Source: Methanoculleus sediminis (GTDB lineage: Archaea; Halobacteriota; Methanomicrobia; Methanomicrobiales; Methanoculleaceae). Taken from it: a stretch of DNA of 41,778 bases. Below are positions 1 through 41,778 of the stretch, one piece after another. The first letter of the stretch is position 1. Every line of letters starts with the position of its first letter. The stretch is taken from the NCBI RefSeq assembly GCF_001017125.1, contig NZ_JXOJ01000003.1, positions 145,121 to 186,898 on the forward strand. The letters run 5' to 3'. A model generated the notes under the pieces. That model was not told the DNA's origin, made no database searches, and saw nothing but the letters and a program-made list of their open reading frames with translations. Both the position numbers and the translations under genes were made by a program.

Positions 1-85
1 CATCAGGAACAGAGTTCGAGCACCGCAAGGTGCGAAGTGCGATGTTCCATCAGGAACAGAGCTCGAGCACCGCAAGGTGCGAAGT
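1..85. repeat. Short tandem repeat with hairpin core
   Basis: Two nearly identical 38-bp copies lie at 1-38 and 48-85, a period of 47 bp. They differ at one base. Each contains the self-complementary core GCACC-GCAA-GGTGC, which would fold as a five-pair stem closed by a GCAA (GNRA-type) tetraloop. The array probably continues to the left of the window. Read on the other strand it resembles the pair of sequences at 17508-17595, so it seems to be a dispersed repeat family. No coding function is apparent. Confidence 0.75.
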
Positions 86-304
86 CCGGTCTCCGAGTGC
101 TGCCAACTCCTCGTTTCCGTATTGTACGAGGCCGCATTGCTCAGTCTCGGGTGCCGAAACGAGTGAAGTACTGTCTCCCGGGGACGTGGGCATCGCAGTC
201 CCCAGGGGCGGCAGGTGTGGCGGAGGGCCGGAGCGGCGGGGTCGTCCGCGTTCTTAACGGTAGATGCTGCTCCGGTGTCCTGCCTCGACCACAATCCGGA
301 GCCG
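86..304. other. Stretch without a recognisable gene
   Basis: Open frames here have no recognisable protein features. The stretch lies between the tandem repeat and a HepT remnant and is best read as accessory, degraded DNA. I see no clear promoter or RNA gene in it. Confidence 0.4.
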
Positions 305-476
305 CTACTCCTTAGTCAAGGACAGGAGTCGTCTCTTCAGCGCCGGCAGGTCATCTTCGACCACGTTCCAGACCGCGTCCCGGTCGATTCCAAAATAGTG
401 GTGGATAAGGATGTTCCTCATCGCGATGATTGGAGATGAGTGGATCGCCCCGGACGCACAAAGCGATCCCGAACTT
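305..476 (-). pseudogene. HepT (DUF86, HEPN) C-terminal remnant
   Basis: Read on the minus strand, the last 38 codons before the TAG at 305-307 give a clear HepT tail starting at an ATG at 419-421. It contains RNILIHHYFGID, which carries the RX4HXY motif of the HEPN RNase toxin of MntA-HepT systems, followed by a typical WNVVEDDLPALK segment. Upstream codons to about 476 stay open but no longer look like the family, and the N-terminal two thirds are missing. The remnant abuts the DUF1016 pseudogene at 502. It is called broken because the N-terminus and any antitoxin partner are absent here. Whether the 38-residue tail is translated is unknown. Confidence 0.7.
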
Positions 477-501
477 TATCCGATATCCTCTTATTTCCGT
501 C

Positions 502-1655
502 TCAAAGTCCGGAACGTATTTGTTCTTCAATAAAAGCCTGCATTTCATCTTTTCCCGGCAATTTTAGCAGATACCTGGAGACGAAGAGATTGTTGTCCAT
601 GCCTGCCAGAGCGTATTCCACCAGCGCCTGATTTTTATGGGTGCAGAGCAGGATGCCCACCGGCGGGTTATCTCCTTCAGTCATCACGTTCTCTCTATAC
701 CAGCTCACATAGGTGTTAAGTTGGCCAATGTTTTCGTGACTGAAACCATCCAGTTTCATCTCCACCAGTACATGGCATTTGAGAATACGGTGGTAAAAAA
801 CCAGGTCCACAAAAAAATGCTCGCCGCCAATGAGTATGCGTTTCTGCCGGGCTTCGAAACAGAATCCGTGGCCTAACTCGAGAAGAAATGCTTCCAACCT
901 CTTGAGGAGTTGACTTTCCAGATGTGATTCGCTCATTACTTCTTCAGGCTTGAGTCCCAGGAATTCGAAGATGTAGGGATCACGGATAGCCAGATTAGGC
1001 TTGGCCTGCTCTGCATTCTGCTGTGCCAGCTCTGAAAGTTTCTTTTTATCGGTCGAGAGCCCGGAGCGTTCATAATATAGACTGTTGATCTGACGTTTCA
1101 ACTCGCGCACCGACCAATTACCGCGAATGCACTCGACTTCATAAAAAGCGCGCCTGGTTTCGTCCTCCAGATTGATGAGCTCCGCGAGATGGGTAAAGGA
1201 GAGTCTGGAGATCAATATCTTCCCTGCAATGCGGGATTGTGGAGTCGCTGACTCCACAATCAGAGATCTGCTATCCTGGAAGTCAATCCCCGATCCAGCG
1301 AAAAGTCTCTGCCGAACCGATGCATTCAGGAACTGCGTCAATTGTGGAGGCAGTGCCCCCACAATCTGTGGATAGGTGAGATAGAACCGCCGATATCGGT
1401 ACAACTCCCGCGGTCGCAACGTGATATCCCCTGAGCCGTCAGGATTTCTGCAAGCCTGTCCATCAGCCTGTCTCCATAATCCGCACGATCAATGCCGGAA
1501 CGCTCGTATTCCTCAATGTAGCAACCAATGAGCCAGTTTCTGAGCGTCAGGCTGATATTGACCGCACGACTGGCCTGAGTAACCAGTTCATCATGAAAGT
1601 GGTGGATAGACCCTACCAGTCCATCAAAATTGAACAGCTGTTCTTCTGCACTCAT
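502..1655 (-). pseudogene. Frameshifted DUF1016/YhcG-like PDDEXK nuclease
   Basis: The gene is split into two frames. The 5' part (from ATG at 1655) encodes the DUF1016 N-terminal helical domain, with LTLRNWLIGCYIEEYE and YGDRLMDRLAEILTAQGI. The 3' part (to the stop at 502) continues with the expected RELYRYRRFYLTYPQIV and ends in a PDDEXK-like nuclease domain with FFVDLVFYHR and VEMKLDGF (the D and ExK residues). The join falls near 1420-1426, where a one-base shift restores about 370 continuous residues, the usual family size. YhcG-type proteins are predicted nucleases often found in defence or mobile regions. A sequencing error would make this one intact gene, since both halves are otherwise well preserved. 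Confidence 0.85.
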
Positions 1656-1867
1656 CTGTGGTGCCTCATAATCTTAGATCATCCCCTGCAGATGTTCGTT
1701 GAATCGCATGACGGAGAAGAGTCGCTCTTACGAATCCTCCCATCCCCTCATCTGCTCATATCTGTGTAGGATTACATAATTCATTTGATTAGCCAGCCCG
1801 GAGAACCGGATAAGATATTGGCAGGATCTCCTCGATCCGGTCGCGGTCGCTCAGGATATGGGTGGTG
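1656..1867. other. AT-richer spacer without a gene
   Basis: I see no gene here. It would hold the promoter of the DUF1016 gene (minus strand) and possibly decayed HepT sequence: the minus-strand string DRDRIEEIL appears in a shifted frame near 1810-1850, but I cannot confirm homology. Confidence 0.3.
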
Positions 1868-1915
1868 TCAGTGGTGACGAAGCATGTGAATGAGACAAAG
1901 CCGGGTATCCTTCAC
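1868..1915 (-). pseudogene. HepT 5' remnant after broken mntA
   Basis: A GTG at 1915-1913 overlaps the terminal TGA of the upstream mntA-like pseudogene (GTGA overlap), the same arrangement as the intact pair at 7079. It encodes about 15 residues (VKDTRLCLIHMLRHH) resembling the start of a HepT protein and then meets TGA at 1868-1870. No full HepT can be read beyond it. The placement makes the identification likely even though the fragment is short. Confidence 0.5.
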
Positions 1916-2202
1916 AGCGGCACGGCCTCCCGGCAGATGCGGTCCCTGATGTACCAGTGCAGTCCTCCCTCGGTCACCACGTCGACCTCGCGGCCGAGCA
2001 GGTCTTTTTAGTCCTGAGCGAGAGCGATCTGGTCGAGGAGACTCCTTCCCGGCTCGAACTCGACGAGGAGGTCGAGGTCGCTCTCCGGGGTTTCCTCGTC
2101 CCGGGCCACCGACCCGAAGACCCTGACCCTGCGGGCGCCGTGTCCGGCTGCGACTCTAAGGATCTCCTCCCGCCGCTCAAGCAGATCGGCACGCAGACTC
2201 AA
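1912..2202 (-). pseudogene. MntA-like nucleotidyltransferase with in-frame stop
   Basis: This is a minimal nucleotidyltransferase of the MntA antitoxin type. The sequence has [15 protein letters not shown], the GSx10DxD catalytic motif, and a typical LLVEF strand. The frame is interrupted by one TAA at 2008-2010. Without that codon it runs on as KDLLGREVDVVTEGG and ends REAVPL at 1912, about 96 residues. This matches the intact 97-residue copy at 6789 in length and tail. The stop falls after the catalytic motif, so a 64-residue truncated product is possible. The rest is so well preserved that the nonsense mutation must be recent, or a sequencing error. Confidence 0.85.
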
Positions 2203-2283
2203 GCCATCCCTCTCCTGTATCGATCTTATGGACCGGGGGATATAAGAGTTCTCCTGGAACCCGGTTGGACGGGAGGACCGCCC

Positions 2284-2811
2284 CTACTCCCGCCACCTCG
2301 GCAGCGTCGAGAGGTACCGGGCGACCATCTCCCCCGCCTTCTCGACGGGCATCCCGAGGTTCGCGGCCATCATCGGCGCGTACCGCTCGACCGCCTGCTC
2401 CCGCGTCAGATCGGGCTCCGTGAACCCCCCGTCCCGGTAGCAGTAGGTGCAGTACCGCGTGCTCCGCGACCCGTCCGCCTCCGTCCCGGCGTCCTCGTCC
2501 CGGGCAAGGGGCATCCCGCAGCTCTCGCAGAGGGGAATCTCCCTCCCCGCCCACCGCTTCAGACACGAGAGTTGCTCCTTCGCGAACCCCTCCGCCCTTT
2601 CGGGGGGGATCGCATACATCTGCGACATCATCCCCCCGCCGATCTTCGCCATCTCGTCGATGGTGATCCCGGGGTTCGTAAAGGCCCCGTCCCGGTAGCA
2701 GTAGGTGCAGTAGTCCTTCGAGGGTGCGCCGTCCGCTTCCGTCCCGAACTGCTCCTTCGCGCTCATCGGCATCCCGCAGCTCTGGCACGCACGTATTCCG
2801 TCCGTCTTCAT
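2284..2811 (-). CDS. Two-domain zinc-ribbon protein
   Basis: A 175-residue protein made of two copies of a putative zinc-ribbon domain (PF12674 type). Each copy starts with a CQSCGMP or CESCGMP knuckle and then has a TEADG turn and a YCTYCYRDG second knuckle, followed by a helical tail. The copies span roughly residues 8-85 and 94-175. Four CxxC pairs suggest two bound zinc ions. The start is the ATG at 2811, preceded by GGGAGA; a longer frame begins upstream but lacks the ribosome site. A TATA-like TTATTTAC lies about 35 bases upstream. The gene stands alone. Function is unknown; the domain is often annotated as a transcription-regulator-associated ribbon. Confidence 0.8.
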   Translation of the reverse strand: MKTDGIRACQSCGMPMSAKEQFGTEADGAPSKDYCTYCYRDGAFTNPGITIDEMAKIGGGMMSQMYAIPPERAEGFAKEQLSCLKRWAGREIPLCESCGMPLARDEDAGTEADGSRSTRYCTYCYRDGGFTEPDLTREQAVERYAPMMAANLGMPVEKAGEMVARYLSTLPRWRE

Positions 2812-2951
2812 ACAATCTCCCTTTAGCGATGAAATGCTGTAAATAAGCAAACCGACCGCTCAGAATATAACTATTTGCAAAAAAACCTCGTTAAAAGATG
2901 CGGCCGAGCCCGTGCCGCTGCCGGCGGCCCGGCCGAAGAACGAGCCGCCGC

Positions 2952-3404
2952 CTACTCGTCGCGGTGCGGGAACCGGATCGTCATCCTGCCGCCTGCGCCG
3001 CGTTCGAGCACCGCGTCGCGCTGGAGCGCCCGGGCGTAGCCGGCGAGGTAGGGTTCGGCCACCCGGACGTCCGCGAAGGCTTCCCGGACCGCCGTCGCCG
3101 CGCCGTCGACGGCGATAGCCACGTCCCCGTCGCCGGCTTCCGTGGACTCGCAGGGGATCCCCCACGTCAGGAGGAGCCCCTCCATCAGGGTCGGGGGATC
3201 GAGCCGTTCCTCAGCGTGGGTGACAAGCTCCGTTCCGTTTTCTTCGCCGAGCCGCCTGGCGATGGCGGCGATCCGCTCCGTGAGCCCGGCCGGAGCGTCC
3301 GCGAGGAGCTTCTGCACGAGCGATCCGGTGACGTCGTGCCGTTGCAGCGACCGTGCCACCTTGATCAGCTGCCAGTCCCGGGCAAACGAAGTACCGGTAC
3401 GCAT
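2952..3404 (-). CDS. Conserved hypothetical protein, Lrp operon
   Basis: A 150-residue soluble protein I do not recognise. The N-terminal half is rich in Arg, Leu and Ala with helical character; the C-terminal half reads as alternating strands ending in RMTIRFPHRDE. There is no signal peptide, metal motif or nucleotide-binding motif. The start ATG at 3404 lies two bases after the stop of the small membrane protein, which itself overlaps the Lrp regulator, so all three are probably one transcript. The context suggests a sensory or regulatory accessory role, but this is inference only. Confidence 0.7.
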   Translation of the reverse strand: MRTGTSFARDWQLIKVARSLQRHDVTGSLVQKLLADAPAGLTERIAAIARRLGEENGTELVTHAEERLDPPTLMEGLLLTWGIPCESTEAGDGDVAIAVDGAATAVREAFADVRVAEPYLAGYARALQRDAVLERGAGGRMTIRFPHRDE

Positions 3405-3406
3405 AG

Positions 3407-3694
3407 TTACCCTCTCATGATACCGTACGCCATCACGCAGAGGCCGAGGACCACCACGATGTGGGAGAAGATCGCCGACCAGGCGATGATGAATTCATCG
3501 GGCGTGAAGACGCTCACAAGATCGGCGAACGTGATCCCCACGACCAGCGTAAACAGCCCGTAGATGAAGAGGAGCAGGGTAGGCTGCTTCACAATCCGGT
3601 AGGCGTTGAAGATGATGCCGATGAGGAGCACTCCGAGAAGGAGCGTCACGATCGCAAGCATCTGCTGTATGGTTTCTATCTGCAATCCGTTCAT
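3407..3694 (-). CDS. Small membrane protein with three helices
   Basis: A 95-residue integral membrane protein. Hydrophobic segments are visible at about residues 10-30 (MLAIVTLLLGVLLIGIIF), 38-60 (LLLFIYGLFTLVVGITFA) and 70-92 (WSAIFSHIVVVLGLCVMAYG). Its ATG overlaps the TGA of the upstream Lrp-like gene by four bases (ATGA), which indicates translational coupling. No catalytic motif is seen. It may be a membrane partner of the regulator or the following hypothetical protein. The family is not recognised. Confidence 0.75.
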   Translation of the reverse strand: MNGLQIETIQQMLAIVTLLLGVLLIGIIFNAYRIVKQPTLLLFIYGLFTLVVGITFADLVSVFTPDEFIIAWSAIFSHIVVVLGLCVMAYGIMRG

Positions 3695-4122
3695 GTCTGT
3701 TCCTTGACCTTCCTCACCGAGATGATCGTCTGGATATCCCTCACTCCCGGAAGACCGGAGAGGGGGACGAGCACGCTCCGTTTCAACTCGGATATGTTCT
3801 GCACCCGGACCTTGATGAAGAAGTCCCCGGGTTCGAGCACCTCGTAGAGTTCAAGGATGCTCGGGAGACCCTGCATGAACTCTTCGACCTCCGATTTCCC
3901 GTCGGGGTGAACCCTGACGTTCAGAAAAGCGACCAGAGTATGCTCGAAACACTTCTGGTTGATGACGATCGTGAACCGCTCGAGGATGCCGGCGTTCTTC
4001 AGTTTCTCGATCCGTTTAAAGACCGTCGACGGTGCGATACCCAGCATTGAGCCGAGTTCTGCCATAGACATTCGCCCGTCTCTCTGCAGTTCCCGAAGGA
4101 TCGCATCGTCGATCTCGTCCAT
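3691..4122 (-). CDS. Lrp/AsnC family transcription regulator
   Basis: A 143-residue regulator of the feast/famine (Lrp/AsnC) family. Residues 1-60 form the winged helix-turn-helix, with the typical AELGSMLGIAPSTVFKRIEKLKNAGILE. Residues 65-140 form the RAM ligand and oligomerisation domain (VAFLNVRVHPDG...PGDFFIKVRVQNI...TIISVRKVKE). It is the first gene of a three-gene unit with a membrane protein and a hypothetical protein. The upstream region is very AT-rich with a TATA-like TTTATAAATA about 30 bases before the ATG, suggesting a short leader or leaderless mRNA. Such regulators often bind their own promoter. The effector is unknown. Confidence 0.92.
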   Translation of the reverse strand: MDEIDDAILRELQRDGRMSMAELGSMLGIAPSTVFKRIEKLKNAGILERFTIVINQKCFEHTLVAFLNVRVHPDGKSEVEEFMQGLPSILELYEVLEPGDFFIKVRVQNISELKRSVLVPLSGLPGVRDIQTIISVRKVKEQT

Positions 4123-4140
4123 TCAATACAGTAGTTACAA

Positions 4141-4195
4141 GTTTTTATTTATAAAAATTCCGCATTTGTATTTATAATATGAGTGTATTATTTTT
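4141..4195 (-). promoter_or_regulatory. AT-rich promoter of the Lrp-like gene
   Basis: A strongly AT-rich stretch precedes the Lrp-like ATG at 4122. The minus strand shows TTTTTATAAATA (about 4145-4157), a good archaeal TATA box spaced about 29 bases from the ATG. A second TATA-like TATTATAAATA lies at about 4170-4181. The sequence around 4142-4158 is close to self-complementary and could also serve as an autoregulatory site. Confidence 0.5.
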
Positions 4196-4322
4196 CGTTT
4201 CTGTCGGATAATGAGGGGGGTAAGGGGGTTTTGCCGGAGTTCCGCCCGGTGATGAAACGCAAGTTTTCAAGAGAATTCTGGAATGAATGATCAAAATGGT
4301 GCAGGTCTTGGGAAATATTGTT

Positions 4323-5123
4323 TCACGACCTGTGAAAGATTGTTCCTCCCGGGTTGACTGCCCTGACCGGCCCGGGCCCTCCCGCTGCTTCCCGGATGGC
4401 CGTGTCGATGAACTTCCTTGCCGCGCGGAACCCCTCCTCCACAGGCATCCCCCGGGCAAGGCATGCCGCGAGCGCCGCCGAGAAGCAGCATCCCGACCCG
4501 TGCACCGGGTAGGGATAGCGCTCCCCGGAGAGCCGCATCTCCCCCTCCCGGTCGACCAGGAGGTCGGTCGCCGCGCCGCCCGCGAGGTGCCCGCCCTTCA
4601 CCACCACGGCACGGGCGCCGAGATCGAGGATCCGCCGGCCGGCGTCGGCCATATCCTCGACGGTCCGAACCCGCATGCCGGCGAGCACCTCCGCCTCCGG
4701 GATATTCGGGGTGACGACCGCCGCCCGCGGGATGAGCAGTCCCACGAGATCGGCAACCGCGTCCTCCGCAAGAAGCCGGTGGCCCGACGTCGAGACCATC
4801 ACCGGGTCGATGACGAGCGCGGCTCCTTCCGGCAGGGCCTCCGCGACCGTGCGGATGATCGGGGCGTTCCCGAGCATCCCGGTCTTCCAGGCCCCGATGA
4901 AGAAGTCGTCGGCGACCGCTTCCATCTGCGCCCGGACCGCGTCGGGGGGGAGCATCCAGGTCCCCCGCACCTCGCGGGTGTTCTGGGCCGTCACCGCCGT
5001 AACGACCGTCAGCCCAAAGACCCCGAGCGCCGTAAACGTCTTCAGGTCCGCCTGGATGCCCGCTCCCCCTCCCGAGTCGGAACCGGCGACGGAGCAGGCG
5101 GCGATCATCTCTCCACCCGTCAT
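4323..5123 (-). CDS. thiD: Hydroxymethylpyrimidine (phosphate) kinase
   Basis: A 266-residue ribokinase-fold enzyme that phosphorylates HMP and HMP-P for thiamine synthesis in the cytosol. The N-terminus [21 protein letters not shown] is the ThiD signature. The middle contains QNTREV and [15 protein letters not shown], and the C-terminus [14 protein letters not shown] is the anion-hole motif with the catalytic base region. In this version the usual GTGC is GSGC. Many archaeal ThiD proteins carry a C-terminal ThiN domain; this one ends right after the kinase domain. An ATG five codons further in (MIAACS) is an alternative start. The gene is divergent from the PurM-like gene at 5210. I see no TPP riboswitch upstream. 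Confidence 0.93.
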
Positions 5124-5209
5124 CCATCAGGTGTCGTCCGGGATCCGCTTGAATCTTTGCCTCTTGTTCGCCATTTCCTTTATCTCGTTCTGCACCGACC
5201 ACTCTTACA

Positions 5210-6538
5210 ATGGATGTAGAAGAGATCAGCCGCCGGCACCTCGCCGCCGGCACCCCTGACGACGAGATCGTGCGCCTTCTCTCCCGGGATATCCTCTCGA
5301 TCAAGCATCACCGCGTAACCCCCGCCTATGCCGAAGCATTCGCCCGGGCGGTCCTTGCCGAAGCGAAGAACTCGACCGGGCTCTCCGGCGACCTCTTTAC
5401 GTTCGAACCCTCCGGTTCGACCATGGGCGAGTTCGGCGTCGGCTCGCGGGGCTCCGGCGACTTCTTCGCCCACCGGCAGCTCGCCCGGATCATCGGCCGG
5501 ACGGAGGCCGCGGTCGGCGTCGACGAGATGGACGACGCCGGCGCCGTCCGTGCCGGAGGGGACTACATCATCACCACCGTCGACGGGATGCACTCCCGCC
5601 TCTCCGACTTCCCCTTCCTCGCCGGGTTCCACGTCACCCGGGCGACGCTCCGTGACGTCTACGTCATGGGCGCAAAACCCGTCGCGCTCCTCTCCGATAT
5701 CCACGTCGCCGACGACGGCGACGTCGCCAAAATATTCGACTACACGGCAGGCGTCTCCGCCGTCGGCGAGGCGATGGGCGTCCCGCTCGTCACCGGCTCC
5801 ACCCTCCGCATCGGCGGGGACATGGTGCTCGGGACCCGGATGACCGGCTGCGTCGGCGCCGTCGGCGTCGCCCGGCACCTCACCGCCCGAAAACAGATCG
5901 CCCCCGGCGACGTCCTCCTCATGACCGAAGGGGCCGGCGGCGGGACGATCGCCACCGCCGCTATCTACTCCGGGTTCCCCGACGTCGTCGAGGAGACGAT
6001 CAACCTCCACTTCCTCAAAGCCTGCGAGGCGCTGCTTGCGAGCGACGTTCTTAACGGCATCCACGCCATGACCGACGTCACGAACGGCGGCCTCCGGGGC
6101 GACGCCTACGAGATGGCCGAGACCGCCGGCTGCCGGATCGTCGTCGTCGAGGACGAACTCCGCACCCTCGTCCGGCCCAAGGTCCTCGAGATGCTCGACG
6201 CCCTCGAGATCGACTACCTCGGCGTATCGCTCGACGCCCTCCTGGTCGTCGCGCCGCCCGGGGCTGCGCCGGAGATCCGGCGGGTCGTCGAGTCCGCCGG
6301 CGTCGCGATGAAAGAGGTCGGCTACGTCGAGGAAGGAGCGCCCGAGTCCGTCCTCTCGGTAGGCGGCGAGATCCGGGACTTCACCCCCCGGTTCCGGGAG
6401 TCGGCATACACCCCGGTCAAGAAGGTCGTTGACGAAGACAAACGGGACTTCGAGGAGATGAAGGCCGGGGTCGAGCGGGCGGCGGAGGCGGCGCTTGAAA
6501 AGAAGCTCCGGATCCTCTCCCGGCTCCGGTCCTCGTGA
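5210..6538 (+). CDS. PurM/SelD/HypE-like (AIR synthase-related) protein
   Basis: A 442-residue member of the AIR-synthase-related superfamily (PurM, SelD, HypE, ThiL), which bind ATP at a dimer interface. Visible landmarks are [15 protein letters not shown] near residue 80, [10 protein letters not shown] near 105, [14 protein letters not shown] near 118, the core [25 protein letters not shown] near 145-168 and [12 protein letters not shown] near 285. The glycine-rich [16 protein letters not shown] corresponds to the second domain. It resembles the long archaeal group annotated as selenophosphate synthetase-related (COG2144-like). No Cys/Sec in the SelD position is apparent, so it is probably not a true SelD. 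The substrate is unknown. Confidence 0.8.
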
Positions 6539-6698
6539 GGAGAATGGTGTATTCTCTAACACAGCATCTTTGCGACTCTTGTCAGCGGCTTTTGCCCCAC
6601 CCCGCCCATGCTCTGGTTTCCTGCAGGGGCATGCCGGTCGGTTGAGAGGGTGTTTGCCCGACGCTATCGGGGAGGGCATGACGGCCGTTCCCATAGTG

Positions 6699-6725
6699 AG
6701 GGCTTGCCCTGCCTGAGGTTTTTTT
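6699..6725 (+). terminator. Hairpin plus T-run
   Basis: AGGGC-TT-GCCCT at 6699-6710 followed by seven T residues at 6719-6725. It lies 160 bases after the stop of the PurM-like gene and just before the mntA promoter, so it may insulate the two units. Confidence 0.45.
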
Positions 6726-6747
6726 GACGATGCGGTCATCGGGGGCA

Positions 6748-6762
6748 AATTTATATCTCCAG
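6748..6762 (+). promoter_or_regulatory. TATA box of mntA-hepT
   Basis: AAATTTATATCTC lies about 35-40 bases before the mntA ATG at 6789 and fits an archaeal TATA element that would place transcription start close to the gene. Confidence 0.5.
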
Positions 6763-6788
6763 CTCCCGATAGAAGATATTGAACAGCA

Positions 6789-7082
6789 ATGCCCGTCACA
6801 CAGGATCTGATCCGGGAGAAGCGGTCCAGGATTCTCGCAATAGCCAGGCGGCACGGTGCCAGGAATCTGCGGGTCTTCGGGTCGGTCGCCCGGGACGAGG
6901 CGGGCCCGGAGAGCGATCTCGACCTTCTGGTGGAGTTGGAGCAGGGCAGGAGCCTCCTCGACCATATCGCGCTCATCCAGGACCTGGAGGAGGCCCTTGG
7001 GTGCCGGGTGGACGTGGTGACGGAAACGGCGCTCAAGGAGCGGTACAAAAAGCGGATCCTCAAAGAGGCAGTACCGTTATGA
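6789..7082 (+). CDS. mntA: MntA-type nucleotidyltransferase antitoxin
   Basis: A 97-residue minimal nucleotidyltransferase. The catalytic motif GSVARDEAGPESDLD (GSx10DxD) occupies residues 31-45. In characterised type VII toxin-antitoxin systems MntA adds AMP to a tyrosine of the HEPN toxin HepT and so silences it. The gene overlaps hepT by four bases (ATGA), which couples synthesis of the two proteins. A TATA box lies upstream. The protein is closely similar along its length to the broken copy at 1912-2202, suggesting related modules in one genome. The enzyme activity is inferred from the family. Confidence 0.92.
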   Translation: MPVTQDLIREKRSRILAIARRHGARNLRVFGSVARDEAGPESDLDLLVELEQGRSLLDHIALIQDLEEALGCRVDVVTETALKERYKKRILKEAVPL

Positions 7083-7432
7083 GGGACGGGATCGACCGGC
7101 TCCTCGACATCCTGGAAGCAATCGAGGGGATTGAGCGGTATACGGTCCGGGGCAGAGATGCTTTTTTGCAAGATGAACTGGTGCAGGTCTGGATGGTGCA
7201 TCACCTCCAGATCATCGGGGAAGCAGCCTCACGTCTCCCCTCGAACCTGCGAAACACTTCTCCCGGGGTTCCCTGGAAACAGGTAATCGGTCTTCGAAAT
7301 ATCCTGGTTCACGCATACTTCCGCGTGGACCCTGAGGAGGTCTGGGCGGTCGTGGACCACGATATCCCCGCAATCAGGGCGGAAGTCGTGGCGCTCCTCT
7401 CTTTGCTCGGCGGCACAGGAGACGCCGGGTAG
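7079..7432 (+). CDS. hepT: HepT-type HEPN RNase toxin (DUF86)
   Basis: A 117-residue all-helical HEPN protein of the HepT/DUF86 family. Residues 73-80, RNILVHAY, form the RX4HXY motif. Its Arg and His are the presumed RNase centre and its Tyr is the residue AMPylated by MntA in characterised systems. The preceding VPWKQVIGL is also family-typical. It overlaps mntA by ATGA. The partial copy at 305-421 shares the same motif and tail. As a likely tRNA- or mRNA-cutting toxin it may act in stress or phage defence; the target here is not visible in the sequence. Confidence 0.93.
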   Translation: MRDGIDRLLDILEAIEGIERYTVRGRDAFLQDELVQVWMVHHLQIIGEAASRLPSNLRNTSPGVPWKQVIGLRNILVHAYFRVDPEEVWAVVDHDIPAIRAEVVALLSLLGGTGDAG

Positions 7433-7496
7433 AACGCCGCCCCTCCTCCGATATCCGTTGACAACGGAGGGGAACAGCCCCTTCCCGTCCCCCCCT

Positions 7497-8744
7497 TCAC
7501 GTGCCTTCGGGGTTGACGACCCTCCCCATGAAGAGGATCGTGCCTGAATCCTTCTCAGTGATGAAGAAGACAAACGGGTGGTCCGCACGGAAGACGGGTG
7601 CCACACCTCCCCCCACCATAACGCCGGTCGCCGCCGCGGCCTCGGTGCCCTCCTCGTTCACGTCGATGAACGCCTTGTGGAAGATCCCGGTGATAGAGAG
7701 GTCGTTCGTGCCGTCTATCCCCGAGAGGTCGGCATCGTCGGTAAACGCCGTGGGCATCCCCATCGCCGCAAGAGTCGAGGGGAGGCTGTAGCCTGTCTCC
7801 AGCGTGAACTTCGGGAAGACGACCCTGACGTTCTGCGAGACCAGGGACTCCCGCAGGCCTGCAAGTCTCTCCGCGTCCAGGGCCTCCTCCGCAGCCGTCA
7901 GGTTGTCTTGTTTGGGGAGAAGGACGAGCATCGCGAGTTCGGTTTCGTTCCCGTGCGCGTACGGCATCTCGAGCACCTGAAGAGTATCGGTCTCCACGTA
8001 CGGGTAGACGGCGTTCCCGTGCATCATCGGGACAGTCACCGTCGCGTTCGGTGCAACCCGGAACTCCTCATCCGTTGTCTCGTTCACGTTGAACTGTCCG
8101 GTCCAGGCGCCTTTGAAGTAGATCGCGTTCGTGATCACGAGCCGGGTGAGGTCGTCGATCGAGCCGGGCGGCAGGAGGTCGCGGATTTTATCCTCCGTCT
8201 GCTCTTCCACCCACCGGTTGATCGTCTCCCGCGACCCCTCGGAATCGTTGATGAAGTCGAGGTTCGTGACGTTTGCCCCGTACCAGCGGGTAGCCGTGTC
8301 GATGTACGCCGGGAGGAACGAATAGGTCTCCTCCGCCCAGAGGGCGTTTGCGGTGCGGAGGGTGTAGTTGCCGCTCCCCCGGTTCAGGGCGGCATTGAGG
8401 TCGGCAAATCCCTCCCGCCGGAGGGTCTCGTTTGTTGGGAGGTGCAGCACCGATTCGATCTCGTCGGCGGTCGCGCCGCGAGCGCCCTCGCAGGTGATCG
8501 CGAGGGCCGACGAGATGCTGTAGGGCGAGAAGAAGAGGTTATCTCCCGCATGCGCCGGGTCGTTAGCAAGCTGCTGGTAGAGGTCGAACGCGAACCGGTT
8601 GTTCCCGGCCGCCACGCTATCGTCGGCTACGGATTCACCGGAGACTGAAGTCGTGCTCAGAGGTACGGTCCCACAGACAGCCAGTCCCGCAACAATGAGC
8701 GCCAGAACCAGGATGCCTATTCCGGGGAGTATCATTCCTTTCAT
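7497..8744 (-). CDS. Secreted serpin (serine protease inhibitor)
   Basis: A 415-residue serpin. After a hydrophobic signal or anchor (MILPGIGILVLALIVAGLAV, residues 4-23) come canonical serpin blocks: NLFFSPYSISSALA, TNAIYFKGAWTGQF, and the hinge NEEGTEAAAATGV with FRADHPFVFFI and ILFMGRVVNP at the end. The alanine-rich hinge implies an inhibitory serpin that traps a protease by strand insertion. The reactive loop is glycine-rich (MVGGGVAPV), so the P1 residue and target cannot be assigned safely. LAVCG near residue 24 is a poor lipobox. The start is ATG 8744; a longer frame to 8879 exists but only this ATG precedes a signal peptide. It lies downstream of an ArsR-like membrane regulator. Confidence 0.93.
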   Translation of the reverse strand: MKGMILPGIGILVLALIVAGLAVCGTVPLSTTSVSGESVADDSVAAGNNRFAFDLYQQLANDPAHAGDNLFFSPYSISSALAITCEGARGATADEIESVLHLPTNETLRREGFADLNAALNRGSGNYTLRTANALWAEETYSFLPAYIDTATRWYGANVTNLDFINDSEGSRETINRWVEEQTEDKIRDLLPPGSIDDLTRLVITNAIYFKGAWTGQFNVNETTDEEFRVAPNATVTVPMMHGNAVYPYVETDTLQVLEMPYAHGNETELAMLVLLPKQDNLTAAEEALDAERLAGLRESLVSQNVRVVFPKFTLETGYSLPSTLAAMGMPTAFTDDADLSGIDGTNDLSITGIFHKAFIDVNEEGTEAAAATGVMVGGGVAPVFRADHPFVFFITEKDSGTILFMGRVVNPEGT

Positions 8745-8852
8745 CGTTCTCTCCCATGGATGACATCGGGGCGACCGGAGATCCGCGAACCGGGTAACTT
8801 CCGGGCATCCACATGGAGTCTTTCTGCAGGAAGACGATAATATCGGCGAAAG

Positions 8853-8872
8853 CGTTCGATCCCGGTCGAACG
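8853..8872. promoter_or_regulatory. Inverted repeat between regulator and serpin
   Basis: CGTTCGA-TCCCGG-TCGAACG is a perfect seven-base inverted repeat with a six-base centre, in the 138-bp gap between the serpin start and the regulator stop. It could be an operator for the adjacent winged-helix protein. It has no T-run, so a terminator is less likely. Confidence 0.4.
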
Positions 8873-8882
8873 GGTTCAAAAA

Positions 8883-9437
8883 CTATATCAGTCGCGTGGC
8901 TTCCCCACCCGCAGGATTGGGAGACTGCGTCGCCGCACGCCTCTTCCGCCACCGGGCGCAGGCATACGTCACGAGGACTCCCCCGATAACCACAAGCGCG
9001 ATCCCGGCAACGAGCAGCTCCACGGGAGGTCCCTCCGGGACCGGGACTCCCCCTCCCGCGAGCGGGGGCACCGGCACTTCCCGGATCGGCGCGGTCAGGA
9101 AGGCCGCGAGGGCACAGACCCCTCCGGCGAGGCTTGCCAGCCCCGCAGCCAGGAGGATCCAGATCCGGGCGCCGCCGTGCGGCTGCAGGAGGGCCTGCCC
9201 CTCCGGCGTGAGCGCGTAGTACACCCAGGCGTGCCCGTCGTCCCCGGCGGCAACGAAACCGGCGTCGGCAAGCCTCTGCAGGTGGTGATGGACCGTGGAT
9301 TTTGCCAGGTTGAGGTTATCCGCGAGTTCCGTGATCGTCATCCTGCGTGTGGTTAAAGTCTTTAAAATATCAAGCCGGGTTTCGGATGCGAGAACCTCGA
9401 ACGTATCCTTCGTCAGGACGATATCGACCGGCTCCAT
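8883..9437 (-). CDS. Membrane-anchored ArsR-like regulator
   Basis: A 184-residue protein with an N-terminal winged helix (residues 12-80: LASETRLDILKTLTTRRMTITELADNL, STVHHHLQRLADAGFV) of the ArsR/HTH_20 type. The C-terminal half has two hydrophobic segments, WILLAAGLASLAGGVCALAAFL (about 93-114) and VELLVAGIALVVIGGVLVTYA (about 138-158), joined by a proline/glycine-rich loop. It is therefore probably a membrane-bound transcription regulator that senses envelope or external signals. A TATA-like AGTTATATCC lies about 30 bases upstream. Co-orientation with the serpin 139 bp away suggests a functional link, though this is inference. Confidence 0.85.
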   Translation of the reverse strand: MEPVDIVLTKDTFEVLASETRLDILKTLTTRRMTITELADNLNLAKSTVHHHLQRLADAGFVAAGDDGHAWVYYALTPEGQALLQPHGGARIWILLAAGLASLAGGVCALAAFLTAPIREVPVPPLAGGGVPVPEGPPVELLVAGIALVVIGGVLVTYACARWRKRRAATQSPNPAGGEATRLI

Positions 9438-9465
9438 AGGGGAGTAGTTCGGAAAGACGGGATAT

Positions 9466-9476
9466 AACTATTCCGT
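9466..9476 (-). promoter_or_regulatory. TATA box of the ArsR-like regulator
   Basis: The minus strand reads AGTTATATCCC about 30 bases before the ATG at 9437. The spacing fits a short-leader archaeal promoter. Confidence 0.45.
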
Positions 9477-9565
9477 TATCCCCACATCGCAAAAAAGAAG
9501 CCTCCTCATGCGGCCGGGTCGAGTGAGAGCAGGGGACGGCCCGTGCGTCCCCTCACAGACGTGAC

Positions 9566-10282
9566 CTAATCCTCCGGCTTCTTCCCCGCCGCACAGACGT
9601 TGTACGCCAGGTACGGCAGGTTCTCCTCGACGAACGGCTCCACCTTCCTCGCGAGGTTGAAGACCGGGTCGGCGAGATTTAAGTGCGCAAACGAGCACCG
9701 GCCGACCGATACGTCCGTAAATCCCGCCTCGCGGAAGAGCCCCGTGATCTCGGCGTTGGTGTAGTAATGTTCGCCGAAGTACCCGACGCCCACCTTCTTG
9801 AGACCGACCTTCTCCCCCATCTGGTAGACGAGCGGCACGATGCTCGTGAAGACCGTCCTTGATAAGGTGCAGACGGCGATCCGGCCGCCGGGCTTCAAGA
9901 CCCGGTAGCACTCCCGGAGCATCCCCTCCGCGTCGGGGACGTAGCTGAAGGCGAGCAGGCTTGCAAGGGCGTCGAAGGTGGCGTCCTTGAACGGGAGGAC
10001 GTCGGCCGTACCGACGCAGAACCCGCTCTCCGGGCACCGCTGCCTGCCGTGCCGGACCATCCCCGGGCTGATGTCGAGCCCGAAGGCCCGGCCCCCTTCC
10101 GTGACGTAACGCTGCACGAAGAGCCCGGTTCCGCACCCGACGTCGAGAAGGAACCCGCCCTTCGGGAGTTCGCTCATCACGTGTTCGGAGATGTGCCCGT
10201 GGTAATACTTCCCGCGGCTGCCGTCGTAGCGCTCGTCGTAGATATCTGCGACCTCGTCATAATGCTGCTGTACTTTCTTCAC
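9566..10282 (-). CDS. Class I SAM-dependent methyltransferase
   Basis: A 238-residue methyltransferase (Methyltransf_11 type). Motif I is LDVGCGTGLF near residue 45, followed by GLDISPGMV, TADVLPFKDATFDA and LKPGGRIAVCTLS. The substrate is not evident. I chose the GTG at 10282 because it is preceded by GGAGGT and matches the usual start of the family (VQQHYDEVADIYDERY); an ATG-started frame to 10384 would run deep into the upstream gene. Even so it overlaps the RFC-like gene by 26 bp, and it is the last gene of the long minus-strand operon. A T-rich stretch at about 9490-9500 may end the transcript. Confidence 0.88.
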   Translation of the reverse strand: MKKVQQHYDEVADIYDERYDGSRGKYYHGHISEHVMSELPKGGFLLDVGCGTGLFVQRYVTEGGRAFGLDISPGMVRHGRQRCPESGFCVGTADVLPFKDATFDALASLLAFSYVPDAEGMLRECYRVLKPGGRIAVCTLSRTVFTSIVPLVYQMGEKVGLKKVGVGYFGEHYYTNAEITGLFREAGFTDVSVGRCSFAHLNLADPVFNLARKVEPFVEENLPYLAYNVCAAGKKPED

Positions 10283-11267
10283 TGAACACCTCCCGGGCGA
10301 TCCGGGCAAGCAGTGCATTGATCTGCACAAAATCATTTGCGTTGTGGGAGAGCCGGAGATCCGCGTCGGCGAGCGCGACGGCAAGGGCAGGATGGTTGTA
10401 CTCGCGCCTGGCCACCTGCCGGAGTTCGCCGACGACCTCCCGCGCCGAGAGCCCGTACTCGATCATCAGCGACTCGGCGATCCGGCGGGCGGCATCGAAG
10501 TTGCCGTCCCGGAGGGCGACGAACGCCGACGCGGCGACGTTCGCGGTCTCGGAGCGCGAGACCTCCGCGAGGTCGAAGTCCTTCTCCGCTCTCGCGGCGA
10601 TCTGCAGGTACATGATCGCGCGCCGCAGATCCCCCTGCGCGGCGTGGACGATCAGGTCGAGATCGTCGTCCGGGACCGCGGCGCCCTCCGCGGCGAGGAT
10701 CTCCTCGAGCCGGGCCCGGACGAGCTCGCTCGCGATCGGGGCGAAGAAGAGCGGCAGGCAGCGCGACGCGATGGCGGGAATGATCGCCGAGGGGCGGACG
10801 GTGACGAAGATGAACCGGCAGGTGGCGCTGTATCGCTCCATCGTCCGGCGCAGGGCCTGCTGCGCCTCGAACGTCAGGCCGTGCGCGTCCTCAAAGACCA
10901 TCAGCTTGAAGTCGGCGTCGAGCGGGCGCATCGAGGCGTACCACTTCACGATCTGCTTGAAGTTGACGATCAGGCTCCGGTCTTTGCGGTAGATCATGCT
11001 GAACCGCTCGTCCGTCTCGAGCGCGCTCCTCCCCCTTCCGAGAAGGTCGGTCGCGCTGAAGACGGTCGCGTTCGCCTTCCAGTTCTCGCCGTAGAGCCGT
11101 TTTGCCAGGCACTCGACGGCCGCGGTCTTCCCGGTGCCGTGCGGGCCGGAGATGAGCATGTGGGGCACGCTGCCGGAGTCCGCAAACGCCGTCAGATGAC
11201 CAACGACCTCGTCCTGTCCGATGATATCGTCGCACCCTTTCGGGCGGTAGACCTCACTCCAGAGCAT
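10257..11267 (-). CDS. Divergent RFC small-subunit paralogue (AAA+)
   Basis: A 336-residue AAA+ clamp-loader-type protein. It starts like RFC (WSEVYRPKGCDDIIGQDEVV). Walker A GPHGTGKT is intact at 41-48. Walker B reads LMVFEDAHGL, with Glu-Asp (126-127) in place of the usual Asp-Glu. The sensor 1 strand FVTVRPSA lacks the normal SCNYSS sequence, while the SRC arginine-finger motif (168-170) and the sensor 2 helix GDLRRAIMYLQ remain. It is clearly distinct from the canonical RfcS at 24017-24991. Methanosarcina and haloarchaea are known to have two RFC small subunits, so this is probably the second one, perhaps with reduced ATPase activity. It overlaps the phosphopantothenate synthetase gene by 14 bp. 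Confidence 0.88.
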   Translation of the reverse strand: MLWSEVYRPKGCDDIIGQDEVVGHLTAFADSGSVPHMLISGPHGTGKTAAVECLAKRLYGENWKANATVFSATDLLGRGRSALETDERFSMIYRKDRSLIVNFKQIVKWYASMRPLDADFKLMVFEDAHGLTFEAQQALRRTMERYSATCRFIFVTVRPSAIIPAIASRCLPLFFAPIASELVRARLEEILAAEGAAVPDDDLDLIVHAAQGDLRRAIMYLQIAARAEKDFDLAEVSRSETANVAASAFVALRDGNFDAARRIAESLMIEYGLSAREVVGELRQVARREYNHPALAVALADADLRLSHNANDFVQINALLARIAREVFSEESTAAL

Positions 11268-11985
11268 GGGCCAGTCTCTCTCTCATCTCATCTATTGCCG
11301 CCCGGAGAAGATAGGTATTGTCCAGTGAGGCGACCAGTCGTTCAGCCTCGCCGGCTTCAAGGGTGGAGCACGCCGCGGTGATCGCGGGGATGGCGCGCGT
11401 CACCTCGTCGACGATCGTCAGCGTCGCCGTGCGGGCGGTCCGGGAGAGCGGGTTCAAGTCGACGGTGATGACCGTCTTGCCCATCTCCCGGAGCGCGGCG
11501 CAGCGGTCCCCGTCCTCGAGCGGCACCAGCACCACGTCGGCGTCCCCGATGCCCTGCGGGAGGCAGAGCGCCCGGTCGTGGGAGAGCGGGACGATCCGCT
11601 CCGGCGTGCCCGTGAGGACACGGACGCCGTGCTCCGTAAGGAGCCGGGTGATCCGCTCGATTCGCTCTTCCGTCCGGTGGAAGAGGTTCACCTCGGCGTC
11701 GGCGCCGCTCGCCCGCTGGAGCGCCGCGATCTCCGCCGCCGCGAGCGCCGCCGTGTTGCCGTTCACCGATATCACCGCGTGACGGGCGGCAAGAAGCATC
11801 GCCGCGGCCGTCCGCTCGGCGAGGGCGGCGCTTTCGGTCGTCCTCTCGCCGATCAGGTAGTCGAACGCCTCCCCGCGCCCGTGGGCGGCGAGCCCCTCCG
11901 GTGCGACGATCCCCTCGCGGGCGCACCGGGCCAGCCGTTCGCGGGCGACGAGGGAGCGGTAGCGTGGATGGTCTTTCGGGATCAT
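11254..11985 (-). CDS. Archaeal phosphopantothenate synthetase (PPS)
   Basis: A 243-residue protein of the archaeal PPS family (COG1701, DUF137). It joins 4-phosphopantoate and beta-alanine with ATP, replacing the bacterial PanC/PanK order of steps. Family features include the N-terminal HPRYRSLVARERLARC and EGIVAPEGLAAHGRGEAFDYLIGE, then SVNGNTAALAA, EVNLFHRTEER and VITVDLNPLSRTA. Its ATG overlaps the TGA of pantoate kinase by four bases (ATGA). The neighbouring pantoate kinase and CoaBC complete four steps of CoA synthesis, which strongly supports the assignment. Confidence 0.92.
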   Translation of the reverse strand: MIPKDHPRYRSLVARERLARCAREGIVAPEGLAAHGRGEAFDYLIGERTTESAALAERTAAAMLLAARHAVISVNGNTAALAAAEIAALQRASGADAEVNLFHRTEERIERITRLLTEHGVRVLTGTPERIVPLSHDRALCLPQGIGDADVVLVPLEDGDRCAALREMGKTVITVDLNPLSRTARTATLTIVDEVTRAIPAITAACSTLEAGEAERLVASLDNTYLLRAAIDEMRERLAHALE

Positions 11986-12824
11986 GGTTTCGCCTCGATC
12001 AGGTATGCGCCGCGGCGGGCGACGCGGAGGGTATAGGCCTCCCCGAACAAAGAGAGCACCTGCTCCGCCCCATCGCCGCAGGCAAAGACGCCGTTCCCGA
12101 GCATCGTCATGCTGGCGGGAACCCCTGCGGCGTCGCAGGCCTCGAGCACCCGGTGCACCTCCGGCACGATGAGCCCGCTCTTCTCGGCGAACACCCGCGA
12201 AAGCCGGCAGAAGTCGGCGAGGTCGCGGGGGCAGCGGTCCGGGTAGGCGTCGGCTATCCGCGCCATCGTCGCCGGCGACGAGAGGACCGAGGCGGTCGGG
12301 AGCGGGCCGAGGCTCACGGCGTAGAACGGCTCTTCCGGATAAATCCGGGTGATATCCGCGTGGATTCCCGGCCCCTTCCGGCAGACGACCCCGCCGGACA
12401 TGCTCGCGGCGACGTCCCCGAGTCCGGTGCGGTGGAGAACCTCGGCCTCGTGCGCCCGTGCGGCCACCTCGTCCGGGGAGAGGCCGAGATCGAAGAGATG
12501 GTTCACGGCCGTGAGCGTCGCAAGAAGCGCCGCCGCCGAGAGGCCGAACCCGGCGCCGATGGGGAGCCGGCACTCCGTCGTGACGCGGGCCGTGACCCCC
12601 AGCCGGTCGAGGGCGTACTCGACCGGCGGCGACCCGGCGCTCGCGTGACCCTGCCGGACCACCCGGACGCCTGTTTCGCGGGCGGGTTCAACCGTCGAGC
12701 GCACCCCTTCGCTGATGACCACGCCGGCCCCGACGCTCCCGGTATCTTCCGGCCCGATTCCTTCGACGCGCCGGAAGTAGCCGGAGATGTGTCCGGGAGA
12801 GAAGGCTACAGCAGTTCGGACCAT
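11982..12824 (-). CDS. Pantoate kinase (GHMP family)
   Basis: A 280-residue GHMP-superfamily kinase that phosphorylates pantoate in the archaeal CoA pathway (COG1829). The N-terminus VAFSPGHISGYF is typical of the family, and LPIGAGFGLSAAALLATL near residue 95 is the glycine/serine-rich ATP-binding motif. The C-terminal half is less conserved. The start ATG lies inside the end of coaBC (19-bp overlap) and the stop overlaps PPS, so the three CoA genes are translationally coupled. Confidence 0.92.
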   Translation of the reverse strand: MVRTAVAFSPGHISGYFRRVEGIGPEDTGSVGAGVVISEGVRSTVEPARETGVRVVRQGHASAGSPPVEYALDRLGVTARVTTECRLPIGAGFGLSAAALLATLTAVNHLFDLGLSPDEVAARAHEAEVLHRTGLGDVAASMSGGVVCRKGPGIHADITRIYPEEPFYAVSLGPLPTASVLSSPATMARIADAYPDRCPRDLADFCRLSRVFAEKSGLIVPEVHRVLEACDAAGVPASMTMLGNGVFACGDGAEQVLSLFGEAYTLRVARRGAYLIEAKP

Positions 12825-13936
12825 ATCGCCCTGGCGACCTCCTCTTTGCTCCCGGAGACGTCGCGCGTCCCGCCGGCGGTCATGATCCGGAACGATCCTT
12901 CGGCCGCGCCCATCGCCGGCGGGGCGTTCACGACGACAACGCTCGCGCCCCCTTCAAGCATCGCTCTCGCCCGCTCCTCCTCGTCCCAGCCCAGTTTGAA
13001 CGCCACCGTCACGGGGCGGCAGGCCGCCACAACCTCATCGATGACCTTCGGGAGGGGGTCGAGCCGGACGGTCAGCGGCGAACCGCTCGGGATCTTCCCC
13101 TCCCGGCGTTCGGGGGCAAAGTCCGATATCGCGGCCGCGCTGACGTAGATGTCGACTCCGACGTCCCGGCAGACCGAAAGAACCGCTTCACGCATCTCCC
13201 CGGCGTTCGTGGCGCGGATGTTTCGCACGCAGGGGATCGACCCCGCGTGCACCACCGTCACCTCGGCCCCGAGCCGGAAGGCCTCGAGCGCAAGTTCTCT
13301 CCCCATCCGCCCGGTCGACCGGGTGGTGAGAACCCGCACGTCGTCGAGGGGCTCCGCGCACGCCCCGCTCGTGATGAGGACGCGTCTCCCCGCGAGCGGC
13401 CGGCCCGAGACCGCACGCTCGGCGTGGAGGATGATCGTATCGGTGTCGGCGATCTTCGCCTTCCCCTCCTCGATCCGGGGATCGACGACGTCGATCCCCC
13501 AGGAGCGGAGCCGTCCGAGGTTCTCCGCGACCCCGGGGTGGCGGTACATGCTCTCGTGCATCGCCGGGACGACCACCACCGGCATCCCCCGCCCGAGCGC
13601 CGTCGTGGCGAAGGTCGTGGCCGGTGTATCGTCGATCCCGCAGGCGATCTTGCCGATGGTATTCGCCGTAGCGGGGGCAACCAGCAGGAGGTCGGCCTCC
13701 CCGCCCTCCCCGCAGTAGAGGACATGCTCCACCATGCCGGTAATCCGGGTGATCACCGGCCGCCCCGTCGCGTAGGTCAGGGCATCGGGGTGGACGATCC
13801 CGGCTGCCGCCTCCGTCATCACCGCCTGCACCGTCGCGCCCCGGCGGCGCAGGGCGTGGGCGAGTTTCACCGTCTCGACGGCCGCAATGCTCCCCGTCAC
13901 GGCAAGCACCACCGTCTTTCCCGAAAGCGTCTTCAC
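12806..13936 (-). CDS. coaBC: CoaBC: PPC synthetase/decarboxylase
   Basis: A bifunctional enzyme of about 376 residues that adds cysteine to 4'-phosphopantothenate and decarboxylates the product. The N-terminal flavoprotein half has LAVTGSIAAVETVKLA, LLLVAPATANTIGKIACGI and the active-site PAMHESMYRHP. The synthetase half begins around residue 180 with VLITSGACAEPLDDVR and TTRSTGRMG. The likely start is GTG 13936, which overlaps the taw2 stop as GTGA. An in-frame ATG at 13966 exists but lacks a ribosome site and would overlap taw2 more. In the same operon as pantoate kinase and PPS. Confidence 0.93.
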   Translation of the reverse strand: MKTLSGKTVVLAVTGSIAAVETVKLAHALRRRGATVQAVMTEAAAGIVHPDALTYATGRPVITRITGMVEHVLYCGEGGEADLLLVAPATANTIGKIACGIDDTPATTFATTALGRGMPVVVVPAMHESMYRHPGVAENLGRLRSWGIDVVDPRIEEGKAKIADTDTIILHAERAVSGRPLAGRRVLITSGACAEPLDDVRVLTTRSTGRMGRELALEAFRLGAEVTVVHAGSIPCVRNIRATNAGEMREAVLSVCRDVGVDIYVSAAAISDFAPERREGKIPSGSPLTVRLDPLPKVIDEVVAACRPVTVAFKLGWDEEERARAMLEGGASVVVVNAPPAMGAAEGSFRIMTAGGTRDVSGSKEEVARAIWSELL

Positions 13937-14802
13937 GATATCGTCACATCCTGCACCATATGCCACGCGTGCGGGCCGTATTTCTTCACCCGTCGGGAGG
14001 TCACCGTCGCCGAGAACCCGGCCTCTCCCACCCGTTCCCGGATCGTCTCGCTCATGTCCCCGATGCTGTGGACGTGGAGCACGCTCCCCTCCCGGACGTG
14101 GGCGAGGGCGTCGGCGAGCATCGAAAGCGCGTCGAAATGCCCCATCAGGACCCGGTCGTAGACCCCGGAGAGGAGGTCCCGGCAGTCGCCGAGTTCTCCC
14201 GTGGCCCGGTCTGCAACGTGGTTTGCCATAATGTTACGTTGCAGGTATTCAAAGGCTATTGGGTTGATCTCCATCGCGTGAACCCGTGCGCCGCTCATGG
14301 CCGCCGGTATGGTGAAGTAGCCGATCCCGGCGAACATATCGGCGATCCGCTCGCCGGGCCGGACGAGAGCGGCTATCCTCGCCTTCTCGTTGCGGTTTCC
14401 CTGCGCGAACATCACCCTCGTCGGGTCGAGGAAGAAGGTGTAGCCCTGCTCGCGGTGCCGCACCTCGCCGGCGGTGCCGTAGAGGATCTCTACCTCCGGG
14501 ATGCGCATTGCGTCGATAAACCCCTTCACCCGGACGACGCCCCGGGGACGGCAGTGCTCCACGATCGCGGCGAGTTCCTCCTCTGTCAGTGCCTCACCGT
14601 GGAGAATCGCGACATCGCCGACCAGGTGGTAGCCGCGGCCGCGGTAGGTCTCCCGCTCGGGAAGGTTCGTATCGGCAGAATAGCCCTCCCTGACCGGAAC
14701 CCAGGCGATGCCGCCCTCGACGTACGGCCGGCGGGAGGTGTCCACCCACTCCGCGTCCGCGATATCGGCGAGGGCGGCCGCCGGCACCTTCCGTGCACGC
14801 AT
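13933..14802 (-). CDS. taw2: Taw2/TYW2-type wybutosine aminocarboxypropyl transferase
   Basis: A 289-residue Trm5/TYW2-family protein. The C-terminal SAM-binding domain has DMFAGIGYFTIPAA near residue 165. I prefer TYW2/Taw2 over Trm5 (tRNA m1G37 methyltransferase) because of RVMFAQGNRNEKARI and YDRVLMGHFDAL. The latter replaces the NLP-type motif of Trm5 methyltransferases with the MG-type of aminocarboxypropyl transferases. The enzyme would add the 3-amino-3-carboxypropyl group of SAM to 4-demethylwyosine at position 37 of tRNA-Phe. It starts seven bases after nmd3 with GGGTGAG as ribosome site. A Trm5 role cannot be ruled out by eye. Confidence 0.78.
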   Translation of the reverse strand: MRARKVPAAALADIADAEWVDTSRRPYVEGGIAWVPVREGYSADTNLPERETYRGRGYHLVGDVAILHGEALTEEELAAIVEHCRPRGVVRVKGFIDAMRIPEVEILYGTAGEVRHREQGYTFFLDPTRVMFAQGNRNEKARIAALVRPGERIADMFAGIGYFTIPAAMSGARVHAMEINPIAFEYLQRNIMANHVADRATGELGDCRDLLSGVYDRVLMGHFDALSMLADALAHVREGSVLHVHSIGDMSETIRERVGEAGFSATVTSRRVKKYGPHAWHMVQDVTIS

Positions 14803-14809
14803 GCCAGAC

Positions 14810-15853
14810 TCACCCGACGATGACCAGCCGGTCCTGCTCCTCGTCGCGGAGCACCCGGATCGGCTCCCCCTCTACCGGGAACGTCCAGGGAACCGCATTG
14901 AGTTCCCGCGTCCGGTAGGTCTTCGGGTCCATCAGCCCCACGAGGCCCGGCTGCGTGAAGACGACGAGCGCGGACTCGGCCTCGCGCACGTTCCCGAGAA
15001 GGCGCTCGACCTCGCCCTCGGTGAGCGTCCGGGCAACGCCGGCCGCGAGATCGAAGACCCGGAGGCGCTGCCCGTCGATATCGCGCACCTCGAAGTAATT
15101 TCCATGGGACACCACCACGTCGCCTTTCTGGTAGAACGGCAGCCGGAGAGAGTAGGTGATCCGGTAGAGCGCTTTTCCGTCCTTCTCCCCGACCAGCTTC
15201 GGGTGGGTCGTGAACCGCCCGCCGAGCGCCCCCGTGATCGCCCTCGCGATCTCCTGGCCGAGGTGCTGCGTCCCGACCGTGACATCGACGCCGTCCTTCG
15301 TCTCCTCGAGTTCCGATATGAACGAGAACCGGTCGCCCGACTGCTGGAGCGACTCCTCGGTCTGTTGCGCAAGGCTCGTGGCGACCTCCCGCTCGTAGGC
15401 GTTGATCTTTCGGCCGGTCGCCCGCACCTGGACGATCCCCTCGTAGTAGCCTCCGGAGATGCGGCTGCACCGGTCGCAGGACTCCCTCTGCCAGCGGATC
15501 TCGGTACTGCAGGTCTCCCGGACCGGAACCCCGTACAGGCTCGCCTCCACCTCGACGGTGCAGGCCGTCCTGTTCGACGCTATCTCTTCGGCGCGGACGG
15601 CGACCCGGATATCCTTCGCGTCCTCGTGGATGCTCATCGCCGATACCGCCAGCTCGGTGACGTGATCCTCACGCGGCATCTGCAGGTCGGACCAGGTCTT
15701 GCCGCGCTTCTGCGACTCGCAGACCGGACAGTAGACGGCGGTCACGAACGGCTCGCAGGTCAGCAGCCGCACGTCCGCGGCCCGGCACTCCGGGCAGAGT
15801 CCCTCCTCGCTCGGCTTCCCGCAGCGGGGGCAGATGCTCGTCTGGATGGTCAT
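14810..15853 (-). CDS. NMD3-like ribosome-associated protein
   Basis: A 347-residue archaeal NMD3 homologue. In eukaryotes NMD3 is the 60S export adaptor; in archaea the role is likely large-subunit assembly or quality control. The N-terminus carries zinc-binding pairs CPRCGKPSEEGLCPEC and YCPVCESQ, and a later CDRCSRISGGYYEG that is typical of the family. The middle region (about 170-250) contains the eIF5A/SH3-like strands, with FYQKGDVVV as landmark. It begins three bases after the DUF424 gene, with AGGATCTGA as ribosome site. Confidence 0.88.
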   Translation of the reverse strand: MTIQTSICPRCGKPSEEGLCPECRAADVRLLTCEPFVTAVYCPVCESQKRGKTWSDLQMPREDHVTELAVSAMSIHEDAKDIRVAVRAEEIASNRTACTVEVEASLYGVPVRETCSTEIRWQRESCDRCSRISGGYYEGIVQVRATGRKINAYEREVATSLAQQTEESLQQSGDRFSFISELEETKDGVDVTVGTQHLGQEIARAITGALGGRFTTHPKLVGEKDGKALYRITYSLRLPFYQKGDVVVSHGNYFEVRDIDGQRLRVFDLAAGVARTLTEGEVERLLGNVREAESALVVFTQPGLVGLMDPKTYRTRELNAVPWTFPVEGEPIRVLRDEEQDRLVIVG

Positions 15854-15856
15854 GGG

Positions 15857-16150
15857 TCAGATCCTGAATATCTGGGCGTGGGGGACGTCGCCGATCATGA
15901 TACAGTCCTTCTCGGCGATGAGCCCCATGGCGACGGCGAGGGCTACGACGCGCTTGCCGATAATATTGACGTTCTCCGCGCCCGCGAGGGCCCCCCGGAC
16001 GTCCTCTTCGCCGGCACGCTCCGTGCCGTAAAAGCCTCCGGTGATGCAGACCTCGACGTCTCCGTGCATCAGGGTGGCGTCCATGAGATCAGCGTCGCAG
16101 GCAGCCACCACTTCACCGGCGCCCGGTATGCGGTGCACTTTCAGGTACAT
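15857..16150 (-). CDS. DUF424 family protein
   Basis: A 97-residue protein of the archaeal DUF424 group (COG2412). Family landmarks are VVAACDADLMDATL, the FYGTERAGEEDVRGAL block and NIIGKRVVALAVAMGLI followed by MIGDVPHAQIF. The start is taken at the ATG at 16150 with a weak GGT ribosome site; a TTG at 16177 is possible. It sits directly before nmd3, which suggests a link to ribosome or translation factors, in line with frequent annotation near translation genes. The biochemical role is unknown. Confidence 0.85.
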   Translation of the reverse strand: MYLKVHRIPGAGEVVAACDADLMDATLMHGDVEVCITGGFYGTERAGEEDVRGALAGAENVNIIGKRVVALAVAMGLIAEKDCIMIGDVPHAQIFRI

Positions 16151-16194
16151 CACATACCGTTTGACGGGAGTCGTCAAAAAGGTGCGCAGTTCCG

Positions 16195-17025
16195 TTAAGG
16201 AAGCGCGATATCCACGCCGTAGGTGCGCGACGGCGTCTCTCGATGGATGCGCCAGGCGTCCTCTTCGGTGATGAGCCCCTCTTCCAGGTACCGGCGCGTG
16301 AACCGCGGCACCGACTTCGGCCCGATGACCGCGCCGGGCCGGGAGTTCTCGTCCATGTAGTCGCTCTCCATCGTGAACCGCCGGCCCGACCGGGCGAGCG
16401 CGGGGATATCCTCGTGCCGCGCGATGAACGAGGGCATCAGGGGTGTGTCGGGCGTCGCGAAGTGCTTGACGACCTTCTCAACCGGGATACCGGCCCGCCG
16501 TGCCATCTCAACGACGTCGGTGCACGGCCCGCTCTCGGCGTGGAGCTGGACGGCGCAGCCGCAGTCGGCCCCGAGTTCGAGGGCGTGGAAGAGGACTGCG
16601 TTCGAGGCGGCAAGCACCTCCGGCGCGACCTCGTAGTGGGGCCGCCCGCTCTTGAGGGCGACGGCCCGCCCCTCTTCGACGTAGCGGGCGGCGAGGTCGA
16701 GCCCGGCCGTCATCACGCCGGCGGCCGCTTCAAGGCTCATCCTCTCCGCGAGCCGGCCTATCTCCGCCGGGTGGACGCCGAGGACCGGGTAGACGACGAG
16801 TCCGGTCTCCCGGACCATCTCCGCCACCCGGAGCGTCGCTTCAAAGACCTCGCGGTAGTCTTCTCCGGTGGACGGCTCGACCGAAAGCGACCAGGAGGGT
16901 TTTGAGACCAGGAAGATGTGCGTCCCCCCGCTGCGGCGAAAGTCCTTCGCGGCCTCGATCCCCCGGCCGTTTACCGGGTCGATGTGGATATGGTCGTCAG
17001 TGATCGGTATCGCGGGTGGTTTCAT
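16195..17025 (-). CDS. TatD-like metal-dependent hydrolase
   Basis: A 276-residue amidohydrolase-fold protein of the archaeal TatD-like group. The N-terminal DDHIHIDP supplies the metal-binding HxH. LGVHPAEIG near residue 95, VQLHAESG near 180, KHFATPD near 207 and TMESDYMDEN near 243 provide further His, Glu and Asp ligands. The substrate is unknown; bacterial TatD is a DNase, but archaeal members are mostly uncharacterised. It overlaps mptD by 29 bp and belongs to the same operon. Confidence 0.85.
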   Translation of the reverse strand: MKPPAIPITDDHIHIDPVNGRGIEAAKDFRRSGGTHIFLVSKPSWSLSVEPSTGEDYREVFEATLRVAEMVRETGLVVYPVLGVHPAEIGRLAERMSLEAAAGVMTAGLDLAARYVEEGRAVALKSGRPHYEVAPEVLAASNAVLFHALELGADCGCAVQLHAESGPCTDVVEMARRAGIPVEKVVKHFATPDTPLMPSFIARHEDIPALARSGRRFTMESDYMDENSRPGAVIGPKSVPRFTRRYLEEGLITEEDAWRIHRETPSRTYGVDIALP

Positions 17026-17350
17026 GGAACTCGACGATCTCCATCATGGGGTAGTCGTCCTCGAGGCGCATCCGGGCGCGGCAGACGGCCGTCCCGACCT
17101 CGGTCGTGATAGCGGCATCGAACATCTTCCCGGCAAGTTCCGAGTAGCCGAACCGGTTCGAGACCATCATATCGCGGTTCAGCCGGACGGTGATGCCGGT
17201 CACGTAGGGCTGCAGCCCGACGGCCTGCTCGATGGCGGCCTCAACGGCCGCCGCGGTCTCGCGGGCGATGGGCGTCCCGACGAACTGATGGTAGAGGGCG
17301 CCGAGTTTGATCCCGGCTTCGAAGGCCGCTTTTTCGCGGTCGGTGATCAT
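16997..17350 (-). CDS. mptD: Archaeal dihydroneopterin aldolase
   Basis: A 117-residue protein of the DUF381/MptD family, which cleaves dihydroneopterin to 6-hydroxymethyldihydropterin in tetrahydromethanopterin synthesis. The diagnostic string is EAGIKLGALYHQFVGTPI near residues 11-28; LNRDMMVSNRFGYSEL and the C-terminal strand VCRARMRLEDDYPMMEIVEFHE follow. It is the first gene of the ten-gene operon. No clear ribosome site precedes the ATG, so translation may be leaderless. Confidence 0.92.
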   Translation of the reverse strand: MITDREKAAFEAGIKLGALYHQFVGTPIARETAAAVEAAIEQAVGLQPYVTGITVRLNRDMMVSNRFGYSELAGKMFDAAITTEVGTAVCRARMRLEDDYPMMEIVEFHETTRDTDH

Positions 17351-17671
17351 GGTTAGTAGGTTTGTGGGTATGGGAGTAAGAAGGTGCGCCCCGCGATGGG
17401 GGAGCGCTGGTAACTGGTCTTCACGTGAGTTGATTGCGCAGGATAGTGATACAGTCTCACGCGAAGCCGCGAAGAACGGGAAATCCAGTGTAGTTACCTG
17501 TAACTCCCTTCACACCTAACGTTGCTCGAACTTCGGTCCTTCGGTTCGTCGTTCTTCACACCTGACGGTGCTCAAGCTCGTTGCGCTCGCACTTCACGTG
17601 AGCCAGCGGGAGATGGAGAGATCCAGGAGAAGAGCGTGCAGCATGAACATGTCGTTGGTAACCACACGGCA
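17351..17671. repeat. Gene-free stretch with a dispersed repeat pair
   Basis: Two related units start at 17508 (CTTCACACCTAAC...) and 17554 (CTTCACACCTGACGGTG...), spaced 46 bp. They match in reverse complement the 47-bp-period repeat at 1-85, which reads CTTCGCACCTTGCGGTG. A shorter CTTCACGTGAG motif occurs at about 17422 and 17592. No gene is seen. The region also carries the mptD promoter, which I cannot place with confidence. Confidence 0.5.
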
Positions 17672-17893
17672 TTAGATCTGGATGCCGACTTCGGTGACGA
17701 AGATCTCCCTAACATCGTTGTCCTCGAACGCCTCGTCTCCGAAGGTCTCGATGTGAAACTGTATGGCGGATCTCACCTCGCGAAGCGCCTCTTTGCAGGT
17801 GTCCCCCTCCGCGACGACGATATCCTTCAGACCCAGGGGATAGGCGACATAGCTGTCCGGGTGTTTCTCGACGATGATTTTCAAGGTCTTCAT
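17672..17893 (-). CDS. HicB-like protein
   Basis: A 73-residue protein of the HicB-like type (KTLKIIVEKHPDSYVAYPLGLKDIVVAEGDTCKEALREV). HicB proteins usually neutralise HicA RNases, with an RNase H-like fold and often a DNA-binding tail. This one lacks a helix-turn-helix tail, and I find no HicA gene on either side, so it is an orphan or has another role. The start ATG 17893 follows AGGAGAG. Confidence 0.8.
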   Translation of the reverse strand: MKTLKIIVEKHPDSYVAYPLGLKDIVVAEGDTCKEALREVRSAIQFHIETFGDEAFEDNDVREIFVTEVGIQI

Positions 17894-18047
17894 GGGCTTA
17901 TCTCTCCTGCATTTGATCGGAGTAGAGGCGATCGGTCTGATATTCAACTCGTCTGGCGATATACTTTAGCCCGGTTTCTTCGCCGGCGAAGGTTGTTGAT
18001 TCATCTTCTGTTTTCGGTATTGATGGTGCTTCTTCCTGTGGCCGGAC

Positions 18048-18488
18048 TCACGCTTCCCGGCTCCAGGCTTTCCAGAAGATCACACCCGGGATCAGCATGA
18101 CGACGTAGCCCCCGGCGACGTAATAGGGATACTCCACGGCAACCCCGGAAACCTCCGGAGCCGCCAGCACGAGGAGTCAGAGGAGGAAACCCGAGGCCGA
18201 GGCCGCAAGCCCCGCTCTACCCGGAAGGAGTTCCGCTTCAGGCATCGTATCGCGGGTAAACAGGTGGTAGCCGAGGATGATGAAGAGCGGCAGCATTCCG
18301 GTGTTGAGCCAGATCTGTACCATCTGCGGGAATTCGACTATGAATGCTCCCATTGCGTTCGGTTCCGCGAAGAACGCGAAGAGGATCGCCATGAGCACGG
18401 CGACCCAGAGGTAATACAGGAACACGCCGAAGAGCGCGCCCAGAACGCCCGCGATCCTGTCCGGTTTTCTCTCTATTTCTGTGGTCAT
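18048..18488 (-). pseudogene. Membrane protein interrupted by in-frame TGA
   Basis: From the ATG at 18488 (ribosome site GGAGGT) a 103-residue membrane protein is read up to TGA at 18177-18179. Beyond that stop the same frame runs for 42 more codons to a second TGA at 18048. It gives coherent hydrophobic sequence (LLVLAAPEVSG, YYVAGGYVVMLIPGVIFWKAW) with normal membrane-protein character. Together these make a protein of about 146 residues with four helices. The first half has YYLWVAVLMAILFAFFA and LPLFIILGYHLF. A TGG to TGA change is the simplest cause. Recoding as selenocysteine is unlikely in this lineage. The family is not recognised. Confidence 0.75.
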
Positions 18489-18552
18489 TCCATGTTACCT
18501 CCATCTCCGGTGTTCGGGCGGCGCGGTTTATCTCCTCTGTGATATCCGCCGA

Positions 18553-19146
18553 TTAACAGGCGATCGACTGCGCTACCCGGATCAATTCGTCGCGGTCAAG
18601 CGACCCACGCACCTGATACGTAGCGTTTCCGGCCGTCCAGGCGATCAGCCGTTCCGATTCGGTTTCGTAGATCCGCCCCGGATATCCCCTGATATCAACG
18701 GGTTTTGGTTCTCTGTTAACGATCTGATCTGTTGCGTAGGGGTTGTACCCGTAGTTGCTCCAGGTGATTTCGAGCAGCGTCATATCGGTAGTCCACGATG
18801 CGTTCTGCATTGTGTCGTTACGCGCGTACCACAGGGTCTCGCCGCTCGTCGTGTAGTGGCCGTAAGTCTTGTTCCAGACAGTGGCTATCAGGAGGCCGTA
18901 GAGGGTATACTCCCCGGGGATGTATGACGGCGGGGAGAAACCCGTGTATTCGGTGGGGTCCTCCCATTCCTCGATCCTGATGAAGGCTGAATCACGGAGT
19001 GAGGGTGCATTATCGGGGGAAAGTTCGGTAGTGGCGTCCATTGTGGGTGACGGCGTAACCCCTGCGGGATCGGTGGCCACGGGCTCGATGCACCCCGCGG
19101 TGAGGAGAATAAACAAGAGAATTACCATGATGTAGTGAGGCTTCAC
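18553..19146 (-). CDS. Predicted lipoprotein of unknown function
   Basis: A 197-residue secreted protein. The N-terminus is a signal peptide with lipobox LLTAGC (Cys at about residue 19), so it is likely lipid-anchored outside the cell. A Thr/Ser/Pro-rich linker follows. Its mature domain is Tyr/Trp-rich and contains several N-glycosylation sequons (NKT, NDT, NAS, NAT), with no known motif. I chose the GTG at 19146, preceded by GGAGG; a longer frame from 19203 would put a charged segment before the signal peptide. Confidence 0.8.
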   Translation of the reverse strand: MKPHYIMVILLFILLTAGCIEPVATDPAGVTPSPTMDATTELSPDNAPSLRDSAFIRIEEWEDPTEYTGFSPPSYIPGEYTLYGLLIATVWNKTYGHYTTSGETLWYARNDTMQNASWTTDMTLLEITWSNYGYNPYATDQIVNREPKPVDIRGYPGRIYETESERLIAWTAGNATYQVRGSLDRDELIRVAQSIAC

Positions 19147-19684
19147 GTGATTTTTCCTCCTGTAACCTCCCCGGAGGCAAACGAGGTTCAACCTTAAGCA
19201 CATGGGATGCGAACCATTCTTTCGCCTTCGGGCAGTGGGGGGTTCACCCGGCCGTGGACGGGTGGGGTGAGCCTCCGCGGTTTTGCGAACACTGTTTTGG
19301 GCATCCGCACAAAGGGATGGACCTGGACCTATATAGCATTTCTCTCACAATCAGCTACACGTCTGGGGGCTGTTCATGAAAGCGAGGCGGTGGACCCTCC
19401 CTCCAGGGGTGGAGGAGACGGGCCGTCCTCACGGCGAGGCAGGCTATGCGGGTTATGATAGCCTTCGGCAGACAATCCGAATCGCCGGGACAGGTCATTA
19501 ACATCCTGCCTGGAAGCCTATCACCTGCCACCTGCGATGTGCCGTACGGGTTATCTGCAACCGACCGCCGAGCCCGTTCTTCCGAACTCCGTATGCCGCA
19601 TCCTGATCACATAACATACTCGACAGAGTATACTAAGTAATCAATCGACTACTTTTTATAATCAATCAGCGACACTCTTCCTGC
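19147..19684. other. Gene-free region before the nucleotidyltransferase-HEPN pair
   Basis: Short open frames here have no recognisable protein character. The left part (to about 19250) should hold the promoter of the lipoprotein on the minus strand. The right end holds an AT-rich promoter for the gene at 19685. Between them I see nothing I can name; it may be decayed mobile DNA. Confidence 0.4.
19638..19667 (+). promoter_or_regulatory. TATA box between TAATCAATC direct repeats
   Basis: TTTTTATAA at 19653-19661 is a good TATA box about 25-30 bases before the ATG at 19685. Two identical TAATCAATC nonamers at 19638-19646 and 19659-19667 flank or overlap it. Their starts are 21 bp apart, two DNA turns, so a dimeric regulator could bind both on one face and block transcription. 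The winged-helix domain of the first gene is an obvious candidate. Confidence 0.55.
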
Positions 19685-20281
19685 ATGCTTGAAGCTCTCA
19701 TATCCTCAGAGACGAGAGTGAAGGTACTCACGCTGTTCCTCTTAAACCCCGATAAGGAGTATTACATCCGCCAGGTCGAGAGGCTGGTCGGGAAGAACTA
19801 CGCCCTTGTCCGGAAGGAACTCGCGCACCTTGAAGAGTTCGGCCTGTTGAGTTCGGAGACAAAAGGGAATCAGACATACTACACCGTCGACCAGACATTT
19901 TTCCTCTACCCCGAGTTGCAGAGACTGGTCCTTAAGACGGAAGGCGTCGCCCGGGTTCTCAAAGAGCAACTTGACGAACTCGGCGATCTCGAGTGCATAT
20001 TCATCTACGGTTCGTTCGCCTCCGGAACGGCAGGCGCAAAGAGCGACATTGATCTCTTCATCGTCGGGGAGGTCGATGAGAGCCGCCTGATCCCTCTGAT
20101 AAACGAGAGCGAGAGAACCCTGCAAAGGGAGATCAATTATACGCTGGTGAAGAGAGAAGAATTACGGGAACGCATCGACAGGGCCGATCCGTTCGTCACC
20201 AATGTTCTGAGCAGACCAAAAGTCATGATCCTGGGTGAGGGTTGCTGTGGTGAAACGTCTGGAGATGGAAGGGAAGATTGA
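19685..20281 (+). CDS. Winged-helix nucleotidyltransferase (antitoxin-like)
   Basis: A 198-residue fusion. Residues 1-70 form a winged helix (SSETRVKVLTLFLLNPDKEYYIRQV, ALVRKELAHLEEFGLL). Residues 100-190 form a minimal nucleotidyltransferase with GSFASGTAGAKSDIDLF, where G109-S110, D121 and D123 form the catalytic motif. Such proteins pair with HEPN proteins, and here the following HEPN gene overlaps its end by about 30 bp. The fused DNA-binding domain suggests it represses its own promoter. Assignment as antitoxin is by analogy with MntA. Confidence 0.85.
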   Translation: MLEALISSETRVKVLTLFLLNPDKEYYIRQVERLVGKNYALVRKELAHLEEFGLLSSETKGNQTYYTVDQTFFLYPELQRLVLKTEGVARVLKEQLDELGDLECIFIYGSFASGTAGAKSDIDLFIVGEVDESRLIPLINESERTLQREINYTLVKREELRERIDRADPFVTNVLSRPKVMILGEGCCGETSGDGRED

Positions 20282-20675
20282 GAAGATACCCATCGATCAG
20301 AGCACCGTCAGGGAAGCGATCGGTATTGCGGAACGGGATCTCCATGCCGCCGAGATGAACCTTGAGATCAGCAACGAATGGGCGTATAACATCTCCTACA
20401 ACGCCGCCCTCTCGGCGGGAAGGGCACTGATCTTCTCCAGGGGTTATCGGCCGAAGGGTGGTGAAGGGCACGTTTCAGTAAAGGAGTTCCTGAAGTTCTA
20501 CCTCACCCCGGATGAGGTTGCCGCCTTTGACCGGATGCGGAGGAAACGGCATGCGGCCACGTATGATCACAGTTCTGTCGTCACCCGTACCGATGCAGAA
20601 GGCGCCCTTGCCGCGGCAAGATTTCTGGTGAGCAAGATAAAAAAGATCCTTACGGATGATGGTTTTGTCTCCTAA
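20250..20675 (+). CDS. HEPN-domain protein, partner of the nucleotidyltransferase
   Basis: A HEPN protein of about 141 residues. The first helices carry AIGIAERDLHAAEMNL and NISYNAALSAGRALIF. RRKRHAATYDHS near residue 108 corresponds to the Arg/His motif region of the family, in the form KRHAATYD rather than RX4HXY. I place the start at GTG 20250 after GGTGAGG; GTGs at 20235 and 20247 are also possible. It is likely an RNase toxin or a regulatory partner of the upstream gene. Confidence 0.8.
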   Translation: MKRLEMEGKIEKIPIDQSTVREAIGIAERDLHAAEMNLEISNEWAYNISYNAALSAGRALIFSRGYRPKGGEGHVSVKEFLKFYLTPDEVAAFDRMRRKRHAATYDHSSVVTRTDAEGALAAARFLVSKIKKILTDDGFVS

Positions 20676-20826
20676 CTCCAGAAAAATTCGGCGTGTCCCC
20701 CCGAAGACAGGGTAGCCGCGACTTCCCGCCCCTCCCGCATGGTGATACCTACTCGAAAGCCGTGCCGGGAATCTAACGTGAGAGACCCGGTCTGCCCTCC
20801 GCGAGAAAATGGGCAGCCCTCTCCCC

Positions 20827-23800
20827 TCACCCGATCAACTTCACCAGCCCGTGCCGGGGCTCGAGCACCTCGCCGCCCCGTTTCAGCTGCTCGAGGGTGT
20901 GCTCGATCTTGTCGCGGGAGAATCCCTGCTGCAGCAGGATCTCGATAACCTCGTCGACCCGTGCCTGGCCGCCGGAGTCGCCGGAGACGTTCCGGATAGC
21001 CTCCTTGACCGACCGGATGATGTCGCGCTGCGACTTCGTGACCCCGGTCACGAGCTTGTCGATGTCGAAGCTCCCGGTCTCGGCGTCGTAGGCGACCTGC
21101 CGGAGACAGGCATCCACGATCTTCAGGATCCGGTCGGTATCCTCCGTATCGACGGTGTTCGAGAGCCGCATCCGTGCGCTCGCCTCCGCAAGCCGCACCA
21201 GCGCCTCGAGCTGCCGGGCGGTCACCGGGACGGGCTTGTTCCCGCTCGCGAGGTTCCGCAGGCGCATATAGTAGGCGATCAGCGCCTCCTTCGCCCCGTC
21301 GGAGAGGATGGGGAAGCAGGTCCGCTTCGCATAGGCGATGTACTTCCGTAAGAGTGTCGGGTCGATGTCGGGGATGACCGGCGCAAGCTCCCGCTCGATG
21401 TACTTGTCATCGACGTCGGGCAGCGGTTCGTACTCGTGCTGCTTGATCAGTTCGCCCACGCTGTGAGTCTTGATGATATGCTGCGCAATCGCCCCGTCGC
21501 GCTGTGCCTCCGGCTGGTCGGTCATCACGAAGATGAGGTCGAAACGGGAGAGGAGCGACGGCGGCATGTTGATCTGCTCGCCGATCGGGACGAACTGGTC
21601 GAACCGCCCGAGTTTCGGGTTCGCCGCGCCGAGGAGGGCGCACCGGGACTTCAGGGTCGCGGTGATGCCGGCTTTTGCGACCGAGATCGAGTTGCCGCAC
21701 CAGACCGGGATGCCGCTTCGCCGGACGTAGAGGATGTGATTCGGGACCTCGAGGCAGTAGATCGTGCCCTTATACGGCCGCTTCTCGATATGCTGCTTTC
21801 CATTTGTGTTGATGTTCGGCTCGTTCTGGCCGTCGCGGATGAACGTCACCTGGAAGATGTCGTGGGTCACGGTCGATGTCCCGCCCCGGGGGTTGGATAC
21901 GACCTCCCCGGCCTCCCGCAATCGATAGGTGTTCCCCGACCAGCCCTTCTTCAGCAGGAGCTCGGTGACGTCGTCGGCCAGTCTCCTCGACGAGGTGGTG
22001 TATATCGAGACCCCGGTCGTCTTGTTGACGTAACCGTCCCCGAGCATGAGCGCATCGAGGAGTATCCCGATCTGCTCCGGGGGGAGGCTCTTCGCGTAGT
22101 CGGGGACGTGCTTCTCGTGGCACTTGCCGAACGGTGCGAGGTGCTCCGCGAGTTGCTTTGCGTTGATCGAGAAGTTCTTGCCGTCATAGGAGAAGCGGAA
22201 CGGCAGTCGTTCGAGGCACTGCCGGATCGTTTCGGCAGACTCCGGGTTCGTCTGCGATATGATCACGCGGTAGGGAACCCCCGTCTGGTGGTGCCGCTGA
22301 ACCGACCCCTCGGAGAGGAAGTAGCCCAGGAACTCAAGCCAGTCGTCCATCCCGACCGTGATGGGCTCGGTGAGTTTCCCTTCGGCGTTCTGGTTCGCGA
22401 ACTTGACGACGGGCGGTATCCAATGGGTCTCGTGTCGCTCCCCTGTCCATGCGGCGTTCTTCTTGAACCGCATCCGCTTGTGGATGGGGAGTTCGTCCAT
22501 GCGGATGAGCCGGAACCCTTCCCACTCGTCGGCACGCCGGTTCAGGTTGACGTACATCCGGTGGTTCGGCGTGACCGCGAGGTCGACCTGCCGCGACTTG
22601 ACATAGTACATCTCTCCGTCATACTCCGATGCCACGAAGTTGGACGGGGGTGCGTACTCGAGCCTGCCGTCGGCAGAGAGCGTCGCGACACGGTCATCCG
22701 CGGTCACGTCGCGGAAGAGCTTCCACCCGCTCTCCGTGAGGACCTCGGTCTCGTCGTCGTAGCACTGCTGCTCCATCGCCTCGTGCAGCGCGCTCCGGTC
22801 CTCCTTCTGCATCTTGTCCATCTCGTCGACGGCGGCGATCCCCATATCCGCGAGGACCAGCGCACCGGCCTCGAGCGTCCAGCGCCCGTCGCCGAACTCG
22901 TCCTTGACCGCCGTCGCCGTCAGACCGGCGGAGGTCGACGACTTGCCGCTCGTGTAGATCCCGCGGGGCGAGAGCTTCACGACATACCGGAGGATCTGAC
23001 TCTTTGCGATACCCGGGTCGCCGACCAGCAGGACGTGGACGTCGCCGCGGAGGCGGGAGCCGTCCGGCATATCCTTCGCGATGCCGCCGAAGAGCTGGAG
23101 CGCGATCGCCTCCTTCACGTCGTCCGTGCCGAAGATCGTCGGCGCGATCGACCGGGCGATCTTCTTGTAGACCATGGGGTCGCGGGCGAGCGTCATGATC
23201 TTCGCCTCGTCGTCCTCGGAGATCGAGACCTCCTCGAACTCCTTCTCGGCGACCTCGATTGAGTTGCACTCGAGATAGATGTCGAAGAGCGTGCTCTTCT
23301 GGCCGTAGTTCACCCTCTGCACCGACCGCAGGATGCCGTTCACCACCACCCGGTCGCCCGGGGAGACCATGCCGGTCAGGTCGTCGGTGACGTCGATATC
23401 GAGCGTCTGGGGCTGCTCGCCGCCCCGGAGGCCTTCCGGGGACTCCTGGATCCGGAGTTTCTGGGCGTCGACGAACCGGCACCGGTTCATCACCAGATCG
23501 AGACGGGTCTTCCTCTCGCAGTTCGGGCAGAAATCGGGCTCGTCGAACCGCCCGTAGCCCTGGGGAACCGGGTCGGTGTTCTTGTTGCAGGTGCGGCACC
23601 GGAAGACCGCGCTGACGATCCTGGGGCGCACCTCGGTGGTCTTTCGGAGGATCCCCTCGATGCTGACGAAGGTGTTGATCTGGTCGGCCCGGATGTCGCG
23701 GACGTTCGTCTTCTGCGGCAGGTTCGTGAACCGGATGTTGATCAGGTCGGGTTCCTGGCCGTCCTTCAGCTTGAGGAGTTTGTTCTGGACGATCGCGTCC

Positions 23801-24006
23801 CGGATATCCGCGAGAACCTTTCCCGGACTTCTCAGAAGCTCGAACGCCAGTTTGTTGTTTAAGATCTTCCGGTAATCGATAAGGAGCGAACGGTTGTGGG
23901 GGTACTCGCGGGAGAGCTCGGCAAGCTCGCGCTTGTACTGCTTCTTCAGGAACTTCGTCCACTCACCGACGTTATCGGTGACTTCGACGGTTATCTCTTC
24001 GGTCAC
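20827..24006 (-). CDS. mcm: MCM replicative helicase with intein
   Basis: The precursor is 1059 residues: a 701-residue MCM plus a 358-residue intein. MCM is the hexameric replicative helicase. Residues 1-250 form the N-terminal DNA-binding domain with the zinc motif C137/C140...C160/C163. The AAA+ domain has Walker A GDPGIAKS (329-336) and Walker B VDEMDK (D394, E395). The intein interrupts after HEAMEQQ (residue 414), and the extein resumes with SISVAKAG, followed by SLLSRFDLIF with the arginine finger. The C-terminus (about 970-1059) is a winged helix. I take GTG 24006 as the start because GAGG precedes it, ten bases after rfcS; ATG 24054 is the alternative and would overlap rfcS. Confidence 0.95.
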   Translation of the reverse strand: MTEEITVEVTDNVGEWTKFLKKQYKRELAELSREYPHNRSLLIDYRKILNNKLAFELLRSPGKVLADIRDAIVQNKLLKLKDGQEPDLINIRFTNLPQKTNVRDIRADQINTFVSIEGILRKTTEVRPRIVSAVFRCRTCNKNTDPVPQGYGRFDEPDFCPNCERKTRLDLVMNRCRFVDAQKLRIQESPEGLRGGEQPQTLDIDVTDDLTGMVSPGDRVVVNGILRSVQRVNYGQKSTLFDIYLECNSIEVAEKEFEEVSISEDDEAKIMTLARDPMVYKKIARSIAPTIFGTDDVKEAIALQLFGGIAKDMPDGSRLRGDVHVLLVGDPGIAKSQILRYVVKLSPRGIYTSGKSSTSAGLTATAVKDEFGDGRWTLEAGALVLADMGIAAVDEMDKMQKEDRSALHEAMEQQCYDDETEVLTESGWKLFRDVTADDRVATLSADGRLEYAPPSNFVASEYDGEMYYVKSRQVDLAVTPNHRMYVNLNRRADEWEGFRLIRMDELPIHKRMRFKKNAAWTGERHETHWIPPVVKFANQNAEGKLTEPITVGMDDWLEFLGYFLSEGSVQRHHQTGVPYRVIISQTNPESAETIRQCLERLPFRFSYDGKNFSINAKQLAEHLAPFGKCHEKHVPDYAKSLPPEQIGILLDALMLGDGYVNKTTGVSIYTTSSRRLADDVTELLLKKGWSGNTYRLREAGEVVSNPRGGTSTVTHDIFQVTFIRDGQNEPNINTNGKQHIEKRPYKGTIYCLEVPNHILYVRRSGIPVWCGNSISVAKAGITATLKSRCALLGAANPKLGRFDQFVPIGEQINMPPSLLSRFDLIFVMTDQPEAQRDGAIAQHIIKTHSVGELIKQHEYEPLPDVDDKYIERELAPVIPDIDPTLLRKYIAYAKRTCFPILSDGAKEALIAYYMRLRNLASGNKPVPVTARQLEALVRLAEASARMRLSNTVDTEDTDRILKIVDACLRQVAYDAETGSFDIDKLVTGVTKSQRDIIRSVKEAIRNVSGDSGGQARVDEVIEILLQQGFSRDKIEHTLEQLKRGGEVLEPRHGLVKLIG
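21691..22764 (-). mobile_element. LAGLIDADG intein in mcm
   Basis: A 358-residue in-frame intein. It starts with Cys (CYDDETEVLTESGWK, block A) and has block B as TPNHRM (Thr65, His68). Two LAGLIDADG-type endonuclease motifs follow: LEFLGYFLSEG (143-153) and ILLDALMLGDG (234-244). It ends with block F GTIYCLEVPNHILYVRR and GIPVWCGN, followed by Ser in the extein. The penultimate residue is Gly instead of the usual His, while Asn is present. Both endonuclease acidic positions (Glu152, Asp243) look intact, so homing may still be possible. The insertion lies 20 residues after Walker B, in an essential ATPase core. Confidence 0.93.
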
Positions 24007-24016
24007 GGTAGAATCC

Positions 24017-31796: not shown

Positions 31797-33500
31797 ATGG
31801 CAGATGAAGAGCAAAAACCACCGTCTTACGAGGACCTATGCGCCAATTTCAAGATAGACGTTCCTGAATACTATAACTTCGGCTTCGACGTGATCGACGC
31901 ATGGGCGAAGAAAGACCGGAACAAACTGGCGATGATCTGGGTCGATCAGAACGGAAACGAGAAGAAATATACGTTCTTCGACCTCATGCGCCTCTCGAAC
32001 CAGGCCGTCAACATCTGCCTGAAATACGGTATCAAGAAGGGCGACCGGGTCATGCTGATGCTCCCCCGGACACCCGAATGGTGGATCTTCACCATCGCCC
32101 TGATCAAGCTCGGCGCGGTCTACTGCCCCGCGACGACGATGCTGACCCCCAAAGACCTGAAATACCGCATCCAGGCGGCCGACATCAGGATGATCATCAC
32201 CATGGCCGAGCATGCGGACAAGGTCGAGGAGATCCGCGAAGAGTGCCCCACGCTCGCGGTCCGGCTCATGATCGACGGCGTGCGGGACGGGTGGGTCAGT
32301 TACCCCGTCGAGCTCGACTACCCCGCGCCCTGCTCGCACAAACTGGTCAACCTCCCCGGCATGCACCGGACGAAATCGACCGACCCGCTGCTGATCTTCT
32401 TCACCTCCGGCACCACCGGCGAGCCGAAGATGGTGGTCCATTCTCACGCCTACCCGCTCGGGCACATCGTCACCGCGCAGCTGTGGCACGACCTGCACCC
32501 GAACGACCTGCATCTCACGATCTCCGATACCGGCTGGGGAAAGAGCGCGTGGGGAAAACTCTACGGCCAGTGGATCGTCGGCGCCTGCATCTTTGTCTAC
32601 GACATCCGTGGCCGGTTCCACGCCACCGAGATCCTCCCCCTGCTGGAGAAGTACGGGGTCACGACGTTCTGCTGCCCCCCGACCATCTACCGGATGCTCA
32701 TCCTCGCCGACCTCGACAAGTTCGATCTCGCCGACCTGCGGCACTGCTGCAGCGCCGGCGAAGCCCTCAACCCCGAGGTGATCCGGGCATGGCAGGAGGG
32801 AACCGGACAGACCATCTACGAGGGCTACGGCCAGACCGAGACGGTGCTCTGTATCGGGACGCTTCCCGGCATGAAGACCAAACCCGGCTCGATGGGGAGG
32901 CCCATGCCGGGCTGGCGGATCGAACTCCTCGATGACGACGGCAACCCGGTAGGCGTCGGGGAGGAAGGGCGGATCGCGATCAGGGTCGAGCCCCGGCCTG
33001 TCGGGCTCTTCTCCGGTTACCTCAACAACGGCGAAGAGAACCACAAGGTCTTCTCGAACGGGTTCTACTTCACCGGCGACAAGGCCTACATGGACGAGGA
33101 CGGCTACTTCTGGTTCATCGGGCGCGACGACGACGTCATCAAGTCGTCCGGCTACCGGATCGGGCCGTTCGAGGTCGAGAGCGCCCTCATGGAGCACCCG
33201 GCCGTTCAGGAGGCGGCGGTCGTCGGATCGCCCGACGTGCTCCGCGGGCTGGTCGTCAAGGCCTTCATCGTCTTAAAGCCCGGGTACCGGCCCACGGAGT
33301 CGCTGGTCAAAGACATCCAGAAACAGGTCAAGCGCGTGACGGCGCCCTACAAATACCCCCGCCTCATCGAGTTCGTGGAGTCGCTCCCGAAGACCATCTC
33401 CGGCAAGATCAAGCGGCACGAACTGCGTGAACTGGAGATGAAGCGGTTTATGGACAACAACTCCCACGACTCTCCCGGCATCGGAGAGGGCGGAGAGTAA
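31797..33500 (+). CDS. Acyl-CoA synthetase, AMP-forming (medium-chain type)
   Basis: A 567-residue ANL-superfamily ligase that adenylates a carboxylic acid and transfers it to CoA. The AMP-binding signature is FFTSGTTGEPKMVVHSH near 200. GWGKSAWGKLYGQW, YEGYGQTETVL near 340, TGDKAYMDEDGYFWFIGRDDDVIKSSGYRIGPFEVE near 430-465 and the lysine in LPKTISGKIKRHEL near 540 complete the family. The layout matches medium-chain acyl-CoA synthetases (MACS) more than acetyl-CoA synthetase. In a hydrogenotrophic methanogen it may salvage branched-chain or other organic acids. Substrate not determined. Confidence 0.9.
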   Translation: MADEEQKPPSYEDLCANFKIDVPEYYNFGFDVIDAWAKKDRNKLAMIWVDQNGNEKKYTFFDLMRLSNQAVNICLKYGIKKGDRVMLMLPRTPEWWIFTIALIKLGAVYCPATTMLTPKDLKYRIQAADIRMIITMAEHADKVEEIREECPTLAVRLMIDGVRDGWVSYPVELDYPAPCSHKLVNLPGMHRTKSTDPLLIFFTSGTTGEPKMVVHSHAYPLGHIVTAQLWHDLHPNDLHLTISDTGWGKSAWGKLYGQWIVGACIFVYDIRGRFHATEILPLLEKYGVTTFCCPPTIYRMLILADLDKFDLADLRHCCSAGEALNPEVIRAWQEGTGQTIYEGYGQTETVLCIGTLPGMKTKPGSMGRPMPGWRIELLDDDGNPVGVGEEGRIAIRVEPRPVGLFSGYLNNGEENHKVFSNGFYFTGDKAYMDEDGYFWFIGRDDDVIKSSGYRIGPFEVESALMEHPAVQEAAVVGSPDVLRGLVVKAFIVLKPGYRPTESLVKDIQKQVKRVTAPYKYPRLIEFVESLPKTISGKIKRHELRELEMKRFMDNNSHDSPGIGEGGE

Positions 33501-33586
33501 TTACATTTATTTTGTTGGAGATACTACAGTATTAGGCGCGAGGAACGCCGGGACACGCCAACGGCGGAGGTTCGCCACACATTCGC
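33501..33586. other. Spacer between synthetase and tRNA-Leu
   Basis: An A/T-rich beginning (TTACATTTATTTTG) may end the synthetase transcript. The rest should hold the tRNA promoter. No gene. Confidence 0.3.
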
Positions 33587-33671
33587 GCGAGAGTTGCCAA
33601 GCCAGGTCAAAGGCGCCAGGTTCAGGGCCTGGTCTCGTAGGAGTTCGCCGGTTCGAATCCGGCCTCTCGCA
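33587..33671 (+). tRNA. tRNA-Leu (anticodon CAG)
   Basis: An 85-nt type II tRNA. The acceptor stem pairs GCGAGAG (33587-33593) with CTCTCGC (33664-33670), followed by the discriminator A. The anticodon stem-loop is CCAGG-TTCAGGG-CCTGG with anticodon CAG at 33633-33635. A long variable arm follows, then the T arm GCCGGTTCGAATCCGGC. The long variable arm and the A discriminator fit leucine. CCA is not encoded. No intron is seen. Confidence 0.96.
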
Positions 33672-33723
33672 TGCGCTTTTTCAGGATCATTTCAATCACG
33701 GGGTGCGTTCGGCGCCCGGCCGC

Positions 33724-33849
33724 TCAATAAACGATTCCATCGTCCGGTTTCGGCTCGTCCTCTTCCCGCTTCCTTATGACGATGATATCGTCCGCACCCC
33801 AGCAGAACCTGTCTGCAGGGTTCGGTTTCTTTCTCCTCTCTTCCGTCAT
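33724..33849 (-). CDS. Possible 41-residue small protein
   Basis: A short minus-strand frame starts at ATG 33849 with GGAGGAGAGG upstream. It encodes a charged protein with the distinctive centre NPADRFCWGADDIIVIRK and an acidic tail. The composition and ribosome site make it a better candidate than the longer overlapping frame that starts at 34260. I do not recognise the family. The convergent tRNA and TrmO gene give no hint of function. Confidence 0.5.
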   Translation of the reverse strand: MTEERRKKPNPADRFCWGADDIIVIRKREEDEPKPDDGIVY

Positions 33850-34072
33850 TTCTGGTATACCTCTCCTCCATGGGTTCAGGTGTCCACGTTGAGGCGTTAG
33901 ACGCTCCTCCGTTATATTCTCATGGAAACCGCCCCGGCGACAGGGAAGACGGCCCGGACGGCGCCGCAACCCTGCCCCGGGGCAGACTCGAGCCCTTTTA
34001 GTCCTCCTGCGCCGACCCCTGACCGAGCGGTACGATACACGTCCGGCATCGTACCGGGGAAAGGCTACCGTT

Positions 34073-34561
34073 ATGGATACGCGCACATTCACCGTAAAAC
34101 CGGTCGGCATCGTGCATGCCGACGACGAATCGTTCTCGATCGAGATTGCCGGGCCGTTCCGGCCCGCGCTCCGGGAACTGGGGGGATTCGGCCATATCGT
34201 CGTGCTCTGGTGGGGCGACCGGGTCGATACGCCGGAGCGCCGGAACGAGACGGTCTGCAAAAAGCCCTACACGAGGAGCCCGGAGACGATCGGGATCTTT
34301 GCCACACGGTCCCCCGTCCGGCCGAACCCGATCGCGCTCTCGGTGGCTCCGGTAATCGGCATCGATAGCGTGTCGGGCATCGTCAGGATCGCGTACATCG
34401 ATGCCGACGACGGCACGCCGGTGCTGGACATCAAGCCCTACCTCCCGGCCACCGAGCGGGTTCGGGATGTGAACGTGCCCGCATGGTCCTCCCGCTGGCC
34501 GCAATGGTACGAAGACAACCAGGGATTCGACTGGGCGGCGGAGTTCACCTCCGAGGAATGA
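34073..34561 (+). CDS. TsaA/TrmO-like tRNA methyltransferase
   Basis: A 162-residue TsaA-domain protein. TrmO methylates N6-threonylcarbamoyladenosine 37 in some tRNAs. It begins with VKPVGIVHADD and has LGGFGHIVVLWWGD, TRSPETIGIFATRSPVRPNPIALSVAPV (the RSPxRPNPI signature), IDADDGTPVLDIKPYLPA and a C-terminal Trp/Glu-rich stretch. The family assignment is firm; the exact tRNA substrate is inferred. Confidence 0.9.
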   Translation: MDTRTFTVKPVGIVHADDESFSIEIAGPFRPALRELGGFGHIVVLWWGDRVDTPERRNETVCKKPYTRSPETIGIFATRSPVRPNPIALSVAPVIGIDSVSGIVRIAYIDADDGTPVLDIKPYLPATERVRDVNVPAWSSRWPQWYEDNQGFDWAAEFTSEE

Positions 34562-34596
34562 GCGGTACCGGGGAATCGCGACCGGTCCTGCAATGC

Positions 34597-34624
34597 AAAA
34601 AAAAGCAGGGTTATTTGACCCTGC
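34597..34624 (-). terminator. Terminator containing the DUF2795 stop codon
   Basis: On the minus strand GCAGGGT-CAAATA-ACCCTGC is a perfect seven-pair hairpin followed at once by eight T (34597-34604). The TAA stop of the DUF2795 gene (34611-34613) straddles the loop and the adjoining base of the stem, so translation ends within the terminator. Confidence 0.75.
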
Positions 34625-34865
34625 CGAACTCCTGGCTCACATCTGCTGCGGACTGGAAGGTCTTGTCCTGGAACATCTCGAGAACCTGGATCACCGCGTC
34701 GGGTGCATTGTTCTTCCTGGCGTGGCTGATCAGATCCTGCTTGCCGGCAGGATAGTCCATACCGCTGAGATACTTCTGGAACGCTGATGCACTCAGTTCC
34801 TGGACGGAAGCAGCCCGTGCTGCAGAGGCCATCCCGCCTTTAACTGAAGGTCTCTCTTCTGCCAT
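34611..34865 (-). CDS. DUF2795 small protein
   Basis: An 84-residue protein. After an Ala-rich N-terminus, a DUF2795 domain spans about 30-84 (LSASAFQKYLSGMDYPAGKQDLISHARKN, VLEMFQDKTFQSAADVSQEFGRV), a compact helical fold of unknown function. The start ATG 34865 has the ribosome site GGTGGTGAG; longer frames to 35168 would include implausible sequence. A TATA-like TTTTTATTC lies about 75 bases upstream. It stands alone, with a strong terminator. Confidence 0.85.
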   Translation of the reverse strand: MAEERPSVKGGMASAARAASVQELSASAFQKYLSGMDYPAGKQDLISHARKNNAPDAVIQVLEMFQDKTFQSAADVSQEFGRVK

Positions 34866-35243
34866 AACTCTCACCACCTTTTTTGCCTGCATCCCGCCTT
34901 GCGAGACACACGGCCGCCACCATAGCTCTGGTTGAATAAAAAGGTTGCCGTCGTTTAAGGCGAAAATACCTGTAATCCGGCGATAGAATATTTCGGACAG
35001 GAGGTGGTGACGGCTCCGCCGGGCGGGCAGGCCACCCATTCTCCCGCAGGATCGTGCGGGAGATAACTCCCTGATGACGGAGGCGGCGTGTCGGGACCGG
35101 GTGCGGTCGCTTGCGGCGGAACGGCTGCAAAGACAGGAACCGGTAACGGAACCGTCCATACCGGACAATCAGAGGTGAGGTTCGCATGAACCCCGACTCT
35201 TCAAAAATGTGGGATATTCGGAATACTGTTCTTCGGGGTCTGT
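34866..35243. other. Gene-free stretch between DUF2795 and RRM genes
   Basis: It contains the DUF2795 promoter (near 34940) and a GC-rich middle with a hairpin-capable CTCCCGCA...TGCGGGAG (about 35041-35062). No gene is recognised. Confidence 0.35.
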
Positions 35244-35504
35244 CTAGTACCGCCGGAAGTCGCTTCTCGGTCTCGGGGGCCGTGCCTCGTCGATCTTCAT
35301 GGTACGGCCTTCGAATACGGTGTTGTTCAGGGCTTCCTTTGCTGCCTCAGCCTCTTCGGGGCTGGACATCTCGACAAACCCGAAGCCTTTGCGCTCGATG
35401 ACTCTGACGTCGTTCACCGTCCCGTACTGGCTGAATAATTCTTTCAGTTGTTCCTCATTTACCGAGTAGGTGAGGTTACCGACGTACAGCTTGTTGCTTT
35501 CCAT
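35244..35504 (-). CDS. RRM-type RNA-binding protein
   Basis: An 86-residue single RRM protein. RNP2 is LYVGNL (6-11) and RNP1 KGFGFVEM (39-46), with the aromatic residues for RNA stacking present. The short basic tail EARPPRPRSDFRRY is like that of cold-responsive RNA-binding proteins. It is probably an RNA chaperone. GAGGAT precedes the ATG. A possible small gene at 35532-35789 may be co-transcribed. Confidence 0.93.
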   Translation of the reverse strand: MESNKLYVGNLTYSVNEEQLKELFSQYGTVNDVRVIERKGFGFVEMSSPEEAEAAKEALNNTVFEGRTMKIDEARPPRPRSDFRRY

Positions 35505-35531
35505 TCAAAGATCCTCTTCACACATGTACGC

Positions 35532-35789
35532 TCAAACCTTAATTATCCTTCGGAAGAAAAACCGGAGAGCGGTTTGGAGTCGGCTCCCCCGGTGCGGGAG
35601 CACACCCGCTTGCCGGGGTCGTGCCCGGCAGGGTTGCGGGGTTCCGGAGACCGGATTGCGTCGGGCGGGTTCCCGGTGCCGATCTCCCTGCACCGCCCGG
35701 AGCACCCCGCGCATTCCAGTCTCCTCCCGGAGGATCACGGTTGTGCGGATCTTTCCGGGAACAGATACTTTAATGGTGGCTTGGATCAT
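35532..35789 (-). CDS. Possible small protein upstream of the RRM gene
   Basis: An 85-residue frame starts at ATG 35789 after AGAGGTG. The first 35 residues (MIQATIKVSVPGKIRTTVI...MRGVLRAVQG) look like a real folded protein; the remainder is Arg/Pro-rich and may be out of frame. It ends 27 bases before the RRM gene, as expected in an operon. No family is recognised, and a decayed gene is possible. Confidence 0.3.
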   Translation of the reverse strand: MIQATIKVSVPGKIRTTVILREETGMRGVLRAVQGDRHREPARRNPVSGTPQPCRARPRQAGVLPHRGSRLQTALRFFFRRIIKV

Positions 35790-35800
35790 TGATATACACC
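35786..35800 (+). promoter_or_regulatory. TATA-like element before aIF-1A
   Basis: TTGATATACACC lies about 60 bases before the CTG start of aIF-1A, placing transcription start at roughly 35815 with a leader of about 40 bases. Confidence 0.35.
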
Positions 35801-35852
35801 TCTAGTAAGTATTCGGGCGGACCGCACCGCCGCCTATTACGGAGTTGATTAA

Positions 35853-36167
35853 CTGACGAATACACGAGGAACACAGAACAATAGCGAAGAGATCGTACGA
35901 GTACGATTACCTAAGAAGAGAAATCGGGAGATCTTCGGCCGGGCCGACCTGATGCTCGGGGCAAACCACATCCGCGTCCGCTGCGAGGACGGCGTCACGC
36001 GCACGGGAAGGATCAAGGGCAAGATCAAGAAGCGGCTCTGGATACGCGAAGGCGACCTTCTTATCGTCGTTCCCTGGAGTTTCCAGGACGAGAAGTGCGA
36101 TATCATCTACCGGTACATCAAGCCCCAGGTAGACTGGCTCAAGAAGCACAACTATCTCAGCCAGTAA
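35853..36167 (+). CDS. Translation initiation factor aIF-1A
   Basis: A 104-residue aIF-1A, the archaeal homologue of eIF1A, which binds the small-subunit A site during start selection. The core EEIVRVRLPKKRNREIFGRADLML and CEDGVTRTGRIKGKIKKRLWIREGDLL plus IKPQVDWLKKHNYL is unmistakable (S1/OB fold). The frame opens right after TAA (35850-35852) with CTG, ACG, AAT; there is no ATG, GTG or TTG in the N-terminal part before the internal ATG at 35952. That ATG would remove part of the OB fold. CTG at 35853 lies eight bases after GGAG, so it is the likely start. Confidence 0.9.
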   Translation: MTNTRGTQNNSEEIVRVRLPKKRNREIFGRADLMLGANHIRVRCEDGVTRTGRIKGKIKKRLWIREGDLLIVVPWSFQDEKCDIIYRYIKPQVDWLKKHNYLSQ

Positions 36168-36243
36168 CTTCCGCATTTTGCGCGCCGGGGTTGAGGCTTC
36201 GTCGCCTGCCTCCGGCAGGGCCCCGCACCAGATCGGGGTGAAC

Positions 36244-36837
36244 TCAATCCGGATTTTGTTCTTTTCGGGAATCTGTAGCGATAGCGGTTGTAATATCCGC
36301 CGCGCTATCGGTATGCACCAGTACGAACGTTCTGCTCACCGACGCCGTTACGCTTGCCGCTATCTGCATGGTGAGCATGATGAGACGCAGGGCATCCTGG
36401 ATCGTTCCCCCTTCCCACATCCCCTGGATGCACTGGTTGGCAATCCTCTTCGTGATATCGTTTCCCAGCACCACGAAGTTGCTCGCCTGCCCCTTTTGCA
36501 TTACCCGCAGCCGGGAATCGACGATCTCGGCGATCACGTAACTCCCCTTCGTAGCGTAGAGCCTCTTCCTCGAAGTCTTCGCCCCCTCCGTCTCGGTCAC
36601 CTCGCCGACGAGCACCCCGTCCCGCTGCGAGACCTTGGCTTTATCGTCCCTGACCCGGATCGTCACCCCAATCTCGCCTGCCCGTTGTGCGAGGTCGCTG
36701 TCGGAGGCGATCGAACCGTCGTAGAGTTCGCGCTCCAGGTCTTCGATGGAGGCATCGTCCCCTCCGAATGCGATCTCCCGCATATCCCCCGCCATCACGG
36801 CGCCCTGTTTTCCGATGAAAGCAATCACAAGCGTCAT
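36244..36837 (-). CDS. DUF2121 family protein (proteasome-like fold suspected)
   Basis: A 197-residue protein of the archaeal DUF2121/COG4079 group. It begins MTLVIAFIGKQGAVMAGDMREIAFGGDD, which resembles the start of Ntn-hydrolase/proteasome-type proteins, and contains ELYDGSI, RKRLYATKGSYVIAEIV and VVLGNDITKRIANQCI. It may be an inactive or specialised relative. I use ATG 36837 (GAGG upstream); a TTG 15 bases earlier is less likely. Function unknown. Confidence 0.85.
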   Translation of the reverse strand: MTLVIAFIGKQGAVMAGDMREIAFGGDDASIEDLERELYDGSIASDSDLAQRAGEIGVTIRVRDDKAKVSQRDGVLVGEVTETEGAKTSRKRLYATKGSYVIAEIVDSRLRVMQKGQASNFVVLGNDITKRIANQCIQGMWEGGTIQDALRLIMLTMQIAASVTASVSRTFVLVHTDSAADITTAIATDSRKEQNPD

Positions 36838-37235
36838 ACCATGAACCCTCAACCCCCGGCACGGGGCACGAAGTTGCGCTCATCCCAACTCTTCCGTACC
36901 CGTATCAATCTGTCGATGCCCCTCCGGATAGCCGCTTCATGCCGGGCCTGCTGCAGTCCGAAATCCACCCCCCGGGTAAGATGCCGGGCACACCTGCGCG
37001 TGAAAAACATTCACAAATCGCAGCAGGCGTATGAACGATTTTCATGCGCACATATATACCGAACTTCAAGGACGCCGTGATCTTCGGGGATTTCCGGATA
37101 TTATGTTTAAAGGTGCATAAAAATACCTGAAATCGTTTATTGACTATTTAGATCAATTAGAATTTGATATTTTACCCTGACATCAATTTTTAGTAAAGAA
37201 TAACTTCATATACTAAAGTGAGAAAATATTCTCTC
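36838..37235. other. Gene-free region upstream of the HAMP gene
   Basis: The right third (about 37090-37235) is markedly AT-rich, unlike its surroundings, and contains TATA-like TTCATATACTAA near 37206. It probably holds the promoter of the HAMP/roadblock unit. The left part has no visible gene. Confidence 0.4.
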
Positions 37236-37664
37236 ATGGCTGAATCTTTCTCGCAAGAAATCGGGGTATTCCAGGACGGCCTCACCATCCAGATCCCCAT
37301 GTTCTACAAACTCATGGCGAGCATGCTCACCGTTGCGGTCATCCCCATCTTCCTGCTGGGGATCGTCTCGATGGGGGACACCGTGAGCGTCGTCGCCACG
37401 CTCGGCCTGCAGAACAGCATCATCGTCATGACCCTGCTCACGGTCTTCGTGGTCTTTATGTGGAGTTTCTTCCTTGCGAAGAGCATCACGGACCCGGTCG
37501 AGCAACTCTCGAAAGCCGCGACCAACGCAAGCCAGGGCGATCTCACAAACGTCGAGATCACGGTGACGAGCAACGATGAGATCGGCGAACTCGCAGTCGC
37601 GTTCAACCGCCTGATCAACTCCTACAAGATCCTCGACACCCTTGCCAAGGACGACGCCGAGTAA
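37236..37664 (+). CDS. Two-helix HAMP-domain membrane protein
   Basis: A 142-residue protein. Transmembrane segments lie at about 23-46 (YKLMASMLTVAVIPIFLLGIV) and 56-84 (IIVMTLLTVFVVFMWSFFL). A HAMP domain follows (KSITDPVEQLSKAATNASQGDLTNVEI and DEIGELAVAFNRLINS). It then stops, with no kinase, methyl-accepting or cyclase output. It could act with the roadblock protein encoded 62 bp downstream, or be a truncated sensor. I start at ATG 37236; a GTG six codons earlier is possible. Confidence 0.85.
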   Translation: MAESFSQEIGVFQDGLTIQIPMFYKLMASMLTVAVIPIFLLGIVSMGDTVSVVATLGLQNSIIVMTLLTVFVVFMWSFFLAKSITDPVEQLSKAATNASQGDLTNVEITVTSNDEIGELAVAFNRLINSYKILDTLAKDDAE

Positions 37665-37726
37665 GGGAAACGGGCGGTGAGGACGCTTGTTTTCAACACA
37701 TTGGATACGGTCGGGCAGGGTTGCGA

Positions 37727-38476
37727 ATGACGGATAAATTGCCGGAGGGGAAGGCCCTCGGGGAGATGCAGGCACCGCTCCCGTGGATCTTCTCCCACAC
37801 GACCCGTTTTTCCGGGGCGGTGCGGATCACGATGCAGGATGGAGAGGGGTTCGTGCTGGTGCAGAAGGGAGAGCCTCTCGCCGCACAGTTCATGCACCCG
37901 CTGAAATCCCTGAGCGGGCCGTCGGCGTTGAAGTACTTCGGCAGCCAGCCGCTCCTCGACTTCGGCCTCTTCCGGTACGAGCCCCAGGAGATGCGGGAGG
38001 CCCTCGCCTTATCGGCAGAGATGCAGGCTCTCCTGCAGCCCGGCAACGGCTCTCCCACGGCCGGACGACCCGCGGAGAACGACCCGCACGGCGATAGCGT
38101 GACCGAAACCAGACACGAAGACGCTGTGCCCCACGACGCATCTATCCCAAAGGAACCCGATTCGTTCAGGACGTTGCTCCGGCATCCCGGGGTGACCGCA
38201 ATTGCCTGTTTTGCCGACGGTCTCTGCACTTCATCGGTCGGGGAGATCGATGCCGAATATACCGTCGCCTTTGCCGAGGACCTGCTCCGGTGGGCAATCC
38301 GCCTGCAGTCGGTTGCGCCGTCGAACGGGGCATTCGTACAGATGACGCTCTTTTATCGCGGTGGAAACGTCGTCATCGCTCCCTATGGCGATGAGTATCT
38401 CTGTATCTTTACCCGGCCGGAGGTGCAGTTCGGCCAGGTGCGGCGGATGATCAGGGAGATGCAGGGCGGGATATGA
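37727..38476 (+). CDS. PATAN-like / roadblock protein
   Basis: A 249-residue soluble protein. The N-terminal half (about 15-100) is PATAN/DUF4388-like (FSGAVRITMQDGEGFVLVQKGEPLAAQF, PLLDFGLFRYEP), and a Pro-rich linker follows. The C-terminal half (about 150-245) has roadblock/LC7 character (FRTLLRHPGVTAIACFADGLCTSSVG, MTLFYRGGNVVIAPYGDEYLCIF). Roadblock proteins serve GTPase-regulating and signalling complexes. The upstream HAMP protein is probably its membrane partner. Assignment is by pattern and not firm. Confidence 0.65.
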   Translation: MTDKLPEGKALGEMQAPLPWIFSHTTRFSGAVRITMQDGEGFVLVQKGEPLAAQFMHPLKSLSGPSALKYFGSQPLLDFGLFRYEPQEMREALALSAEMQALLQPGNGSPTAGRPAENDPHGDSVTETRHEDAVPHDASIPKEPDSFRTLLRHPGVTAIACFADGLCTSSVGEIDAEYTVAFAEDLLRWAIRLQSVAPSNGAFVQMTLFYRGGNVVIAPYGDEYLCIFTRPEVQFGQVRRMIREMQGGI

Positions 38477-38621
38477 AAATATCCCATAACGATCCCCTGG
38501 AATACCCATCCGTTTCACTGGACCGTCCTGCCTGAACCGGCAGTATTTTGCTGCGGACGGCGGCAAAACAACCATTTTATAATAGTTGCTCCATTCACCC
38601 GCCCCTCATGGAGGGAGACGG
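38477..38621. other. Spacer with AT-rich promoter-like part
   Basis: TTTTATAATAG near 38576-38586 is a TATA-like element that could drive the small genes that follow. Nothing else is seen. Confidence 0.35.
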
Positions 38622-38756
38622 ATGACGGCAGGGGAGAGCGTGAGCGCGAGCGGCGCAGGTGTCCGGCGGCATGGTCGTCCCACAAACAGGCAAAGCCCAA
38701 TCGGCCGCGCGGAATCGAACGGCATGCCGGTCGAGGGCGCCTCCGCGCGACAATAG
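38622..38756 (+). CDS. Possible 44-residue hydrophilic peptide
   Basis: A short frame starts at ATG 38622 after GGAGGGAGAC. It is Ser/Gly/Arg-rich with no recognisable motif (contains VRRHGRPTNRQSPIGR). A TATA-like element lies about 40 bases upstream, and it ends just before the frame leading into the KGG-like gene. It could be a leader or a decayed copy of that gene. Confidence 0.3.
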   Translation: MTAGESVSASGAGVRRHGRPTNRQSPIGRAESNGMPVEGASARQ

Positions 38757-38801
38757 ATGCAAGAGGCGACCGGTGACACGGACGGTCCGGAGGGTGGCGA
38801 T

Positions 38802-39131
38802 ATGACCGGAAAGAAGAACCTGACAAAACGCGGTCTTGCATCGGCGGATGAAGCGACCCGGCAGCGAGTCGCGAGAATCGGCGGGATGGCGCCGCACACC
38901 GAACGGGGACTCCAGGCTGCAAACGTTGAGACCCGCCAGCGGGTCGCGAGTGCCGGGGGCAGGGCACCGCACGGAGCAAGAGGCCTTCAGGCCGCCGACG
39001 AAGAGACACGGAAGCGTGTTGCACGGGCCGGTGGAAGATCCCCACACGTTGAGCGGGGCACCGGCGAGGATCGAAGGAGAGGGGTCCGTAAGGGCAACCG
39101 CTCCGTAGCCGGCAGGGAGGCGGCCCCATAG
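38802..39131 (+). CDS. KGG-like repeat protein
   Basis: A 109-residue, highly charged protein built from three 25-residue repeats (38829-39053), each RGLxxAxxETRxRVAxxGGxxPH. The consensus resembles KGG-motif stress proteins (GsiB-like hydrophilins), which protect cells in dehydration or salt stress, with Arg replacing many Lys. No Trp or Cys. The start follows GGAGGGTGGCGAT. A 75-bp tandem DNA repeat underlies it, so copy number may vary between strains. Confidence 0.7.
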   Translation: MTGKKNLTKRGLASADEATRQRVARIGGMAPHTERGLQAANVETRQRVASAGGRAPHGARGLQAADEETRKRVARAGGRSPHVERGTGEDRRRGVRKGNRSVAGREAAP

Positions 39132-39153
39132 AGAACTCCCCCGTTTCACGTGC

Positions 39154-41400
39154 TCACGGGGAGAAGAGATCGTCTGCTCCCTTCCCCTGCACCTGCGATT
39201 TCCAGGCCGGCAATTGTCGGGATTTCGCCGTTGCCGGGTAGCGGGCATATGCCGCTCCCGCGCCCTTCAGGAGCGACGGGTAGTACCGGGCGACGTATTC
39301 CTTCACCATCCGGCGGGACGAGAACCGGGGGCCGTTGCTCTTGATCGACTCCTTCATCATCTTCACCCAGCCGTGAGGGATATCGTCGATGGAGCGATCG
39401 TAGTAGAGCGGGACGACCTCGTTCTCCAGGAGGCCGTAGATCGCCGCGGCGTCGATGCCGTCCCTCGCCTCGCAGTCGGCCGCCGTTTCCCCGAACGCCC
39501 AGCCGTTTCTGCCGTTGTAGCCCTCGATCCACCAGCCGTCCAGGATGGAGAGGTTCAGCACCCCGTTGAGCGATGCTTTCATCCCGCTCGTGCCGCTCGC
39601 CTCCATCGGGGGCAGGGGGTTGTTCAACCAGATGTCGACGCCGTGCACCAGGTACTGGGCCACCTGATCGTTGTAGTCCTCGATGAACGCGACCCGTCCG
39701 CCAAATCCCGGGTCCTGCGTGTAGCGGTAGATCTGCTGGAGCACCTGCTTTCCTTCGTTATCGGACGGGTGGGCCTTGCCGGCGAAGATGATCTGGACGG
39801 GCTGCCAGGGGTTGTTTAAGATGCGTTTCAGCCGCTCCAGGTCCTCGAAGATGAGATATGCACGCTTGTAGGTCGAGAACCGCCGGGCAAACCCGATCGT
39901 CAGGACGGAGGGGTTGAGGAACGCGCCTTCGACCGCGGAGCTCGACGCCCCTCCGGTTCGCGTCGTCCACCGGAGCCGCTCGCGTTCCCGGAGCCGGTTG
40001 ATAAGTTTCGCCTTCAGCCAGAGATGCAGTTGCCAGAGTTCGGCGTCCGGGATCTCGTCGACGAGTTCCCATACCACCGGGTCGTCGTGCTCCGAGAGCC
40101 AGTCAGGCGAGGTCGGGCCGATATGCCGGTCGTAGAGCGCCTTCATCCGGGTGTTCAGCCAGGTCGGCACGTGGACGCCGTTCGTGACGTAGTCGATGGG
40201 CACCGTCGCTTCCGCGGGCCCGGGCCAGAGGCATTTCCACATATCGCAGGCGACGGCCCCGTTTGCACGCGAGACCCCGTTGTGATGCGCCGACGCGCGC
40301 AGGGCGAACGCGGTCATGTTGAACCCCGAGGCGGGGCTCTCCGGGTGAACCCCGAGCTGCAGGAACCGGATCCGGTCGATGCCGAGCGCCGCGTAGTAGG
40401 GTGCGAAGTAGCGGTCGATGAGGTCGACGGAGAAGACGTCGTGCCCTGCAGGAACGGGCGTATGCGTGGTGAAGACGGAGGTTGCCCGCACCTCCTCGAG
40501 CGCTTCCTCGAACTCCATCCCCCGCTCGACCCGCTCGCGGATCCGCTCGAGCAGCGCGAACGCCGGGTGGCCTTCGTTCAGGTGCACCGCCGCGTACTCG
40601 ATGCCGAGGGCGTGGAGCACCTTCCTCCCGCCGATGCCGAGGACAATCTCCTGCCGGAGCCGCTGCTCCCGGTCGCCGGCATAGAGCCGGGACGATATCC
40701 CCCGGTTCTCGGGGTCGTTGCAGGGGATATCCGTATCCAGGAGATAGAGCGGGATCCTGCCGACCTGCACTTTCCGGACGGCGACGTAGATGGGCGGGTC
40801 GATGTGCGGGACCCGGACCACGAGGTCTTCGCCGTCGGCATCGAGCACCGGGGTGACGGGCGCCGCATCGCGGTCGAGGGGTTCGGTGACGTCCTCCTGC
40901 CAGCCGTCGTGGTCGATCTGCTGGTGCAGGTAACCCTGCGAGTAGAGGAACCCGACGGCGACCATCGGGAGGCCGAGGTCGCTTGCTTCTTTCAGGTGGT
41001 CTCCGGCGAGGAACCCGAGCCCCCCCGCATAGATGGGGAGCGAGTGGTGAAGCCCGTACTCCGCCGAGAAGTAGGCGACCGTCAATGGAGGCCGGTCGGC
41101 GTACTCCTCGGAGAACCAGGTTCCGGCGGCGCTCATGTACTTCCTGAACCGGTGCATGACGATGTCGTAGCGGTGGCAGTAGGCGGGATCCGCCGCCGCC
41201 CGGTTCAGGAACTCGACCGGGATCTCGCGCAGCATCCTGACCGGGTTATGGACGCTTGCTTTCCAGGCCTGGTGGTTCAGTTGCTTGAAGAGTATCCGGG
41301 CTTCCGCGTTCCAGCTCCACCAGAGGTTGTATGCGAGGTCGACGAGCCCGGAGATCCGCTCCGGGACGTGATCGAATTGATTGGGTATGGAATGTTCCAT
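39154..41400 (-). CDS. glgP: Alpha-glucan (glycogen) phosphorylase
   Basis: A 748-residue GT35 phosphorylase that releases glucose-1-phosphate from glycogen or maltodextrin. It starts with the DUF3417 region (FDHVPERISGLVDLAYNLWWSWNAEA). IYAGGLGFLAGDHLKEASDLGLP, HLNEGHPAFALLERI, YVTNGVHVPTW and the PLP-binding block EASGTSGMKASLNG near residue 610 follow. The start is ATG 41400 with AGGA; the longer frame to 41469 is unlikely. A TATA-rich promoter lies directly upstream. It is probably used for glycogen mobilisation under energy limitation. Confidence 0.95.
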   Translation of the reverse strand: MEHSIPNQFDHVPERISGLVDLAYNLWWSWNAEARILFKQLNHQAWKASVHNPVRMLREIPVEFLNRAAADPAYCHRYDIVMHRFRKYMSAAGTWFSEEYADRPPLTVAYFSAEYGLHHSLPIYAGGLGFLAGDHLKEASDLGLPMVAVGFLYSQGYLHQQIDHDGWQEDVTEPLDRDAAPVTPVLDADGEDLVVRVPHIDPPIYVAVRKVQVGRIPLYLLDTDIPCNDPENRGISSRLYAGDREQRLRQEIVLGIGGRKVLHALGIEYAAVHLNEGHPAFALLERIRERVERGMEFEEALEEVRATSVFTTHTPVPAGHDVFSVDLIDRYFAPYYAALGIDRIRFLQLGVHPESPASGFNMTAFALRASAHHNGVSRANGAVACDMWKCLWPGPAEATVPIDYVTNGVHVPTWLNTRMKALYDRHIGPTSPDWLSEHDDPVVWELVDEIPDAELWQLHLWLKAKLINRLRERERLRWTTRTGGASSSAVEGAFLNPSVLTIGFARRFSTYKRAYLIFEDLERLKRILNNPWQPVQIIFAGKAHPSDNEGKQVLQQIYRYTQDPGFGGRVAFIEDYNDQVAQYLVHGVDIWLNNPLPPMEASGTSGMKASLNGVLNLSILDGWWIEGYNGRNGWAFGETAADCEARDGIDAAAIYGLLENEVVPLYYDRSIDDIPHGWVKMMKESIKSNGPRFSSRRMVKEYVARYYPSLLKGAGAAYARYPATAKSRQLPAWKSQVQGKGADDLFSP

Positions 41401-41439
41401 GAATCCTGTCCCCCGATTGATGATGTACTGTCCCTGTTT

Positions 41440-41455
41440 ATTATTATATATGTTT
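41440..41455 (-). promoter_or_regulatory. TATA region of glgP
   Basis: The minus strand carries CATATATAATAATAA about 45 bases before the glgP ATG. It is the most AT-rich point of the region and fits an archaeal TATA box with a leader of about 20 bases. Confidence 0.5.
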
Positions 41456-41758
41456 GCATATTTTCGCAAAACATTGGGGAAATAAAAAATAAAAGTTAAT
41501 ATGGTGCTTATTGAGAGGCGTCAGGGTCTTGGGCGGGTGCCCCCGGTAAATGGTGTGGCGGGCGTCTGCGGGATGGATGAAGGGAAGGGTAGAGAAGGAG
41601 GGGGCGGGGGTGCAAGGTGCTCGGTTACTTCCTGTTGTGATTCCTGTCATGGAGTGAGTGGGGGACAGGGAGAGAGAGTGGGGCTTCAACTTCTGCAGGT
41701 CGCTTCGCTCGGGGTAGAGACTGGAGGAACGGCTGGAGATGCAACAAACCCAGTACAG
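41456..41758. other. Gene-free right flank
   Basis: I see no convincing gene; an 81-codon minus frame here is low-complexity. It contains CGCTTCGCTCGGGGTAGAG and purine-rich runs, and leads into the repeat copy at the window edge. Confidence 0.35.
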
Positions 41759-41778
41759 TGGACCGTGGGAGTATCGCC
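41759..41778. repeat. Second copy of the palindromic repeat (partial)
   Basis: The last 20 bases, TGGACCGTGGGAGTATCGCC, equal the left edge of the element at 30799-30818. The copy is cut by the end of the window. Confidence 0.6.

Follow-up and report, generated by a model that had tools for sequence, protein, structure and literature searches.

A predicted CTG start codon on the gene for translation initiation factor aIF-1A, kept across much of Halobacteriota

Introduction

In bacteria (IF3) and in eukaryotes (eIF1), there are initiation factors that keep watch over the weak start sites of their own genes. A gene of the archaeon Methanoculleus sediminis (Halobacteriota; Methanomicrobiales; Methanoculleaceae) raises the question of whether an archaeal initiation factor could be controlled in the same way. 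The gene encodes aIF-1A and lies in a stretch of 41,778 nucleotides (the window; NCBI RefSeq assembly GCF_001017125.1, contig NZ_JXOJ01000003.1, positions 145,121 to 186,898 of the forward strand), where its reading frame appears to open at CTG. The start codons named in a review of archaeal initiation are AUG, GUG and UUG (PMC7531240). A first-pass annotation of the window had likened the CTG to the start of bacterial infC and had raised the idea of an autoregulatory loop. Here we ask whether CTG is the start, how widely it is kept, whether it is particular to this gene and what it may do there.

Table 1. Coordinates of the aIF-1A start region and its neighbours in the window
Feature	Position	Strand	Evidence
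Divergent neighbour, small single-RRM RNA-binding protein	35244-35504	-	RRM_1, 83.7 bits; ATG start
Conserved block (acagatactttaatggtgg...gatatac), candidate archaeal promoter, A/T-rich part gatactttaatgg	35761-35798	+	22 of 38 positions invariant in 23 Methanoculleus sequences
Possible short hairpin (GGGCGG ... CCGCCGCC) in the presumed 5' leader	35815-35834	+	Weak consensus fold
Extended Shine-Dalgarno sequence GGAGTTGAT	35841-35849	+	Read directly; one mismatch in nine to GGAGGTGAT
In-frame stop TAA adjoining the start codon	35850-35852	+	Read directly
Predicted CTG start codon of aIF-1A	35853-35855	+	Read directly; register and spacing shared by relatives
aIF-1A coding sequence, 104 codons and TAA (36165-36167)	35853-36167	+	NCBIfam, Pfam, solved homologues
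First in-frame ATG (codon 34)	35952-35954	+	Rejected as sole start
Converging neighbour, connectase MJ0548-like N-terminal domain protein	36244-36852	-	PF09894, 189.8 bits; listed start TTG at 36852

Results

The gene and its predicted start site

The product is a member of the aIF-1A/eIF1A family, its conserved core being matched whole and above curated cut-offs: it scored 173 bits against NCBIfam NF003085 (cut-off 92), 129.8 against TIGR00523 (cut-off 102.9) and 74.4 against Pfam eIF-1a (PF01176; cut-off 30.2). Solved homologues are 1jt8, 4mno and 5jb3, with the alignment to 1jt8 running from residue 10 on. The first-pass annotation had placed CTG directly after a TAA, with GGAG eight bases ahead and no ATG, GTG or TTG before residue 34, and this description proved exact. 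GGAG occupies 35841-35844 and is followed by eight bases (35845-35852, the last three being the TAA) and then by the CTG, and the frame holds no ATG, GTG or TTG between that TAA and codon 34 (Table 1). The reference motif GGAGGTGAT is an assumed anti-Shine-Dalgarno complement rather than one read from the 16S gene of this genome.

Upstream of the gene, the 38-base block conserved in Methanoculleus is a candidate promoter by its position and composition. A scan for bacterial-type promoters and terminators returned one promoter-like site and no terminator. The possible leader hairpin has a consensus fold of -3.54 kcal/mol with a covariation term of -0.37 and two-sided changes in 2 of 10 pairs (22 sequences), and the leader RNA had no match in Rfam; we make no claim for the hairpin as a regulatory element.

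CTG stands at a fixed distance from the Shine-Dalgarno sequence

We compared 272 loci (L001-L272), 240 of them distinct from 70 bases before to 60 bases after the anchor, with haloarchaea counted apart. The rule used to call starts returned only start-like codons and so favours finding one; a blind test is free of this bias. Ignoring codons and frame alike, it picks the highest-scoring match to GGAGGTGAT ahead of the conserved core and reads the position 12 bases from the first base of that match. A strong match was present in 174 of the 240 distinct loci, the remaining 66 dropping out, and the fixed-distance position, 3-102 bases from the core, shared the frame of aIF-1A in 156 of these 174. 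The triplet found there was CTG in 115 loci, ATT in 12, ATA in 5, ATG in 4, TTG in 2 and another in 36. As judged by this count, CTG at the fixed spacing is more than chance, about 3 being expected at 1/64.

Of the 36 other triplets, 18 lay outside the aIF-1A frame, and the other 18 lay within it but were not start codons. Eight of the out-of-frame loci (from Methanolinea, Methanoregulaceae and a euryarchaeote) had ATT two bases further on, four had an earlier GGAGGTGTT and six were other chance or shifted matches. At the 18 in-frame loci the site had been outscored by another purine-rich run, which in most cases lay in the tail of the second Methanoculleus copy, and for these loci the start-like-codon rule gave CTG in 13 and TTG in 5. 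In most loci of the order, the register and spacing of the Shine-Dalgarno sequence were the same.

Constraint on the codons ahead of the first ATG agrees with this. Over codons 12-33, 30 Methanoculleus orthologues showed 2670 synonymous versus 660 non-synonymous one-step pair differences, and diversity was 0.307 at the third position versus 0.081 and 0.059. Since this upstream stretch is constrained at the protein level, the ATG at codon 34 is ruled out as the only start. In 21 orthologues sharing one length, the variable tail that follows CTG had 385 synonymous versus 540 non-synonymous differences, and in 6 orthologues of another length it had 18 versus 9; the figures for a same-length stretch upstream of the Shine-Dalgarno sequence were 99 versus 700 and 2 versus 59. 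In 234 loci the N-terminal tail beyond the start amounts to 2909 codons, and not one of these is CTG, CTA, CTC or CTT, so the CTG at the start site is not a stray leucine codon. In 116 of the 234 loci no ATG, GTG or TTG lay between the upstream stop and the conserved core, and gene finders limited to those codons are expected to miss or shorten aIF-1A. Our sequence-based prediction is that CTG is the aIF-1A start codon.

The start is conserved within Methanoculleus

Matches to aIF-1A were found in 33 of 35 Methanoculleus genomes and in all 24 of the most complete ones. Of the 62 matches we examined 45, which included both paralogues, and every one read CTG at the start site. The first-pass annotation had allowed that relatives might carry ATG at this codon and that CTG might be a sequencing error. 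Neither holds: an error is ruled out because CTG is conserved over the genus, and ATG was called at only 6 of the 240 non-haloarchaeal loci. A stop codon immediately preceded CTG in 28 of 30 Methanoculleus orthologues (L001 and L003-L031), L019 and L022 having GAA instead; across all groups, 58 of 234 loci had a stop in that place relative to the called start.

The genome itself has a second aIF-1A copy (L002, G000:C8:694790-695068) with about 76% core identity to the first. It reads GGGGTTGATTAA CTG, with the start directly after an in-frame TAA. At least two aIF-1A matches or fragments were present in 28 of the 35 Methanoculleus genomes.

A weak start codon over much of Halobacteriota

Across the 240 distinct non-haloarchaeal loci, all from Halobacteriota, mutually related rather than independent and with Methanomicrobiales oversampled, the start codon was CTG in 183, ATT in 32, TTG in 13, ATG in 6, ATA in 5 and GTG in 1; CTG, ATT or ATA thus accounted for 220. 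These counts are hand-corrected. The rule alone had given CTG 178, ATT 33, TTG 13, ATA 7, ATG 6 and ATC 3, and six calls were changed, L072, L078, L082, L205 and L214 to CTG and L227 to GTG. The six are left out of the 234-locus counts, and L205 is still among the 41 copies of the 30-genome comparison below. CTG was found in 15 of the 17 non-haloarchaeal families sampled. The comparison with related Methanomicrobiales that the first-pass annotation had proposed therefore finds the weak start kept and, with CTG at 183 of 240 loci over the phylum, the observation is larger than it was first put.

By group (families are given by code), CTG was the start at 7 of 7 loci from other genera of the Methanoculleus family (f1), 3 of 3 in f2, 10 of 10 in f4 and 18 of 18 in f5. 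Family f3 had 4 CTG and 5 TTG among 9, and f6 had 24 CTG, 2 ATT, 1 ATA and 1 GTG among 28; further named loci of close relatives, not included in the counts above, had 25 CTG, 30 ATT and 4 ATA among 59. In 20 of 23 f5 loci examined, an in-frame GTG or TTG lay three codons ahead of CTG, within the Shine-Dalgarno stretch, and could be the start in those loci. Outside the order, CTG was the only codon in f12 (6 of 6), f15 (6 of 6), f22 (4 of 4) and f10, f18 and f20 (one each). Mixed families were f7 (11 CTG and 2 TTG of 13, with CTG at two further loci), f25 (2 CTG and 1 ATG of 3) and f8 (15 CTG, 6 TTG and 5 ATG of 26).

The 26 haloarchaeal loci (families f11, f13, f14, f16, f19, f21, f23 and f24, a grouping that is our own reading) had ATG in 14 and GTG in 11, with one partial locus giving no call. 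Among the haloarchaeal-like loci L276-L301, ATG is the start of one aIF-1A copy and GTG, in most cases, that of the other, in line with their division into two groups on the tree. Because these lineages use ATG or GTG, f9 reads TTG, f17 reads ATG, and f8 and f3 are partly TTG or ATG, the CUG trait is dispensable. A search of viral contigs for the aIF1A of other phyla yielded 33 stretches with the pattern, none of them a relative.

The trait is absent from three control genes

In 30 genomes, 41 copies of aIF-1A (some copies of some genomes being left out) started with CTG in 39 cases, ATT in one and ATA in one. In the same genomes aIF1 started with ATG in 28, TTG in one and GTG in one; aIF2-beta with ATG in 29 and TTG in one; and ribosomal protein gene S28e with ATG in 29 and GTG in one. 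The three controls pooled (n = 90) gave ATG 86, TTG 2 and GTG 2, with starts sought only among ATG, GTG and TTG and taken by eye as the in-frame codon nearest the conserved domain. The controls covered 30 of 33 aIF1, 30 of 32 aIF2-beta and 30 of 30 S28e matches; the aIF1 start lay 22 or 23 codons ahead of the domain match in 30 of 30, and one S28e start (L363) that could be TTG or ATG was counted as ATG. On this comparison, the weak start codon is conserved in aIF-1A as a trait that the three controls lack, and the rarity of CTG starts elsewhere in the genome is judged from these three genes. Searched over the M. sediminis genome, the pattern GGAGNTGATN{2,4}NTG had 34 matches, taken without individual inspection, versus 18 for the reversed pattern. 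In Methanosarcina mazei, ATG is given as the start of 79% of longer genes (PMC11456600).

These results bear on which kind of known system the locus resembles. Like infC, aIF-1A starts with a codon other than ATG, GTG or TTG, and that codon is kept in relatives without being a habit of the genome as far as the three control genes tell. Searches of NCBIfam and Pfam at E 0.001 returned only families of the IF1/eIF1A kind, with no homology to the IF3 family; aIF-1A may work like infC without being a member of that family. Self-control of the eIF1/SUI1 type would call for a weak start on the eIF1 homologue, and aIF1 has ATG in 28 of 30 genomes.

Changes of the start codon along the gene tree

We built a fast gene tree from 136 dereplicated core proteins (out of 266; 93 columns), which is poorly resolved, with 62 of 133 inner branches open. 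On this tree the ATT and ATA copies cluster together, and a CTG copy branches at the base of their group. Another group, with ATG and GTG starts, unites the haloarchaeal copies and L275. Most of the remainder has CTG, with TTG, ATG and GTG scattered. The fewest changes among the classes {CTG}, {ATT, ATA} and {ATG, GTG, TTG} number 13. The ATT/ATA branch consists of L071 and part of L076-L112 (Methanoregula, Methanolinea and relatives). Its ATT and ATA codons keep the spacing from the Shine-Dalgarno sequence or lie two bases beyond it.

Where CTG has been replaced, ATT or ATA stands in 37 of the 240 loci versus TTG, ATG or GTG in 20. Going from CTG to ATT requires two steps, and of the intermediates ATG alone is a start codon; a return from AUG to a weak codon was therefore probably favoured, which speaks for selection on weakness. 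The pattern suggests that the weak start is kept by selection rather than by chance. The infC parallel drawn by the first-pass annotation also gains from it, in that the site is weak over wide lineages and changes among CTG, ATT and ATA.

Discussion

The reading that we find most likely, with a probability of about one half, is a self-limiting loop, in which aIF-1A would be made from a CUG positioned by a strong Shine-Dalgarno sequence at a fixed distance, and selection would keep the weak codon as a control point. The near-perfect Shine-Dalgarno sequence would load and hold a 30S subunit at the site, and the codon check would then set the rate, commitment at CUG depending on the strictness with which codon-anticodon pairing is checked. 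As CUG and the initiator tRNA would pair imperfectly, synthesis of aIF-1A would read out the stringency of the 30S preinitiation complex. With plentiful aIF-1A, acting together with aIF1, CUG complexes would be rejected and synthesis would fall; with scarce aIF-1A, more CUG would be used. The outcome would be a homeostatic loop like those of infC and eIF1, carried by a protein of the IF1/eIF1A family.

Published biochemistry bears on this loop from several sides. In toeprints with Pyrococcus abyssi components, aIF1 is described as making the complex dynamic and aIF1A as reinforcing the effect when aIF1 is present (PMC6237735), so more aIF1A in the presence of aIF1 should lower CUG use and close the negative loop. 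In the same account, aIF1A without aIF1 stabilises the initiator tRNA (PMC6237735). Discrimination against non-AUG starts in archaea is credited there mainly to aIF1 (PMC6237735), and it counts against a self-limiting loop that this better-documented discriminator keeps AUG. The N-terminal tail of yeast eIF1A is reported to favour suboptimal starts (PMC5756025), by which token the sign of any feedback could go either way. A loop in which aIF-1A limits its own synthesis is plausible.

Of the other explanations, the one that survives best, unlikely as we judge it, is that CUG fixes a low dose of aIF1A without any feedback, the strong Shine-Dalgarno sequence and the weak codon together tuning the level. 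Such damping would explain the kept weakness as well as the changes among CTG, ATT, ATA and TTG; haloarchaea manage without a weak codon, and nothing in the sequence comparison demonstrates a response. However, a weaker Shine-Dalgarno sequence or promoter would be a simpler route to a low dose than a site with one mismatch in nine, and damping leaves unexplained why aIF-1A, a start-selection factor, has the trait when aIF1, aIF2-beta and S28e lack it.

Control by other components is a doubtful option. Here CUG would make aIF1A synthesis answer mainly to aIF1 (or to the supply of aIF2 or initiator tRNA) rather than to aIF1A itself, keeping the ratio of aIF1A to aIF1. Complexes on non-AUG mRNA were destabilised by aIF1 in Sulfolobus solfataricus (work cited in PMC6237735), and the AUG start of aIF1 (28 of 30 genomes) is what one would expect of a controller that stands outside the loop; the joint action of aIF1 and aIF1A in the toeprints (PMC6237735), however, may make this option hard to separate from the self-limiting loop. 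Finally, it is highly improbable that CTG is not the start: GGAGTTG does hold an out-of-frame TTG from which a frameshift might lead into the gene (GTG or ATG in some relatives), and the f5 loci have their in-frame GTG or TTG, but relatives do not keep the out-of-frame codon (L256, for example, reads ...GAGGAATATCACTG) whereas they do keep the codon at the fixed distance, and the constraint upstream of codon 34 and the uniform CTG of the genus dispose of a sole start at that codon and of a sequencing error.

If the self-limiting loop is placed on the tree, a broader joint reading follows, which we hold tentatively and would put at somewhat under even odds. CUG would have been taken or kept by aIF1A in the common ancestor of non-halophilic Halobacteriota as an ancient archaeal homeostat, its use reporting the stringency of the preinitiation complex and feeding back on the dose of aIF1A, independently of bacterial IF3 and eukaryotic eIF1. 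It would have been carried through duplications (as in both Methanoculleus paralogues), would have drifted to AUU or AUA in one branch with its weakness kept, and would have been lost when haloarchaea moved to leaderless mRNAs. On bacterial leaderless mRNAs CUG is reported to be unable to replace AUG (PMC4611024), and Haloferax volcanii is described as having many leaderless mRNAs (PMC7531240); by analogy, loss of CUG in haloarchaea would fit a leaderless habit. In H. volcanii, aIF1A is reported as essential and present in two copies (PMC3828320), and it is in the group of this species, the haloarchaea, that the CUG start has given way to ATG or GTG.

If the loop is real, aIF-1A would be a third self-policing case, on a third non-homologous factor, and its conserved CUG would be a natural genetic assay for the stringency of archaeal start-codon selection. 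Methanosarcina belongs to the same phylum as Methanoculleus. Ribosome profiling of M. mazei assigns CTG starts to about 5% of 314 unannotated small open reading frames (PMC11456600); CTG is given as a start there too, but on unannotated small frames, and a text search of the main text of that paper gave no mention of an initiation factor or IF1A. Among the open-literature matches listed, a scope that lies outside subscription papers and databases such as UniProt, we found no report of a CUG or other non-canonical aIF1A start; annotators may well have placed the CTG start already.

Three known systems offer the closest comparisons. In Streptomyces, sigR has a GTC start that is described as repressed by IF3 (GTC in 32 of 34 cases, GTT in 2; PMC5472188); it resembles aIF-1A in having an extended Shine-Dalgarno sequence and a very rare start codon that is conserved within a genus, but encodes a sigma factor and is confined to one genus, whereas aIF-1A is an initiation factor with the trait over much of a phylum. 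Eukaryotic eIF1 (SUI1) is described as autoregulating through an AUG in poor context (PMC5756025, PMC6237735) and is likewise a start-selection factor with a suboptimal start site of its own; there, however, the weakness lies in the context and not in the codon, and eIF1 is homologous to aIF1, whose start here remains AUG. The third system is infC, which starts with AUU in Escherichia coli and AUC in Streptomyces and is described as autoregulated by its product, IF3 (PMC5472188). Both infC and aIF-1A are initiation-factor genes with a non-canonical start codon, but IF3 is not homologous to aIF1A and acts in another domain of life and on another initiator complex, and feedback has been demonstrated for infC whereas aIF-1A is known here from its sequence. 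The type of control is familiar from infC and eIF1; new to us are the factor that would carry it, the domain of life in question and the range of lineages with the trait.
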